Shown here in pieces: positions 1-32,693 of a stretch of DNA of 32,693 nucleotides. The notes under the pieces were generated by a model. That model saw nothing but the letters and a program-made list of their open reading frames with translations. It was not told the origin of the DNA and searched no databases. This DNA is from Candidatus Poribacteria bacterium (GTDB taxonomy: Bacteria > Poribacteria > WGA-4E > PCPOR2b): positions 1 through 32,693 of the forward strand of contig JAGWBT010000053.1 in assembly GCA_021295755.1 (NCBI GenBank). Reading direction: 5' to 3'. Both the position numbers and the translations under genes were made by a program. How positions within the stretch are numbered: position 1 is the first letter of the stretch; each line of letters starts with the position of its first letter.

Positions 1-196
1 TGTCTTTGCAACTGAACCGCTGCCCGAAGACAGTGAACTGTGGGAAATGGAAAATGTATTAATCGCGCCGCACGTTTCCGGTGGTACGCAGTTTGAGGGA
101 CAATATGTCCTCGAAATCTTCGGTGAAAACATCGGGCGCTTCGTGCGTGGTGAACTACCGTTGCGTAACCAAGTCGACAAAAGTGCCGGTTTCTAG
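1..196 (+). CDS. D-isomer-specific 2-hydroxyacid dehydrogenase, C-terminal end (partial)
   Basis: An open frame enters from the left edge (first full codon at base 2) and ends in TAG at 194-196, giving 64 residues. It reads VFATEPLPEDSELW, then ENVLIAPHVSG, then RFVRGELPLRNQVDKSAGF. This is the typical C-terminus of NAD-dependent D-2-hydroxyacid dehydrogenases: the 'DVFxxEPLPxxSPLW' segment, the 'NVxxTPHxSG' segment carrying the catalytic histidine, and the closing 'RFxxGxPLxNxVD'. The substrate cannot be told from this part. The stop codon overlaps the ribosome-binding site of the next gene, which starts 12 bases on, so the two are probably co-transcribed. The 5' part lies outside the window. 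Confidence 0.8.
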   Translation, partial: VFATEPLPEDSELWEMENVLIAPHVSGGTQFEGQYVLEIFGENIGRFVRGELPLRNQVDKSAGF

Positions 197-208
197 AAGG
201 ACATATAG

Positions 209-1187
209 ATGAACAAACTAGGCGTCGGACTGATGGGCAGCGATGTCCATGTATCTGGCTATATCAAAGCGTTTACCGCCTGCCCTGACGCCGAATTAAT
301 CGGCGTTGCCGACGATGAGGAACAAATAGCGCAAGATCTGTGTCGTCAAGGTCAAATGAAGTATGCCACGACCGACTATCAACAACTATTGGACGATGCA
401 GACATCCAGATCATCTTGGTTTGTACCCCAGATCTCTTTCACGCCGAACACGCTATCGCGGCGCTTCGAGCAGGAAAGCACGATGGGGGTCGATATAGAA
501 AGCTGCCGAAAATTGGTGCAAACGGTGGACGAAACCGGACTCACGTTCATGGCGAGTCAATTCATGCGATTTGAACCTATCTACAAGCAGATTAAGGGGA
601 TCTACGACACTGAAGGGATCGGACGCGCTTTTTTCGTCGAAGGCAGCTACATCCACGACATGCGATCCCTCTACAATCCGGTAACTTGGCGGTCTCATCC
701 AAGCACCGCACAGAACATTCTGATCGGGGGCGGCTGCCACCCCTTCGATCTACTCCGGTGGACAGTCGGTGCCGACGTTACAGAGGTCCACGCCTATTCC
801 AATGGGTACGCCGCCCAAGATTTTCCGCTCGATGACTGCTACATCTTCACCTTTCAGTTTGAAAACGGTTGCGTCGGCAAAGTGCTCGTTACCAGCGGCT
901 GCAAAGGTCGCGGGATGGGCGAAGGCTTCCTCTCTATCTACGGCACAGAAGGCACAATCTGGAAAAACCGTATCCACCATCCCGATGGTCGCACAGAAGA
1001 AATTGTCGCAGCGGATGGAAATGCAATTCAGGAAGCAGTTTCCCATTTCGTTGACTGCGTGATTAACGGGAAGCAACCACTGATTGATGTGCGAGAAGGC
1101 GCAAAAACCGTTTCAGCCTTAGCCGCAGGTGTAGAGTCCGCGGAAACAGGGAAGCCAGTAAAGGTTATCAACTGGTTCGATAGCTGA
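209..1187 (+). pseudogene. Gfo/Idh/MocA family oxidoreductase, frame broken by a short deletion
   Basis: Two overlapping frames together make one Gfo/Idh/MocA dehydrogenase of about 325 aa. The first (from ATG 209, site AGAAGGA) holds the N-terminal dinucleotide-binding half up to IILVCTPDLFHAEHAIAALRAGKH. The second continues from about base 483 with GVDIESCRKLVQTVDETG, RFEPIYKQIKGI, GGGCHPFDLLRW and the C-terminal sheet domain to TAG 1185-1187. In relatives the text between 'AGKH' and 'MxxDIE' is a VxxEKP motif whose lysine is needed for catalysis. Here only one base separates CAC (479-481) from ATG (483-485), so about 17 bp appear lost. The motif is gone and the frame shifts. The gene follows a hydroxyacid dehydrogenase with a 12-base gap. 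A sequencing or assembly fault is possible, but a 17-bp loss is not a typical homopolymer error. Confidence 0.75.
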
Positions 1188-1205
1188 ATTCATGCTCCAC
1201 GATTC

Positions 1206-1241
1206 AGTGAACTAATGAACCAATGAACTAATGTACTAATT
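1206..1241 (+). repeat. 8-bp tandem repeat, AATGAACT type
   Basis: Four imperfect 8-bp units follow one another: AGTGAACT, AATGAACC, AATGAACT, AATGTACT, then a partial AATTT. They lie in the 93-bp gap between the broken oxidoreductase and selA, ending about 40 bases before the selA start. The same unit recurs at 8907-8946. Confidence 0.8.
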
Positions 1242-1280
1242 TCGTCTTTGCGGTAGATTTAACATAGATTAGAAAAAACC

Positions 1281-2726
1281 ATGCAGGGAAAAAAAATAAC
1301 CCCACTACAGGGTGAGGCTCTACGCCGTATCCCCGCCATCGAACAACTGCTCTCTCGTGAACCGTTTCTCACAATGCAGGAAGGCTATTCGCGGGATCTC
1401 ATAACGGAAGCCTTACGCACCGTCACTGCGGAAATTCGGGGGCAAATTCTTAATGCAGAGATTGTAGAACCTCCCGATGAATCGGCGTATGCAGCACTCG
1501 TCCGCGTGGAACTCGAATCCCTAACCACCCCTGCACTCCGTCCGATTGTCAACGCCACCGGCACGATTACACACACCAACCTCGGCAGATCGCTGCTCAG
1601 TGCTTCGGCAGCTGAAAGCCTCGCGCAAGCCGCTGCTAACTATGTGAATCTGGAGTATGATTTGGATACTGGAGAGCGTGGGCATCGAGATCGAATCACT
1701 GAACCCCTGTTGAAGCGATTGACGGGATGCGAAGCCTCAACTATAGTGAACAACAACGCTGCAGCCGTGTTACTTGCGTTGAATACCTTAGCACGCGACA
1801 AAGAGGTCATCGTGTCTCGCGGCGAACTCATTGAGATCGGCGGGGCGTTCCGCATCCCTGATGTGATGGAAGCAAGCGGAGCCATCTTGCGCGAGGTAGG
1901 GACAACAAACCGAACACATCTTCGAGACTACGAGAACGCAATCAACGAAAACACGGCATTGATGCTAAAGGTACATCCAAGCAACTACAAGGTCGTCGGA
2001 TTCGCTTCAACCCCCACAATGGAAGAAATCACCGAACTTGGACGTCAGCACAGCGTACCAACGATGGAGGACCTCGGAAGCGGTTCGTTGATTGATCTGA
2101 CCCGTTACGGTTTGCCCTATGAGCCGGTGGTACGCGAGCGGATAGACGCCGGCGTCGATGTCGTCACATTCAGTGGCGACAAGCTGCTCGGAGGATCGCA
2201 GGCGGGGATTATTGTGGGTCGGTTGGACGCAATCGAGCAAATTCGCAAAAATCCATTGATGCGAGCGTTGCGCGTCGGAAAACTCACCATCGCTGCACTC
2301 GAAGCTACCCTACGGCTCTACCTTAACGAAAAGGAATTGACCGAAAAACTACCAATGCTTCAGCGTTACACGCGACCAATAGCCGAGCTCCGTGAGGTCG
2401 CTGAAAAACTTGCCAATCATCTCCGGCAAATCTTCGGTGACGCAATCCAAGTTACGGTTGAACACAGCACCGCACAGATTGGTAGCGGTTCGCTCCCCGT
2501 CGATACATTACCGAGTCTAGCTGTCAGCCTACACGCACCGCAAATCTCCGCCGAAACCCTCGCCACACACTTCCGGTCACAACCGAGCCCTGTGATCGGT
2601 CGCGTACAGGATGAGCGGCTCCGGTTCGATGTTCGGACGGTGTTTGACAGGGAGTTGACGTGGATTGGCAATGCAGCAAAGGGTGTGATGGAACAACTTC
2701 AAGCAGAATTGAACCTTTCGACTTAG
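1281..2726 (+). CDS. selA: L-seryl-tRNA(Sec) selenium transferase SelA
   Basis: SelA is a PLP enzyme that converts seryl-tRNA(Sec) to selenocysteyl-tRNA(Sec) using selenophosphate. The 481-aa product is close to the usual length (about 460). It starts with the N-terminal tRNA-binding helical segment (LRRIPAIEQLLSREPF, about residues 14-29). The PLP-fold core follows: NATGTITHTNLGRSLL (91-106), the glycine/arginine-rich GERGHRDR (131-138), TIVNNNAAAV (154-163), EVGTTNRTHL (205-214), KVHPSNYKVVGF (230-241) and FSGDKLLGGSQAG (297-309). The PLP-binding lysine is K301. The ATG has only a weak purine-rich stretch upstream. selB starts 15 bases after the stop and tRNA-Sec follows that, so the three form one locus. 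All expected motifs are intact. Confidence 0.97.
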   Translation: MQGKKITPLQGEALRRIPAIEQLLSREPFLTMQEGYSRDLITEALRTVTAEIRGQILNAEIVEPPDESAYAALVRVELESLTTPALRPIVNATGTITHTNLGRSLLSASAAESLAQAAANYVNLEYDLDTGERGHRDRITEPLLKRLTGCEASTIVNNNAAAVLLALNTLARDKEVIVSRGELIEIGGAFRIPDVMEASGAILREVGTTNRTHLRDYENAINENTALMLKVHPSNYKVVGFASTPTMEEITELGRQHSVPTMEDLGSGSLIDLTRYGLPYEPVVRERIDAGVDVVTFSGDKLLGGSQAGIIVGRLDAIEQIRKNPLMRALRVGKLTIAALEATLRLYLNEKELTEKLPMLQRYTRPIAELREVAEKLANHLRQIFGDAIQVTVEHSTAQIGSGSLPVDTLPSLAVSLHAPQISAETLATHFRSQPSPVIGRVQDERLRFDVRTVFDRELTWIGNAAKGVMEQLQAELNLST

Positions 2727-2741
2727 AGGGGACAAGGTATT

Positions 2742-4667
2742 ATGCGACATGTCATCATCGGCACCGCCGGACACGTTGATCACGGAAAATCTGCGCTGAT
2801 ACACGCCCTCACCGGCATCGAAACCGATCGGCTCAAAGAGGAGAAGGAACGCGGTCTGTCAATTGAATTGGGATTTGCCTACTTCGATCTGCCGGACGGT
2901 TCACGTGCCGGTATCGTTGATGTGCCCGGTCACGAGCGGTTTATCCGAAACATGCTCTCAGGCGCGTACGGGATGGACATGGTGCTGCTTGTCGTTGACG
3001 CAAAAGAAGGTGTGCAAGAGCAGACGCTGGAACATCTGGAGATCCTCGATCTACTCGGCATTTCGACCGGCATCCTAGTGATGACGAAGGTGGATCTGGT
3101 GACGCCCGACCAGTTGGCGGAATCCGCCGAAATGTCCCAAGAGATGTTGGTCGGAACAACCCTCGAAGGCTCACCCACCGTCCATGTCTCAGCGATAACA
3201 GGCGAAGGCTTAGATAAACTCAAGAGTACAATCGTGGCTTGTGTTATTAATACGGAAGCGCAAGCAGAGCGGCATAATGGAATCCCACGCCTATATGTGG
3301 ACCGCGTCTTTTCGATGACAGGGTTCGGCGGGGTAGTGACAGGAACGCTGATGGGCGGCGCAATCCAACGCGAGCAACGGCTAGTTATGCTACCCCAAGG
3401 ACAAGAGGTACGTGTCCGCGGTGTCCAAGTTCACAACGAACAAGCTGAAAACGCACAATCAGGACAACGGACAGCATTGAATCTGTCAGGCATCACCAAA
3501 GACCAAATCGAACGTGGAAATGTACTCTGTCCAAGCGGATTTGCGGAAGTGACAGATAATATCGACGTGTCACTTGACCTCCTGTCATCCTTCCCAAGAA
3601 TGCTTGAACACTGGACGCGCCTACGGTTTTATCTCGGAACAAACGAGACATTTTGCCGCGCAATCCTACTGATGGACGAAGCAGTCTTGCCGGGAGATTC
3701 GACGCAGCTCCAGTTGCGCCTTGAGAAACCGATTTTGACCTTCAAAGGGGATCGGTTTATCGTGCGCGACTTCTCAGCCCAACATACGGTCGGTGGCGGA
3801 CGGGTGATTAACCCATTCGCCCCACGCCACAAACGATTCACGGAAGAGACACTGGAAACCCTAACCGTGTGGGAAGACGCAGATGATGCCGAAGTTGTGA
3901 GACTGGTATTGGCACAAAACCGTGAACTCTGCGTGCCAGAGGAATTTCTCCGCTACTACCTACCTTATACCGATGCAGATTTCAGAGGGTTACTAAAAGG
4001 CCTTGAGGATCATCAAGAAATTGTGCGTTGGGCGGGAGCCACGCCGCTCGTTTCTGCGATGGATCGGACAGAACAAGCACAAGCCAGTCTGATTAACGCG
4101 CTAGCAAATTTCCATGAAGATCAACCGCTCGCCCCCGGTCAAAACACCTCGCAACTCCGTCTCCAACTCAAACTCGACGAAATCGGCTTTGAGAAAATTG
4201 TCGATCAACTAATTCGCCAGCAAGAGATTGTCACCGATGGGAATCTGCTGCGCCTATCATCGCACCAAATCCAATTCTCAGCCGAAGAAGAAGATATCAA
4301 GGAAAAGGTTGAAGGGATATTCCTTGACGCTGGTATCAACACCCCAGCCATGACTGAATTGACCGCCCAGTTGTCCAAATATCCGCCGCAGTCAGTGCAG
4401 CAGACCTTTTACGCGCTGATGAACCTCGGACGATTCATTAGAATTGCAGATGACCTATTTATTCATACCCAAATTTTTGAAGAAATTGTGAATTCGCTTA
4501 CCGATTACCTCCAGAAAAATGATATAATAACCGTTGCCGAATTCCGAGAACTTGCACAGACCAGCAGGAAATACGCTGTACCGTTTCTCGAATACTGCGA
4601 CGGGCAAGGATTGACGATCCGTGAAGGGAACCACCGACGGCTACGGAGATCTCAACGTCGGGCGTAG
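2742..4667 (+). CDS. selB: Selenocysteine-specific translation elongation factor SelB
   Basis: SelB is the GTPase that carries Sec-tRNA(Sec) to UGA codons marked by a SECIS hairpin. The 641-aa product is slightly longer than E. coli SelB (614). The GTPase motifs are G1 GHVDHGKS (10-17), the switch I region around KEEKERGLSIELGF, G3 DVPGH (60-64) and G4 TKVD (115-118). A T at the first G4 position is normal for SelB. EF-Tu-like beta-barrel domains follow (for example RVFSMTGFGGVVTGTL and HTVGGGRVINP). The last 240 or so residues are a charged helical region that fits the winged-helix domains that bind SECIS RNA. The start has a good site, GAGGGGAC, 8 bases upstream. It lies 15 bases after selA and 94 bases before tRNA-Sec. 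Confidence 0.97.
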   Translation: MRHVIIGTAGHVDHGKSALIHALTGIETDRLKEEKERGLSIELGFAYFDLPDGSRAGIVDVPGHERFIRNMLSGAYGMDMVLLVVDAKEGVQEQTLEHLEILDLLGISTGILVMTKVDLVTPDQLAESAEMSQEMLVGTTLEGSPTVHVSAITGEGLDKLKSTIVACVINTEAQAERHNGIPRLYVDRVFSMTGFGGVVTGTLMGGAIQREQRLVMLPQGQEVRVRGVQVHNEQAENAQSGQRTALNLSGITKDQIERGNVLCPSGFAEVTDNIDVSLDLLSSFPRMLEHWTRLRFYLGTNETFCRAILLMDEAVLPGDSTQLQLRLEKPILTFKGDRFIVRDFSAQHTVGGGRVINPFAPRHKRFTEETLETLTVWEDADDAEVVRLVLAQNRELCVPEEFLRYYLPYTDADFRGLLKGLEDHQEIVRWAGATPLVSAMDRTEQAQASLINALANFHEDQPLAPGQNTSQLRLQLKLDEIGFEKIVDQLIRQQEIVTDGNLLRLSSHQIQFSAEEEDIKEKVEGIFLDAGINTPAMTELTAQLSKYPPQSVQQTFYALMNLGRFIRIADDLFIHTQIFEEIVNSLTDYLQKNDIITVAEFRELAQTSRKYAVPFLEYCDGQGLTIREGNHRRLRRSQRRA

Positions 4668-4761
4668 TAAGCATCTTCCTTCAATCGGGAAAACCTACAA
4701 TTTCACAGGAAAAATGGGAAAATTCAGGTGAATCAAACAAATTTTGCCTAAATTTCTATAT

Positions 4762-4855
4762 GGGAGGGGATAGGGTCCGGTGGCTCTACTGGTCTTCAAA
4801 ACCAGCTTGCCCATGCAAGTGGGTAGGTGGGTTCGACTCCCACCCTCTCCCGCCA
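4762..4855 (+). tRNA. selC: tRNA-Sec, anticodon UCA
   Basis: The sequence folds by eye into the bacterial tRNA(Sec) form. It has an 8-bp acceptor stem (GGGAGGGG with CCTCTCCC, one G-U pair), a 6-bp D stem (AGGGTC with GGCTCT), an anticodon stem CTGGT/ACCAG with loop CTTCAAA, a long variable arm with a CTTGC/GCAAG stem, and a 5-bp T stem (GTGGG/CCCAC) with loop TTCGACT. Discriminator G and an encoded CCA end at 4855. The 8+5 acceptor/T arrangement, the extended D stem and anticodon TCA are specific to bacterial tRNA(Sec). It lies directly downstream of selA-selB. A protein frame drawn across it is spurious. Confidence 0.97.
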
Positions 4856-4872
4856 CACTGCTTCATCTCATT

Positions 4873-5151
4873 ATGCCAATCACCTTTGAATGAGACGAAC
4901 GAAAAAATCAACAAAATATTGAAAAGCATGGCATCAGCTTTCGGAGAGCTGCAACGATTTTTAATGGTCGAGTGCTACAATGGGAAGATAATCGAAAAGA
5001 CTATGGCGAGGAACGACGGATTGCGATTGGACGAATAGAATATAGAATTTTACAGGTAGTTTATACCCTGCGTAACCGGAACAGCCGAATCATTTCAGCG
5101 AGAAAGGCAACGAAAGATGAAAGACGAAAATATCTCCTCATATACCCTTGA
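4873..5151 (+). pseudogene. brnT: BrnT-type toxin frame with in-frame TGA at codon 7
   Basis: Read from ATG 4873, the frame gives MPITFE, stop, then DERKNQQNIEKHGISFRRA, then WEDNRKDYGEERRIAIGRI, then VVYTLRNRNSRIISARKATK and RRKYLLIYP, ending at TGA 5149-5151. This is a nearly full BrnT ribonuclease toxin, whose family begins 'FEWDxxK', carries 'EKHGISF' and ends 'RIISARKAT'. The single interruption is TGA at 4891-4893, exactly where BrnT has tryptophan (TGG). No ATG, GTG or TTG follows close behind that could restart the protein. The 3' end overlaps brnA by 35 bases, the usual brnTA arrangement. It begins 17 bases after the tRNA-Sec CCA. The simplest reading is a TGG-to-TGA nonsense mutation. 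Recoding of UGA cannot be excluded, but no suitable SECIS follows. Confidence 0.8.
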
Positions 5152-5479
5152 CGAAATCAAAGGGCAGGTTGATGAGACCGATTGGGAACGGGTTGACGCT
5201 ATGACGGACGAAGACTTATACAAAACGGCTCAGTCTGACTCAGATGCTCAACCGCTAACCGAGACGGAATTGAACTGTTTCAAACGGGCTATTTATGCCA
5301 ATGGAGAGATGCTGTGGGAGGATGAGCAGACCGTTGGTGAGTTGTTAGCAAATGGTGAAAAGTACGCCTTGATTCCTGTGGATAGGAAAGTTTTGGAGTG
5401 GTTTGAGAAAGCAGATGACCGCTACCTAGCAAAAATGAACGCGGTATTGCGCGTTTATATCGAATCACAAGAAGATTGA
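5117..5479 (+). CDS. brnA: BrnA-type antitoxin
   Basis: This 120-aa acidic protein ends in VDRKVLEWFEKADDRYLAKMNAVLRVYIES. That matches the ribbon-helix-helix tail of BrnA antitoxins (family pattern 'LDxDVLxWFKxxGxGYQTRINAVLRxYM'). The N-terminal half contains DAMTDEDLY and PLTETEL, also typical of the family. BrnA neutralises BrnT and represses their operon by binding its promoter. The start lies inside the last 35 bases of the brnT frame, behind the purine-rich GAGAAAGG. The frame is intact although the toxin frame upstream is interrupted. The RHH strand is unusual in having KYALIPVD in place of the usual VSIRLD, so DNA binding may be altered. Confidence 0.7.
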   Translation: MKDENISSYTLDEIKGQVDETDWERVDAMTDEDLYKTAQSDSDAQPLTETELNCFKRAIYANGEMLWEDEQTVGELLANGEKYALIPVDRKVLEWFEKADDRYLAKMNAVLRVYIESQED

Positions 5480-5554
5480 TATTGATTGCTGAAAAACTAT
5501 CAAACCCACACATAATCCCAAGCGGACCACACGTGTAATACGGGTTAATATACT

Positions 5555-5582
5555 GTCTACGCTTCACGCTTCACGCATCAGG
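5555..5582 (+). repeat. 7-bp tandem repeat, CTTCACG type, upstream of mutL
   Basis: Four 7-bp units occur: GTCTACG, CTTCACG, CTTCACG, CATCAGG. The last unit supplies the AGG of the AGGAG ribosome-binding site of mutL (start 5591). The same heptamer recurs inside lnt at 16528-16555. Confidence 0.75.
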
Positions 5583-5590
5583 AGTTAACC

Positions 5591-7468
5591 ATGCCAATCA
5601 GGATCTTACCCCCCGACATCTCCAACAAAATCGCTGCCGGCGAGGTCGTTGAACGCCCAGCATCCGTGGTGAAGGAATTGGTAGAAAATGCAATTGACGC
5701 GGAGAGCACAAACATCAATATTGAAATACGCGCGGGCGGCAAGCGACTCATCTCAGTCTCAGATAATGGTGCAGGCATGAGTCGTGAGGACGCACTCATC
5801 GCGATAGAACGCCACGCAACCAGTAAAATCAGCATCGTTGAGGATTTAGAGACGATTCAGACTTTTGGATTTCGTGGAGAAGCACTCCCAAGCATCGCAT
5901 CAGTATCGCAGTTTGAATTGCTGACGCGAACCCCCGACGCGGTCGAAGGCACAAAGATCACCGTCGAAGGCGGCGTGGTTCGCCCCGTCCAAGCAAGCGG
6001 CTGTTCGCCGGGGACACACATCACGGTTAACAACCTCTTTTATAATGTGCCGGCACGGCTGAAATTCCTCAAAACTGATGCGACAGAGTTGAATCACATC
6101 ACAAATCAGGTGATGTGGGCGGCACTTGCAAACCCGCAAACCCAGTGTTCCCTCTCTCACAATAACCGCTCTCTAATCGATGTCCGAGCGTGTGAATCCT
6201 ATCTTGAGCGGATACGCCTGCTATACGGGAAAGAGTTCGCAGAAAACCTGATCGAGTTCGATGCGGATCTACCGAACCTCCATCTGCGCTGTTTTATCGG
6301 AAAACCCGATTTCACAAAGGCAAACCGCAACTATCAACTCTTTTTCTTGAATCGACGCCCTATCCGGAGCAAAGTACTTGGCGCAGCCCTCAACGAGGCA
6401 ATGCGATCCATGGTGCCGAAAGATCGGTATGTCGTTGCGTTTCTGTTCCTCACAATGAGTGGACAGCATGTTGATGTCAATGTCCACCCGGCGAAGATCG
6501 AGGTGCGATTCCAGAATGAGCGCAGCCTTTACAGCGGGGTAGTGCGTCTGCTGCATAGCGGCATCTATAAAAACAAATATATCCCCAAAATAGAGACCGA
6601 AGATAGCAAAATCGAGTCAGCGCAGGATTCTACGCCTGAAGGCAGAGCTATCCCCACGGCCCGCCCGCCCGAACGACCGCGAATCGACGTGGATACTCCT
6701 GTCACACGCACCTCCATCTTCCCTTCGGGATCCCGCGAATCTATACAGCCAACGCCAACACCCGCCACTACCACCACACCGCTACGTCCTGAAGAACTAG
6801 ATCCGCAACAAGAACCCCTACAAGTTGAATCGGTGCAACGACCACAACACCCAATTCCCGACGGAACAGAACTTCAACTTCTCGACTTTGAAGGTGTCCA
6901 GCTAAAAACCAATCTGTTTAATACCTATATCGTTGCAGAAGGTGGAGATCGGGTGTTCCTGATTGATCAACACGTTGCAGCCGAGCGCGTGTTGTACGAA
7001 CGTTATGTCGAACAACTCAAGACAGACAGCATTCCTGTACAAGGGTTGTTGCTACCTGTCACCATCGAAGCGACGCCCCAGCAGCTAACAGCACTTGATG
7101 CCCACAACGAACTATTTGAAAAACTCGGTTTCGATGTGGAGCGGTTCGGTGGAAGAACAATCCTTGTCAGATCTATCCCTGCGACACTACCCACAGGACT
7201 TGTCAACGCAACAGTCACAGATCTACTAGATGGGATCGGTAATGCCACAACACCAACCATAGAACATCTCGAAGTACAAGACAAGGCGCTCATCATGCTC
7301 GCCTGCAAGTCCGCTGTGAAGGCCGGTGATACGCTGACGATGGAGGAGATGGTCAACCTAATCAAAGATCTCTCTCAAGCGAAGTTGCCGTTCAACTGTC
7401 CACACGCACGCCCCATCATTGTGGAGATGCATCGAAATGAACTGGAGAGCCGGTTTAAGCGACGATGA
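5591..7468 (+). CDS. mutL: DNA mismatch repair protein MutL (with endonuclease motif)
   Basis: MutL links mismatch recognition by MutS to strand incision. The 625-aa protein has the GHKL ATPase N-terminus: IRILPPDISNKIAAGEVVERP (3-23), the VENAIDA segment with catalytic E32, DNGAGM, FRGEALPSIASVSQ, and the transducer region with NVHPAKIEVRF. A linker rich in P, T and E (about 330-420) separates it from the C-terminal dimerisation domain. That domain carries DQHVAAERVLYE (from about 459), matching the metal-binding DQHA(X)2E(X)4E endonuclease motif with V for A. ACKSAVKAGD and CPHARP follow further on. This points to a self-incising MutL, as in bacteria without MutH. The AGGAG site starting at 5580 fixes the start. 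mutS is not in the window. Confidence 0.96.
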   Translation: MPIRILPPDISNKIAAGEVVERPASVVKELVENAIDAESTNINIEIRAGGKRLISVSDNGAGMSREDALIAIERHATSKISIVEDLETIQTFGFRGEALPSIASVSQFELLTRTPDAVEGTKITVEGGVVRPVQASGCSPGTHITVNNLFYNVPARLKFLKTDATELNHITNQVMWAALANPQTQCSLSHNNRSLIDVRACESYLERIRLLYGKEFAENLIEFDADLPNLHLRCFIGKPDFTKANRNYQLFFLNRRPIRSKVLGAALNEAMRSMVPKDRYVVAFLFLTMSGQHVDVNVHPAKIEVRFQNERSLYSGVVRLLHSGIYKNKYIPKIETEDSKIESAQDSTPEGRAIPTARPPERPRIDVDTPVTRTSIFPSGSRESIQPTPTPATTTTPLRPEELDPQQEPLQVESVQRPQHPIPDGTELQLLDFEGVQLKTNLFNTYIVAEGGDRVFLIDQHVAAERVLYERYVEQLKTDSIPVQGLLLPVTIEATPQQLTALDAHNELFEKLGFDVERFGGRTILVRSIPATLPTGLVNATVTDLLDGIGNATTPTIEHLEVQDKALIMLACKSAVKAGDTLTMEEMVNLIKDLSQAKLPFNCPHARPIIVEMHRNELESRFKRR

Positions 7469-7660
7469 TTCTGAGTTGTGGTAAGAATGATGATATTCAA
7501 CACCCCCAAAGATTTGCCAATGTTTACCTAAGTTGGTAGCATGTGTGGCGTAATGAAATTGTCCCTTATACCCGTGGATTGAGCATCTGCTGACCTGTCG
7601 AGGCTCCTTGCTTCACGCGCCTCAATAAGTTCGGAATGTACAACTTGCCCGACATACAAA

Positions 7661-7673
7661 GCCCCGGAGGGGC
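7661..7673 (+). repeat. Small palindrome GCCCC-GGA-GGGGC
   Basis: A perfect 5-bp inverted repeat with a 3-base loop lies in the 299-bp gap between mutL and the next gene. There is no T-tract, so it is not a clear terminator. The gap otherwise holds the 43-bp element at 7713-7755 and no recognisable gene. Confidence 0.5.
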
Positions 7674-7712
7674 GATAGTGCGTCGTAAATTTGGTTATAC
7701 CTGATAGGTTTA

Positions 7713-7755
7713 GGTATGAAGACTTGACCTACAGGTTGCCTAGCAACTTGCGTGG
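7713..7755 (+). repeat. 43-bp intergenic repeat, copy 1
   Basis: This stretch aligns without gaps to 29647-29689. The shared blocks are GACCTACAGG, CCTAGCAAC and TGCGTG. Both copies are intergenic and lie beside Gfo/Idh/MocA genes. This copy ends 12 bases before the start codon at 7768 and supplies part of its GGAGG site. Confidence 0.65.
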
Positions 7756-7767
7756 AGGCAGAATTCG

Positions 7768-8763
7768 ATGGCAAAACACTATAGAGTTGGTATTATCGGC
7801 TGTGGCAGAATTGCGGAAAGACATGCCAACGCCTACACAGCGATCGAGTCCACCGAACTTGTTGCAGTCGCAGAACCAGATCCGGAACGTCGACTCAAAT
7901 TCGATGAAACCTACGGTATCGCCGGTCTCTACGAAAATTATCGCGAGATGCTCGCAAATAAAGAGTTGGATATTATCAGCATCTGCACATGGCACCCATT
8001 TCATTGCGAAATGACGGTTGTCGCCGCTGAAAGCGGGGTACAAGCGATATTATGCGAAAAGCCGATGGCGCTTAATCTGCGCGAAGCGGATCAGATGTTG
8101 GAAGCATGCGAAACGACTGGAACAAAGCTGGTCATAGGACATCAACACCGCTTCGACCCGCAAGCGGTGAACGCAATAGAATTTGTCAAAGACAACGCTA
8201 TCGGTGAATTGCGGTCAATCTTCGGGCACTGCAGCAGCGATCTACTCAATAACGGCACCCATGTCGTTGACCTCATCCGCTACTTTGCCGACGATTCTCC
8301 GATCGGATGGGTCATGGGACAAATCGATCGCCCATCGGATAAGGTTAACTTTGGACATCGCGTTGAACATAACGCCATCGGGCAGTGGCAGTTTGAAAAC
8401 GGTGTATATGCAATACTCGCACAGGGTGAACTCGCGCCAAGCAGCTATGCATTCCAACTCTGTGGCACCGCCGGAATCATCAGTGTCAATGCTCCCGAAG
8501 GTCGGCAGCTGCAAGTCATCACCAAAAATGGTGAACTTGACGTTTCCCTTGAGAAGGTCAACCCCAAGCAGGCGGAGGTGGAGGAACTGATTGGGTGGCT
8601 GGAAGGGGGACCACCCCACCGATCACGTGGCGAAAGCGGCAGAGCAACGCTGGAAGTTCTCATGGCGATTATGGACTCGTCGCGCCTACGCCGCGCTATC
8701 TACCTGCCCCTCGAAACGCAGGAGTCGCCGCTAGAGCTGATGATCGAGTCGGAGCAGATCTGA
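7768..8763 (+). CDS. Gfo/Idh/MocA family oxidoreductase
   Basis: This 331-aa NAD(P)-dependent dehydrogenase has a Rossmann motif at the start (VGIIGCGRIAERHANAY, residues 7-23), the acidic end of strand 2 (VAVAEPD), CTWHPFH, and the catalytic LCEKPMALN motif (about 94-102). The C-terminal sheet domain begins after GHQHRFDP and includes NNGTHVVDLIRYF, where the H and D correspond to the usual catalytic HxxD pair. The length is normal. The ATG has a strong GGAGG site. The substrate is unknown; the family acts on sugars, inositols and related polyols. It lies 199 bases ahead of the PhyH-DAO operon on the same strand. Confidence 0.92.
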   Translation: MAKHYRVGIIGCGRIAERHANAYTAIESTELVAVAEPDPERRLKFDETYGIAGLYENYREMLANKELDIISICTWHPFHCEMTVVAAESGVQAILCEKPMALNLREADQMLEACETTGTKLVIGHQHRFDPQAVNAIEFVKDNAIGELRSIFGHCSSDLLNNGTHVVDLIRYFADDSPIGWVMGQIDRPSDKVNFGHRVEHNAIGQWQFENGVYAILAQGELAPSSYAFQLCGTAGIISVNAPEGRQLQVITKNGELDVSLEKVNPKQAEVEELIGWLEGGPPHRSRGESGRATLEVLMAIMDSSRLRRAIYLPLETQESPLELMIESEQI

Positions 8764-8906
8764 AACGCAACTCAATACAATTGAACTCAATACAGCGAGT
8801 ATTGTAGGTTGGGTTGAACGGTTGAAAATGCCTCTCTATCAAGCATAGTAGAGGTGTCACTTGTCAACACAACGTTCTTACAAATAACGAGAGTGAACCC
8901 CAACAT

Positions 8907-8946
8907 CCGTAACTAATGAACTAATAAACTAATGAACCGATGAACC
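8907..8946 (+). repeat. 8-bp tandem repeat, AATGAACT type, upstream of the PhyH gene
   Basis: Units are CCGTAACT, AATGAACT, AATAAACT, AATGAACC, GATGAACC. The array ends 16 bases before the start at 8963. The unit is shared with 1206-1241. The rest of the 199-bp gap holds GTAGGTTGGGTTGAACG at 8803-8819 and no gene. Confidence 0.8.
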
Positions 8947-8962
8947 AACACGGAGTGAGCCC

Positions 8963-9727
8963 ATGCTAACACCTGAACAACTTCAATTTTATAAAGATAA
9001 TGGCTACCTACTCGCCGAAGGAGTCTTCACTCCCGAAGAGATTGACGAATGCGTTCGCGAAACCGATGCGATGTTTGACCGTGTCCAGCAGGGCGGACGC
9101 CGACTTGAAGCCACATGGGGCGGCAAATGGCGAGAAGCCCAGATTCCGAAAGATGAACTTGGTAAGACGTCGGTGCTCAGTATCCACAACATGCAATACC
9201 ATTCCGCAGTTTTCACCAGAATGCTAGTCAATCCGAAGTTAGGTCAGATTGTCGCCGATTTGATTGGACCCAATGTGCAGCTGCACCACACGAAACTGCA
9301 CGTCAAGCCACCTGAAAAAGGATCCCCTTTTCCGATGCACCAAGACTATCACTACTTTCCATACGAAAACGACTCGATGATCGCAGCGGTAGTCTATCTT
9401 GAAGACGCAACAGTCGAAAGTGGCTGCCTGTGTGTCATGCCGGGCGTCCATAAACAGGGAGTCTTGCCGCACGAACCCGATGGACTTTACCTCTCACCAC
9501 AGAAATACCCCATCGAAAACGCAACACCGTGCGAAGGGAGTGCGGGCGATGTGCTGCTCTTTAGCTATCTGACCCCACACGGTTCATATCCAAATCGCAC
9601 CGATCATCCACGACGCATCGTCCTATTCCAATACTGCTCTGCCACCGATCAACGCCTCAAAGACGTGCACATCTCCCCCGGGCACGGGCTGATGGTGCAC
9701 GGCATCAACCCAACTCCGGATGCATAA
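8963..9727 (+). CDS. Phytanoyl-CoA dioxygenase (PhyH) family protein
   Basis: This 254-aa protein belongs to the Fe(II)/2-oxoglutarate oxygenases related to PhyH. The start, MLTPEQLQFYKDNGYLLAEGVF, is the family's typical opening. The iron ligands are visible as H126-x-D128 in FPMHQDYHYF and H206 in LTPHGSYPNRT. R218 in HPRRIVLFQY is placed to hold 2-oxoglutarate. YLEDATVESGCLCVMPGVHK is the conserved strand before the distal ligand. The protein should hydroxylate a small organic substrate; the sequence does not show which. The GGAG site lies upstream of ATG 8963. The flavoprotein gene starts 18 bases after the stop, so the two form an operon. Confidence 0.92.
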   Translation: MLTPEQLQFYKDNGYLLAEGVFTPEEIDECVRETDAMFDRVQQGGRRLEATWGGKWREAQIPKDELGKTSVLSIHNMQYHSAVFTRMLVNPKLGQIVADLIGPNVQLHHTKLHVKPPEKGSPFPMHQDYHYFPYENDSMIAAVVYLEDATVESGCLCVMPGVHKQGVLPHEPDGLYLSPQKYPIENATPCEGSAGDVLLFSYLTPHGSYPNRTDHPRRIVLFQYCSATDQRLKDVHISPGHGLMVHGINPTPDA

Positions 9728-9745
9728 GAAAAAGGAGAAATATCA

Positions 9746-10918
9746 ATGGTTAAAACAGCCGATGTAGTCATCATCGGAGGAGGTGCAATCGGCACAAGCC
9801 TTCTATATCATCTAACCGCTAAAGGCGTGCGAAACGTGGTACTCCTAGAAAAAGGGCTACTCTGTGCCGGCTCTACAGGCGATTCGGCGGCAATTATGCG
9901 TCAGCACTACTCCAACGAAGTCAGCATCCGTCTTGTCAAGAAGAGCCTCGAAATCTTCCAGCACTTTCCCGAAATGTTTGATGGAACGGAAGTCCTTCAC
10001 AACGTTGGTTGGTATTTCTTGGTCCCACCGGAGGCTGCCGATATTTTCCATGACAACATGGCACAACTGAAGCGGCTGGGCGTGCGGACATGGGAGGTCT
10101 CATTGGAAGACGCCGCCGAAGCACTACCGGGCTTAAATATGGAAGGCATCGGCTGCGTAGCTCACGAGCCTGATTCTGGCTATGTAGATCCCCACGGCAT
10201 GGTGAGTGCCTTCGCTGCCAAAGCCAAAAGCAATGGCGCGCACGTCTATCTCCAGACCCCAGCCCGTGACATCAAACTGAGTAATGGTCGCGTTTCCACC
10301 GTAGTCACAGATCAGGGTGAGATTAGCACACCCGTTGTCGTCAATGCTGCCGGACCTTGGGCAAAAGCGGTGGGACAGTGGGTAGGGTTAGACCTCCCTC
10401 TCGAAGTTACACGCGAATCAGAAGTCGTCGCTCGAATACCCGCGGATATACCGCCCATGCGCCATTCGGTTTCCAACATGGTAGACCGGACCTACTGGCG
10501 TCCTGAACGGCGTGGGATGCTCCTCATCGGTGTCGGCCACCCCAAAGAGAACGAACTGACGGACCCCGACCAATACTCACGCGACGTTTCCCGCGATTTC
10601 GTTGAGGATGTTTCCCGCCGCCTGAGCCACCGGTTGCCGGCAATGGAAGGGACAATGTTTGTCAAAGGATGGAGCGGTCTCTACACCGTTACTCCTGACT
10701 GGAACATGATCTTGGACAAAAGCCCCGATGTCGAGGGTTTCTACCTTGCCGTAGGCGGCAGTGGGCACTCCTTCAAGATCTCGCCAGCCATTGGGCTATG
10801 TATGGCGGAACTCATCGCAGACGGTGCCGCCAGCACGGTGGACATCACGCCATTGCGAGGGGGGCGTTTCACAGAGCAAACACACCTATCCTCCACCTAC
10901 GGCGGCAACCGTGCCTAA
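9746..10918 (+). CDS. FAD-dependent oxidoreductase, DAO / sarcosine oxidase-like
   Basis: This 390-aa flavoprotein of the D-amino-acid oxidase superfamily starts with VVIIGGGAIGTSLLYHL (residues 7-23), the dinucleotide-binding fold for FAD. The acidic residue at the end of strand 2 is in VVLLEKG, followed by GSTGDSAAIMRQHYS, typical of sarcosine/dimethylglycine oxidase beta-like enzymes. VVVNAAGPWA (about 192-201) and the C-terminal GFYLAVGGSGHSFKISPAIG are the usual second FAD-contacting segments. It probably oxidises a secondary or tertiary amine. The site AAGGAG lies just upstream. It is the second gene of the PhyH operon, which suggests that the dioxygenase and the oxidase act on one N-methylated or related compound. 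That link is inference. Confidence 0.92.
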   Translation: MVKTADVVIIGGGAIGTSLLYHLTAKGVRNVVLLEKGLLCAGSTGDSAAIMRQHYSNEVSIRLVKKSLEIFQHFPEMFDGTEVLHNVGWYFLVPPEAADIFHDNMAQLKRLGVRTWEVSLEDAAEALPGLNMEGIGCVAHEPDSGYVDPHGMVSAFAAKAKSNGAHVYLQTPARDIKLSNGRVSTVVTDQGEISTPVVVNAAGPWAKAVGQWVGLDLPLEVTRESEVVARIPADIPPMRHSVSNMVDRTYWRPERRGMLLIGVGHPKENELTDPDQYSRDVSRDFVEDVSRRLSHRLPAMEGTMFVKGWSGLYTVTPDWNMILDKSPDVEGFYLAVGGSGHSFKISPAIGLCMAELIADGAASTVDITPLRGGRFTEQTHLSSTYGGNRA

Positions 10919-10947
10919 CGACCATCTCTTCCGATCCAGTTTTGCCT

Positions 10948-10961
10948 CCCGATCTATCGGG
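10948..10961 (+). repeat. Palindrome CCCGAT-CT-ATCGGG
   Basis: A perfect 6-bp inverted repeat lies 29 bases after the flavoprotein stop and is followed by GCGGGGCG. It has no T-tract. A similar GC-rich element is at 12106-12140. It may be a dispersed repeat or a transcript-end hairpin. Confidence 0.5.
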
Positions 10962-11043
10962 GCGGGGCGATATGCGTATTATGTTTTTCAGCAAATATCC
11001 ACTTTGGCTAAACTTGAAGTGTTAGAAAACGAGGGAGAAGCGA

Positions 11044-11256
11044 ATGAATACAATAGATACTTTCAAAATAGATAAGGGTGCCCTATCGGTCATATCACTT
11101 TCTGAAGAATCAGACGACAAAGAATATTGGTACGCTAAAACGCCACAGGAACGCCTGGAAGCCGTTGAATTAATGCGGCAGATTAACTATGGCTACGATC
11201 CGACTACCATCCGACTTCAAAGAGTGCTTGAGGTTACTCAACTCACATCAAGTTAA
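11044..11256 (+). CDS. Small protein paired with a nucleotidyltransferase
   Basis: This 70-aa protein contains DDKEYWYAKTPQERLEAVELMRQINYGYDP and RLQRVLEV. It is a small helical protein of a kind often found directly ahead of minimal nucleotidyltransferases. The site GGGAGAAGCGA lies before ATG 11044. Its last 68 bases overlap the start of the nucleotidyltransferase frame at 11189, which points to translational coupling. It may be the partner or regulator of that gene, as in MNT-type toxin-antitoxin modules. The role is inferred from context only. Confidence 0.7.
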   Translation: MNTIDTFKIDKGALSVISLSEESDDKEYWYAKTPQERLEAVELMRQINYGYDPTTIRLQRVLEVTQLTSS

Positions 11257-11639
11257 ATATCTGCTTATCGGTGGATACGCCGTTGGTTATCATGGCTACT
11301 CCCGTGCAACCGGCGATATGGACTTATGGGTGGCAATCCATCAAAATAATGCCGAAAAATTGGTGGATGCCTTGAAAGAATTTGGATTTAATACGCCTCA
11401 GTTATCAGCCAATCTCTTTTTGACAGGGAACCAAGTTATCCGAATCGGTGTTCCTCCGATGCGGATCGAGCTTCTGACAACAATATCAGGTGTCAGTTTT
11501 GATCGCTGCTATTCAGAGCGAATTGTTGATGTTATAGACGATGTCGAGGTTCATATTATCAACCGGGAACACTTGAAACAAAACAAGCAAGCGAGTGAGT
11601 GGAAGGTATAAGGATTTGGATGATTTACAGCATCTTTGA
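11189..11639 (+). pseudogene. Minimal nucleotidyltransferase, C-terminus frameshifted by a 4-bp duplication
   Basis: From ATG 11189 the frame gives FKECLRLLNSHQVKYLLIGGYAVGYHGY, then RATGDMDLWV, the GG(x)AV...HG...DxD signature of MNT-type nucleotidyltransferases. RIELLTTISGVSFDRCY and VHIINREHLKQNKQAS follow. Family members end 'KxxxxGRxKDLxDLxxL'. Here the sequence GAGTGAGT (11593-11600) appears to be a duplicated GAGT that shifts the frame, so the present frame ends early at 11611 (140 aa). Removing one copy gives ASGRYKDLDDLQHL and a stop at 11637-11639. The catalytic region is intact and only the last helix is lost, so some function could remain. The start overlaps the preceding small gene. 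Confidence 0.7.
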
Positions 11640-11706
11640 AAACTTAATTGAGAAGTGTACATAAGTAGATAATGGGTTCGCTCATATCAAAAGAAAGGCC
11701 AGACCA

Positions 11707-11728
11707 GCTCAGAGAAACTGAGTTTTTT
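11707..11728 (+). terminator. Intrinsic terminator after the nucleotidyltransferase gene
   Basis: A perfect 5-bp stem, CTCAG-AGAAA-CTGAG (11708-11722), extended by a G-T pair, is followed by six T residues (11723-11728). It closes the two-gene unit at 11044-11639. Confidence 0.75.
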
Positions 11729-11771
11729 CTTGAAAACTTGGTTTCTTTACACGATTTGTTCACATGAGGGT

Positions 11772-11807
11772 CCGTGTCATCTGAATCATCTGTTTAATCC
11801 GTGATTA
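11772..11807 (+). repeat. 9-bp tandem repeat
   Basis: Four degenerate 9-bp units occur: CCGTGTCAT, CTGAATCAT, CTGTTTAAT, CCGTGATTA. They lie 57 bases ahead of the start at 11865. Confidence 0.55.
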
Positions 11808-11864
11808 AGACAACAGTCATGCACACCCCTCAATTAATGTCGTCTATGAAAAGGAAAAAGAGAA

Positions 11865-12065
11865 ATGTCAAGTATTACAAAAATTCAGCAAGCGATTCTG
11901 TCTCTTCCTGAAGCCGATTACCTTCAATTGAGGCATTGGTTTAATGAATTAGACTGGGAAAAGTGGGATCGGCAGATTGAAGCGGATTCAGAAAGTGGAA
12001 AATTGGATTTCCTGATCGCCGATGCCTTTGAAGCGACAAAAAAGGGTACGCTTAAGGAACTCTAA
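11865..12065 (+). CDS. Antitoxin-like small protein, no toxin gene next to it
   Basis: This 66-aa protein reads ITKIQQAILSLPEADYLQLRHW, then FNELDWEKWDRQIEADSESG, then KLDFLIADAFEATKKGTLKEL. It matches the short helical antitoxin-like proteins, often found ahead of ParE/RelE toxins, with the pattern 'IExAIxxLPxxEYxxLRxWL...DWxxWDxQIExDSxSGKLDFLxxEA...GxLREL'. The site AGGAAAAAGAG precedes the ATG. The next 187 bases, where the toxin should be, hold no ParE-like frame on either strand that I can recognise. It therefore looks like an orphan antitoxin. Confidence 0.65.
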   Translation: MSSITKIQQAILSLPEADYLQLRHWFNELDWEKWDRQIEADSESGKLDFLIADAFEATKKGTLKEL

Positions 12066-12097
12066 AAGAAAATGTAAAGCACGAAAATAATTCGCAG

Positions 12098-12148
12098 GTG
12101 CTTGCAGCCCGACTTATCGGAGGGCGGAACTTCCCCGCCCGTGCTTGC
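12098..12148 (+). repeat. GC-rich hairpin element flanked by GTGCTTGC direct repeats
   Basis: The hairpin GGGCGG-AACTTCC-CCGCCC (12122-12140) is preceded by CCCGACTTATCGG. The whole is bounded by two perfect 8-bp copies of GTGCTTGC (12098-12105 and 12141-12148). It resembles the palindrome at 10948-10961. It lies between the orphan antitoxin and the two-gene unit at 12253. Confidence 0.6.
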
Positions 12149-12252
12149 TAGTATGAGTTGGATGAACTGACTCGTACCAAGTTTTTGTTGCATGATTTCT
12201 TAACATAAATCTTATGGAAAATAGATTGTCAACTCACTAGAAAGTTTCAAAT

Positions 12253-12909
12253 TTGAATCGTACAAGTAACGAAGGCGTAACGCTTTCGGCGGAGCAGCAG
12301 ACAGTCTTTAACTGGCTCAACGACGAACTGGAGCTGCCGGTGTATGCAGAGGCATACAAAGGCGCATTAAATCTCCTAGACAAAAAATCCCCGGGCTACA
12401 TTACATTTGTTTCCCACGCAGGCAGAGATTTGATGAATGGTCTTGCTCGGTTGGGGATCGAACGCGAACAGGTTCAATACGCGAATCGCTTGGATGAGCT
12501 ACAGAACCATTGGGAAGATGAGTGGGGAACAGCAGGAGTTGATAAAATAGATAACCCTGAAAACGGTCATTTAATCCCTTATGAAGTTTGTGAACAAATA
12601 CAAGGCCTGATTGATGAACACAGAGCAGGGCGTCTCCGACCCTCAGAGGCAGCAATCCTTTTCTTTAGTAACTTTTTGGATTATGCCTACGCAGAGGAAA
12701 TCCCCCGGAATCTTTTGACGGAATGGCTGAACACAAGAGAATGGTTTATGGGACATGCCCATCTACGCGATAGCGCGTTTGAAATGGATGCGTCAACTGA
12801 AGTGGAAAGGCATTTTCAGACACTTGATGATTTGCTGTACAACGCTGCAAGCAGTGAACTTGAGCGGATAAGGAGTCTCCATGAAATCTTGGAAGAAACC
12901 AACGAATGA
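12253..12909 (+). CDS. Helical protein of unknown function, first gene of a coupled pair
   Basis: This 218-aa protein has no signal peptide or membrane segment and appears entirely helical. Visible features are PGYITFVSHAGRDLMNGLARLG (47-68), RLDELQNHW (79-87, an R-x6-H spacing), REWFMGHAHLRD (162-173, R-x5-H) and a C-terminal helical pair (ERHFQTLDDLLYNAASSELERI). R-x4-6-H spacing is the catalytic signature of HEPN ribonucleases, but two such matches in a helical protein may be chance. TTG 12253 is the first possible start, because an in-frame TAG lies at 12238-12240. The 3' end overlaps the next gene by 29 bases. I do not recognise a characterised function. A role as small effector or partner of the 981-aa protein is a hypothesis. 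Confidence 0.75.
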   Translation: MNRTSNEGVTLSAEQQTVFNWLNDELELPVYAEAYKGALNLLDKKSPGYITFVSHAGRDLMNGLARLGIEREQVQYANRLDELQNHWEDEWGTAGVDKIDNPENGHLIPYEVCEQIQGLIDEHRAGRLRPSEAAILFFSNFLDYAYAEEIPRNLLTEWLNTREWFMGHAHLRDSAFEMDASTEVERHFQTLDDLLYNAASSELERIRSLHEILEETNE

Positions 12910-15826
12910 AATGATAGATGAGACCCTGAAACTCGTCAAAAAGGGAACCGGCCGTCGATATTTTTTCTCTCGATTGAAAAACCCACTGTGGATACAACCG
13001 CTTGTTGAACGAGGCTATTTTCAGTCACCTCCAAATATTAGATACTTTGATGATGATTATATTCAATTTCCTTCATGGCCCCAACTTCAATACCTCAAGA
13101 ATATATCCCGTGATGTGCCCGATGAAGTTATTAATCTGATATTGGATCTCCCCAAAGTCGATAATCCAAGCGTCTATAATGAGATTTTGGAAATTGCACT
13201 CCAGCTTCACGGTGAACAGTCCGTGAAACTAAAGCCCAAAATACTTGAATCAATAGATATAGACCACCAGTTCTTGCCGCATAGATACGGGGATTTATTA
13301 GCCCACTGGACCGCGGAGAATCAAACATCGGCCGCATTGGAACTTTCAAAAATACTAATTGAATTTGCACCCGACATTCAATCAAAGGCCAAGGAAAAAC
13401 GTCGAAGAAAGAATCCGACAAACTTTGGTACGTTCTACGAGACATCACTTGAACCATCACCCCGGATTGGCATCTTGGAATACAGTGAGATAATGTCCAA
13501 AGGAGTCCGTCCCCTTGCTGAAAAGGAGCCTTACCAAGTTGCCCGCCTCCTTATTGATGCCACAGCGAATGTGATTCGTTTACGAACGCATCGGCAGGAT
13601 TTTAATCAAGGGGTAGACAACTCCGAGGCATGGTGTGAGCGGCTTCAAGGATTGGATGCCGGCTACGAAGATCCCGATAAAACGCTCGTGTATACCCTGA
13701 CCTTTGCTTGTGAGCAGGTTTACAAAAAATCTCCTGATTCGGTTGTGGCTTTGGACAAAGTTCTGCGGAATCAACAGTGGGAAATTTTCAAACGCTTGCG
13801 CCAGCACCTATATGCCCAATACCCAAACGAACAAACCAAATCGTGGATTCGGGAATCAATTCTAGGGCATGAAGGTTACGATCGGCGGGAACATCATTAC
13901 GAATTCCAGCGGATGATACGGAGAGCCTGTGAGTACTTTGGCACCTCATTACTTACTGAAGCGGAGCGTGTGCCAATCTTTGATGCCATCCGGAGCGGTC
14001 CATCGAAAGCCAATTATCAAGCATGGCTGGGTAAGGAATTCACCGAGGAGAGGTTTCAGCAATTTCAACGCGCTTTCCATGGAAAGCAATCCAAACCCTT
14101 TGAACCTCTACTATTTGGTGAATATGCAACCTACTTTCGAGAGTTGGAAGATAAAACCACCGATCCAATTTCTGATGAGGATTATCCACCAGTTGAAACA
14201 ATGGGCGGAGCTGTGTCTAATCGTAGTCCACTCTCACTTGAAGACCTTGAAAAACTCACAGATGAGGAATTACTCGCTGCCATAAAAGAATGGGAGAAAC
14301 AAGGTGGGCATGTAGATTTCGCTATTGAAGGTCTCGCCAATACATTTCAAACCTTTTTCAAAGAGACGATTATCCCGTCTGCTAGTAGACTCCGGTTCTG
14401 GCTGGATAATCTCAAAGGGATGCACCCTATATACGTGCGGGCGATGATTGAGGGAATGCGGTTGCGCGTGAAGGGAAAGAACTTTGACAACCTGAACGAG
14501 TGCTTGACATCTAGTGAGTGGACACTTTCACATACAAATCAAGACAAATATAGAATTGACGACGAATCTCGAGAGAATCGTGAATGGTATAGTTTACGAG
14601 AAATAGTCCTAGGCTTTATCAATACATGTCTGGAAAAGGAGGTGAACGTACCGGTTGAAGCTCGGGAGCGACTTGCCAAGCTTCTAAAAATGCTTTGCAC
14701 ACAATACGATCGGCATTTGGATCAGCAGGAGGAAGACCTTTTGAACCGAAACGACCTAATTGATGAAGCTATCAACAATACGCGGGGGCGGGCACTAGAG
14801 GCACTGCTCCAATTCGGTTTCTGGTTACGGCGGCACGATTCGGATTCCGAAGTCTCCGAGGTAACGATGATTCTTGAAAAACGCTTCGTCCCGGAAGTTG
14901 AGCGTCCTTTGACGTTGCCGGAATATGCTATTCTAGGTAGAGACTATCGTGCGATTTTTAGTCTCAATAAGGTATGGGCAATAAAGCATAAATCAGACCT
15001 TTTCCCACAGGACAAGTTGCCTGCATGGCTAGCAGCTTTTAGCAGTTTTTTACACTATAATCCCCCTTTCGAGCGCATCTGTGAAATCTTTCAAGACGAC
15101 TTCGATTTTGCGCTGCAATATCTAGCTGACTCAAAAAAACGAGATACTTCCGATGAAAAACAGACGAATATTTTTGGGCGTCACCTGAAGCAAAATAGTC
15201 CCGAGGAAAAACTTGCAGAGGGACTCGGTCGTCACCTGTTCACCTACTATTTGTGGGGGATATATCCACTCAGAGAATCGGTAGAGAACAACGAGCAATG
15301 TTCCCTGCTTGAACGATATTACCAAGCGACTGATAACAACCGAGATCGCTGGGCGAATTTGTTCAACTATGTTGGTCGTATCTTGCGGAGTACAAGTGAG
15401 CAGCTGGATAAGGACCTGAAAGATAGAACCATTGCCTTCTTTGATTGGCGTCTTGAAGTGGGTGAACCAAGGGAACTTCAACACTTCACCTTCTGGCTGA
15501 AAGCCAAGTGCCTAGATGCTGAGTGGCGGTTGGATGCCTACTCCAAGGTTCTGGATGTCTGCAAGGTAGAAGGTGTCTCAATCGCTATGCAGGTGGAAAC
15601 TTTGTGTGAACTACTCCCAAACCACACCGCGAAGGTGCTTGAATGCTTCGCCAAGCTGACCGATAGAAGTGGCGATAACAATATCTACATTCGGACGGAG
15701 GAAGCAAAAACCATACTAAGGGCAGGCTTCAAAAGCAGTGACGAAAGCGTGCGTCAGAATGCAGAACGCGCCCACGAAAACCTACTCCGTGAGAGCAGAT
15801 TTGATTTATTAGATCTGGACGATTGA
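12881..15826 (+). CDS. Large helical-solenoid protein of unknown function, second gene of a coupled pair
   Basis: This 981-aa protein has no P-loop, signal peptide or membrane segment. It reads as a long alpha-helical solenoid throughout. Notable segments are YFFSRLKNPLWIQPLVERGYF near the N-terminus, NTRGRALEALLQFGFWLRR (about 634-652), PLTLPEYAILGRDYRAI, and a C-terminal part with RWANLFNYVGRILRS and FFDWRLEVGEPRELQHFTFWL. These last segments recall the C-terminal helical sensor-like region of large STAND NTPases of the AVAST/Avs type, but the NTPase and effector domains are absent. That resemblance is from memory and unchecked. The strong site AAGGAG (about 12868-12873) fixes the start inside the upstream gene, which implies translational coupling. 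The pair lies in an accessory island with toxin-antitoxin remnants. Confidence 0.8.
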   Translation: MKSWKKPTNEMIDETLKLVKKGTGRRYFFSRLKNPLWIQPLVERGYFQSPPNIRYFDDDYIQFPSWPQLQYLKNISRDVPDEVINLILDLPKVDNPSVYNEILEIALQLHGEQSVKLKPKILESIDIDHQFLPHRYGDLLAHWTAENQTSAALELSKILIEFAPDIQSKAKEKRRRKNPTNFGTFYETSLEPSPRIGILEYSEIMSKGVRPLAEKEPYQVARLLIDATANVIRLRTHRQDFNQGVDNSEAWCERLQGLDAGYEDPDKTLVYTLTFACEQVYKKSPDSVVALDKVLRNQQWEIFKRLRQHLYAQYPNEQTKSWIRESILGHEGYDRREHHYEFQRMIRRACEYFGTSLLTEAERVPIFDAIRSGPSKANYQAWLGKEFTEERFQQFQRAFHGKQSKPFEPLLFGEYATYFRELEDKTTDPISDEDYPPVETMGGAVSNRSPLSLEDLEKLTDEELLAAIKEWEKQGGHVDFAIEGLANTFQTFFKETIIPSASRLRFWLDNLKGMHPIYVRAMIEGMRLRVKGKNFDNLNECLTSSEWTLSHTNQDKYRIDDESRENREWYSLREIVLGFINTCLEKEVNVPVEARERLAKLLKMLCTQYDRHLDQQEEDLLNRNDLIDEAINNTRGRALEALLQFGFWLRRHDSDSEVSEVTMILEKRFVPEVERPLTLPEYAILGRDYRAIFSLNKVWAIKHKSDLFPQDKLPAWLAAFSSFLHYNPPFERICEIFQDDFDFALQYLADSKKRDTSDEKQTNIFGRHLKQNSPEEKLAEGLGRHLFTYYLWGIYPLRESVENNEQCSLLERYYQATDNNRDRWANLFNYVGRILRSTSEQLDKDLKDRTIAFFDWRLEVGEPRELQHFTFWLKAKCLDAEWRLDAYSKVLDVCKVEGVSIAMQVETLCELLPNHTAKVLECFAKLTDRSGDNNIYIRTEEAKTILRAGFKSSDESVRQNAERAHENLLRESRFDLLDLDD

Positions 15827-15895
15827 GGATGCCCTACAAAAGACGACTGAATATCTGGACAGACTGAATAAGCAAAGCCACTCCACTAGCCTAAC

Positions 15896-17518
15896 ATGCT
15901 CATAAAACGCTATCAAACCTGGATCCTCGCCGGCATATCCGGCATCCTACTCATCCTCAGCTTCCCAAGTTTCAACCTCTACCCGCTTGCGTGGATCAGC
16001 CTTATCCCCCTACTGATCGCCCTACAATCCACGTCCACTTGGAAATCCGCCTTTCTACACGGCTACCTCACCGGCGCGATCTTCTTCCTCGGACTGATCT
16101 ACTGGATCGCCCTGCTCTATCCCTTCGCAAACATCTTCCTCACCACATTCGCCTGCCTACTGCTAGCTGGTTATCTCGCAGTGTACTTCGGTATCTTTTC
16201 CGTGCTGCTACATGGACTGCCGTGGAAATCCGGTCTGCCCTTTATCTTCACCGTATCTACAATCTGGATAGGATTAGAATGGGTGTGCAGCTGGTTTCTG
16301 ACAGGTTTCCCATGGGGCAGCATGGGCTATACACAATGGAACAACCTGCCAGCAATCCAGATCGCATCAATCACAGGCGTGCACGGTGTCAGTTTCATCG
16401 TTGTCCTCCTCAACACCACAATCGCAGATATAATCCACACCCATTTCATATCAAAAAACCAATCAACTACCTCTAAAACCTCAGTCGCAGCAACTAAGGG
16501 AAAAGCCTTTGTCTCGTCCTTATTACGTTTCACGCATCACGCATCACGCTTCATTCCCATCGTGATTGTCATCGCCTGCCTTATCTACGGTGCACAAGTG
16601 TTATCCAAGCCCATTAAGACCGCCTCAGATGTTAAAATTGCCCTTGTACCGGGAAACGTCCCGCAGATCGAAAAGTGGGATCGGGCATACTGGTCCCAAA
16701 TCTTCGAGAGATATATGAATCTGGTAAAAGCAGCAGACACCGAAGAACCCGATCTCATTATCCTACCCGAAACCGCCCTGCGTGGTGAAATCTTCGTTTT
16801 GGAAGGGAATGTCTACCTCCCAAGATTGAAACAGATTTTAGAAGAACAGCAGATATACCTACTCACAGGACTGGCTGACTACACAGCCGCACCGAAAATA
16901 TATAACAGCGTGCATCTGCTATCCCCAACCGGTGAAAAACTTGGTAGCTACTCCAAGATGCACCTTGTCCCCTTTGGAGAGTACGTCCCGATCACCCGTC
17001 ACCTCCCCAACTTTATCCAACTACCCACCGGATTTGAGGCAGGCAAGTCAATTGATCTCTTCCCAATCCCCAATTCTGAAAATCGCCAGATGGGAGCTGT
17101 TATCTGCTTTGAATCCGTGTTCCCAGATCTGTTCCGCAAATTCGTTAAGAAAGGGGCTTCCGTGATGGGAATCCTTACCAACGATGCGTGGTTCGACGGA
17201 ACAGCAGCCCCAGAACAGCATCTTGCCATGGCACCCTTCCGCGCTGTCGAGAACCGTGTAGCTGTTTTCCGTTGCGCCAACGGCGGTATATCGTGTATAA
17301 TTGATGCGCTCGGCAGGACAACCGCGCCGCCGATCCAAGCTAATGATACAGAAAACTTCCTAGTAGCGAGGATTCCATTAAGCAATCACGGGGGAACCGT
17401 TTATACGCGCTACGGCGATTGGTTCCCGATTCTGTGTTTCCTTGTGAGCGGACTCATAATTCTCTATCATCATCGAACTTGGATCGCCGCCAAGCTCAGG
17501 CGGGACGATACCACGTAG
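15896..17518 (+). CDS. lnt: Apolipoprotein N-acyltransferase Lnt
   Basis: Lnt adds the third acyl chain to lipoproteins in the inner membrane. The 540-aa protein starts with several hydrophobic helices (about residues 9-45, 55-105, 112-138 and 160-180). A last membrane helix at 220-233 precedes a C-N hydrolase-fold domain. The catalytic triad is visible as E292 in ILPETALRGEI, K354 in SYSKMHLVPFGEYVP and C404 in GAVICFESVFP. A final hydrophobic segment (WFPILCFLVSGLIILYHH) closes the protein. It is slightly longer than E. coli Lnt (512). The extra length includes a low-complexity loop (about 185-219) that contains a heptamer DNA repeat. No strong ribosome-binding site is seen before the ATG. 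Confidence 0.96.
   Translation: MLIKRYQTWILAGISGILLILSFPSFNLYPLAWISLIPLLIALQSTSTWKSAFLHGYLTGAIFFLGLIYWIALLYPFANIFLTTFACLLLAGYLAVYFGIFSVLLHGLPWKSGLPFIFTVSTIWIGLEWVCSWFLTGFPWGSMGYTQWNNLPAIQIASITGVHGVSFIVVLLNTTIADIIHTHFISKNQSTTSKTSVAATKGKAFVSSLLRFTHHASRFIPIVIVIACLIYGAQVLSKPIKTASDVKIALVPGNVPQIEKWDRAYWSQIFERYMNLVKAADTEEPDLIILPETALRGEIFVLEGNVYLPRLKQILEEQQIYLLTGLADYTAAPKIYNSVHLLSPTGEKLGSYSKMHLVPFGEYVPITRHLPNFIQLPTGFEAGKSIDLFPIPNSENRQMGAVICFESVFPDLFRKFVKKGASVMGILTNDAWFDGTAAPEQHLAMAPFRAVENRVAVFRCANGGISCIIDALGRTTAPPIQANDTENFLVARIPLSNHGGTVYTRYGDWFPILCFLVSGLIILYHHRTWIAAKLRRDDTT
16528..16555 (+). repeat. 7-bp tandem repeat inside lnt
   Basis: Units are TTTCACG, CATCACG, CATCACG, CTTCATT, the same heptamer family as 5555-5582. 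They encode the FTHHASRF part of a loop before the last N-terminal-domain membrane helix. The lnt frame stays open across it. Confidence 0.75.
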
Positions 17519-17583
17519 CACTATGGTGAATTAAGAAATAAGTAGACGCTCGCCAGTAGCTCCCCTTAGCGAAGTCTTAAAAG

Positions 17584-17601
17584 TCCCCCTGATAAGGGGG
17601 A
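17584..17601 (+). repeat. Hairpin TCCCCCT-GATA-AGGGGGA between lnt and prfB
   Basis: A perfect 7-bp inverted repeat is followed by TTTAGGGGG. It lies 65 bases after the lnt stop. The context AAGTCCCCCT...GGGGGATTTAGGGGGTT resembles intergenic repeats common in several bacterial groups. There is no T-tract, so termination is uncertain. The rest of this 177-bp gap is AT-rich and may hold the prfB promoter, but no convincing -35/-10 pair is visible. Confidence 0.55.
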
Positions 17602-17695
17602 TTTAGGGGGTTGATTATACATCGAAAGTGTATAAGATTAAGTATAGAATTCATCATAAATATATCTCCACTCAAAACTAGAAAGGAAATGGACA

Positions 17696-18803
17696 ATGCT
17701 CGCAGACTTAAAATCTGAAGTCGAAGAAATGACCGATCGACTCCTAGAACTTAGGGGGCATCTTTGACTTAACAAATAAAGAAAAAGAACTCGATACCCT
17801 TCAAGAAGAAACGGCAAAACCCGAATTTTGGAATGATCCCCCAAACGCCCAAAAAATCACACAACGGGTCTCGAACCTGCGAGAAGATGTAGAAAAATAT
17901 CGAAAACTCCACGCCCAGCTTGAAGACCTGCAACTGCTGCTTTCACTTGCTATTGAGGAAGATGACCAGACCGTAACAGAGGAAATTCAAGCCGATTTGA
18001 AAGGAATTACAGCAGAGGTTGAAGATATTGAATTTCAACTGATGCTCAGTGGCGAGCACGATCCGAACAATGCAATCCTGAGCATTCACCCCGGCGCCGG
18101 CGGGACGGAATCCCAAGACTGGGCAGCCATGCTGATGCGGATGCATCTCCGCTGGTGTGAAGCACATAACTACAAGACCGAAACCATCGAACTATTGCCC
18201 GGCGAAGAAGCCGGCATCAAGAGTGCAACAATTTTGGTCACCGGCGCATATGCCTACGGCTATCTTCGCGCGGAAGCGGGCATCCATCGTCTCGTGCGTC
18301 TCTCCCCCTTCGATTTTAATAATCGCCGCCACACCTCTTTTGCAGCGGTCGCCGTATCCCCCGAAATTAGTGACAACATTGATGTTGAGATCGATCCGGC
18401 AGATCTGCGCGTTGAAACCTACAGATCTGGCGGCGCCGGTGGGCAGCATGTCAACCGCACCGATTCAGCAGTCCGAATGACCCATCTACCCACCGGAATT
18501 GTCGCACAATGCCAAAACGAAAGGTCGCAGCACAAAAACCGTGATATGGCAATGAAGGTTTTACGGTCACGGGTCTATGAATACTTTCAAGCGCAACGAA
18601 ACGAAGAAATCTCAAAGCTGCAAGGCGACCGGCTCGATATCAACTTCGGCAGCCAGATCCGCTCCTACGTGTTTCACCCCTACCGTCTCGTGAAGGATTT
18701 GCGAACGGGCGTTGAAACTGGAAACATCGATGCCGTTATGGATGGCGAACTAGATCCGTTTATTGAAAGCTACCTAAAAGACGCGAAAGCCGAAAAGAAA
18801 TGA
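17696..18803 (+). CDS. prfB: Peptide chain release factor 2 (programmed +1 frameshift)
   Basis: RF2 ends translation at UGA and UAA. Zero frame starts at ATG 17696 (site AAAGGAAA) and gives 23 codons, MLADLKSEVEEMTDRLLELR then GHL, before TGA at 17765-17767. A +1 shift at CTT-TGA-C continues as DLTNKEKELDTLQEETAKPEFW to TGA 18801-18803, making 368 aa (E. coli 365). The stop-recognising tripeptide SPF is at about 203-205 in RLSPFDFNNRRHTSF. The peptidyl-release motif GGQ is at 248-250 in RSGGAGGQHVNRTDSAVR. PGAGGTESQDW is also typical. Both motifs sit within two residues of their E. coli positions. An automatic caller would miss the first 100 residues. It sits between lnt and lysS. Confidence 0.97.
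17753..17768 (+). promoter_or_regulatory. prfB: prfB programmed +1 frameshift site
   Basis: AGGGGG (17753-17758) acts as an internal Shine-Dalgarno. It is followed 3 bases on by the slippery CTT (17762-17764), the in-frame TGA (17765-17767) and C (17768). This is the same arrangement as in E. coli prfB (AGGGGG-TAT-CTT-TGA-C). Low RF2 lets the ribosome pause at the weak UGA-C context and shift, so RF2 regulates its own synthesis. Confidence 0.95.
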
Positions 18804-18836
18804 GGGAAACACACCCCCTGCAACAGTAGTTTTTTA

Positions 18837-18865
18837 TTGCCGAAAGCCCATATACATGCTATACT
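18837..18865 (+). promoter_or_regulatory. Probable sigma-70-type promoter of lysS
   Basis: TTGCCG (18837-18842) and TATACT (18860-18865) are separated by exactly 17 bases and lie 35 bases before the lysS start. This would make lysS transcribable independently of prfB. Confidence 0.5.
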
Positions 18866-18899
18866 AGCTTGTTAGCAATCTCTGTAAAGGAACATCCAA

Positions 18900-20375
18900 T
18901 TGGAAGACTCAAGTACATTGATGGATCAGCGTCGAGAAAAGTTGGAAGAAATTCGTCAACTCGGCGTAGATCCATACGCTTACAAATATTCGCCGACCCA
19001 TACAACCCAAGAAATCCGTGAACAATTTGCGGAGGTTGGAGATCAGCCAGACGAAACGAAATCGGTTCGCGTTGCTGGACGGATCATGACCAAGCGCGAC
19101 CACGGCAAGAGCGGATTCGCACATCTGCAAGACGGGAGCGGACGTCTCCAGATCTATGTCCGCCAAAATGCGGTCGGGGAAGAAGCCTATCAAGTCTATA
19201 GAAAGCTGGATGTTGGCGACGTTATTGGTGTCGGCGGACCTGTTTTCCGCACCCGAACCGGCGAAATCACCGTGTTGGCGAGTGAAGTTGAACTCCTCGC
19301 CAAATCCCTTCGTCCTCCCCCTGAAAAATGGCACGGTCTACAGAATAAGGAGACACGGTACCGCCAGCGGTATGCGGATTTGATGATGAATCCCGACGTC
19401 ATGCAGGTCTTCATCAATCGCACACAGATGATCCAAGCCGTCCGCGAATATCTCAATCAAGATGGTTTTATCGAAGTTGAAACACCCATTCTTCAACCGG
19501 TCTATGGAGGGGCAACAGCGCGTCCGTTCACCACGCACCACAACGCACTGGATATGCCGCTCTACCTCCGTATTGCGAATGAGTTGTACCTGAAACGACT
19601 CATCGTCGGCGGGTTCGATCGCGTCTATGAATTTTCGAGGGATTTTCGGAACGAGGGGATAGACCACGACCACAGTCCCGAATTTACGATGATTGAGCTG
19701 TATCAAGCGTACGCGGACTATGAAGATATGATGTGTTTGACCGAAAACCTACTTGCACACACCGCACAAACGGTCCTCGGCACCACACAGATCACCTATA
19801 AAGGCGAATCCATCTCACTCGATCCACCTTGGCGCAGATTAACGATGATTGAGTCGATCAAGGAAGAGGCTGACATTGATGTTGATGAATTGACCGACGA
19901 ACAGCTACGTGATGCGGTGTTAGACGCTAGCGTTGATTTAGAAGGCGCAGCACCCAGAGGAAAACTTATCGCCGAACTCTTTGAGGCACACGTCGAACCA
20001 AATCTCGTTCAACCGACATTTATTTACGATTATCCCATCGAGATTTCACCATTCGCAAAAAAGAAGCGTGGGAGTGACCACTTCGTTGAACGGTTTGAGT
20101 TCTTTATCGCCCGCATGGAGATGGGCAACGCCTTTAGCGAGTTAAACGATCCAATAGACCAACGTGAACGATTTATTGAGGGCGCCAAGCAGGCAGAAGA
20201 CGAGGAAGATGCCCTAATGATAGATGAGGATTATCTGCGAGCATTAGAGTACGGCATGCCGCCGACAGGTGGGCTTGGCTTCGGCATTGATCGGCTCGCC
20301 ATGTTGCTCATGGATCAAAACTCAATCCGCGATGTGATCCTATTCCCACAGATGCGGCCGGAACGATCAGACTGA
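18900..20375 (+). CDS. lysS: Lysyl-tRNA synthetase, class II
   Basis: LysS charges tRNA-Lys. The 491-aa protein has an N-terminal OB-fold anticodon-binding domain (VRVAGRIMTKRDHGKSGFAHL, then LQIYVRQN). The class II catalytic core has motif 1 around REYLNQDGFIEVETPIL, motif 2 FRNEGIDHDHSPEFTMIE and motif 3 GGLGFGIDRLAMLL near the C-terminus. The length is normal. TTG 18900 is preceded by AAAGGA at good spacing and is the preferred start. ATG at 18921 (MDQRREKLEEIRQLG) is the alternative and would remove seven residues. It lies 96 bases after prfB on the same strand; prfB-lysS is a common neighbourhood. Confidence 0.96.
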   Translation: MEDSSTLMDQRREKLEEIRQLGVDPYAYKYSPTHTTQEIREQFAEVGDQPDETKSVRVAGRIMTKRDHGKSGFAHLQDGSGRLQIYVRQNAVGEEAYQVYRKLDVGDVIGVGGPVFRTRTGEITVLASEVELLAKSLRPPPEKWHGLQNKETRYRQRYADLMMNPDVMQVFINRTQMIQAVREYLNQDGFIEVETPILQPVYGGATARPFTTHHNALDMPLYLRIANELYLKRLIVGGFDRVYEFSRDFRNEGIDHDHSPEFTMIELYQAYADYEDMMCLTENLLAHTAQTVLGTTQITYKGESISLDPPWRRLTMIESIKEEADIDVDELTDEQLRDAVLDASVDLEGAAPRGKLIAELFEAHVEPNLVQPTFIYDYPIEISPFAKKKRGSDHFVERFEFFIARMEMGNAFSELNDPIDQRERFIEGAKQAEDEEDALMIDEDYLRALEYGMPPTGGLGFGIDRLAMLLMDQNSIRDVILFPQMRPERSD

Positions 20376-20418
20376 TACATAAAGCATAAAATTTTCTGAT
20401 AGAAATGACGCAGTTACA

Positions 20419-20724
20419 TTGGACTTCTCATCTTACGTGGCAAGAGAGACTGAAGATATAGACAAACAAACCGTCAAAAAAATAGAAGTTTCCGTTTCGT
20501 TGAACTCCTCTCTGCTCAAGATAATAGATGAGTGTGCGGAGCAACTCCGTTATAACCGTGAGGAGTTTATTGCGATGGCTTGTCAGCAATTCATTGGACA
20601 GATCAATCCGCAGGAACTTGAAAACATTTATTGTGAACAGCAGATGCAACAGCCTGAAGAATTGCAGTGGGCAGAAACAGCGGCTACCTTAGCAGGGGAA
20701 ATTTTACCAAAGGAGAGGTGGTAG
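20419..20724 (+). CDS. Ribbon-helix-helix antitoxin, MazE-like partner of a broken MazF
   Basis: This 101-aa protein has a central ribbon-helix-helix segment: KKIEVSVSLNSSLLKIIDEC, then AEQLRYNREEFIAMACQQFI. It has an acidic C-terminal tail that would wrap the toxin. Its TAG is directly followed by the ATG of the mazF frame (20725). The AAGGAGAGG of the last codons serves as the site for that start. The start used here is TTG 20419 with a weak site, and a later GTG (codon 7) is possible. The antitoxin reads intact while the toxin does not. Confidence 0.7.
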   Translation: MDFSSYVARETEDIDKQTVKKIEVSVSLNSSLLKIIDECAEQLRYNREEFIAMACQQFIGQINPQELENIYCEQQMQQPEELQWAETAATLAGEILPKERW

Positions 20725-21035
20725 ATGCGCCGTAGGGGAGTGTGGTGGGCAGACTTACCGCCACCCGCTGGGCGCCTGTACTCATTACCACGCGCGATAG
20801 TGCCATTACGGTGCGCGATGCTCTTACTGTTGCGCCGATTACCCGCACGCTCTGGCACATCCCTGTAGAAGTCTCACCTGATCAAAGAGACGGAATGCCT
20901 ACCGCTTGCGTTGTGAACTGTGATAATCTGCTGACTATTCCTAAGAGTTTGCTCCAATCCCGTATGTGCACACTGACCACAGGGAAGATGCAAACCGTAG
21001 AACAGGCAATTACATTTGCCTTGGCACTAACGTAA
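20725..21035 (+). pseudogene. mazF: MazF/PemK-type mRNA interferase toxin with a one-base frameshift
   Basis: From ATG 20725 the frame gives MRRRGVWWADLPPPAGR, the hallmark N-terminus of MazF/PemK toxins. After CGC (20773-20775) the match moves to the -1 frame: PVLITTRDSAITVRDALTVA, PITRTLWHIPVEV and GMPTACVVNCDNLLTIPKSLL, ending at TAA 21033-21035. One base (or four) is missing at the C run in GGGCGCCTG. In the present frame the toxin is cut soon after residue 17. A sequencing error in the C run or a programmed shift cannot be ruled out. The gene starts right after the antitoxin stop and ends 12 bases before lolC. Confidence 0.8.
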
Positions 21036-21047
21036 GTTTTATGCTCT

Positions 21048-22514
21048 ATGAAATATGAATGGTTAATCGCATCCCGCTATCTGAAATCACGGCGGAAACA
21101 GGCCTTTATCTCGATTATCAGTGTTATTTCCGTGGGTGGGGTTACCCTCGGCATTGCCGCTGTTATTATCGTTATTTCAACCTTGGACGGCTTTAGGCAT
21201 GGACTGAGAGAGAAATTCCTCGCCAACGAAGCCCATATAATCGTCCGATCGGTGCAGAACTATTTTCGAGATTATCAGGAAAAGATTGGGCAAATCGAAG
21301 GAATTGAAGGGGTCGTCGCCGCTTCGCCCCTGATTATTAGTCAGCTCGCCATTCAACCCCAAGGTAGTGAATCAATCGAAGACACGATCTATGTGAAAGG
21401 GATTGATTTGCAGCAAGAGAATCGCGTCACGGGGTTCTCAGATTATGTGAGGCATTTTGACGCGTTTAATCAATCGCGGTTCATCGATGAAGCGCGAATA
21501 CGTCTAGCTGGGAAGGAGACAATCACCGGCGGTATTGTTCTGGGCTACCATGTCGCCCGGAAAATCGGCGTTGTTCCGGGAGATGTGCTTCGGCTTATCT
21601 CTAAGATGGTGCCAAATCCCGCTAATCCTGGATCTTTTATGCCCTTGATGCGTAACTTCGTGGTTGTCGGGCTTTACCAGTCGGGGCTTTATATCCATGA
21701 TAACGCATTTGGGTTTATCGATTTAGATACCGCCCAAAATCTCTACCAAAAACCGGATCAGATCAACCTGATTGAGGTTCGCCTCGTTCATGCAGATATG
21801 GCAACAACGGTCAGTGATCAGATTAAACAAGAGATCCGTTTCGATCCAGGTTTGAGTGCAAGACCGATAACAACGACATGGATGGAATCGCGCTCGGATT
21901 TTTTTCAAGCCTTCGAGCTTGAGAAAATCGTGACTATGATTGTCGTCGCGCTAATTATACTCGTGGCGGTGTTCAATATCGCGAGTACACTCATCATGAT
22001 GGTGATGGAAAAAACACAGGATATCGGCATTCTCAGGGCAATGGGAGCATCTAAACAGGGAATCAGAAATATCTTCGTCCTCCAAGGCGGGATTATCGGT
22101 ATCTTGGGGGCTATTTTGGGTACGATGCTCGGTGTATACATCTGTTGGCGGCTTGAGTTCCAAGTAGGTAGGTTTCCACGCTGGTACGGTCTTCTGATTC
22201 TGTTAGTTCCCGTTGTTCTGCAACTATTTCGGCGCATCTTGCCGCTGCCTATCAGCTCAACGGGATTTCTTTTAATCTGGTGCATTGCAGTCGGCCTTGC
22301 CCTCTATTTCATCGCGCAGCCGATTTACCTTGATGATATATTCGGAACCGATTTGAGTGTTGTTTATCAACTGAATCGATTGCCGGTCAAAATTAGTTGG
22401 ACTTTCGTCGTTTTTATGAACCTCCTGTCAATGGCAACCTGCTGGCTCGCGGCACTGTATCCGGCGTCGAAAGCCTCCTATCTTAACCCCGTTGAGGCAC
22501 TCCGACATGAATAA
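21048..22514 (+). CDS. lolC: Lipoprotein-releasing ABC permease, LolC/LolE family
   Basis: This inner-membrane permease extracts lipoproteins for transport to the outer membrane. The start EWLIASRYLKSRRKQAFISI is the family signature, followed by the first helix (VGGVTLGIAAVIIVISTLDG). A large periplasmic domain spans about 50-290. The FtsX-type core follows (VTMIVVALIILVAVFNIAS; EKTQDIGILRAMGASKQGI; the GGIIGILGAILGTMLG helix). The end is LYPASKASYLNPVEALRHE. The 488-aa length exceeds E. coli LolC (399). Part of the excess is an added hydrophobic stretch at about 378-424, between the usual third and fourth helices. lolD overlaps its 3' end by 8 bases. No second permease is in the window, so it may act as a homodimer. 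Confidence 0.92.
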   Translation: MKYEWLIASRYLKSRRKQAFISIISVISVGGVTLGIAAVIIVISTLDGFRHGLREKFLANEAHIIVRSVQNYFRDYQEKIGQIEGIEGVVAASPLIISQLAIQPQGSESIEDTIYVKGIDLQQENRVTGFSDYVRHFDAFNQSRFIDEARIRLAGKETITGGIVLGYHVARKIGVVPGDVLRLISKMVPNPANPGSFMPLMRNFVVVGLYQSGLYIHDNAFGFIDLDTAQNLYQKPDQINLIEVRLVHADMATTVSDQIKQEIRFDPGLSARPITTTWMESRSDFFQAFELEKIVTMIVVALIILVAVFNIASTLIMMVMEKTQDIGILRAMGASKQGIRNIFVLQGGIIGILGAILGTMLGVYICWRLEFQVGRFPRWYGLLILLVPVVLQLFRRILPLPISSTGFLLIWCIAVGLALYFIAQPIYLDDIFGTDLSVVYQLNRLPVKISWTFVVFMNLLSMATCWLAALYPASKASYLNPVEALRHE

Positions 22515-23187
22515 CCTCATCCGTGTTGTCGACCTATATAAGTCTTACTACGATGGCTTGACAGAGCTTCCTGTACTCAAAGGAGTCGATTTGGAGATCA
22601 AAAAGGCGGAGATTGTAGCAATTGTTGGTGCCTCCGGTGTCGGGAAAAGTACGCTGCTTCACCTGCTTGGTGGATTGGATCGACCAACAGAGGGAACAAT
22701 CTTCTATGAAGGAGAGGACATCTTCGCATTGAACGATCAGGAGTTGGATCGGTTCCGCAACGAAGAAATTGGTTTCGTTTTTCAGTTTCATCACCTTTTG
22801 CCAGAGTTTACGGCACTTGAAAACGTTTCAATGCCGGGGTTGATCGCCCAGCAAAAATCTGATGTTGCCGAGGATCGAGCCAAAGAATTGCTCGACTATG
22901 TAGGCTTGGAGGAGCGACTGGAGCATCGCCCATCTGAACTTTCCGGCGGTGAACGGCAACGTGTCGCCATAGCGCGAGCTTTAGTCAATCAGCCAAAGGT
23001 TGTGTTGGCGGATGAGCCAACGGGCAATCTTGACCAAAAAACGAGTGAGGCAGTGCACGATCTACTCTGGACGCTTAATGACCAATTCAACCAGACATTT
23101 ATCATCGTGACGCACAACCAGACACTCGCCCAGCGCGCGGACCGGTTAGTTCAGCTCGTGGATGGTCAAGTATTTGACCCAATTTAA
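22507..23187 (+). CDS. lolD: Lipoprotein-releasing ABC transporter ATPase LolD
   Basis: This ATPase powers the Lol exporter. The start chosen is ATG 22507 (MNNLIRVVDLYKSYYDG, 226 aa), which overlaps the lolC stop by 8 bases behind TTGAGG. A TTG five codons upstream would add MRHSD. The motifs are all present: Walker A GASGVGKST (about 39-47), Q-loop FVFQFHHLLPEFTALENV, signature LSGGERQRVAIARAL, Walker B VVLADEPTGNLD and the H-loop histidine in IIVTHNQ. FQFHHLLPEFTALENV is characteristic of the LolD/MacB branch. It is coupled to lolC. Confidence 0.94.
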   Translation: MNNLIRVVDLYKSYYDGLTELPVLKGVDLEIKKAEIVAIVGASGVGKSTLLHLLGGLDRPTEGTIFYEGEDIFALNDQELDRFRNEEIGFVFQFHHLLPEFTALENVSMPGLIAQQKSDVAEDRAKELLDYVGLEERLEHRPSELSGGERQRVAIARALVNQPKVVLADEPTGNLDQKTSEAVHDLLWTLNDQFNQTFIIVTHNQTLAQRADRLVQLVDGQVFDPI

Positions 23188-23222
23188 CGGTTAGATTTCT
23201 AAATATGTGATGTGTAATGCAC

Positions 23223-23254
23223 GATTCGCAGATTCAGCGATTCGTAGATTCGAG
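23223..23254 (+). repeat. 8-bp tandem repeat, GATTCGCA type, upstream of ilvE
   Basis: Four units occur: GATTCGCA, GATTCAGC, GATTCGTA, GATTCGAG. The last unit runs into GAGGAAAA, the ribosome-binding site of ilvE (start 23264). Confidence 0.75.
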
Positions 23255-23263
23255 GAAAATGCT

Positions 23264-24139
23264 ATGTTGGTTTATATTGATGGGGAATACCTTTCACAAG
23301 AAGAAGCAAAGATTTCTGTTTTTGATCACGGTCTACTCTACGGAGACGGGGTCTTTGAAGGCATCCGATCTTACAAGGGACGTGTCTTCAAGCTTGATGA
23401 GCACCTACAGCGTCTCTACGATTCGGCAAAAGCCATTATGCTCGATATCCCCATCTCCATTGAGCACATGGAAGCAGCGGTATTGGAAACGCTCCGACGG
23501 AATCAACTTCATGATGCTTATATCCGTCTGGTAGTGACTCGCGGTGTTGGCGATCTCGGCTTAGATCCGGACAAGTGCCCCGTACCCACCATTATTATCA
23601 TCACAGATAAAATTACACTCTACCCCCCGAATTTTTACGAAGAGGGGTTAGAAATCGTCACAGTCTCTGTACGCCGAAATTACGCTGAAGCAATCAGTCC
23701 CCGTATCAAATCGCTGAACTATCTCAACAATATCTTGGCAAAGATAGAGGGCAAACAGGCAGGCGTCGAAGAAGTGCTCATGCTGAATGCGGAGGGATAT
23801 GTTGTCGAATGTAGTGGAGACAATATCTTTTTCATTAAAGATAACGTGATTGTCACACCTCCCACGCATCTAGGCATCTTGGAGGGAGTCACCCGTAATA
23901 CCGTCATTGACTTGGCACGCGAACTGGGAATCACTGTTGAAGAAAAGGTGTTTACCCGACACGACCTGTATACTGCCGAAGAATGTTTTCTGACGGGAAC
24001 CGCTGCGGAAGTCATCCCCGTTGTTAAAATAGATCAGCGTACCGTTGGCAATGGCTATCCGGGTACCGTTACACAGAAACTGATCGAAGAATTTCACCAT
24101 GTTACGGATGTATTAGGAACTCTTATTTATCCCGAATAA
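23264..24139 (+). CDS. ilvE: Branched-chain amino acid aminotransferase
   Basis: This class IV PLP aminotransferase interconverts branched-chain 2-oxo acids and amino acids. ATG 23264 is preferred (MLVYIDGEYLSQEEAKISVF, 291 aa), because it follows GAGGA at proper spacing and matches the family N-terminus. The upstream ATG at 23207 would translate a repeat array. Motifs are DHGLLYGDGVFEGIR (21-35), the PLP lysine K149 in PRIKSLNYLNNILAK, and the later ECSGDNIFFI, GVTRNTVIDLA and ECFLTGTAAEV. D-amino-acid aminotransferases share this fold, but the KSLNYLNN motif and EGIRSYKG fit IlvE best. It interrupts an otherwise cell-envelope gene run. Confidence 0.88.
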   Translation: MLVYIDGEYLSQEEAKISVFDHGLLYGDGVFEGIRSYKGRVFKLDEHLQRLYDSAKAIMLDIPISIEHMEAAVLETLRRNQLHDAYIRLVVTRGVGDLGLDPDKCPVPTIIIITDKITLYPPNFYEEGLEIVTVSVRRNYAEAISPRIKSLNYLNNILAKIEGKQAGVEEVLMLNAEGYVVECSGDNIFFIKDNVIVTPPTHLGILEGVTRNTVIDLARELGITVEEKVFTRHDLYTAEECFLTGTAAEVIPVVKIDQRTVGNGYPGTVTQKLIEEFHHVTDVLGTLIYPE

Positions 24140-24195
24140 GGTTCATCGTAAACGTCAGATAATTCATACCACCGATAAGACGGAGGAGGAAAGCA

Positions 24196-26544
24196 ATGAA
24201 AGCAATATGCTGGCGGATCGGTTTATTAGCGGGGTTGATGTGCGTTATGCTATCGACAGTCCCTGCTGCCGATGAAGAAGAACCGAAGCCCACAAAAACA
24301 GTTGACGAGACATTACAGATAAAAGAGATCGAGTTTCAAGGGATAATGGAGGAATCAGAGGGGTTAATTAAAAGTATCATACAAACCCGTGTTGACGAGG
24401 AAATCTCTCCTTACCAGCTGTCACAGGATAGCAAAAACCTGTATAAGGATACCGGCTTTTTCGAGGACATTCTCGTTGATGTCGAACCTGCTGAAGCGGG
24501 CGGATTAAAGGTCATTTATCACCTCATCCCAAACCCTAAAATCGAGGGTAACGTCAACATCATCGGCAACGAGCAGTTGAAATACAAAAAAATAAAAGAG
24601 GTAATTAGTCTCAAATCGGGAGAGCTTTTCAATGATCAGCGTCTCTGGGAAAGTAAACAGCAGGTCATGAAAAAGTACAAAGAATCGGGTTACTATCTGG
24701 CAGAAGTCCAAACGCATAAGGATATTGATTCCGAAACCAACACGATAGCCGTAACATTTGAAATTACGGAAGGGCAGCGGATTAAAGTCGAAGAAATTAA
24801 CTTCATCGGCAATGCTAACCTCTCACAAAAATCATTAAGCAAGCAGATGAAGACCCGCACAGGCAAGCATTTTGATGAGAATTTCTTCGAGGAAGATCTG
24901 ACCACGCTAACGCGATACTACCAAGACGCGGGATTCAACCAAGCAAGAATTACTAAGCACGAAAAGCGATTTTCCGATGATAAAACAGAACTGATGCTCG
25001 ACATCACTGTTGATGAAGGCCCCCAGTTTATTGTTGGGGAGTATAAGGTCAACCTCACGCAATCCGAAAAGCCCGCATTTTCCGAAGAAAAAATTCGTGA
25101 TATGCTGAGCCCGACCGAAGGAGAAATTTTTAATCGTGGAGAGTTCGAAGAGACACTTGCGAAAATTGAGGGAGAATACCAGAACAAAGGATACCTGCTC
25201 TCACGAGTGGACGCATCTCCCAATTTTGATGAAGTCAACGGTATCGTGGATGTAACGCTAAACGTCACCGAAGGCGATGTCATCATCATTGGCGATGTGC
25301 ATGTCAACGGGTTAGAAAAAACAAAGGACTACGTCATCCGACGCGAGTTGGAGCAACTGGATATCAAACCAGGAGAATTTTACGACGTGCAGGCGCTACG
25401 GAAAGCGCGGCAGCGAATCTTTCGGCTAGGATCGTTTGTTCGCAACGTTGAGTTCGTGCCGAGTCAGTCCCAAGAGGCTATCCGAGATCTGATTGTCACC
25501 ATCACAGAATCGCCGCGCACCGGTCTACTCAGTCTTGGTGGAGGTTACGGCACAGAAGGTGGCATCTTTGGGGTAGCGCAGGTTGGTGAAAACAATCTCT
25601 GGGGACGCGCCTATCGGATACACCTGAAAGGTGAGCTAGGGGCGCGCGATCGGCATACCGGCGAACTGCGTTTCAGCACCCCTTGGATCATGGGGACACC
25701 CACCCGTTTCAGCACTAGCTTATACAACACCCAGCGCACGCATCGATATTACGGTTCGATTTTTCGGGATAGAGGCTATGATCGATACACTTATAAACGT
25801 GTCGGTGGTTCTCTGACCTTTGGGCGGCCGCTATCCAAAAATACAGACCTATCAATTCGTCTCAAAAATGAAACGGTCGATGCACACGGATCAGGTGTAA
25901 CGACTATTGAAAATCGCCTCACCCGGAGTATAACTTTCAGCCTCGCCAGAGACACACGCGATTATCAGCGAAGTCTGCATGAACCTGTAGCCGGCTCACA
26001 TAACAGCATCTCTTATGAATACGCAGGTGGATTTTTCGGTGCGGACAATAAGTTTCAGAGGTACTCTGCGGACTCAAGTTGGTTCTTCAGAAGTTGGTTT
26101 AACCACGTCCTAGCCGGCCATGCGCGGGCGTCATACCTCAATAGCGAAAGTACCGATTGGCGGCTCTTATACTATGAGCGCTATCGACTCGGTGGAATCG
26201 ACACAGTTCGCGGTTATGAGGACTTTGAAATCTTTCCCAAAAACGCGAATACGGGCACGCGTAATTTTAATGGCGGTAACAAGGTGCTTTATGCAAATTT
26301 GGAATATCGCATCCCGTTTGCAAATCAGTTGACCGCCGTCGCGTTCTTCGATGTAGGACAGGTATGGGACGAGAGCATTACAAACGTATTCAACGATTTT
26401 AAACTCAGGAAGGGCGCAGGGGTCGGCGTTCGCTTTGATCTGATGGGGATGTTGGCACGCCTTGAATGGGGCTACGGGTTTGATCGAGAAATTGAAGGAG
26501 GAAGAGGCGGAAAATTCCACTTTACGATTGGGCCGGGGTTTTAG
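24196..26544 (+). CDS. bamA: Outer membrane protein assembly factor BamA
   Basis: BamA inserts beta-barrel proteins into the outer membrane. The 782-aa protein has a signal peptide (MKAICWRIGLLAGLMCVMLS, cleavage near VPAA-DE). A run of POTRA domains to about residue 440 follows: for example IKEIEFQGI, PNPKIEGNVNIIGNEQL, IKVEEINFIGNANLSQ, FIVGEYKVNL, IIGDVHVNGLEKTKDYVIRR. A 16-strand Omp85 barrel then begins at TGLLSLGGGYGTEGG, includes RYRLGGIDTVRGYEDFEI (the L6 VRGY/F motif) and ends in HFTIGPGF with a terminal aromatic residue, the usual barrel signal. The start has a very strong GGAGGAGG site. It is followed by ompH and lpxD, the classic order. Confidence 0.96.
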   Translation: MKAICWRIGLLAGLMCVMLSTVPAADEEEPKPTKTVDETLQIKEIEFQGIMEESEGLIKSIIQTRVDEEISPYQLSQDSKNLYKDTGFFEDILVDVEPAEAGGLKVIYHLIPNPKIEGNVNIIGNEQLKYKKIKEVISLKSGELFNDQRLWESKQQVMKKYKESGYYLAEVQTHKDIDSETNTIAVTFEITEGQRIKVEEINFIGNANLSQKSLSKQMKTRTGKHFDENFFEEDLTTLTRYYQDAGFNQARITKHEKRFSDDKTELMLDITVDEGPQFIVGEYKVNLTQSEKPAFSEEKIRDMLSPTEGEIFNRGEFEETLAKIEGEYQNKGYLLSRVDASPNFDEVNGIVDVTLNVTEGDVIIIGDVHVNGLEKTKDYVIRRELEQLDIKPGEFYDVQALRKARQRIFRLGSFVRNVEFVPSQSQEAIRDLIVTITESPRTGLLSLGGGYGTEGGIFGVAQVGENNLWGRAYRIHLKGELGARDRHTGELRFSTPWIMGTPTRFSTSLYNTQRTHRYYGSIFRDRGYDRYTYKRVGGSLTFGRPLSKNTDLSIRLKNETVDAHGSGVTTIENRLTRSITFSLARDTRDYQRSLHEPVAGSHNSISYEYAGGFFGADNKFQRYSADSSWFFRSWFNHVLAGHARASYLNSESTDWRLLYYERYRLGGIDTVRGYEDFEIFPKNANTGTRNFNGGNKVLYANLEYRIPFANQLTAVAFFDVGQVWDESITNVFNDFKLRKGAGVGVRFDLMGMLARLEWGYGFDREIEGGRGGKFHFTIGPGF

Positions 26545-26615
26545 CAAACATGACGTATTAGCATTTCTTAAATAGCGATGATCCCATGTCGGGGTCTCCA
26601 CCACACGGAGGTTTT

Positions 26616-27227
26616 ATGAATCAATTTTTGAAGTTTTACCTAGGAGTCACTGTTATCCTATTCGGATCGCTTTGTCTGGGTTTGGGTGCCGCGGCAGAAA
26701 ACAACTTTAAACTAGGTGTTGTTGACACACAAAGGGTATTTGAAAATTTTGCAAAGGCTCAAGAAGCCAATGAGATTCTGAAGAATGCCCAAGACAAGTT
26801 GACAAATCAACTCAGAGACATCCAGCAACAAATCGACACGATGGTGGAACGACTGGAGAAGCAGAAACTGTTTCTTGACGCCCCTGAAACTCAGGCGCTG
26901 GAAGCCGATATTGGTCTCAAAAGGCAAGAGCTCCAGCGGGAATTGGAAAATGGTCAAGATTCAATTATGGCCAAACGCGAAGAATTGCTTGCACCGCTAA
27001 CACAGGAAATCGAAGGTCTGCTTCGACAAGTAGGTGAGAGTGAAGGATATAGCCTTATCCTTGAAAAACGTCTGGTGACACTTTATGTCGATCCAAAGTA
27101 TGATCTGACCGAGAGGGTCCTCAAGCTGCTAAACGACGCATCCGAAAAAGAAAAATCGAAGGACGCTCAACAATCGGCGACTCCCCCTGAAACGGAGACA
27201 GGAAAGGAAGGGGAAAAGAATAACTAA
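26616..27227 (+). CDS. ompH: OmpH/Skp-family periplasmic chaperone
   Basis: Skp-like chaperones keep outer-membrane proteins soluble on the way to BamA. ATG 26616 is chosen (203 aa): it follows GGAGG and opens a signal peptide, MNQFLKFYLGVTVILFGSLC to GAAA-EN. The mature part starts FKLGVVDTQRVFENFAKAQE, the family's typical opening. A long coiled coil (about 45-130) and GYSLILEKRLVTLYVDPKYDLTERVLKLLN follow. The tail is charged and low in complexity. A start at 26586 would put ten polar residues ahead of the signal. It lies between bamA and lpxD. Confidence 0.92.
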   Translation: MNQFLKFYLGVTVILFGSLCLGLGAAAENNFKLGVVDTQRVFENFAKAQEANEILKNAQDKLTNQLRDIQQQIDTMVERLEKQKLFLDAPETQALEADIGLKRQELQRELENGQDSIMAKREELLAPLTQEIEGLLRQVGESEGYSLILEKRLVTLYVDPKYDLTERVLKLLNDASEKEKSKDAQQSATPPETETGKEGEKNN

Positions 27228-27297
27228 TGATTGCCCACTAGCTCCAACGCTAGAGAAAACCGGTTGAAGCCACAGGGCAGCCTACCCTCAAGCAATT

Positions 27298-28362
27298 ATG
27301 GTAAAAACACTCAAAGAGATTAGCGAATTAATCGACGGGGAGTTATTAGGGGACGGCGAGATCGAGATTATCGGCGTCTCCGGGATTAAAGAGGCGAGAG
27401 AGCATGAGCTCACGTTTGTCGCCAACTCAAAGTACCTGCGCGAAATAGAACGCACACAGGCTTCTGCGATTATCGTTGGTCAGGACATCCCCTACAACGG
27501 CAAACCGCTTATTCGCGTTGACAATCCGTACTTTGCCTTTGTCAAAGTCCTGGAGCTGTTTGCATGGCGCAAACGGAAAACAACATACGGGGTTCATGAG
27601 ACCGCAATTATTGGCGACAATGTCCAGATCGGCGAAATGGTTTCCATTCAAGCTTACACCTATATTGGCGATAACGTCCAAATCGGCGATGGGACGATTA
27701 TCAGTCCCTTTGTGTATATCGGCGATGACACAAAAATTGGCAATGAAACCCTCATTTATCCCAATGTAACAATTCGTGAGGATGTCGAGATTGGGAATCG
27801 GGTTATCCTTCACTGCGGCGTCGTTATCGGCAGCGACGGATTCGGGTTCGCTTCGGTGAGCGATCGGCACCATAAAATACCACAAATCGGCACGGTGATC
27901 ATCGAAGATGATGTGGAAATTGGTGCAAACACAACGGTTGACCGCGCCACAATGACCAACGGTGCAACAATTATCAAACGAGGCACAAAACTCGATAACC
28001 TCATACAGATTGCGCATAATGTGGTGATTGGCGAAGATTGCTGCATCGCCGCCCAGACCGGCATCGCGGGAAGTGCCGAATTGAAAGACCGTGTGACGAT
28101 GGCGGGGCACTCTGGAGCCGTTGGACATATCACCATTGGGGCAGATAGTACCGTTTTTGCCAAATCAGCGGTGACCAAAGATCTCCCCGCAGGAAGTTAC
28201 GTATCCGGTTTCCCAGCAGAAAACCACGCGCAGCAACTGCGTATCCAAGCCTCCCTGCGCCGAATGCCAGAAATGCTGCAAGCGTTTTCGCGGCTACAAG
28301 AGCGTGTCACCCAACTAGAAGCGCAACTTAACGCAAACGACGACCAATCGGATGACTCGTAG
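27298..28362 (+). CDS. lpxD: UDP-3-O-acylglucosamine N-acyltransferase LpxD
   Basis: LpxD adds the N-linked 3-hydroxyacyl chain in lipid A synthesis in the cytoplasm. The 354-aa protein has the N-terminal uridine-binding domain (TLKEISELIDGELLGDGEIE; VSGIKEAREHELTFVANSKY). A left-handed beta-helix of hexapeptide repeats follows (many I/V-G-D/E units, about 97-290). The catalytic histidine is H240 in LIQIAHNVVIGE, one position from E. coli H239. GSDGFGFA and TTVDRATM are conserved. A C-terminal helix (LRRMPEMLQAFSRLQERV) closes it. Its presence implies a lipid A-type outer membrane. It ends the envelope cluster. Confidence 0.96.
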   Translation: MVKTLKEISELIDGELLGDGEIEIIGVSGIKEAREHELTFVANSKYLREIERTQASAIIVGQDIPYNGKPLIRVDNPYFAFVKVLELFAWRKRKTTYGVHETAIIGDNVQIGEMVSIQAYTYIGDNVQIGDGTIISPFVYIGDDTKIGNETLIYPNVTIREDVEIGNRVILHCGVVIGSDGFGFASVSDRHHKIPQIGTVIIEDDVEIGANTTVDRATMTNGATIIKRGTKLDNLIQIAHNVVIGEDCCIAAQTGIAGSAELKDRVTMAGHSGAVGHITIGADSTVFAKSAVTKDLPAGSYVSGFPAENHAQQLRIQASLRRMPEMLQAFSRLQERVTQLEAQLNANDDQSDDS

Positions 28363-28383
28363 CGTTCTAACGTAGGGGTTCTG

Positions 28384-28409
28384 TTGGTGGGGCTCCTACC
28401 CCACACCAA
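28384..28409 (+). terminator. Possible hairpin terminator after lpxD
   Basis: TTGGTGGGG and CCCCACACCAA form a stem of about nine pairs with one bulged A, 22 bases after lpxD. There is no T-run, so factor-independent termination is doubtful. The rest of the 204-bp gap up to 28567 shows no gene. Confidence 0.4.
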
Positions 28410-28566
28410 TACGATTCCATATCACGCCATGTCCAACAAGTCTGCGGATTTCCCACCTCCCCATCGTTATCCTTCAACGAGGGTCAATCCTCACCTAAGA
28501 AATACAGGAAGAACGCTATCAAAAAGTGCTGTATATCTTTAATCTGAAGCAGAAAGGAATCGAACT

Positions 28567-29469
28567 ATGATAAAATGTGCACTCATCAGTGGTAGAGGTA
28601 TGGGCTTGATGCACGGCGGAAACTTCCACAGCCATCCCGACGCCGAAGTTGTCGCTGTCTGCGACATGGACCCCGAACTGCTCGCCGCAGCCACAGAACA
28701 GTTTGGTGTCCCTGGATATTCAAACATCGAAGAATTACTTGCCAACTGCGACGTGGACCTGATGCTGATGATCGTCAATGAAACCCGACGAATTCCGCCT
28801 TTGCGGCAGCTGCTCGCAGCAGGTCAGAATGTGTTCACCGAGAAACCCCTCTGCGGTTTGGAGGGTCAATTCCGCGTCCGAGAGGATGACCTCCCCATCG
28901 CAGCCGCGGCAATCTCTGAGTGGCGCGATTCAGGTCTGAAATTCGGTATCGACTTCAACTACCGTTTCATGACCCACTTCCGAAAACTTCACGATGATGT
29001 AGTAGAAGGGCGATTGGGTGAAATACGGATGGTGCGTGCTCGGGCGCATTTCAACTGCTGGTCGCACGTGATTGATCAAATTCTCTGGAGCATGGGACGG
29101 CCCGAATGGGTGAGTGTTATGGGCGATCCAAGCGAAGAGGGCGGTTGGCAGCGTATGATTCAGATGCAGTGGGCAAACGGTGTGATCGGTTCGCTCGCTG
29201 GGAGCAACCTGTGGGGCTACGACGACCATCCGCTGCGCGTCATGATTGTTGGCGACGAGCGTTACGCCGAAGCCCGTGGTTTAGAGGGGTGGTATCGACG
29301 ACGCGAAGCCAATACCTCTGAAGATGAAGAACTTTGGGAAAACGAGGATGAGAACAGTTATCAGACATCCTTCCCCCGCATGGCTGACGGCGTAATCAAA
29401 GCCATGCAGATGGGGAAGCTGCATGGAACGAACTGTTATTCGAGGGCGCAGTCCATCGGTCAGCGTTAA
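28567..29469 (+). CDS. Gfo/Idh/MocA family oxidoreductase, C-terminus possibly shortened
   Basis: This 300-aa dehydrogenase begins KCALISGRGMGLMHGGNF, then VVAVCDMDPELLAAA and the catalytic VFTEKPLCG motif (about 93-101). FGIDFNYRFMTHF and NCWSHVIDQILWSMGRPEWV follow, the latter holding the position of the catalytic histidine. It is about 30-70 residues shorter than usual and ends abruptly after KLHGTNCYSRAQSIGQR. In another frame, from about 29424, 30 or so further codons (LLFEGAVHRSALNNGERVWL and on) run to TAA 29520-29522. That would restore a normal length, so a small indel near 29425 is possible. The start follows AGAAAGGA. The substrate is unknown. Confidence 0.85.
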   Translation: MIKCALISGRGMGLMHGGNFHSHPDAEVVAVCDMDPELLAAATEQFGVPGYSNIEELLANCDVDLMLMIVNETRRIPPLRQLLAAGQNVFTEKPLCGLEGQFRVREDDLPIAAAAISEWRDSGLKFGIDFNYRFMTHFRKLHDDVVEGRLGEIRMVRARAHFNCWSHVIDQILWSMGRPEWVSVMGDPSEEGGWQRMIQMQWANGVIGSLAGSNLWGYDDHPLRVMIVGDERYAEARGLEGWYRRREANTSEDEELWENEDENSYQTSFPRMADGVIKAMQMGKLHGTNCYSRAQSIGQR

Positions 29470-29589
29470 ACAACGGCGAGCGAGTGTGGTTGGCTGATGT
29501 GGAAAAAGCGGCAATGAGTTAATATTACCGCGAGTCAATAGTAGTAGGCATACTCTGTATGCCGTAATCCGTGCGCGAATCGACCTATA

Positions 29590-29602
29590 GCTCCAGCGGA
29601 GC
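29590..29602 (+). repeat. Palindrome GCTCC-AGC-GGAGC
   Basis: A perfect 5-bp inverted repeat with a 3-base loop lies in the 255-bp gap between the two convergent oxidoreductase genes. No T-tract follows. Confidence 0.45.
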
Positions 29603-29642
29603 CACAGGTGTAGCATGGGGTTGATACGCGTATGTAGTAATC

Positions 29643-29689
29643 GTCGAGTATAGAAACTCGACCTACAGGCGACCTAGCAACCTGCGTGA
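29643..29689 (+). repeat. 43-bp intergenic repeat, copy 2, with a 7-bp hairpin
   Basis: Bases 29647-29689 align without gaps to 7713-7755. In this copy GTCGAGT (29643-29649) and ACTCGAC (29656-29662) form a perfect hairpin that is not conserved in copy 1. It lies in the gap between convergent genes. Confidence 0.65.
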
Positions 29690-29724
29690 ATAACAATCAG
29701 TCACGCTCCCGTCTTGACTTTCGC

Positions 29725-30843
29725 TTAAGATCCCCCGTTCAACCGCTTGATGAGCGGATGACGACGGTCCTCCAACGGCAGGTACGCTCTCGCCTCCGTA
29801 AAATGGGATTCATAGACGGCACTGACACATTCTAGGGAAGTCAGCACTTGAGAACCACCGAGCTCCGGCTGCCGATCCTTGCGGATCGCGTCCACCATGT
29901 CCCGCACACTCCAGATCGAATGCCTACTCGACCACGATCGACCGTCAATTACAAAGACCTCTTCGGGTAGCAACACGCGTTTCCATTGGGGCGTGTGCGC
30001 AGCAAATGAAACATCGAAGGGACAATGCCACATTTCATCTACCCCAGTCTGGGGATTCGGCTTAATCATCAGTTGCCCTTCACTCCCTAAAATGTGAGGT
30101 CCCATCATCCAGCCCTGTAGCGGATCACGACAATAAAGCTCAATCAAACCGCTCGCACCTTTTTTCCCACCGAGATGAATCATCATTGTGTCCCCTGCCA
30201 CCATTCCGTTATCGCGCCGATCCGTCTTGCATAACTCGTTGCTGTGCATGATGTCGTCAACCCCAACTGGGTGTCTTCGATAGGTAGCCTGTGCATGAAC
30301 CCACGCAATGCCGTCCATGAAAAAATCCATCTCATCAAAGTAGTGAACACCCATCTCCATCAGCTCAAATCCTGCTTCGCGTCCCTTTCCCACCTCACGG
30401 ATAGAACGAAAGTCGCCAATCCGCCCCGATTCAATCCACTCCTTTGCATGACGAAATAGCGGCGTAAATCGATATTGATGACTCACCGCAAGCCGCACCC
30501 CTGCTCCTTTACAAGCCGCGACCATCCGATCAGCGGTTTCCAGGTCGGTAGAAAGCGGTTTCTCGCTCAAGACATTTATACCAGCCTCCGCAGCAGCAAT
30601 CGCAACCGGCGCGTGTAGTGGTGCATGGGTGCAAACACTGACGACATCCAACGTTTCCTTCTCAAACATCTCTTGGAAGTCGGTGTAACGATTGGATACG
30701 GCATACTCGTCCGCTCGTGCATTGAGTGCCGTGGGCTGAATGTCGCACAAGGCGACAAGCTCCACATCTTTCAGATTTGCGTATGCAGTTGCATGGCTCC
30801 GGCTGATTCCACCGCAGCCAACAATCCCAGCGCGTAATGTCAT
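29725..30843 (-). CDS. Gfo/Idh/MocA family oxidoreductase
   Basis: This 372-aa minus-strand dehydrogenase starts LRAGIVGCGGISRSHATAYA (residues 3-22), a complete Rossmann motif, then VALCDI. The catalytic VLSEKPLSTD motif is at about 90-99. SHQYRFTPLFRHAKEWI opens the C-terminal domain. The family's catalytic-histidine position is filled by MEMGVHYFDEMDFF. The long C-terminal part includes HILGSEGQLMIKPNPQTGV. The length and motifs are complete. It is transcribed toward 28567 and shares strand with the WD40 gene 54 bases upstream, so the two could be co-transcribed. The family is usually catabolic; the substrate is unknown. Confidence 0.92.
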   Translation of the reverse strand: MTLRAGIVGCGGISRSHATAYANLKDVELVALCDIQPTALNARADEYAVSNRYTDFQEMFEKETLDVVSVCTHAPLHAPVAIAAAEAGINVLSEKPLSTDLETADRMVAACKGAGVRLAVSHQYRFTPLFRHAKEWIESGRIGDFRSIREVGKGREAGFELMEMGVHYFDEMDFFMDGIAWVHAQATYRRHPVGVDDIMHSNELCKTDRRDNGMVAGDTMMIHLGGKKGASGLIELYCRDPLQGWMMGPHILGSEGQLMIKPNPQTGVDEMWHCPFDVSFAAHTPQWKRVLLPEEVFVIDGRSWSSRHSIWSVRDMVDAIRKDRQPELGGSQVLTSLECVSAVYESHFTEARAYLPLEDRRHPLIKRLNGGS

Positions 30844-30897
30844 TGATATGCCTTCCTTTCTGTTTTCAATGAACTGAATGAGAGCGCCATCAATTCA

Positions 30898-32693
30898 TTA
30901 CTCGATGAAATCTGACATCTCCCACACTAGGATCGGTCCAGTCGATGACCCAGAGACGAGTTTTGTGCCGTCGGGCGAAAATGCCACAGACATCAAGGCG
31001 CGTCCATCTCCTTGAAATGTGTCGAGATGGCTGCCCGTCTCTACATCCCACAACTCAACCGTGTTATCCGACCCCGATGCGAGCTTTGTGCCGTCGGGGG
31101 AGAACGCCACAGACCAAACCCAATCCCTATGCCCCTCAAGTGTATCAACATCTGTGCCCGTCTCAACATCCCACAATTTAACAGTTCTGTCTTTCGATCC
31201 TGAGGCAAGTCTCGTCCCATCGGGTGAGAACGCTACAGACCTAACCTCGTCTGTATGCCCCTCAAATGTAGCAATATTTTTTTCCGTCTCAGCATTCCAC
31301 AACTTAACGGTTTTGTCCTTCGATCCTGAGGCGAACCTCGTACCGTCGGGGGAAAATACCATAGAGTAAACCCCATTCGTATGCCCTCGGAGCGTGGCGG
31401 TATTTTCTCCTGTCTTAACATCCCACAGCCTGATATTCTTGTCGTCCGATCCCGAGGCAAGTCTCGTCCCATCGGGCGAAAACACCACAGACCAAACCCA
31501 ACCCCTAGATCCTTGGAGTGTGGCGATATTTCTGCCCGTCTCAATATCCCATAACTTGATCCTTCCGACCGCCCCCGGAGTGGAAGCTAGTGTCGCGCCA
31601 TCGGGTGAAAATGCCACAGACATAACCGCTCCCATTTTTTCTGAGAACGTGACAACCTGTTTTCCCGTCTCTATCTCCCATAATTTGACACCTTGTGACA
31701 CAGATAAACCTGTAGCGAGTTTGGCACCATCGGGCGAAAACGCTATAGAATTGACTCCATCTAGATGCCCTGCAATCGTATTGATATTCTTTCCTGTCGA
31801 AACCTCCCATATTTCAACCGTTCCATACCCTCCTGAAATGGAGGAAGCGAGTTTCGTACCATCAGGGGAGAATGCCACAGAGGTGGACAATCCTCGAGGC
31901 CCGTGGAATGTGTTCATATTTTCTCCTGACGAAACGTCCCATAGTTTGACCATTCCATCCGTATCTCCCGAGGCGAGTGTCGTGCCATCGGGCGAAAACG
32001 CTACAGAGGTGACTCGAGATCTATGTTGTACAGATTTGAAAGCACGACGAGCAAAAATCTGAAGCATCTGCTCCCCAGCGGAGGGATTATCTGTACCTCC
32101 GGACGTTCTGATATTTTTTCCTGTCTTAACATCCCACAACCCGACGGTTGTATCTGCTGACCCTGAAGCGAGTTTTGTACCATCAGGTGAAAATGCTATA
32201 GATTCGACTCTGTCTGTATGTCCCGTAAGTGTGGTGATATTTTTTCCTGTCTCAACCTCCCACAGTTTGATGGTTTTATCTATAGATCCCGAAGCGAGTT
32301 TCGTACCATCAGGTGAGAATGCCACAGATCTTGGTAATTCCACATGCCCTGTGAGTGTGTTAATATTTTTTCCTGTCTCAACTTCCCACAATTTGACGGT
32401 TTTGTCGATTGACACCGAAGCGAGTTTTGTACCATCAGGCGAGAACACCACAGACCAGATCAATCCTGTATGCCCATCAAGCGTGGCAATATTTGTCCGT
32501 GTTGCAAAATCCCACAGTTGGATCGTATCTCCATCTGCCCCGGCGAGCTTCGTGCCATCGGGCGAGAACACCACAGCGTGTGCCCAATGGGAGTCCGTGG
32601 CGAGTAGCGCCAGTTCACGACCTGTCTTCGCATCGTAAAGCCAAACGCCGATGTTACTTGCTACTGCGATGTATGCACCATCAGGCGAAAACG
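30898..32693 (-). CDS. WD40-repeat protein, N-terminus beyond the right edge (partial)
   Basis: The minus-strand frame is open from the window edge (first full codon near 32691) to TAA/TGA-type stop at 30898. It is made entirely of WD40 units of about 42 residues, each with FSPDG at the start and LW(D/E)V(E)TG near the end. Fourteen units are visible in about 597 residues, enough for two seven-bladed propellers. Typical text is VAFSPDGTKLASGS then DKTVKLWDVETG. The unit near 32000-32150 carries an extra segment of about 24 residues containing EQMLQIFARRAF. The last residues are VWEMSDFIE, with no extra domain. A GTG at 32574 is not the real start, because an upstream unit is still in frame. 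Such proteins scaffold complexes; the role here is unknown. Confidence 0.9.
   Translation of the reverse strand, partial: FSPDGAYIAVASNIGVWLYDAKTGRELALLATDSHWAHAVVFSPDGTKLAGADGDTIQLWDFATRTNIATLDGHTGLIWSVVFSPDGTKLASVSIDKTVKLWEVETGKNINTLTGHVELPRSVAFSPDGTKLASGSIDKTIKLWEVETGKNITTLTGHTDRVESIAFSPDGTKLASGSADTTVGLWDVKTGKNIRTSGGTDNPSAGEQMLQIFARRAFKSVQHRSRVTSVAFSPDGTTLASGDTDGMVKLWDVSSGENMNTFHGPRGLSTSVAFSPDGTKLASSISGGYGTVEIWEVSTGKNINTIAGHLDGVNSIAFSPDGAKLATGLSVSQGVKLWEIETGKQVVTFSEKMGAVMSVAFSPDGATLASTPGAVGRIKLWDIETGRNIATLQGSRGWVWSVVFSPDGTRLASGSDDKNIRLWDVKTGENTATLRGHTNGVYSMVFSPDGTRFASGSKDKTVKLWNAETEKNIATFEGHTDEVRSVAFSPDGTRLASGSKDRTVKLWDVETGTDVDTLEGHRDWVWSVAFSPDGTKLASGSDNTVELWDVETGSHLDTFQGDGRALMSVAFSPDGTKLVSGSSTGPILVWEMSDFIE

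What the first reader, a model, noticed from the sequence alone, without database searches (positions are those of the whole stretch)
4873..5151. brnT toxin frame with TGA in place of the conserved Trp, 17 bases after tRNA-Sec
The rest of the toxin is well conserved and the antitoxin is intact, so only one base (TGG to TGA) separates this from a normal toxin. The organism encodes Sec machinery beside it, so read-through of UGA is worth asking about. The only hairpin downstream (CAGCTTT...AGAGCTG, 4935-4951) starts about 41 bases after the UGA, too far for a bacterial SECIS.
Basis: partly seen in the sequence, partly recalled or inferred. Interest (0 to 1): 0.6.

Follow-up and report, generated by a model that had tools for sequence, protein, structure and literature searches.

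The report
Toxin gene broken by stop codon
A small bacterial self-toxin gene sitting just after the selenocysteine tRNA gene has been switched off by an ordinary stop mutation; nothing suggests that the stop is read as selenocysteine or as tryptophan, and many bacteria carry the same toxin broken at the same spot, so it is ordinary gene decay.

Summary
A BrnT frame runs 4873-5151, its 7th codon is TGA (4891-4893) where the family has an invariant Trp, a BrnA-like antitoxin follows (5117-5479), and tRNA-Sec (4762-4855) lies 17 bases upstream. The recoding idea fails every test I could run. (1) The first 43 nt after this UGA have no predicted structure (0.0 kcal/mol), whereas the genuine Sec-UGA of selD in this genome and five same-genus relatives is followed by a SECIS-like hairpin (-12.8 to -17.7). 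(2) In more than 80 brnT copies the position is TGG or a stop, never Cys. (3) A same-genus brnT has TAG at this codon; in two unbiased surveys the other stops at this codon were all TAG. (4) At the orthologous site two same-genus genomes share a 213-nt brnT deletion. (5) A scan of 85k species found 38 brnT with TGA here across many phyla; 22 lack a SelA match above cut-off, and an intact remaining frame does not depend on SelA. (6) brnT in this phylum often carries stops, at many codons. [quoted passage not shown] A consensus error in this draft assembly remains possible.

The parts
4762..4855 (+). tRNA-Sec gene (UCA anticodon)
   Evidence: ARAGORN; Rfam RF01852
4873..5151 (+). brnT toxin gene, inactivated by a nonsense codon (pseudogene)
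4891..4893 (+). in-frame TGA replacing the family's invariant Trp codon (codon 7)
4894..5148 (+). rest of the BrnT frame, open, PF04365 89 bits; Lys-His pair and C-terminal RIISARKA motif kept
5117..5479 (+). brnA-like antitoxin, overlapping the end of brnT in another frame
   Evidence: weak PF14384; 52% identical to the L125 orthologue
4887..5099 (+). stretch of about 213 nt (brnT body, approximate ends) missing at the orthologous site in same-genus genomes G005 and G001
1281..2726 (+). selA (context)
   Evidence: PF03841 E 2.6e-159
2742..4667 (+). selB (context)
   Evidence: GTP_EFTU and SelB winged-helix domains
5591..7468 (+). mutL-like gene, right flank of the module (named from sequence, not scanned)
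   Evidence: orthologue follows tRNA-Sec directly in G002 and G004

Best explanation
This is a decaying brnTA toxin-antitoxin module. A brnT/brnA pair came to lie between tRNA-Sec and mutL in the ancestor of a small clade of this genus. In this genome a TGG to TGA change at codon 7 ends toxin translation after six residues, so no BrnT ribonuclease is made, while the antitoxin frame just downstream stays open and can still be translated. In the two relatives that share the site, the toxin has been removed by a deletion. Shown: the stop, the intact rest of the frame, the intact antitoxin, the lesions in relatives, the absence of a SECIS. Inferred: that the toxin is not made, and that selection for losing the toxin while keeping the antitoxin (or simply relaxed selection) drives this.
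For: TGA is the only lesion in the frame. An intact orthologous pair with TGG at this codon exists in a same-class genome, L125. Same-genus G005 and G001 carry a 213-nt brnT deletion at the orthologous site, and G001 has also lost the end of brnA. brnA is still under constraint between G000 and G005 (dN/dS 0.25; flanking selA, selB, mutL 0.07-0.09). Codon 7 is TGG in all other intact copies, with two TAG and one further TGA and no Cys in the loci examined. The UGA is followed by unstructured RNA (0.0 kcal/mol for 43 nt), against -12.8 to -17.7 for the selD Sec codon in six genomes of the genus. 38 of 39 pattern hits in 85k species are brnT with TGA at codon 7, in cyanobacteria, proteobacteria, Desulfobacteria and others; only 16 of 38 genomes have SelA above cut-off, and an intact remaining frame is about as frequent with SelA (10 of 16) as without (13 of 22). 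Stops occur at many other codons of brnT in this phylum and in cyanobacteria. The brnT and brnA frames themselves end in TGA, so TGA terminates here.
Against: The rest of the frame is undamaged, which also fits a very recent mutation, a consensus error or low-level read-through. In a same-genus pair the TAG-bearing copy still shows dN/dS 0.075 against its intact orthologue, so these nonsense alleles are young or residual function is not excluded. The shared deletion of G001 and G005 conflicts with the local tree that pairs G000 with G005 (59 versus 26 and 23 sites), so the order of events is not simple.
Confidence: 0.88

Rival explanations
1. Consensus or assembly error: the cell has an intact brnT and the TGA is an artefact of a draft, metagenome-like assembly (257 contigs).
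For: A single base separates the frame from an intact one. Another gene in the window is frameshifted relative to an intact-looking orthologue. Reads are not available.
Against: Stops at the same codon occur in independent assemblies, including the complete chromosome of Microcoleus vaginatus HSN003, and relatives have lost the same gene by deletion, so a real lesion is unsurprising.
Confidence: 0.06
2. Leaky UGA: tRNA-Trp misreads the UGA at low frequency, so a small dose of authentic toxin is made and tolerated.
For: The lost residue is Trp, the usual near-cognate product at UGA (general knowledge). The downstream frame is intact in this copy and in about 23 of 38 other TGA copies.
Against: Such selection should favour TGA over TAG, but in the surveys not biased to TGA the other stops at this codon were three TAG (L093, L120, L278) and no TGA in the two phylum scans, plus one TGA (L121) in a wider set. 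The share of stops at this codon (3 of 17, window left out) agrees with mutational opportunity (6-18%). Relatives deleted the gene.
Confidence: 0.04
3. Selenocysteine is inserted at codon 7, giving a selenoprotein toxin.
For: A working Sec system: selA, selB, tRNA-Sec in the window and selD with an in-frame TGA in all ten genomes searched.
Against: No SECIS within range; no Cys at this position in more than 80 copies, 1 Cys against 91 Trp in viral contigs; TAG at the same codon in a same-genus paralogue; the same TGA in genomes without SelA; BrnT is an RNase, not a redox enzyme.
Confidence: 0.007
4. A shortened toxin is made from an internal start or by slippage at the A6 run (4900-4905) after an overlapping ATG (4890).
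For: An ATG overlaps the stop (ATGA, 4890-4893) and an A6 run follows.
Against: The ATG opens a frame of about ten codons that is out of register with brnT; the first in-frame ATG/GTG/TTG after the stop is about 27 codons downstream, beyond the Lys-His pair reported as needed for activity in BrnT-like toxins (PMC10714953). No relative examined shows such an arrangement being conserved.
Confidence: 0.013

Closest known systems
brnTA type II toxin-antitoxin module (BrnT PF04365 / BrnA PF14384; type case Brucella abortus, Heaton et al. 2012, cited in PMC10714953 and PMC11980606)
   Same: Toxin-then-antitoxin order, BrnT profile match, conserved Lys-His pair and RIISARKA motif, BrnA-like antitoxin C-terminus
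   Different: Toxin interrupted at codon 7; antitoxin carries an extra middle segment and scores below the BrnA cut-off, although its orthologue in L125 passes it
brnT copies broken at the same Trp codon (38 further species with TGA, three copies seen with TAG)
   Same: Stop at the invariant Trp with much or all of the rest of the frame kept
   Different: Other genomes and phyla; most hosts lack a SelA match above cut-off
Bacterial selenoproteins with a UGA-proximal SECIS (for example the Sec form of SelD in this genome, L070)
   Same: In-frame TGA in a genome with Sec machinery
   Different: No hairpin in range, no Cys homologues, no redox motif, not conserved in relatives

Membership tests
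BrnT toxin (PF04365) | Profile match over the curated cut-off | tested here: met
   89 bits against cut-off 34.5 for 4894-5148
BrnT toxin (PF04365) | Invariant Trp near the N-terminus and an open frame from the start codon | tested here: not met
   TGA at that codon; Trp invariant in alignment A1. It is a BrnT pseudogene, not an intact BrnT
BrnT toxin (PF04365) | Ribonuclease activity and toxicity | not testable with these tools
   needs expression
brnTA module | brnA antitoxin directly downstream | tested here: met
   open frame 5117-5479, 52% identical to the antitoxin of the intact L125 pair, which passes the BrnA cut-off
Bacterial selenoprotein | Stem-loop immediately downstream of the UGA with a small apical loop holding a guanosine (PMC1088965) | tested here: not met
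   0.0 kcal/mol for 43 nt after the UGA, against -12.8 to -17.7 for selD
Bacterial selenoprotein | Cys-containing homologues at the Sec position (criterion in PMC1088965) | tested here: not met
   no Cys among more than 80 copies
Bacterial selenoprotein | UGA conserved in close relatives | tested here: not met
   relatives have the gene deleted, a TAG at the codon in a paralogue, or TGG
Bacterial selenoprotein | Host encodes Sec machinery | tested here: met
   selA, selB, tRNA-Sec, selD
UGA=Trp reassignment | TGA does not terminate in the genome | tested here: not met
   both brnT and brnA frames end in TGA at their expected lengths

The most novel reading that the evidence does not exclude
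UGA at the conserved Trp of BrnT is a recurrent, tolerated 'dimmer': near-cognate Trp read-through gives a trace of authentic toxin, so that bacteria in many phyla keep an attenuated brnTA module rather than losing it.
Probability: 0.03. Interest if true: 0.55.

Novelty: new member of a known kind. Interest (0 to 1): 0.1.

Why it matters
It settles a tempting but wrong link between a toxin gene and the selenocysteine machinery, and gives a way to test such claims (SECIS control from the same genome, Cys homologues, TAG at the same codon, SelA presence). The by-product, that the invariant TGG of BrnT is broken in dozens of unrelated species, illustrates how often chromosomal toxin-antitoxin toxins are lost by point nonsense.

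Tried and rejected
Selenocysteine insertion: no SECIS, no Cys homologues, TAG at the same codon in a same-genus paralogue, no dependence on SelA. A first count suggested stops at codon 7 might be over-represented (4 of 12 in a set partly picked by where the HMM hit began; P 0.004-0.16 depending on the mutation model); with two surveys not picked that way the share is 3 of 17 without the window, as expected. Viral contigs gave no stop at this codon (91 TGG, 1 Cys, 0 TGA, 0 TAG), too few to say more. SelA in 16 of 38 TGA genomes has no matched background, so only the within-set comparison (10 of 16 against 13 of 22 intact, judged by eye) is used. PADLOC and NCBIfam gave nothing for either protein. 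The molybdopterin-oxidoreductase hit with two TGA could not be turned into a clean Sec site and was not used as a control. A dN/dS test on the window's own brnT was not possible because no close intact orthologue exists.

Full report
Observation. The window lies on contig C53 of a 5.03-Mb, 257-contig draft genome. Frame 4873-5151 reads MPITFE*DERKNQQNIEKHGISF...RIISARKATKDERRKYLLIYP* with TGA at 4891-4893. The part after the stop is a clear BrnT (PF04365, 89 bits), and the stop falls on the first profile position, an invariant Trp. tRNA-Sec ends at 4855, 17 bases before the ATG; selA and selB precede it. The antitoxin frame 5117-5479 overlaps the end of brnT.

Is it the natural form of the gene? 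No. An orthologous pair with the same C-terminal ending and a 52%-identical antitoxin exists in a genome of another family of the class (L125), with TGG at this codon and right after the end of a tyrosine integrase gene. In the same genus, G005 and G001 have the module at the same place (tRNA-Sec to mutL), but both carry the same 213-nt deletion of the brnT body, and G001 has also lost the end of brnA. G002 and G004 have no module between tRNA-Sec and mutL, and none was found next to tRNA-Sec in G003, where no mutL was recovered. The toxin has therefore been lost in at least two ways at this one site.

Is the UGA recoded as selenocysteine? The genome does decode UGA as Sec: selD has an in-frame TGA here and in nine relatives. 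That provides an internal control. The 43 nt after the selD UGA fold at -12.8 to -17.7 kcal/mol in six genomes of the genus, with a hairpin whose loop (AGTT in most) starts about 18 nt after the UGA; the 43 nt after the brnT UGA fold at 0.0. Published criteria for bacterial selenoproteins (PMC1088965) ask for a stem-loop immediately downstream and for Cys homologues. The first is not met. For the second, more than 80 brnT copies have TGG or a stop at this codon and none has Cys.

Is UGA special at this codon? A same-genus brnT (L093, G002) has TAG at the same codon while its orthologue in G004 has TGG; two more TAG cases are L120 and L278. An exact-pattern scan of one genome for each of 85k species found 39 hits, 38 of them brnT with TGA at this codon, spread over many phyla. 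Only 16 of the 38 genomes have a SelA match over the cut-off; the remaining frame looks intact in 10 of those 16 and in 13 of the 22 others, so Sec machinery makes no visible difference (intactness judged by eye).

Is the codon a hot spot? In the phylum survey about ten full-length copies have a single in-frame stop, three at this codon counting the window (positions). In cyanobacteria eight copies, leaving out the centre genome, have a single stop, one at this codon. Without the window that is 3 of 17, all TAG. The share expected from mutational opportunity alone is 6-18% depending on the transition and G+C to A+T bias. There is thus no clear excess, and no preference for TGA.

Antitoxin. brnA in G000 and G005 differs with dN/dS 0.25, looser than selA, selB and mutL (0.07-0.09) but constrained. 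Its second half is about 96% identical between the two genomes against about 85% in the flanks, which suggests a recent exchange or strong constraint.

Unresolved. Sites in selA, selB and mutL pair G000 with G005 (59 against 26 and 23; UFBoot 94, with part of the outgroup data missing), yet G005 and G001 share the brnT deletion. Exchange between lineages or an ancestral polymorphism would explain this; it does not affect the verdict.

Verdict. A brnT toxin inactivated by a nonsense codon, antitoxin retained; a consensus error remains possible because no reads are available. Ordinary.

Noticed in passing
window 209-1187: A Gfo/Idh/MocA oxidoreductase gene is split by a deletion of about 17 nt with frameshift relative to an intact-looking orthologous stretch in G005: a second broken gene, or an assembly error, in the same window.
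   Followed up: partly
L005, L006 against window 4887-5099: G001 and G005 share an identical 213-nt brnT deletion although selA, selB and mutL sites pair G005 with the window's genome.
   Followed up: partly
window 5250-5475: The second half of brnA is about 96% identical to G005 while the flanks are about 85%: recent exchange or strong constraint.
   Followed up: no
L083 (G005:C21), L078 (G003:C66), L092 (G002:C25): Another brnT copy lies about 5-7 kb from selD in three same-genus genomes: intact in G005, with a TGA in G003, truncated in G002.
   Followed up: no
L140-L178: TGA at the invariant Trp of brnT in 38 species of many phyla, more than half with the rest of the frame intact.
   Followed up: partly
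L125:3-272: The intact orthologous brnTA pair in G076 follows directly on the 3' end of a tyrosine integrase gene (PF00589), suggesting that this module type travels with mobile elements.
   Followed up: no
G000:C212 (L081), G005:C10 (L079), G012:C142 (L080): Further brnT copies with several stops or frameshifts: brnT decay is common in this phylum.
   Followed up: partly

Follow-up and report, generated by a model that had tools for sequence, protein, structure and literature searches.

A two-gene unit from Poribacteria pairs a stand-alone DSR1-type sensor homologue with a small helical protein, a candidate effector

The window analysed here is a stretch of 32,693 nucleotides from a Candidatus Poribacteria genome (assembly GCA_021295755.1, contig JAGWBT010000053.1, positions 1 to 32,693), in which two overlapping genes, here called S and B, occupy one strand (Table 1). 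A first-pass annotation had described them as a coupled pair behind an AAGGAG site; the open reading frames are as it gave them and the overlap is conserved, being of the same length in 19 of the 20 non-redundant loci where S is a gene of its own, as judged from coordinates (at L074 measured from where the B match begins), with L011 as the sole exception. The exact AAGGAG string is present at 10 of the 16 S/B junctions inspected, and a promoter scan gave no excess, with 7 sites found and 7.8 in shuffles. Comparison of the window with a same-genus copy (L004) gave dN/dS of 0.124/0.536 for S and 0.206/0.641 for B (NG86), and on these coding sequences purifying selection seems to act on both genes, B being the faster-evolving of the two in both comparisons.

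Table 1. Positions of the gene pair and of its sequence features in the window
Feature	Position	Strand	Description
Gene S	12253..12909	+	218 aa, TTG start; all-helical partner protein at the position of SIR2 in DSR1; candidate effector
H-x-x-R-[DE] motif of S	12415..12429	+	HAGRD, residues 55-59; from an alignment of 18 S proteins
HLR of S	12760..12768	+	Residues 170-172; H170 in 18/18 aligned S proteins
AAGGAG	12870..12875	+	Within S; likely ribosome-binding site for B, five bases 5' of its ATG
S/B overlap	12881..12909	+	29 nt; probable translational coupling
Gene B	12881..15826	+	981 aa, ATG start; HEAT-like alpha-solenoid corresponding to a DSR1-type sensor region; lacks SIR2 and P-loop

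Profile comparisons show B to be a homologue of the DSR1 C-terminal sensor region, the two being collinear along nearly their full length. The PADLOC Dsr1 model matched B at E=1.7e-24, with the best stretch covering only residues 444-739, and matched four B relatives at 1e-16 to 5.5e-26, while hhalign of the B family against Dsr1-type sensors aligned columns 15-971 with 9-928 (99.4%, E=5.6e-22). The large protein matches a defence family, and not a characterised non-defence family as the first-pass annotation had allowed. DSR1 is a single polypeptide that includes SIR2, whereas S-B consists of two genes with a separate helical partner, and the sensor of B has diverged from that of DSR1. SIR2 is absent from S and B in Pfam, PADLOC and NCBIfam, and the same Pfam search that finds none in them does find SIR2_2 in the small gene of a comparable pair from Vibrio coralliilyticus. 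In the literature surveyed (excerpts of open-licence PMC papers) the DSR1 sensor region is presented in combination with SIR2.

The AlphaFold model of B is an almost all-helical solenoid (mean pLDDT 76.7, pTM 0.50; residues 1-65 below 50). Fold searches with it gave only generic HEAT/ARM solenoids among the matches listed, no DSR1 or DSR2 chain was among the best 50 rows of either search, and sequence searches of the PDB returned nothing significant. B had been likened to the sensor of AVAST/STAND proteins, whose C-terminal alpha-solenoid is of a similar general kind; however, those proteins contain an NTPase, and no NTPase family was found above cut-off in S or B. Window B matches no Pfam family and has no Walker A motif ([GA]x4GK[ST]), in agreement with the earlier observation that it contains neither a P-loop nor a recognisable enzyme domain. 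Membership of AVAST/STAND was rejected for this lack of an NTPase and a P-loop; in sequence B is related to the sensor region of DSR1 instead, and the Avs4 chain 8dgf_B (Z 9.5, rmsd 15.5, 631 aligned) is tied with many unrelated solenoids. A chance Walker-A-like string occurs in the B protein of L004 and is absent from the other ten alignment rows.

S has no significant match in Pfam, PADLOC or NCBIfam, and when 10 S proteins were scanned at E up to 10, any one Pfam family was matched by two of them at most. It is modelled by AlphaFold as all-helical (mean pLDDT 71.8, pTM 0.65). Within its H-x-x-R-[DE] motif, H55 and R58 are present in 18/18 aligned S proteins and D59 in 17/18, and a similar motif is present in the fused N-terminal domains of relatives. 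A motif of the form Rx4-6H, R162-x5-H168, was counted by eye in 11/18 proteins of the alignment; the S protein of L009, with Rx4H, adds one further, and [RK]x5H occurs in 13/18 by the same count. Foldseek with S against PDB and BFVD gave nothing at E<=0.001. VIA aligned S with the HEPN toxin 8yuf_A (Z 7.3, rmsd 4.4, 121 aligned), 2hsb (Z 6.5, rmsd 3.6, 108 aligned), Csm6' 8pe3_A (Z 6.4, rmsd 5.2, 129 aligned) and Las1 7y16_A (Z 6.2, rmsd 6.5, 126 aligned), the last two being known HEPN proteins; the best-scoring row was a de novo design (Z 7.7), above all HEPN chains. Because these scores all fall in the range for which the tool warns of helical bundles, HEPN is a lead only, and a HEPN-like RNase is our best guess for S on this structural lead. 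None of 10 S members matched a HEPN Pfam family at E<=10, which is weak evidence since HEPN families are highly diverged. Two matches to the S profile in proteins of ~790 aa (E 0.007-0.008) were dropped as chance, because they lie in protein with NACHT/STAND-type NTPase matches.

Failure of the two genes to occur together in other genomes would have counted against the first-pass annotation, but they do co-occur: 28 of the 30 B loci that could be assessed have a partner, either an upstream S gene or a fused N-terminal domain. Whole-genome profile searches, which covered the 84 genomes of one phylum, found S in 18 genomes, adjoining B in 17 and at a contig end in the remaining one. By these sequence criteria the pair is co-conserved, and it co-occurs across phyla. 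At L063 B is intact without S, of which 36 codons remain; at L062 S is missing and B is interrupted. Fused forms, in which an N-terminal domain and the sensor make up one protein, are 1180-1215 aa long, and starred branches of the B tree force at least three changes between split and fused states. The S-type domain was linked to the fused domain by hhalign (A2-A3, E=5.5e-5, Prob 66); the A2-A4 similarity was not significant (E=0.017, Prob 2.7). The fused domains match PF18165 (pP_pnuc_1, a predicted pPIWI-associating nuclease) in 7/7 cases at E<=0.1 (best 1.8e-8), the fused relative L012 reaching 33.7 bits against a cut-off of 26.3, whereas none of 10 S members matches it. PF18165 exceeds its cut-off in 2/84 genomes and is not found in the genome of the window, and 4/6 genomic matches span only ~33 residues. 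The term pP_pnuc_1 was not found in the literature searched.

Two further arrangements extend this variety. On the Vibrio coralliilyticus plasmid NZ_CP009266.1 a small gene likewise overlaps a stand-alone sensor gene of 942 aa, but here the partner is SIR2, unlike S: PADLOC aligns the small gene with Dsr1 5-301 (E=1.6e-58) and the sensor with Dsr1 311-1213 (E=5.6e-113), and the annotation around the pair lists no RM (restriction-modification) gene. A paralogue in the genome of the window, on C55, covers Dsr1 308-1225 of 1227 (E=6.8e-260) and carries a different domain of ~200 residues at the expected position of SIR2, at best a distant relative of S. As far as homology searches show, the N-terminal partner of the DSR1-type sensor thus varies among a separate S, a fused domain and SIR2. 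The best reading of S-B is still a sensor that stands alone beside a small separate partner, proposed earlier as a new arrangement, but split SIR2 and sensor genes already exist on the Vibrio plasmid. The pair is named in neither PADLOC nor NCBIfam and was not found in the parts of open-licence PMC papers searched, which is not proof of its being unpublished. Viral contigs contained no S and a single distant partial match for B, phage records no match for B, and plasmids no S and one distant match for B.

Same-strand RM genes of types I, III and IIG lie beside the pair at 19 of 32 non-redundant loci, a figure without a matched control; the comparison with random placement covered type III res. 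The tally rests on tblastn (E<=1e-20) with nine RM proteins as queries and could have missed further RM or defence genes. Its 34 rows were reduced to 32 by dropping L018, a duplicate of L008, and merging L033 with L013, probably the same gene, present on two contigs of a single genome; L021, L035, L036 and L052 have little flanking sequence. Type III res was found within 1 kb of 13/27 B places, against an expectation of 0.03 under random placement (27 places rather than 26 because the G049 fragments are counted separately; the diverged G006 pair is excluded). L059 and L061 are examples of a complete mod-S-B-res cluster. This linkage may partly reflect a general clustering of defence genes. A housekeeping context, raised as a concern by the first-pass annotation, applies to some homologues including that of the window, against the 19 loci with RM genes alongside. 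The window pair lies at a variable chromosomal site upstream of lnt and of release-factor and lysine-tRNA ligase genes that were recognised by eye, and the same site shows turnover within the genus, including one genome with type III RM and a B remnant. Neither the window pair nor L004 has an RM gene of the searched types or a C55-type PIN family gene alongside.

On balance, and with modest confidence, we read S-B as a two-gene immune module with B as infection sensor and S as effector. B would be a free-standing DSR1-type alpha-solenoid that is translated with S from one message and keeps S silent; B would release or activate S once it senses a phage product or the breakdown of a neighbouring restriction system. 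In many relatives the module sits within an RM gene cluster, where it may act as a second line of defence, and the window copy is its solitary version. We infer the sensor role of B, the role of S as effector rather than adaptor, the chemistry of S and an outcome of growth arrest or death. As a precedent, the C-terminal domain of DSR2 is described as activated by tail tube protein (PMC10973363). Since DSR1 is reported to inhibit phage while leaving the cell alive (PMC10952713), a death outcome is not transferable to S-B. RM-embedded HEPN RNases such as PrrC (PMC3710099) are a precedent for a possible second-line effector in the restriction clusters of relatives; unlike PrrC, S-B has no ABC ATPase but a solenoid sensor, the HEPN identity of S is only putative, and the window copy has no RM neighbour.

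The strongest competitor, which we consider fairly unlikely, is that S is an adaptor coupling the DSR1-type sensor to a separate enzyme, either the RM endonuclease or, in C55-type loci, a PIN nuclease. A PIN-domain gene lies directly downstream in 5/5 C55-type loci examined (Pfam PIN_4 confirmed for two), and because these loci combine a distantly S-like domain with such a gene, the helical domain may be the adaptor and another protein the effector; moreover, res starts 33-36 nt after B in seven loci, and S has no recognised catalytic family. Against this, the N-terminal partner in Vibrio, SIR2, is itself a known effector type, and the pairs of the window and L004 are conserved (dN well below dS) in the absence of the RM and PIN genes searched for. 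It is improbable that S-B is a restriction accessory that modulates an RM enzyme without any immune output of its own, its solitary copies being relics: the RM linkage described above would fit, but three RM types are used, which favours a portable module over a subunit, B is absent within 1 kb of 54/67 type III res places in the phylum (some of them fragments or close to a contig end), and the solitary copies are intact and conserved. More improbable still is a toxin-antitoxin pair, an addiction module in which B would be a giant neutraliser of S rather than a sensor. The strict overlap and the presence or absence of the pair at a variable site would suit such a module, whereas the nearly full-length homology of B to a phage-defence sensor region, its faster evolution than S and the existence of fused single-polypeptide forms argue against it. 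It is very improbable that the pair lacks a defence role and that its copy in the window is a decaying or irrelevant insertion, given the intact, constrained reading frames of this copy and the strong RM linkage of relatives, despite the downstream housekeeping neighbours and one sister genome that retains only a B remnant at the site.

Under the preferred reading as an immune module, a stand-alone sensor with a separate partner at the position of SIR2, recurring in restriction clusters, would amount to a genetic separation of sensing from response. The family would predict a new effector type, with S as the candidate, and opens to test the idea that restriction systems in bacteria are guarded by a solenoid receptor, in the way that PrrI has PrrC as its partner. 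A broader and more tentative proposal, possible though doubtful, is that DSR1-type solenoids are a general plug-in sensor for SIR2, P-loop NTPases, PIN nucleases and a new small helical effector, and that S-B is a portable fail-safe in type I, IIG and III restriction clusters, triggering S once phage passes or inhibits restriction.

Two minor features lie upstream of the pair. The repeat elements previously said to adjoin it are weakly supported, as 12075-12180 has one further partial match in its own genome (28 bases, 93%). The toxin-antitoxin remnants reported around it are borne out in part, by a nucleotidyltransferase-like open reading frame at 11189-11611 whose family matches are weak, and broken or shortened copies of this frame are present at the same site in sister genomes.

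The two open reading frames called by the first-pass annotation were borne out on one strand of the window: S, encoding an all-helical protein, and B, encoding an alpha-solenoid, overlap by 29 nt. Neither product had a significant match in Pfam or NCBIfam. Relatives were sought in a collection of 84,980 species genomes, which yielded 10 loci with B relatives (best segments 44–64% identical) in Poribacteria, Nitrospirales, Gammaproteobacteria and Latescibacterota, the nearest named one belonging to a Poribacteria MAG (64%). An S gene lies immediately 5′ of B in nine of these loci; in the tenth (L012), B carries a fused N-terminal domain (1188 aa in total). Within the phylum, the B profile found some match in 45 of 84 genomes, with strong matches at 27 places, and S was present in 18, adjoining B in 17; in the remaining genome it lies at a contig end. 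Two additional weak S matches were discarded as chance. The 34 rows tallied represent 32 loci, each counted once, and S or the fused domain was found at 28 of the 30 with readable upstream sequence. The exceptions are L062, with no S upstream and a B broken by a stop, and L063, where S is reduced to 36 codons. S–B is a real, conserved two-gene system, and partner and sensor were joined or parted more than once: on a tree of 26 B proteins, at least three switches between the two-gene and the fused layout are required. A 340-aa ORF immediately 5′ of the interrupted B (L062:5071-6093) resembles IscB-type/RRXRR proteins. At L065:4286-7901, frame changes break both S and B, and a gene resembling pyruvate phosphate dikinase by eye lies 3′ of them.

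Features of the window around the S–B pair
Feature	Position	Strand	Remark
Oxidoreductase gene	9746-10918		upstream flank of the pair's interval
Nucleotidyltransferase-like ORF	11189-11611		
66-aa ORF	11865-12065		between the oxidoreductase gene and S
S	12253-12909	same as B	218 aa
AAGGAG	12870-12875		upstream of the B start
B	12881-15826	same as S	981 aa
lnt	15896-17518		downstream flank of the pair's interval

B matched the PADLOC profile Dsr1, for defense-associated sirtuin 1 (DSR1), with E=1.7e-24. A second copy in the same genome (5.03 Mb, 257 contigs), a 1137-aa protein on contig C55 (L014:6450-9863), matched positions 308-1225 of the 1227 in this profile (E=6.8e-260) and has ~200 residues of another domain in the position of SIR2. 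When compared with a profile of five C55-type proteins and a Vibrio sensor, the B family aligned nearly end to end with the DSR1-type sensors (99.4% probability, E=5.6e-22, 18% identity). This alignment, together with the PADLOC match, identifies B at the sequence level as a diverged, free-standing DSR1-type sensor region. Its predicted structure is an alpha-solenoid, with low confidence for residues 1-65, and the fold matches were HEAT/ARM proteins of a generic sort. The structural intuition behind the earlier AVAST/STAND reading was good; the label itself is ruled out because no P-loop was found in B.

S occupies the place that SIR2 has in DSR1. Its clearest parallel is a split DSR1 of identical layout on the Vibrio coralliilyticus plasmid NZ_CP009266.1 (L045:4016-7757), where a SIR2 gene (306 aa) overlaps a second gene, whose 942-aa product consists of the DSR1 sensor region and nothing else; the two carry the annotations 'SIR2 family protein' and 'hypothetical protein', respectively. 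S–B was tested for SIR2 and has none; it is therefore not a DSR1 member but a new variant among systems of the DSR1 kind. A 1510-aa protein on a Natronorubrum bangense plasmid (L047:2027-6559) combines a Dsr1 sensor region (E=8.8e-37) with a preceding N-terminus that is annotated as ATP-binding, contains a GDGGVGKS string and gave weak NTPase family matches. Three further haloarchaeal plasmid matches carry an ATP-binding or AAA annotation. At L014:6450-10396, L066, L075, L076 and L077, the DSR1-type sensor carries another N-terminal domain in place of SIR2, and a PIN-family gene lies immediately 3′ of these C55-type genes in 5/5 loci examined (Pfam PIN_4 confirmed in two). The C55-type sensor and PIN gene look like a further effector arrangement on the same sensor; this PIN gene also favors the main rival to S as an effector, in which the S-type domain acts as an adaptor.

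Three N-terminal groups were compared: S itself (A2), the domain fused to B relatives (A3) and the C55-type domain (A4). Profile comparisons connected A2 with A3 (E=5.5e-5, Prob 66) and A3 with A4 (E=7.9e-5, Prob 61), while direct comparison of A2 with A4 was not significant (E=0.017, Prob 2.7). By eye, the three groups have a similar motif, H-x-x-R-[DE] followed by [AV]H near the end, in which one A3 row has Q in place of H. The motif is intermediate in a diverged S that adjoins a type I restriction-modification (RM) methylase gene (L074). All 7/7 A3 members matched PF18165, 'predicted pPIWI-associating nuclease' (best E=1.8e-8), to which S had no match; of six genomic matches to this family, two score above the curated threshold, and the other four span only ~33 residues. 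The structure model of S (pLDDT 71.8) had a designed protein as its first VIA row, and the best rows, HEPN among them, included 8yuf_A (Z 7.3) and 2hsb (Z 6.5), with further HEPN rows for Csm6' (Z 6.4) and Las1 (Z 6.2); VIA cautions that helical bundles commonly reach such Z values. The classical HEPN motif, Rx4-6H, occurs in 12 of the 18 S proteins, 11 of them carrying it as R162-x5-H168, and is thus not invariant; H55, R58 and H170 are invariant in the 18 aligned. HEPN variants with altered motifs are described, the 2hsb family among them (PMC3710099). The modeled fold thus provides a lead, rather than a finding, to S as a candidate HEPN-like RNase.

Same-strand RM genes lie beside the pair in 19 of the 32 loci. 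They are type III genes (mod, res or both) at 15 loci, type I genes at two (L074, and L009, where HsdS and S overlap by 4 nt) and type IIG genes at two (L010 and L011); at L005 a IIG gene is present on the opposite strand. Eleven of the 15 type III loci have mod first, then S and B (or the fused form), and res last; mod and S are not always adjacent, additional genes separating them at some loci. The start of res is 33-36 nt past B in seven loci. A type III res row lies within 1 kb of 13 of the 27 B places in the phylum, compared with 0.03 expected from random placement, an expectation that ignores any general clustering of defence genes. The 70 type III res rows in the phylum form 67 places once split ones are joined, and most type III systems therefore lack the S–B module. 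Outside this tally, an ORF that by eye looks like a DNA methylase gene (L053:9601-12000) lies ~1.5 kb 5′ of a fused B.

Most likely, S and B would both be translated from one message and B would keep S silent, until a phage product or loss of the partner RM enzyme alters B; the altered B would free or activate S, which would then halt growth or destroy a cell component. PrrC, which is described as silenced by the type I enzyme PrrI and freed when phage T4 blocks restriction (PMC3710099; PMC2610378), is a parallel for such silencing and release, here only proposed for S–B. DSR2 is described as having a SIR2 NADase triggered by phage tail tube protein, on which the helical C-terminal domain decouples from SIR2; the same source reports limited sequence homology between the DSR1 and DSR2 C-termini (PMC10973363), so the same trigger is not to be assumed for B. 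DSR1 reportedly blocks phage without cell killing (PMC10952713), which makes cell death no safe prediction for S–B.

No RM gene was found beside the window copy. The interval between the oxidoreductase gene and lnt (window:10918-15896; L089, L090, L091, L093) turns over genus-wide: G019 and G021 have a nucleotidyltransferase-like remnant and short ORFs without S or B, G018 has a DUF3800 gene homologue, G022 has S–B with different upstream genes, and G020 has type III res, mod and DUF3800, after which 39-45 codons of B remain. The interval before lnt looks like a turnover site, and these sister-genome contents connect the window copy, which stands alone, with the form that lies beside RM genes. 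The 66-aa ORF, without a family match in Pfam or NCBIfam, is one that we take to resemble an addiction-module antitoxin. Copies of the nucleotidyltransferase-like ORF occur at the same site, frameshifted and 92-95% identical in L091, shorter and 82% identical in L090, and reduced to 18 residues in L093.
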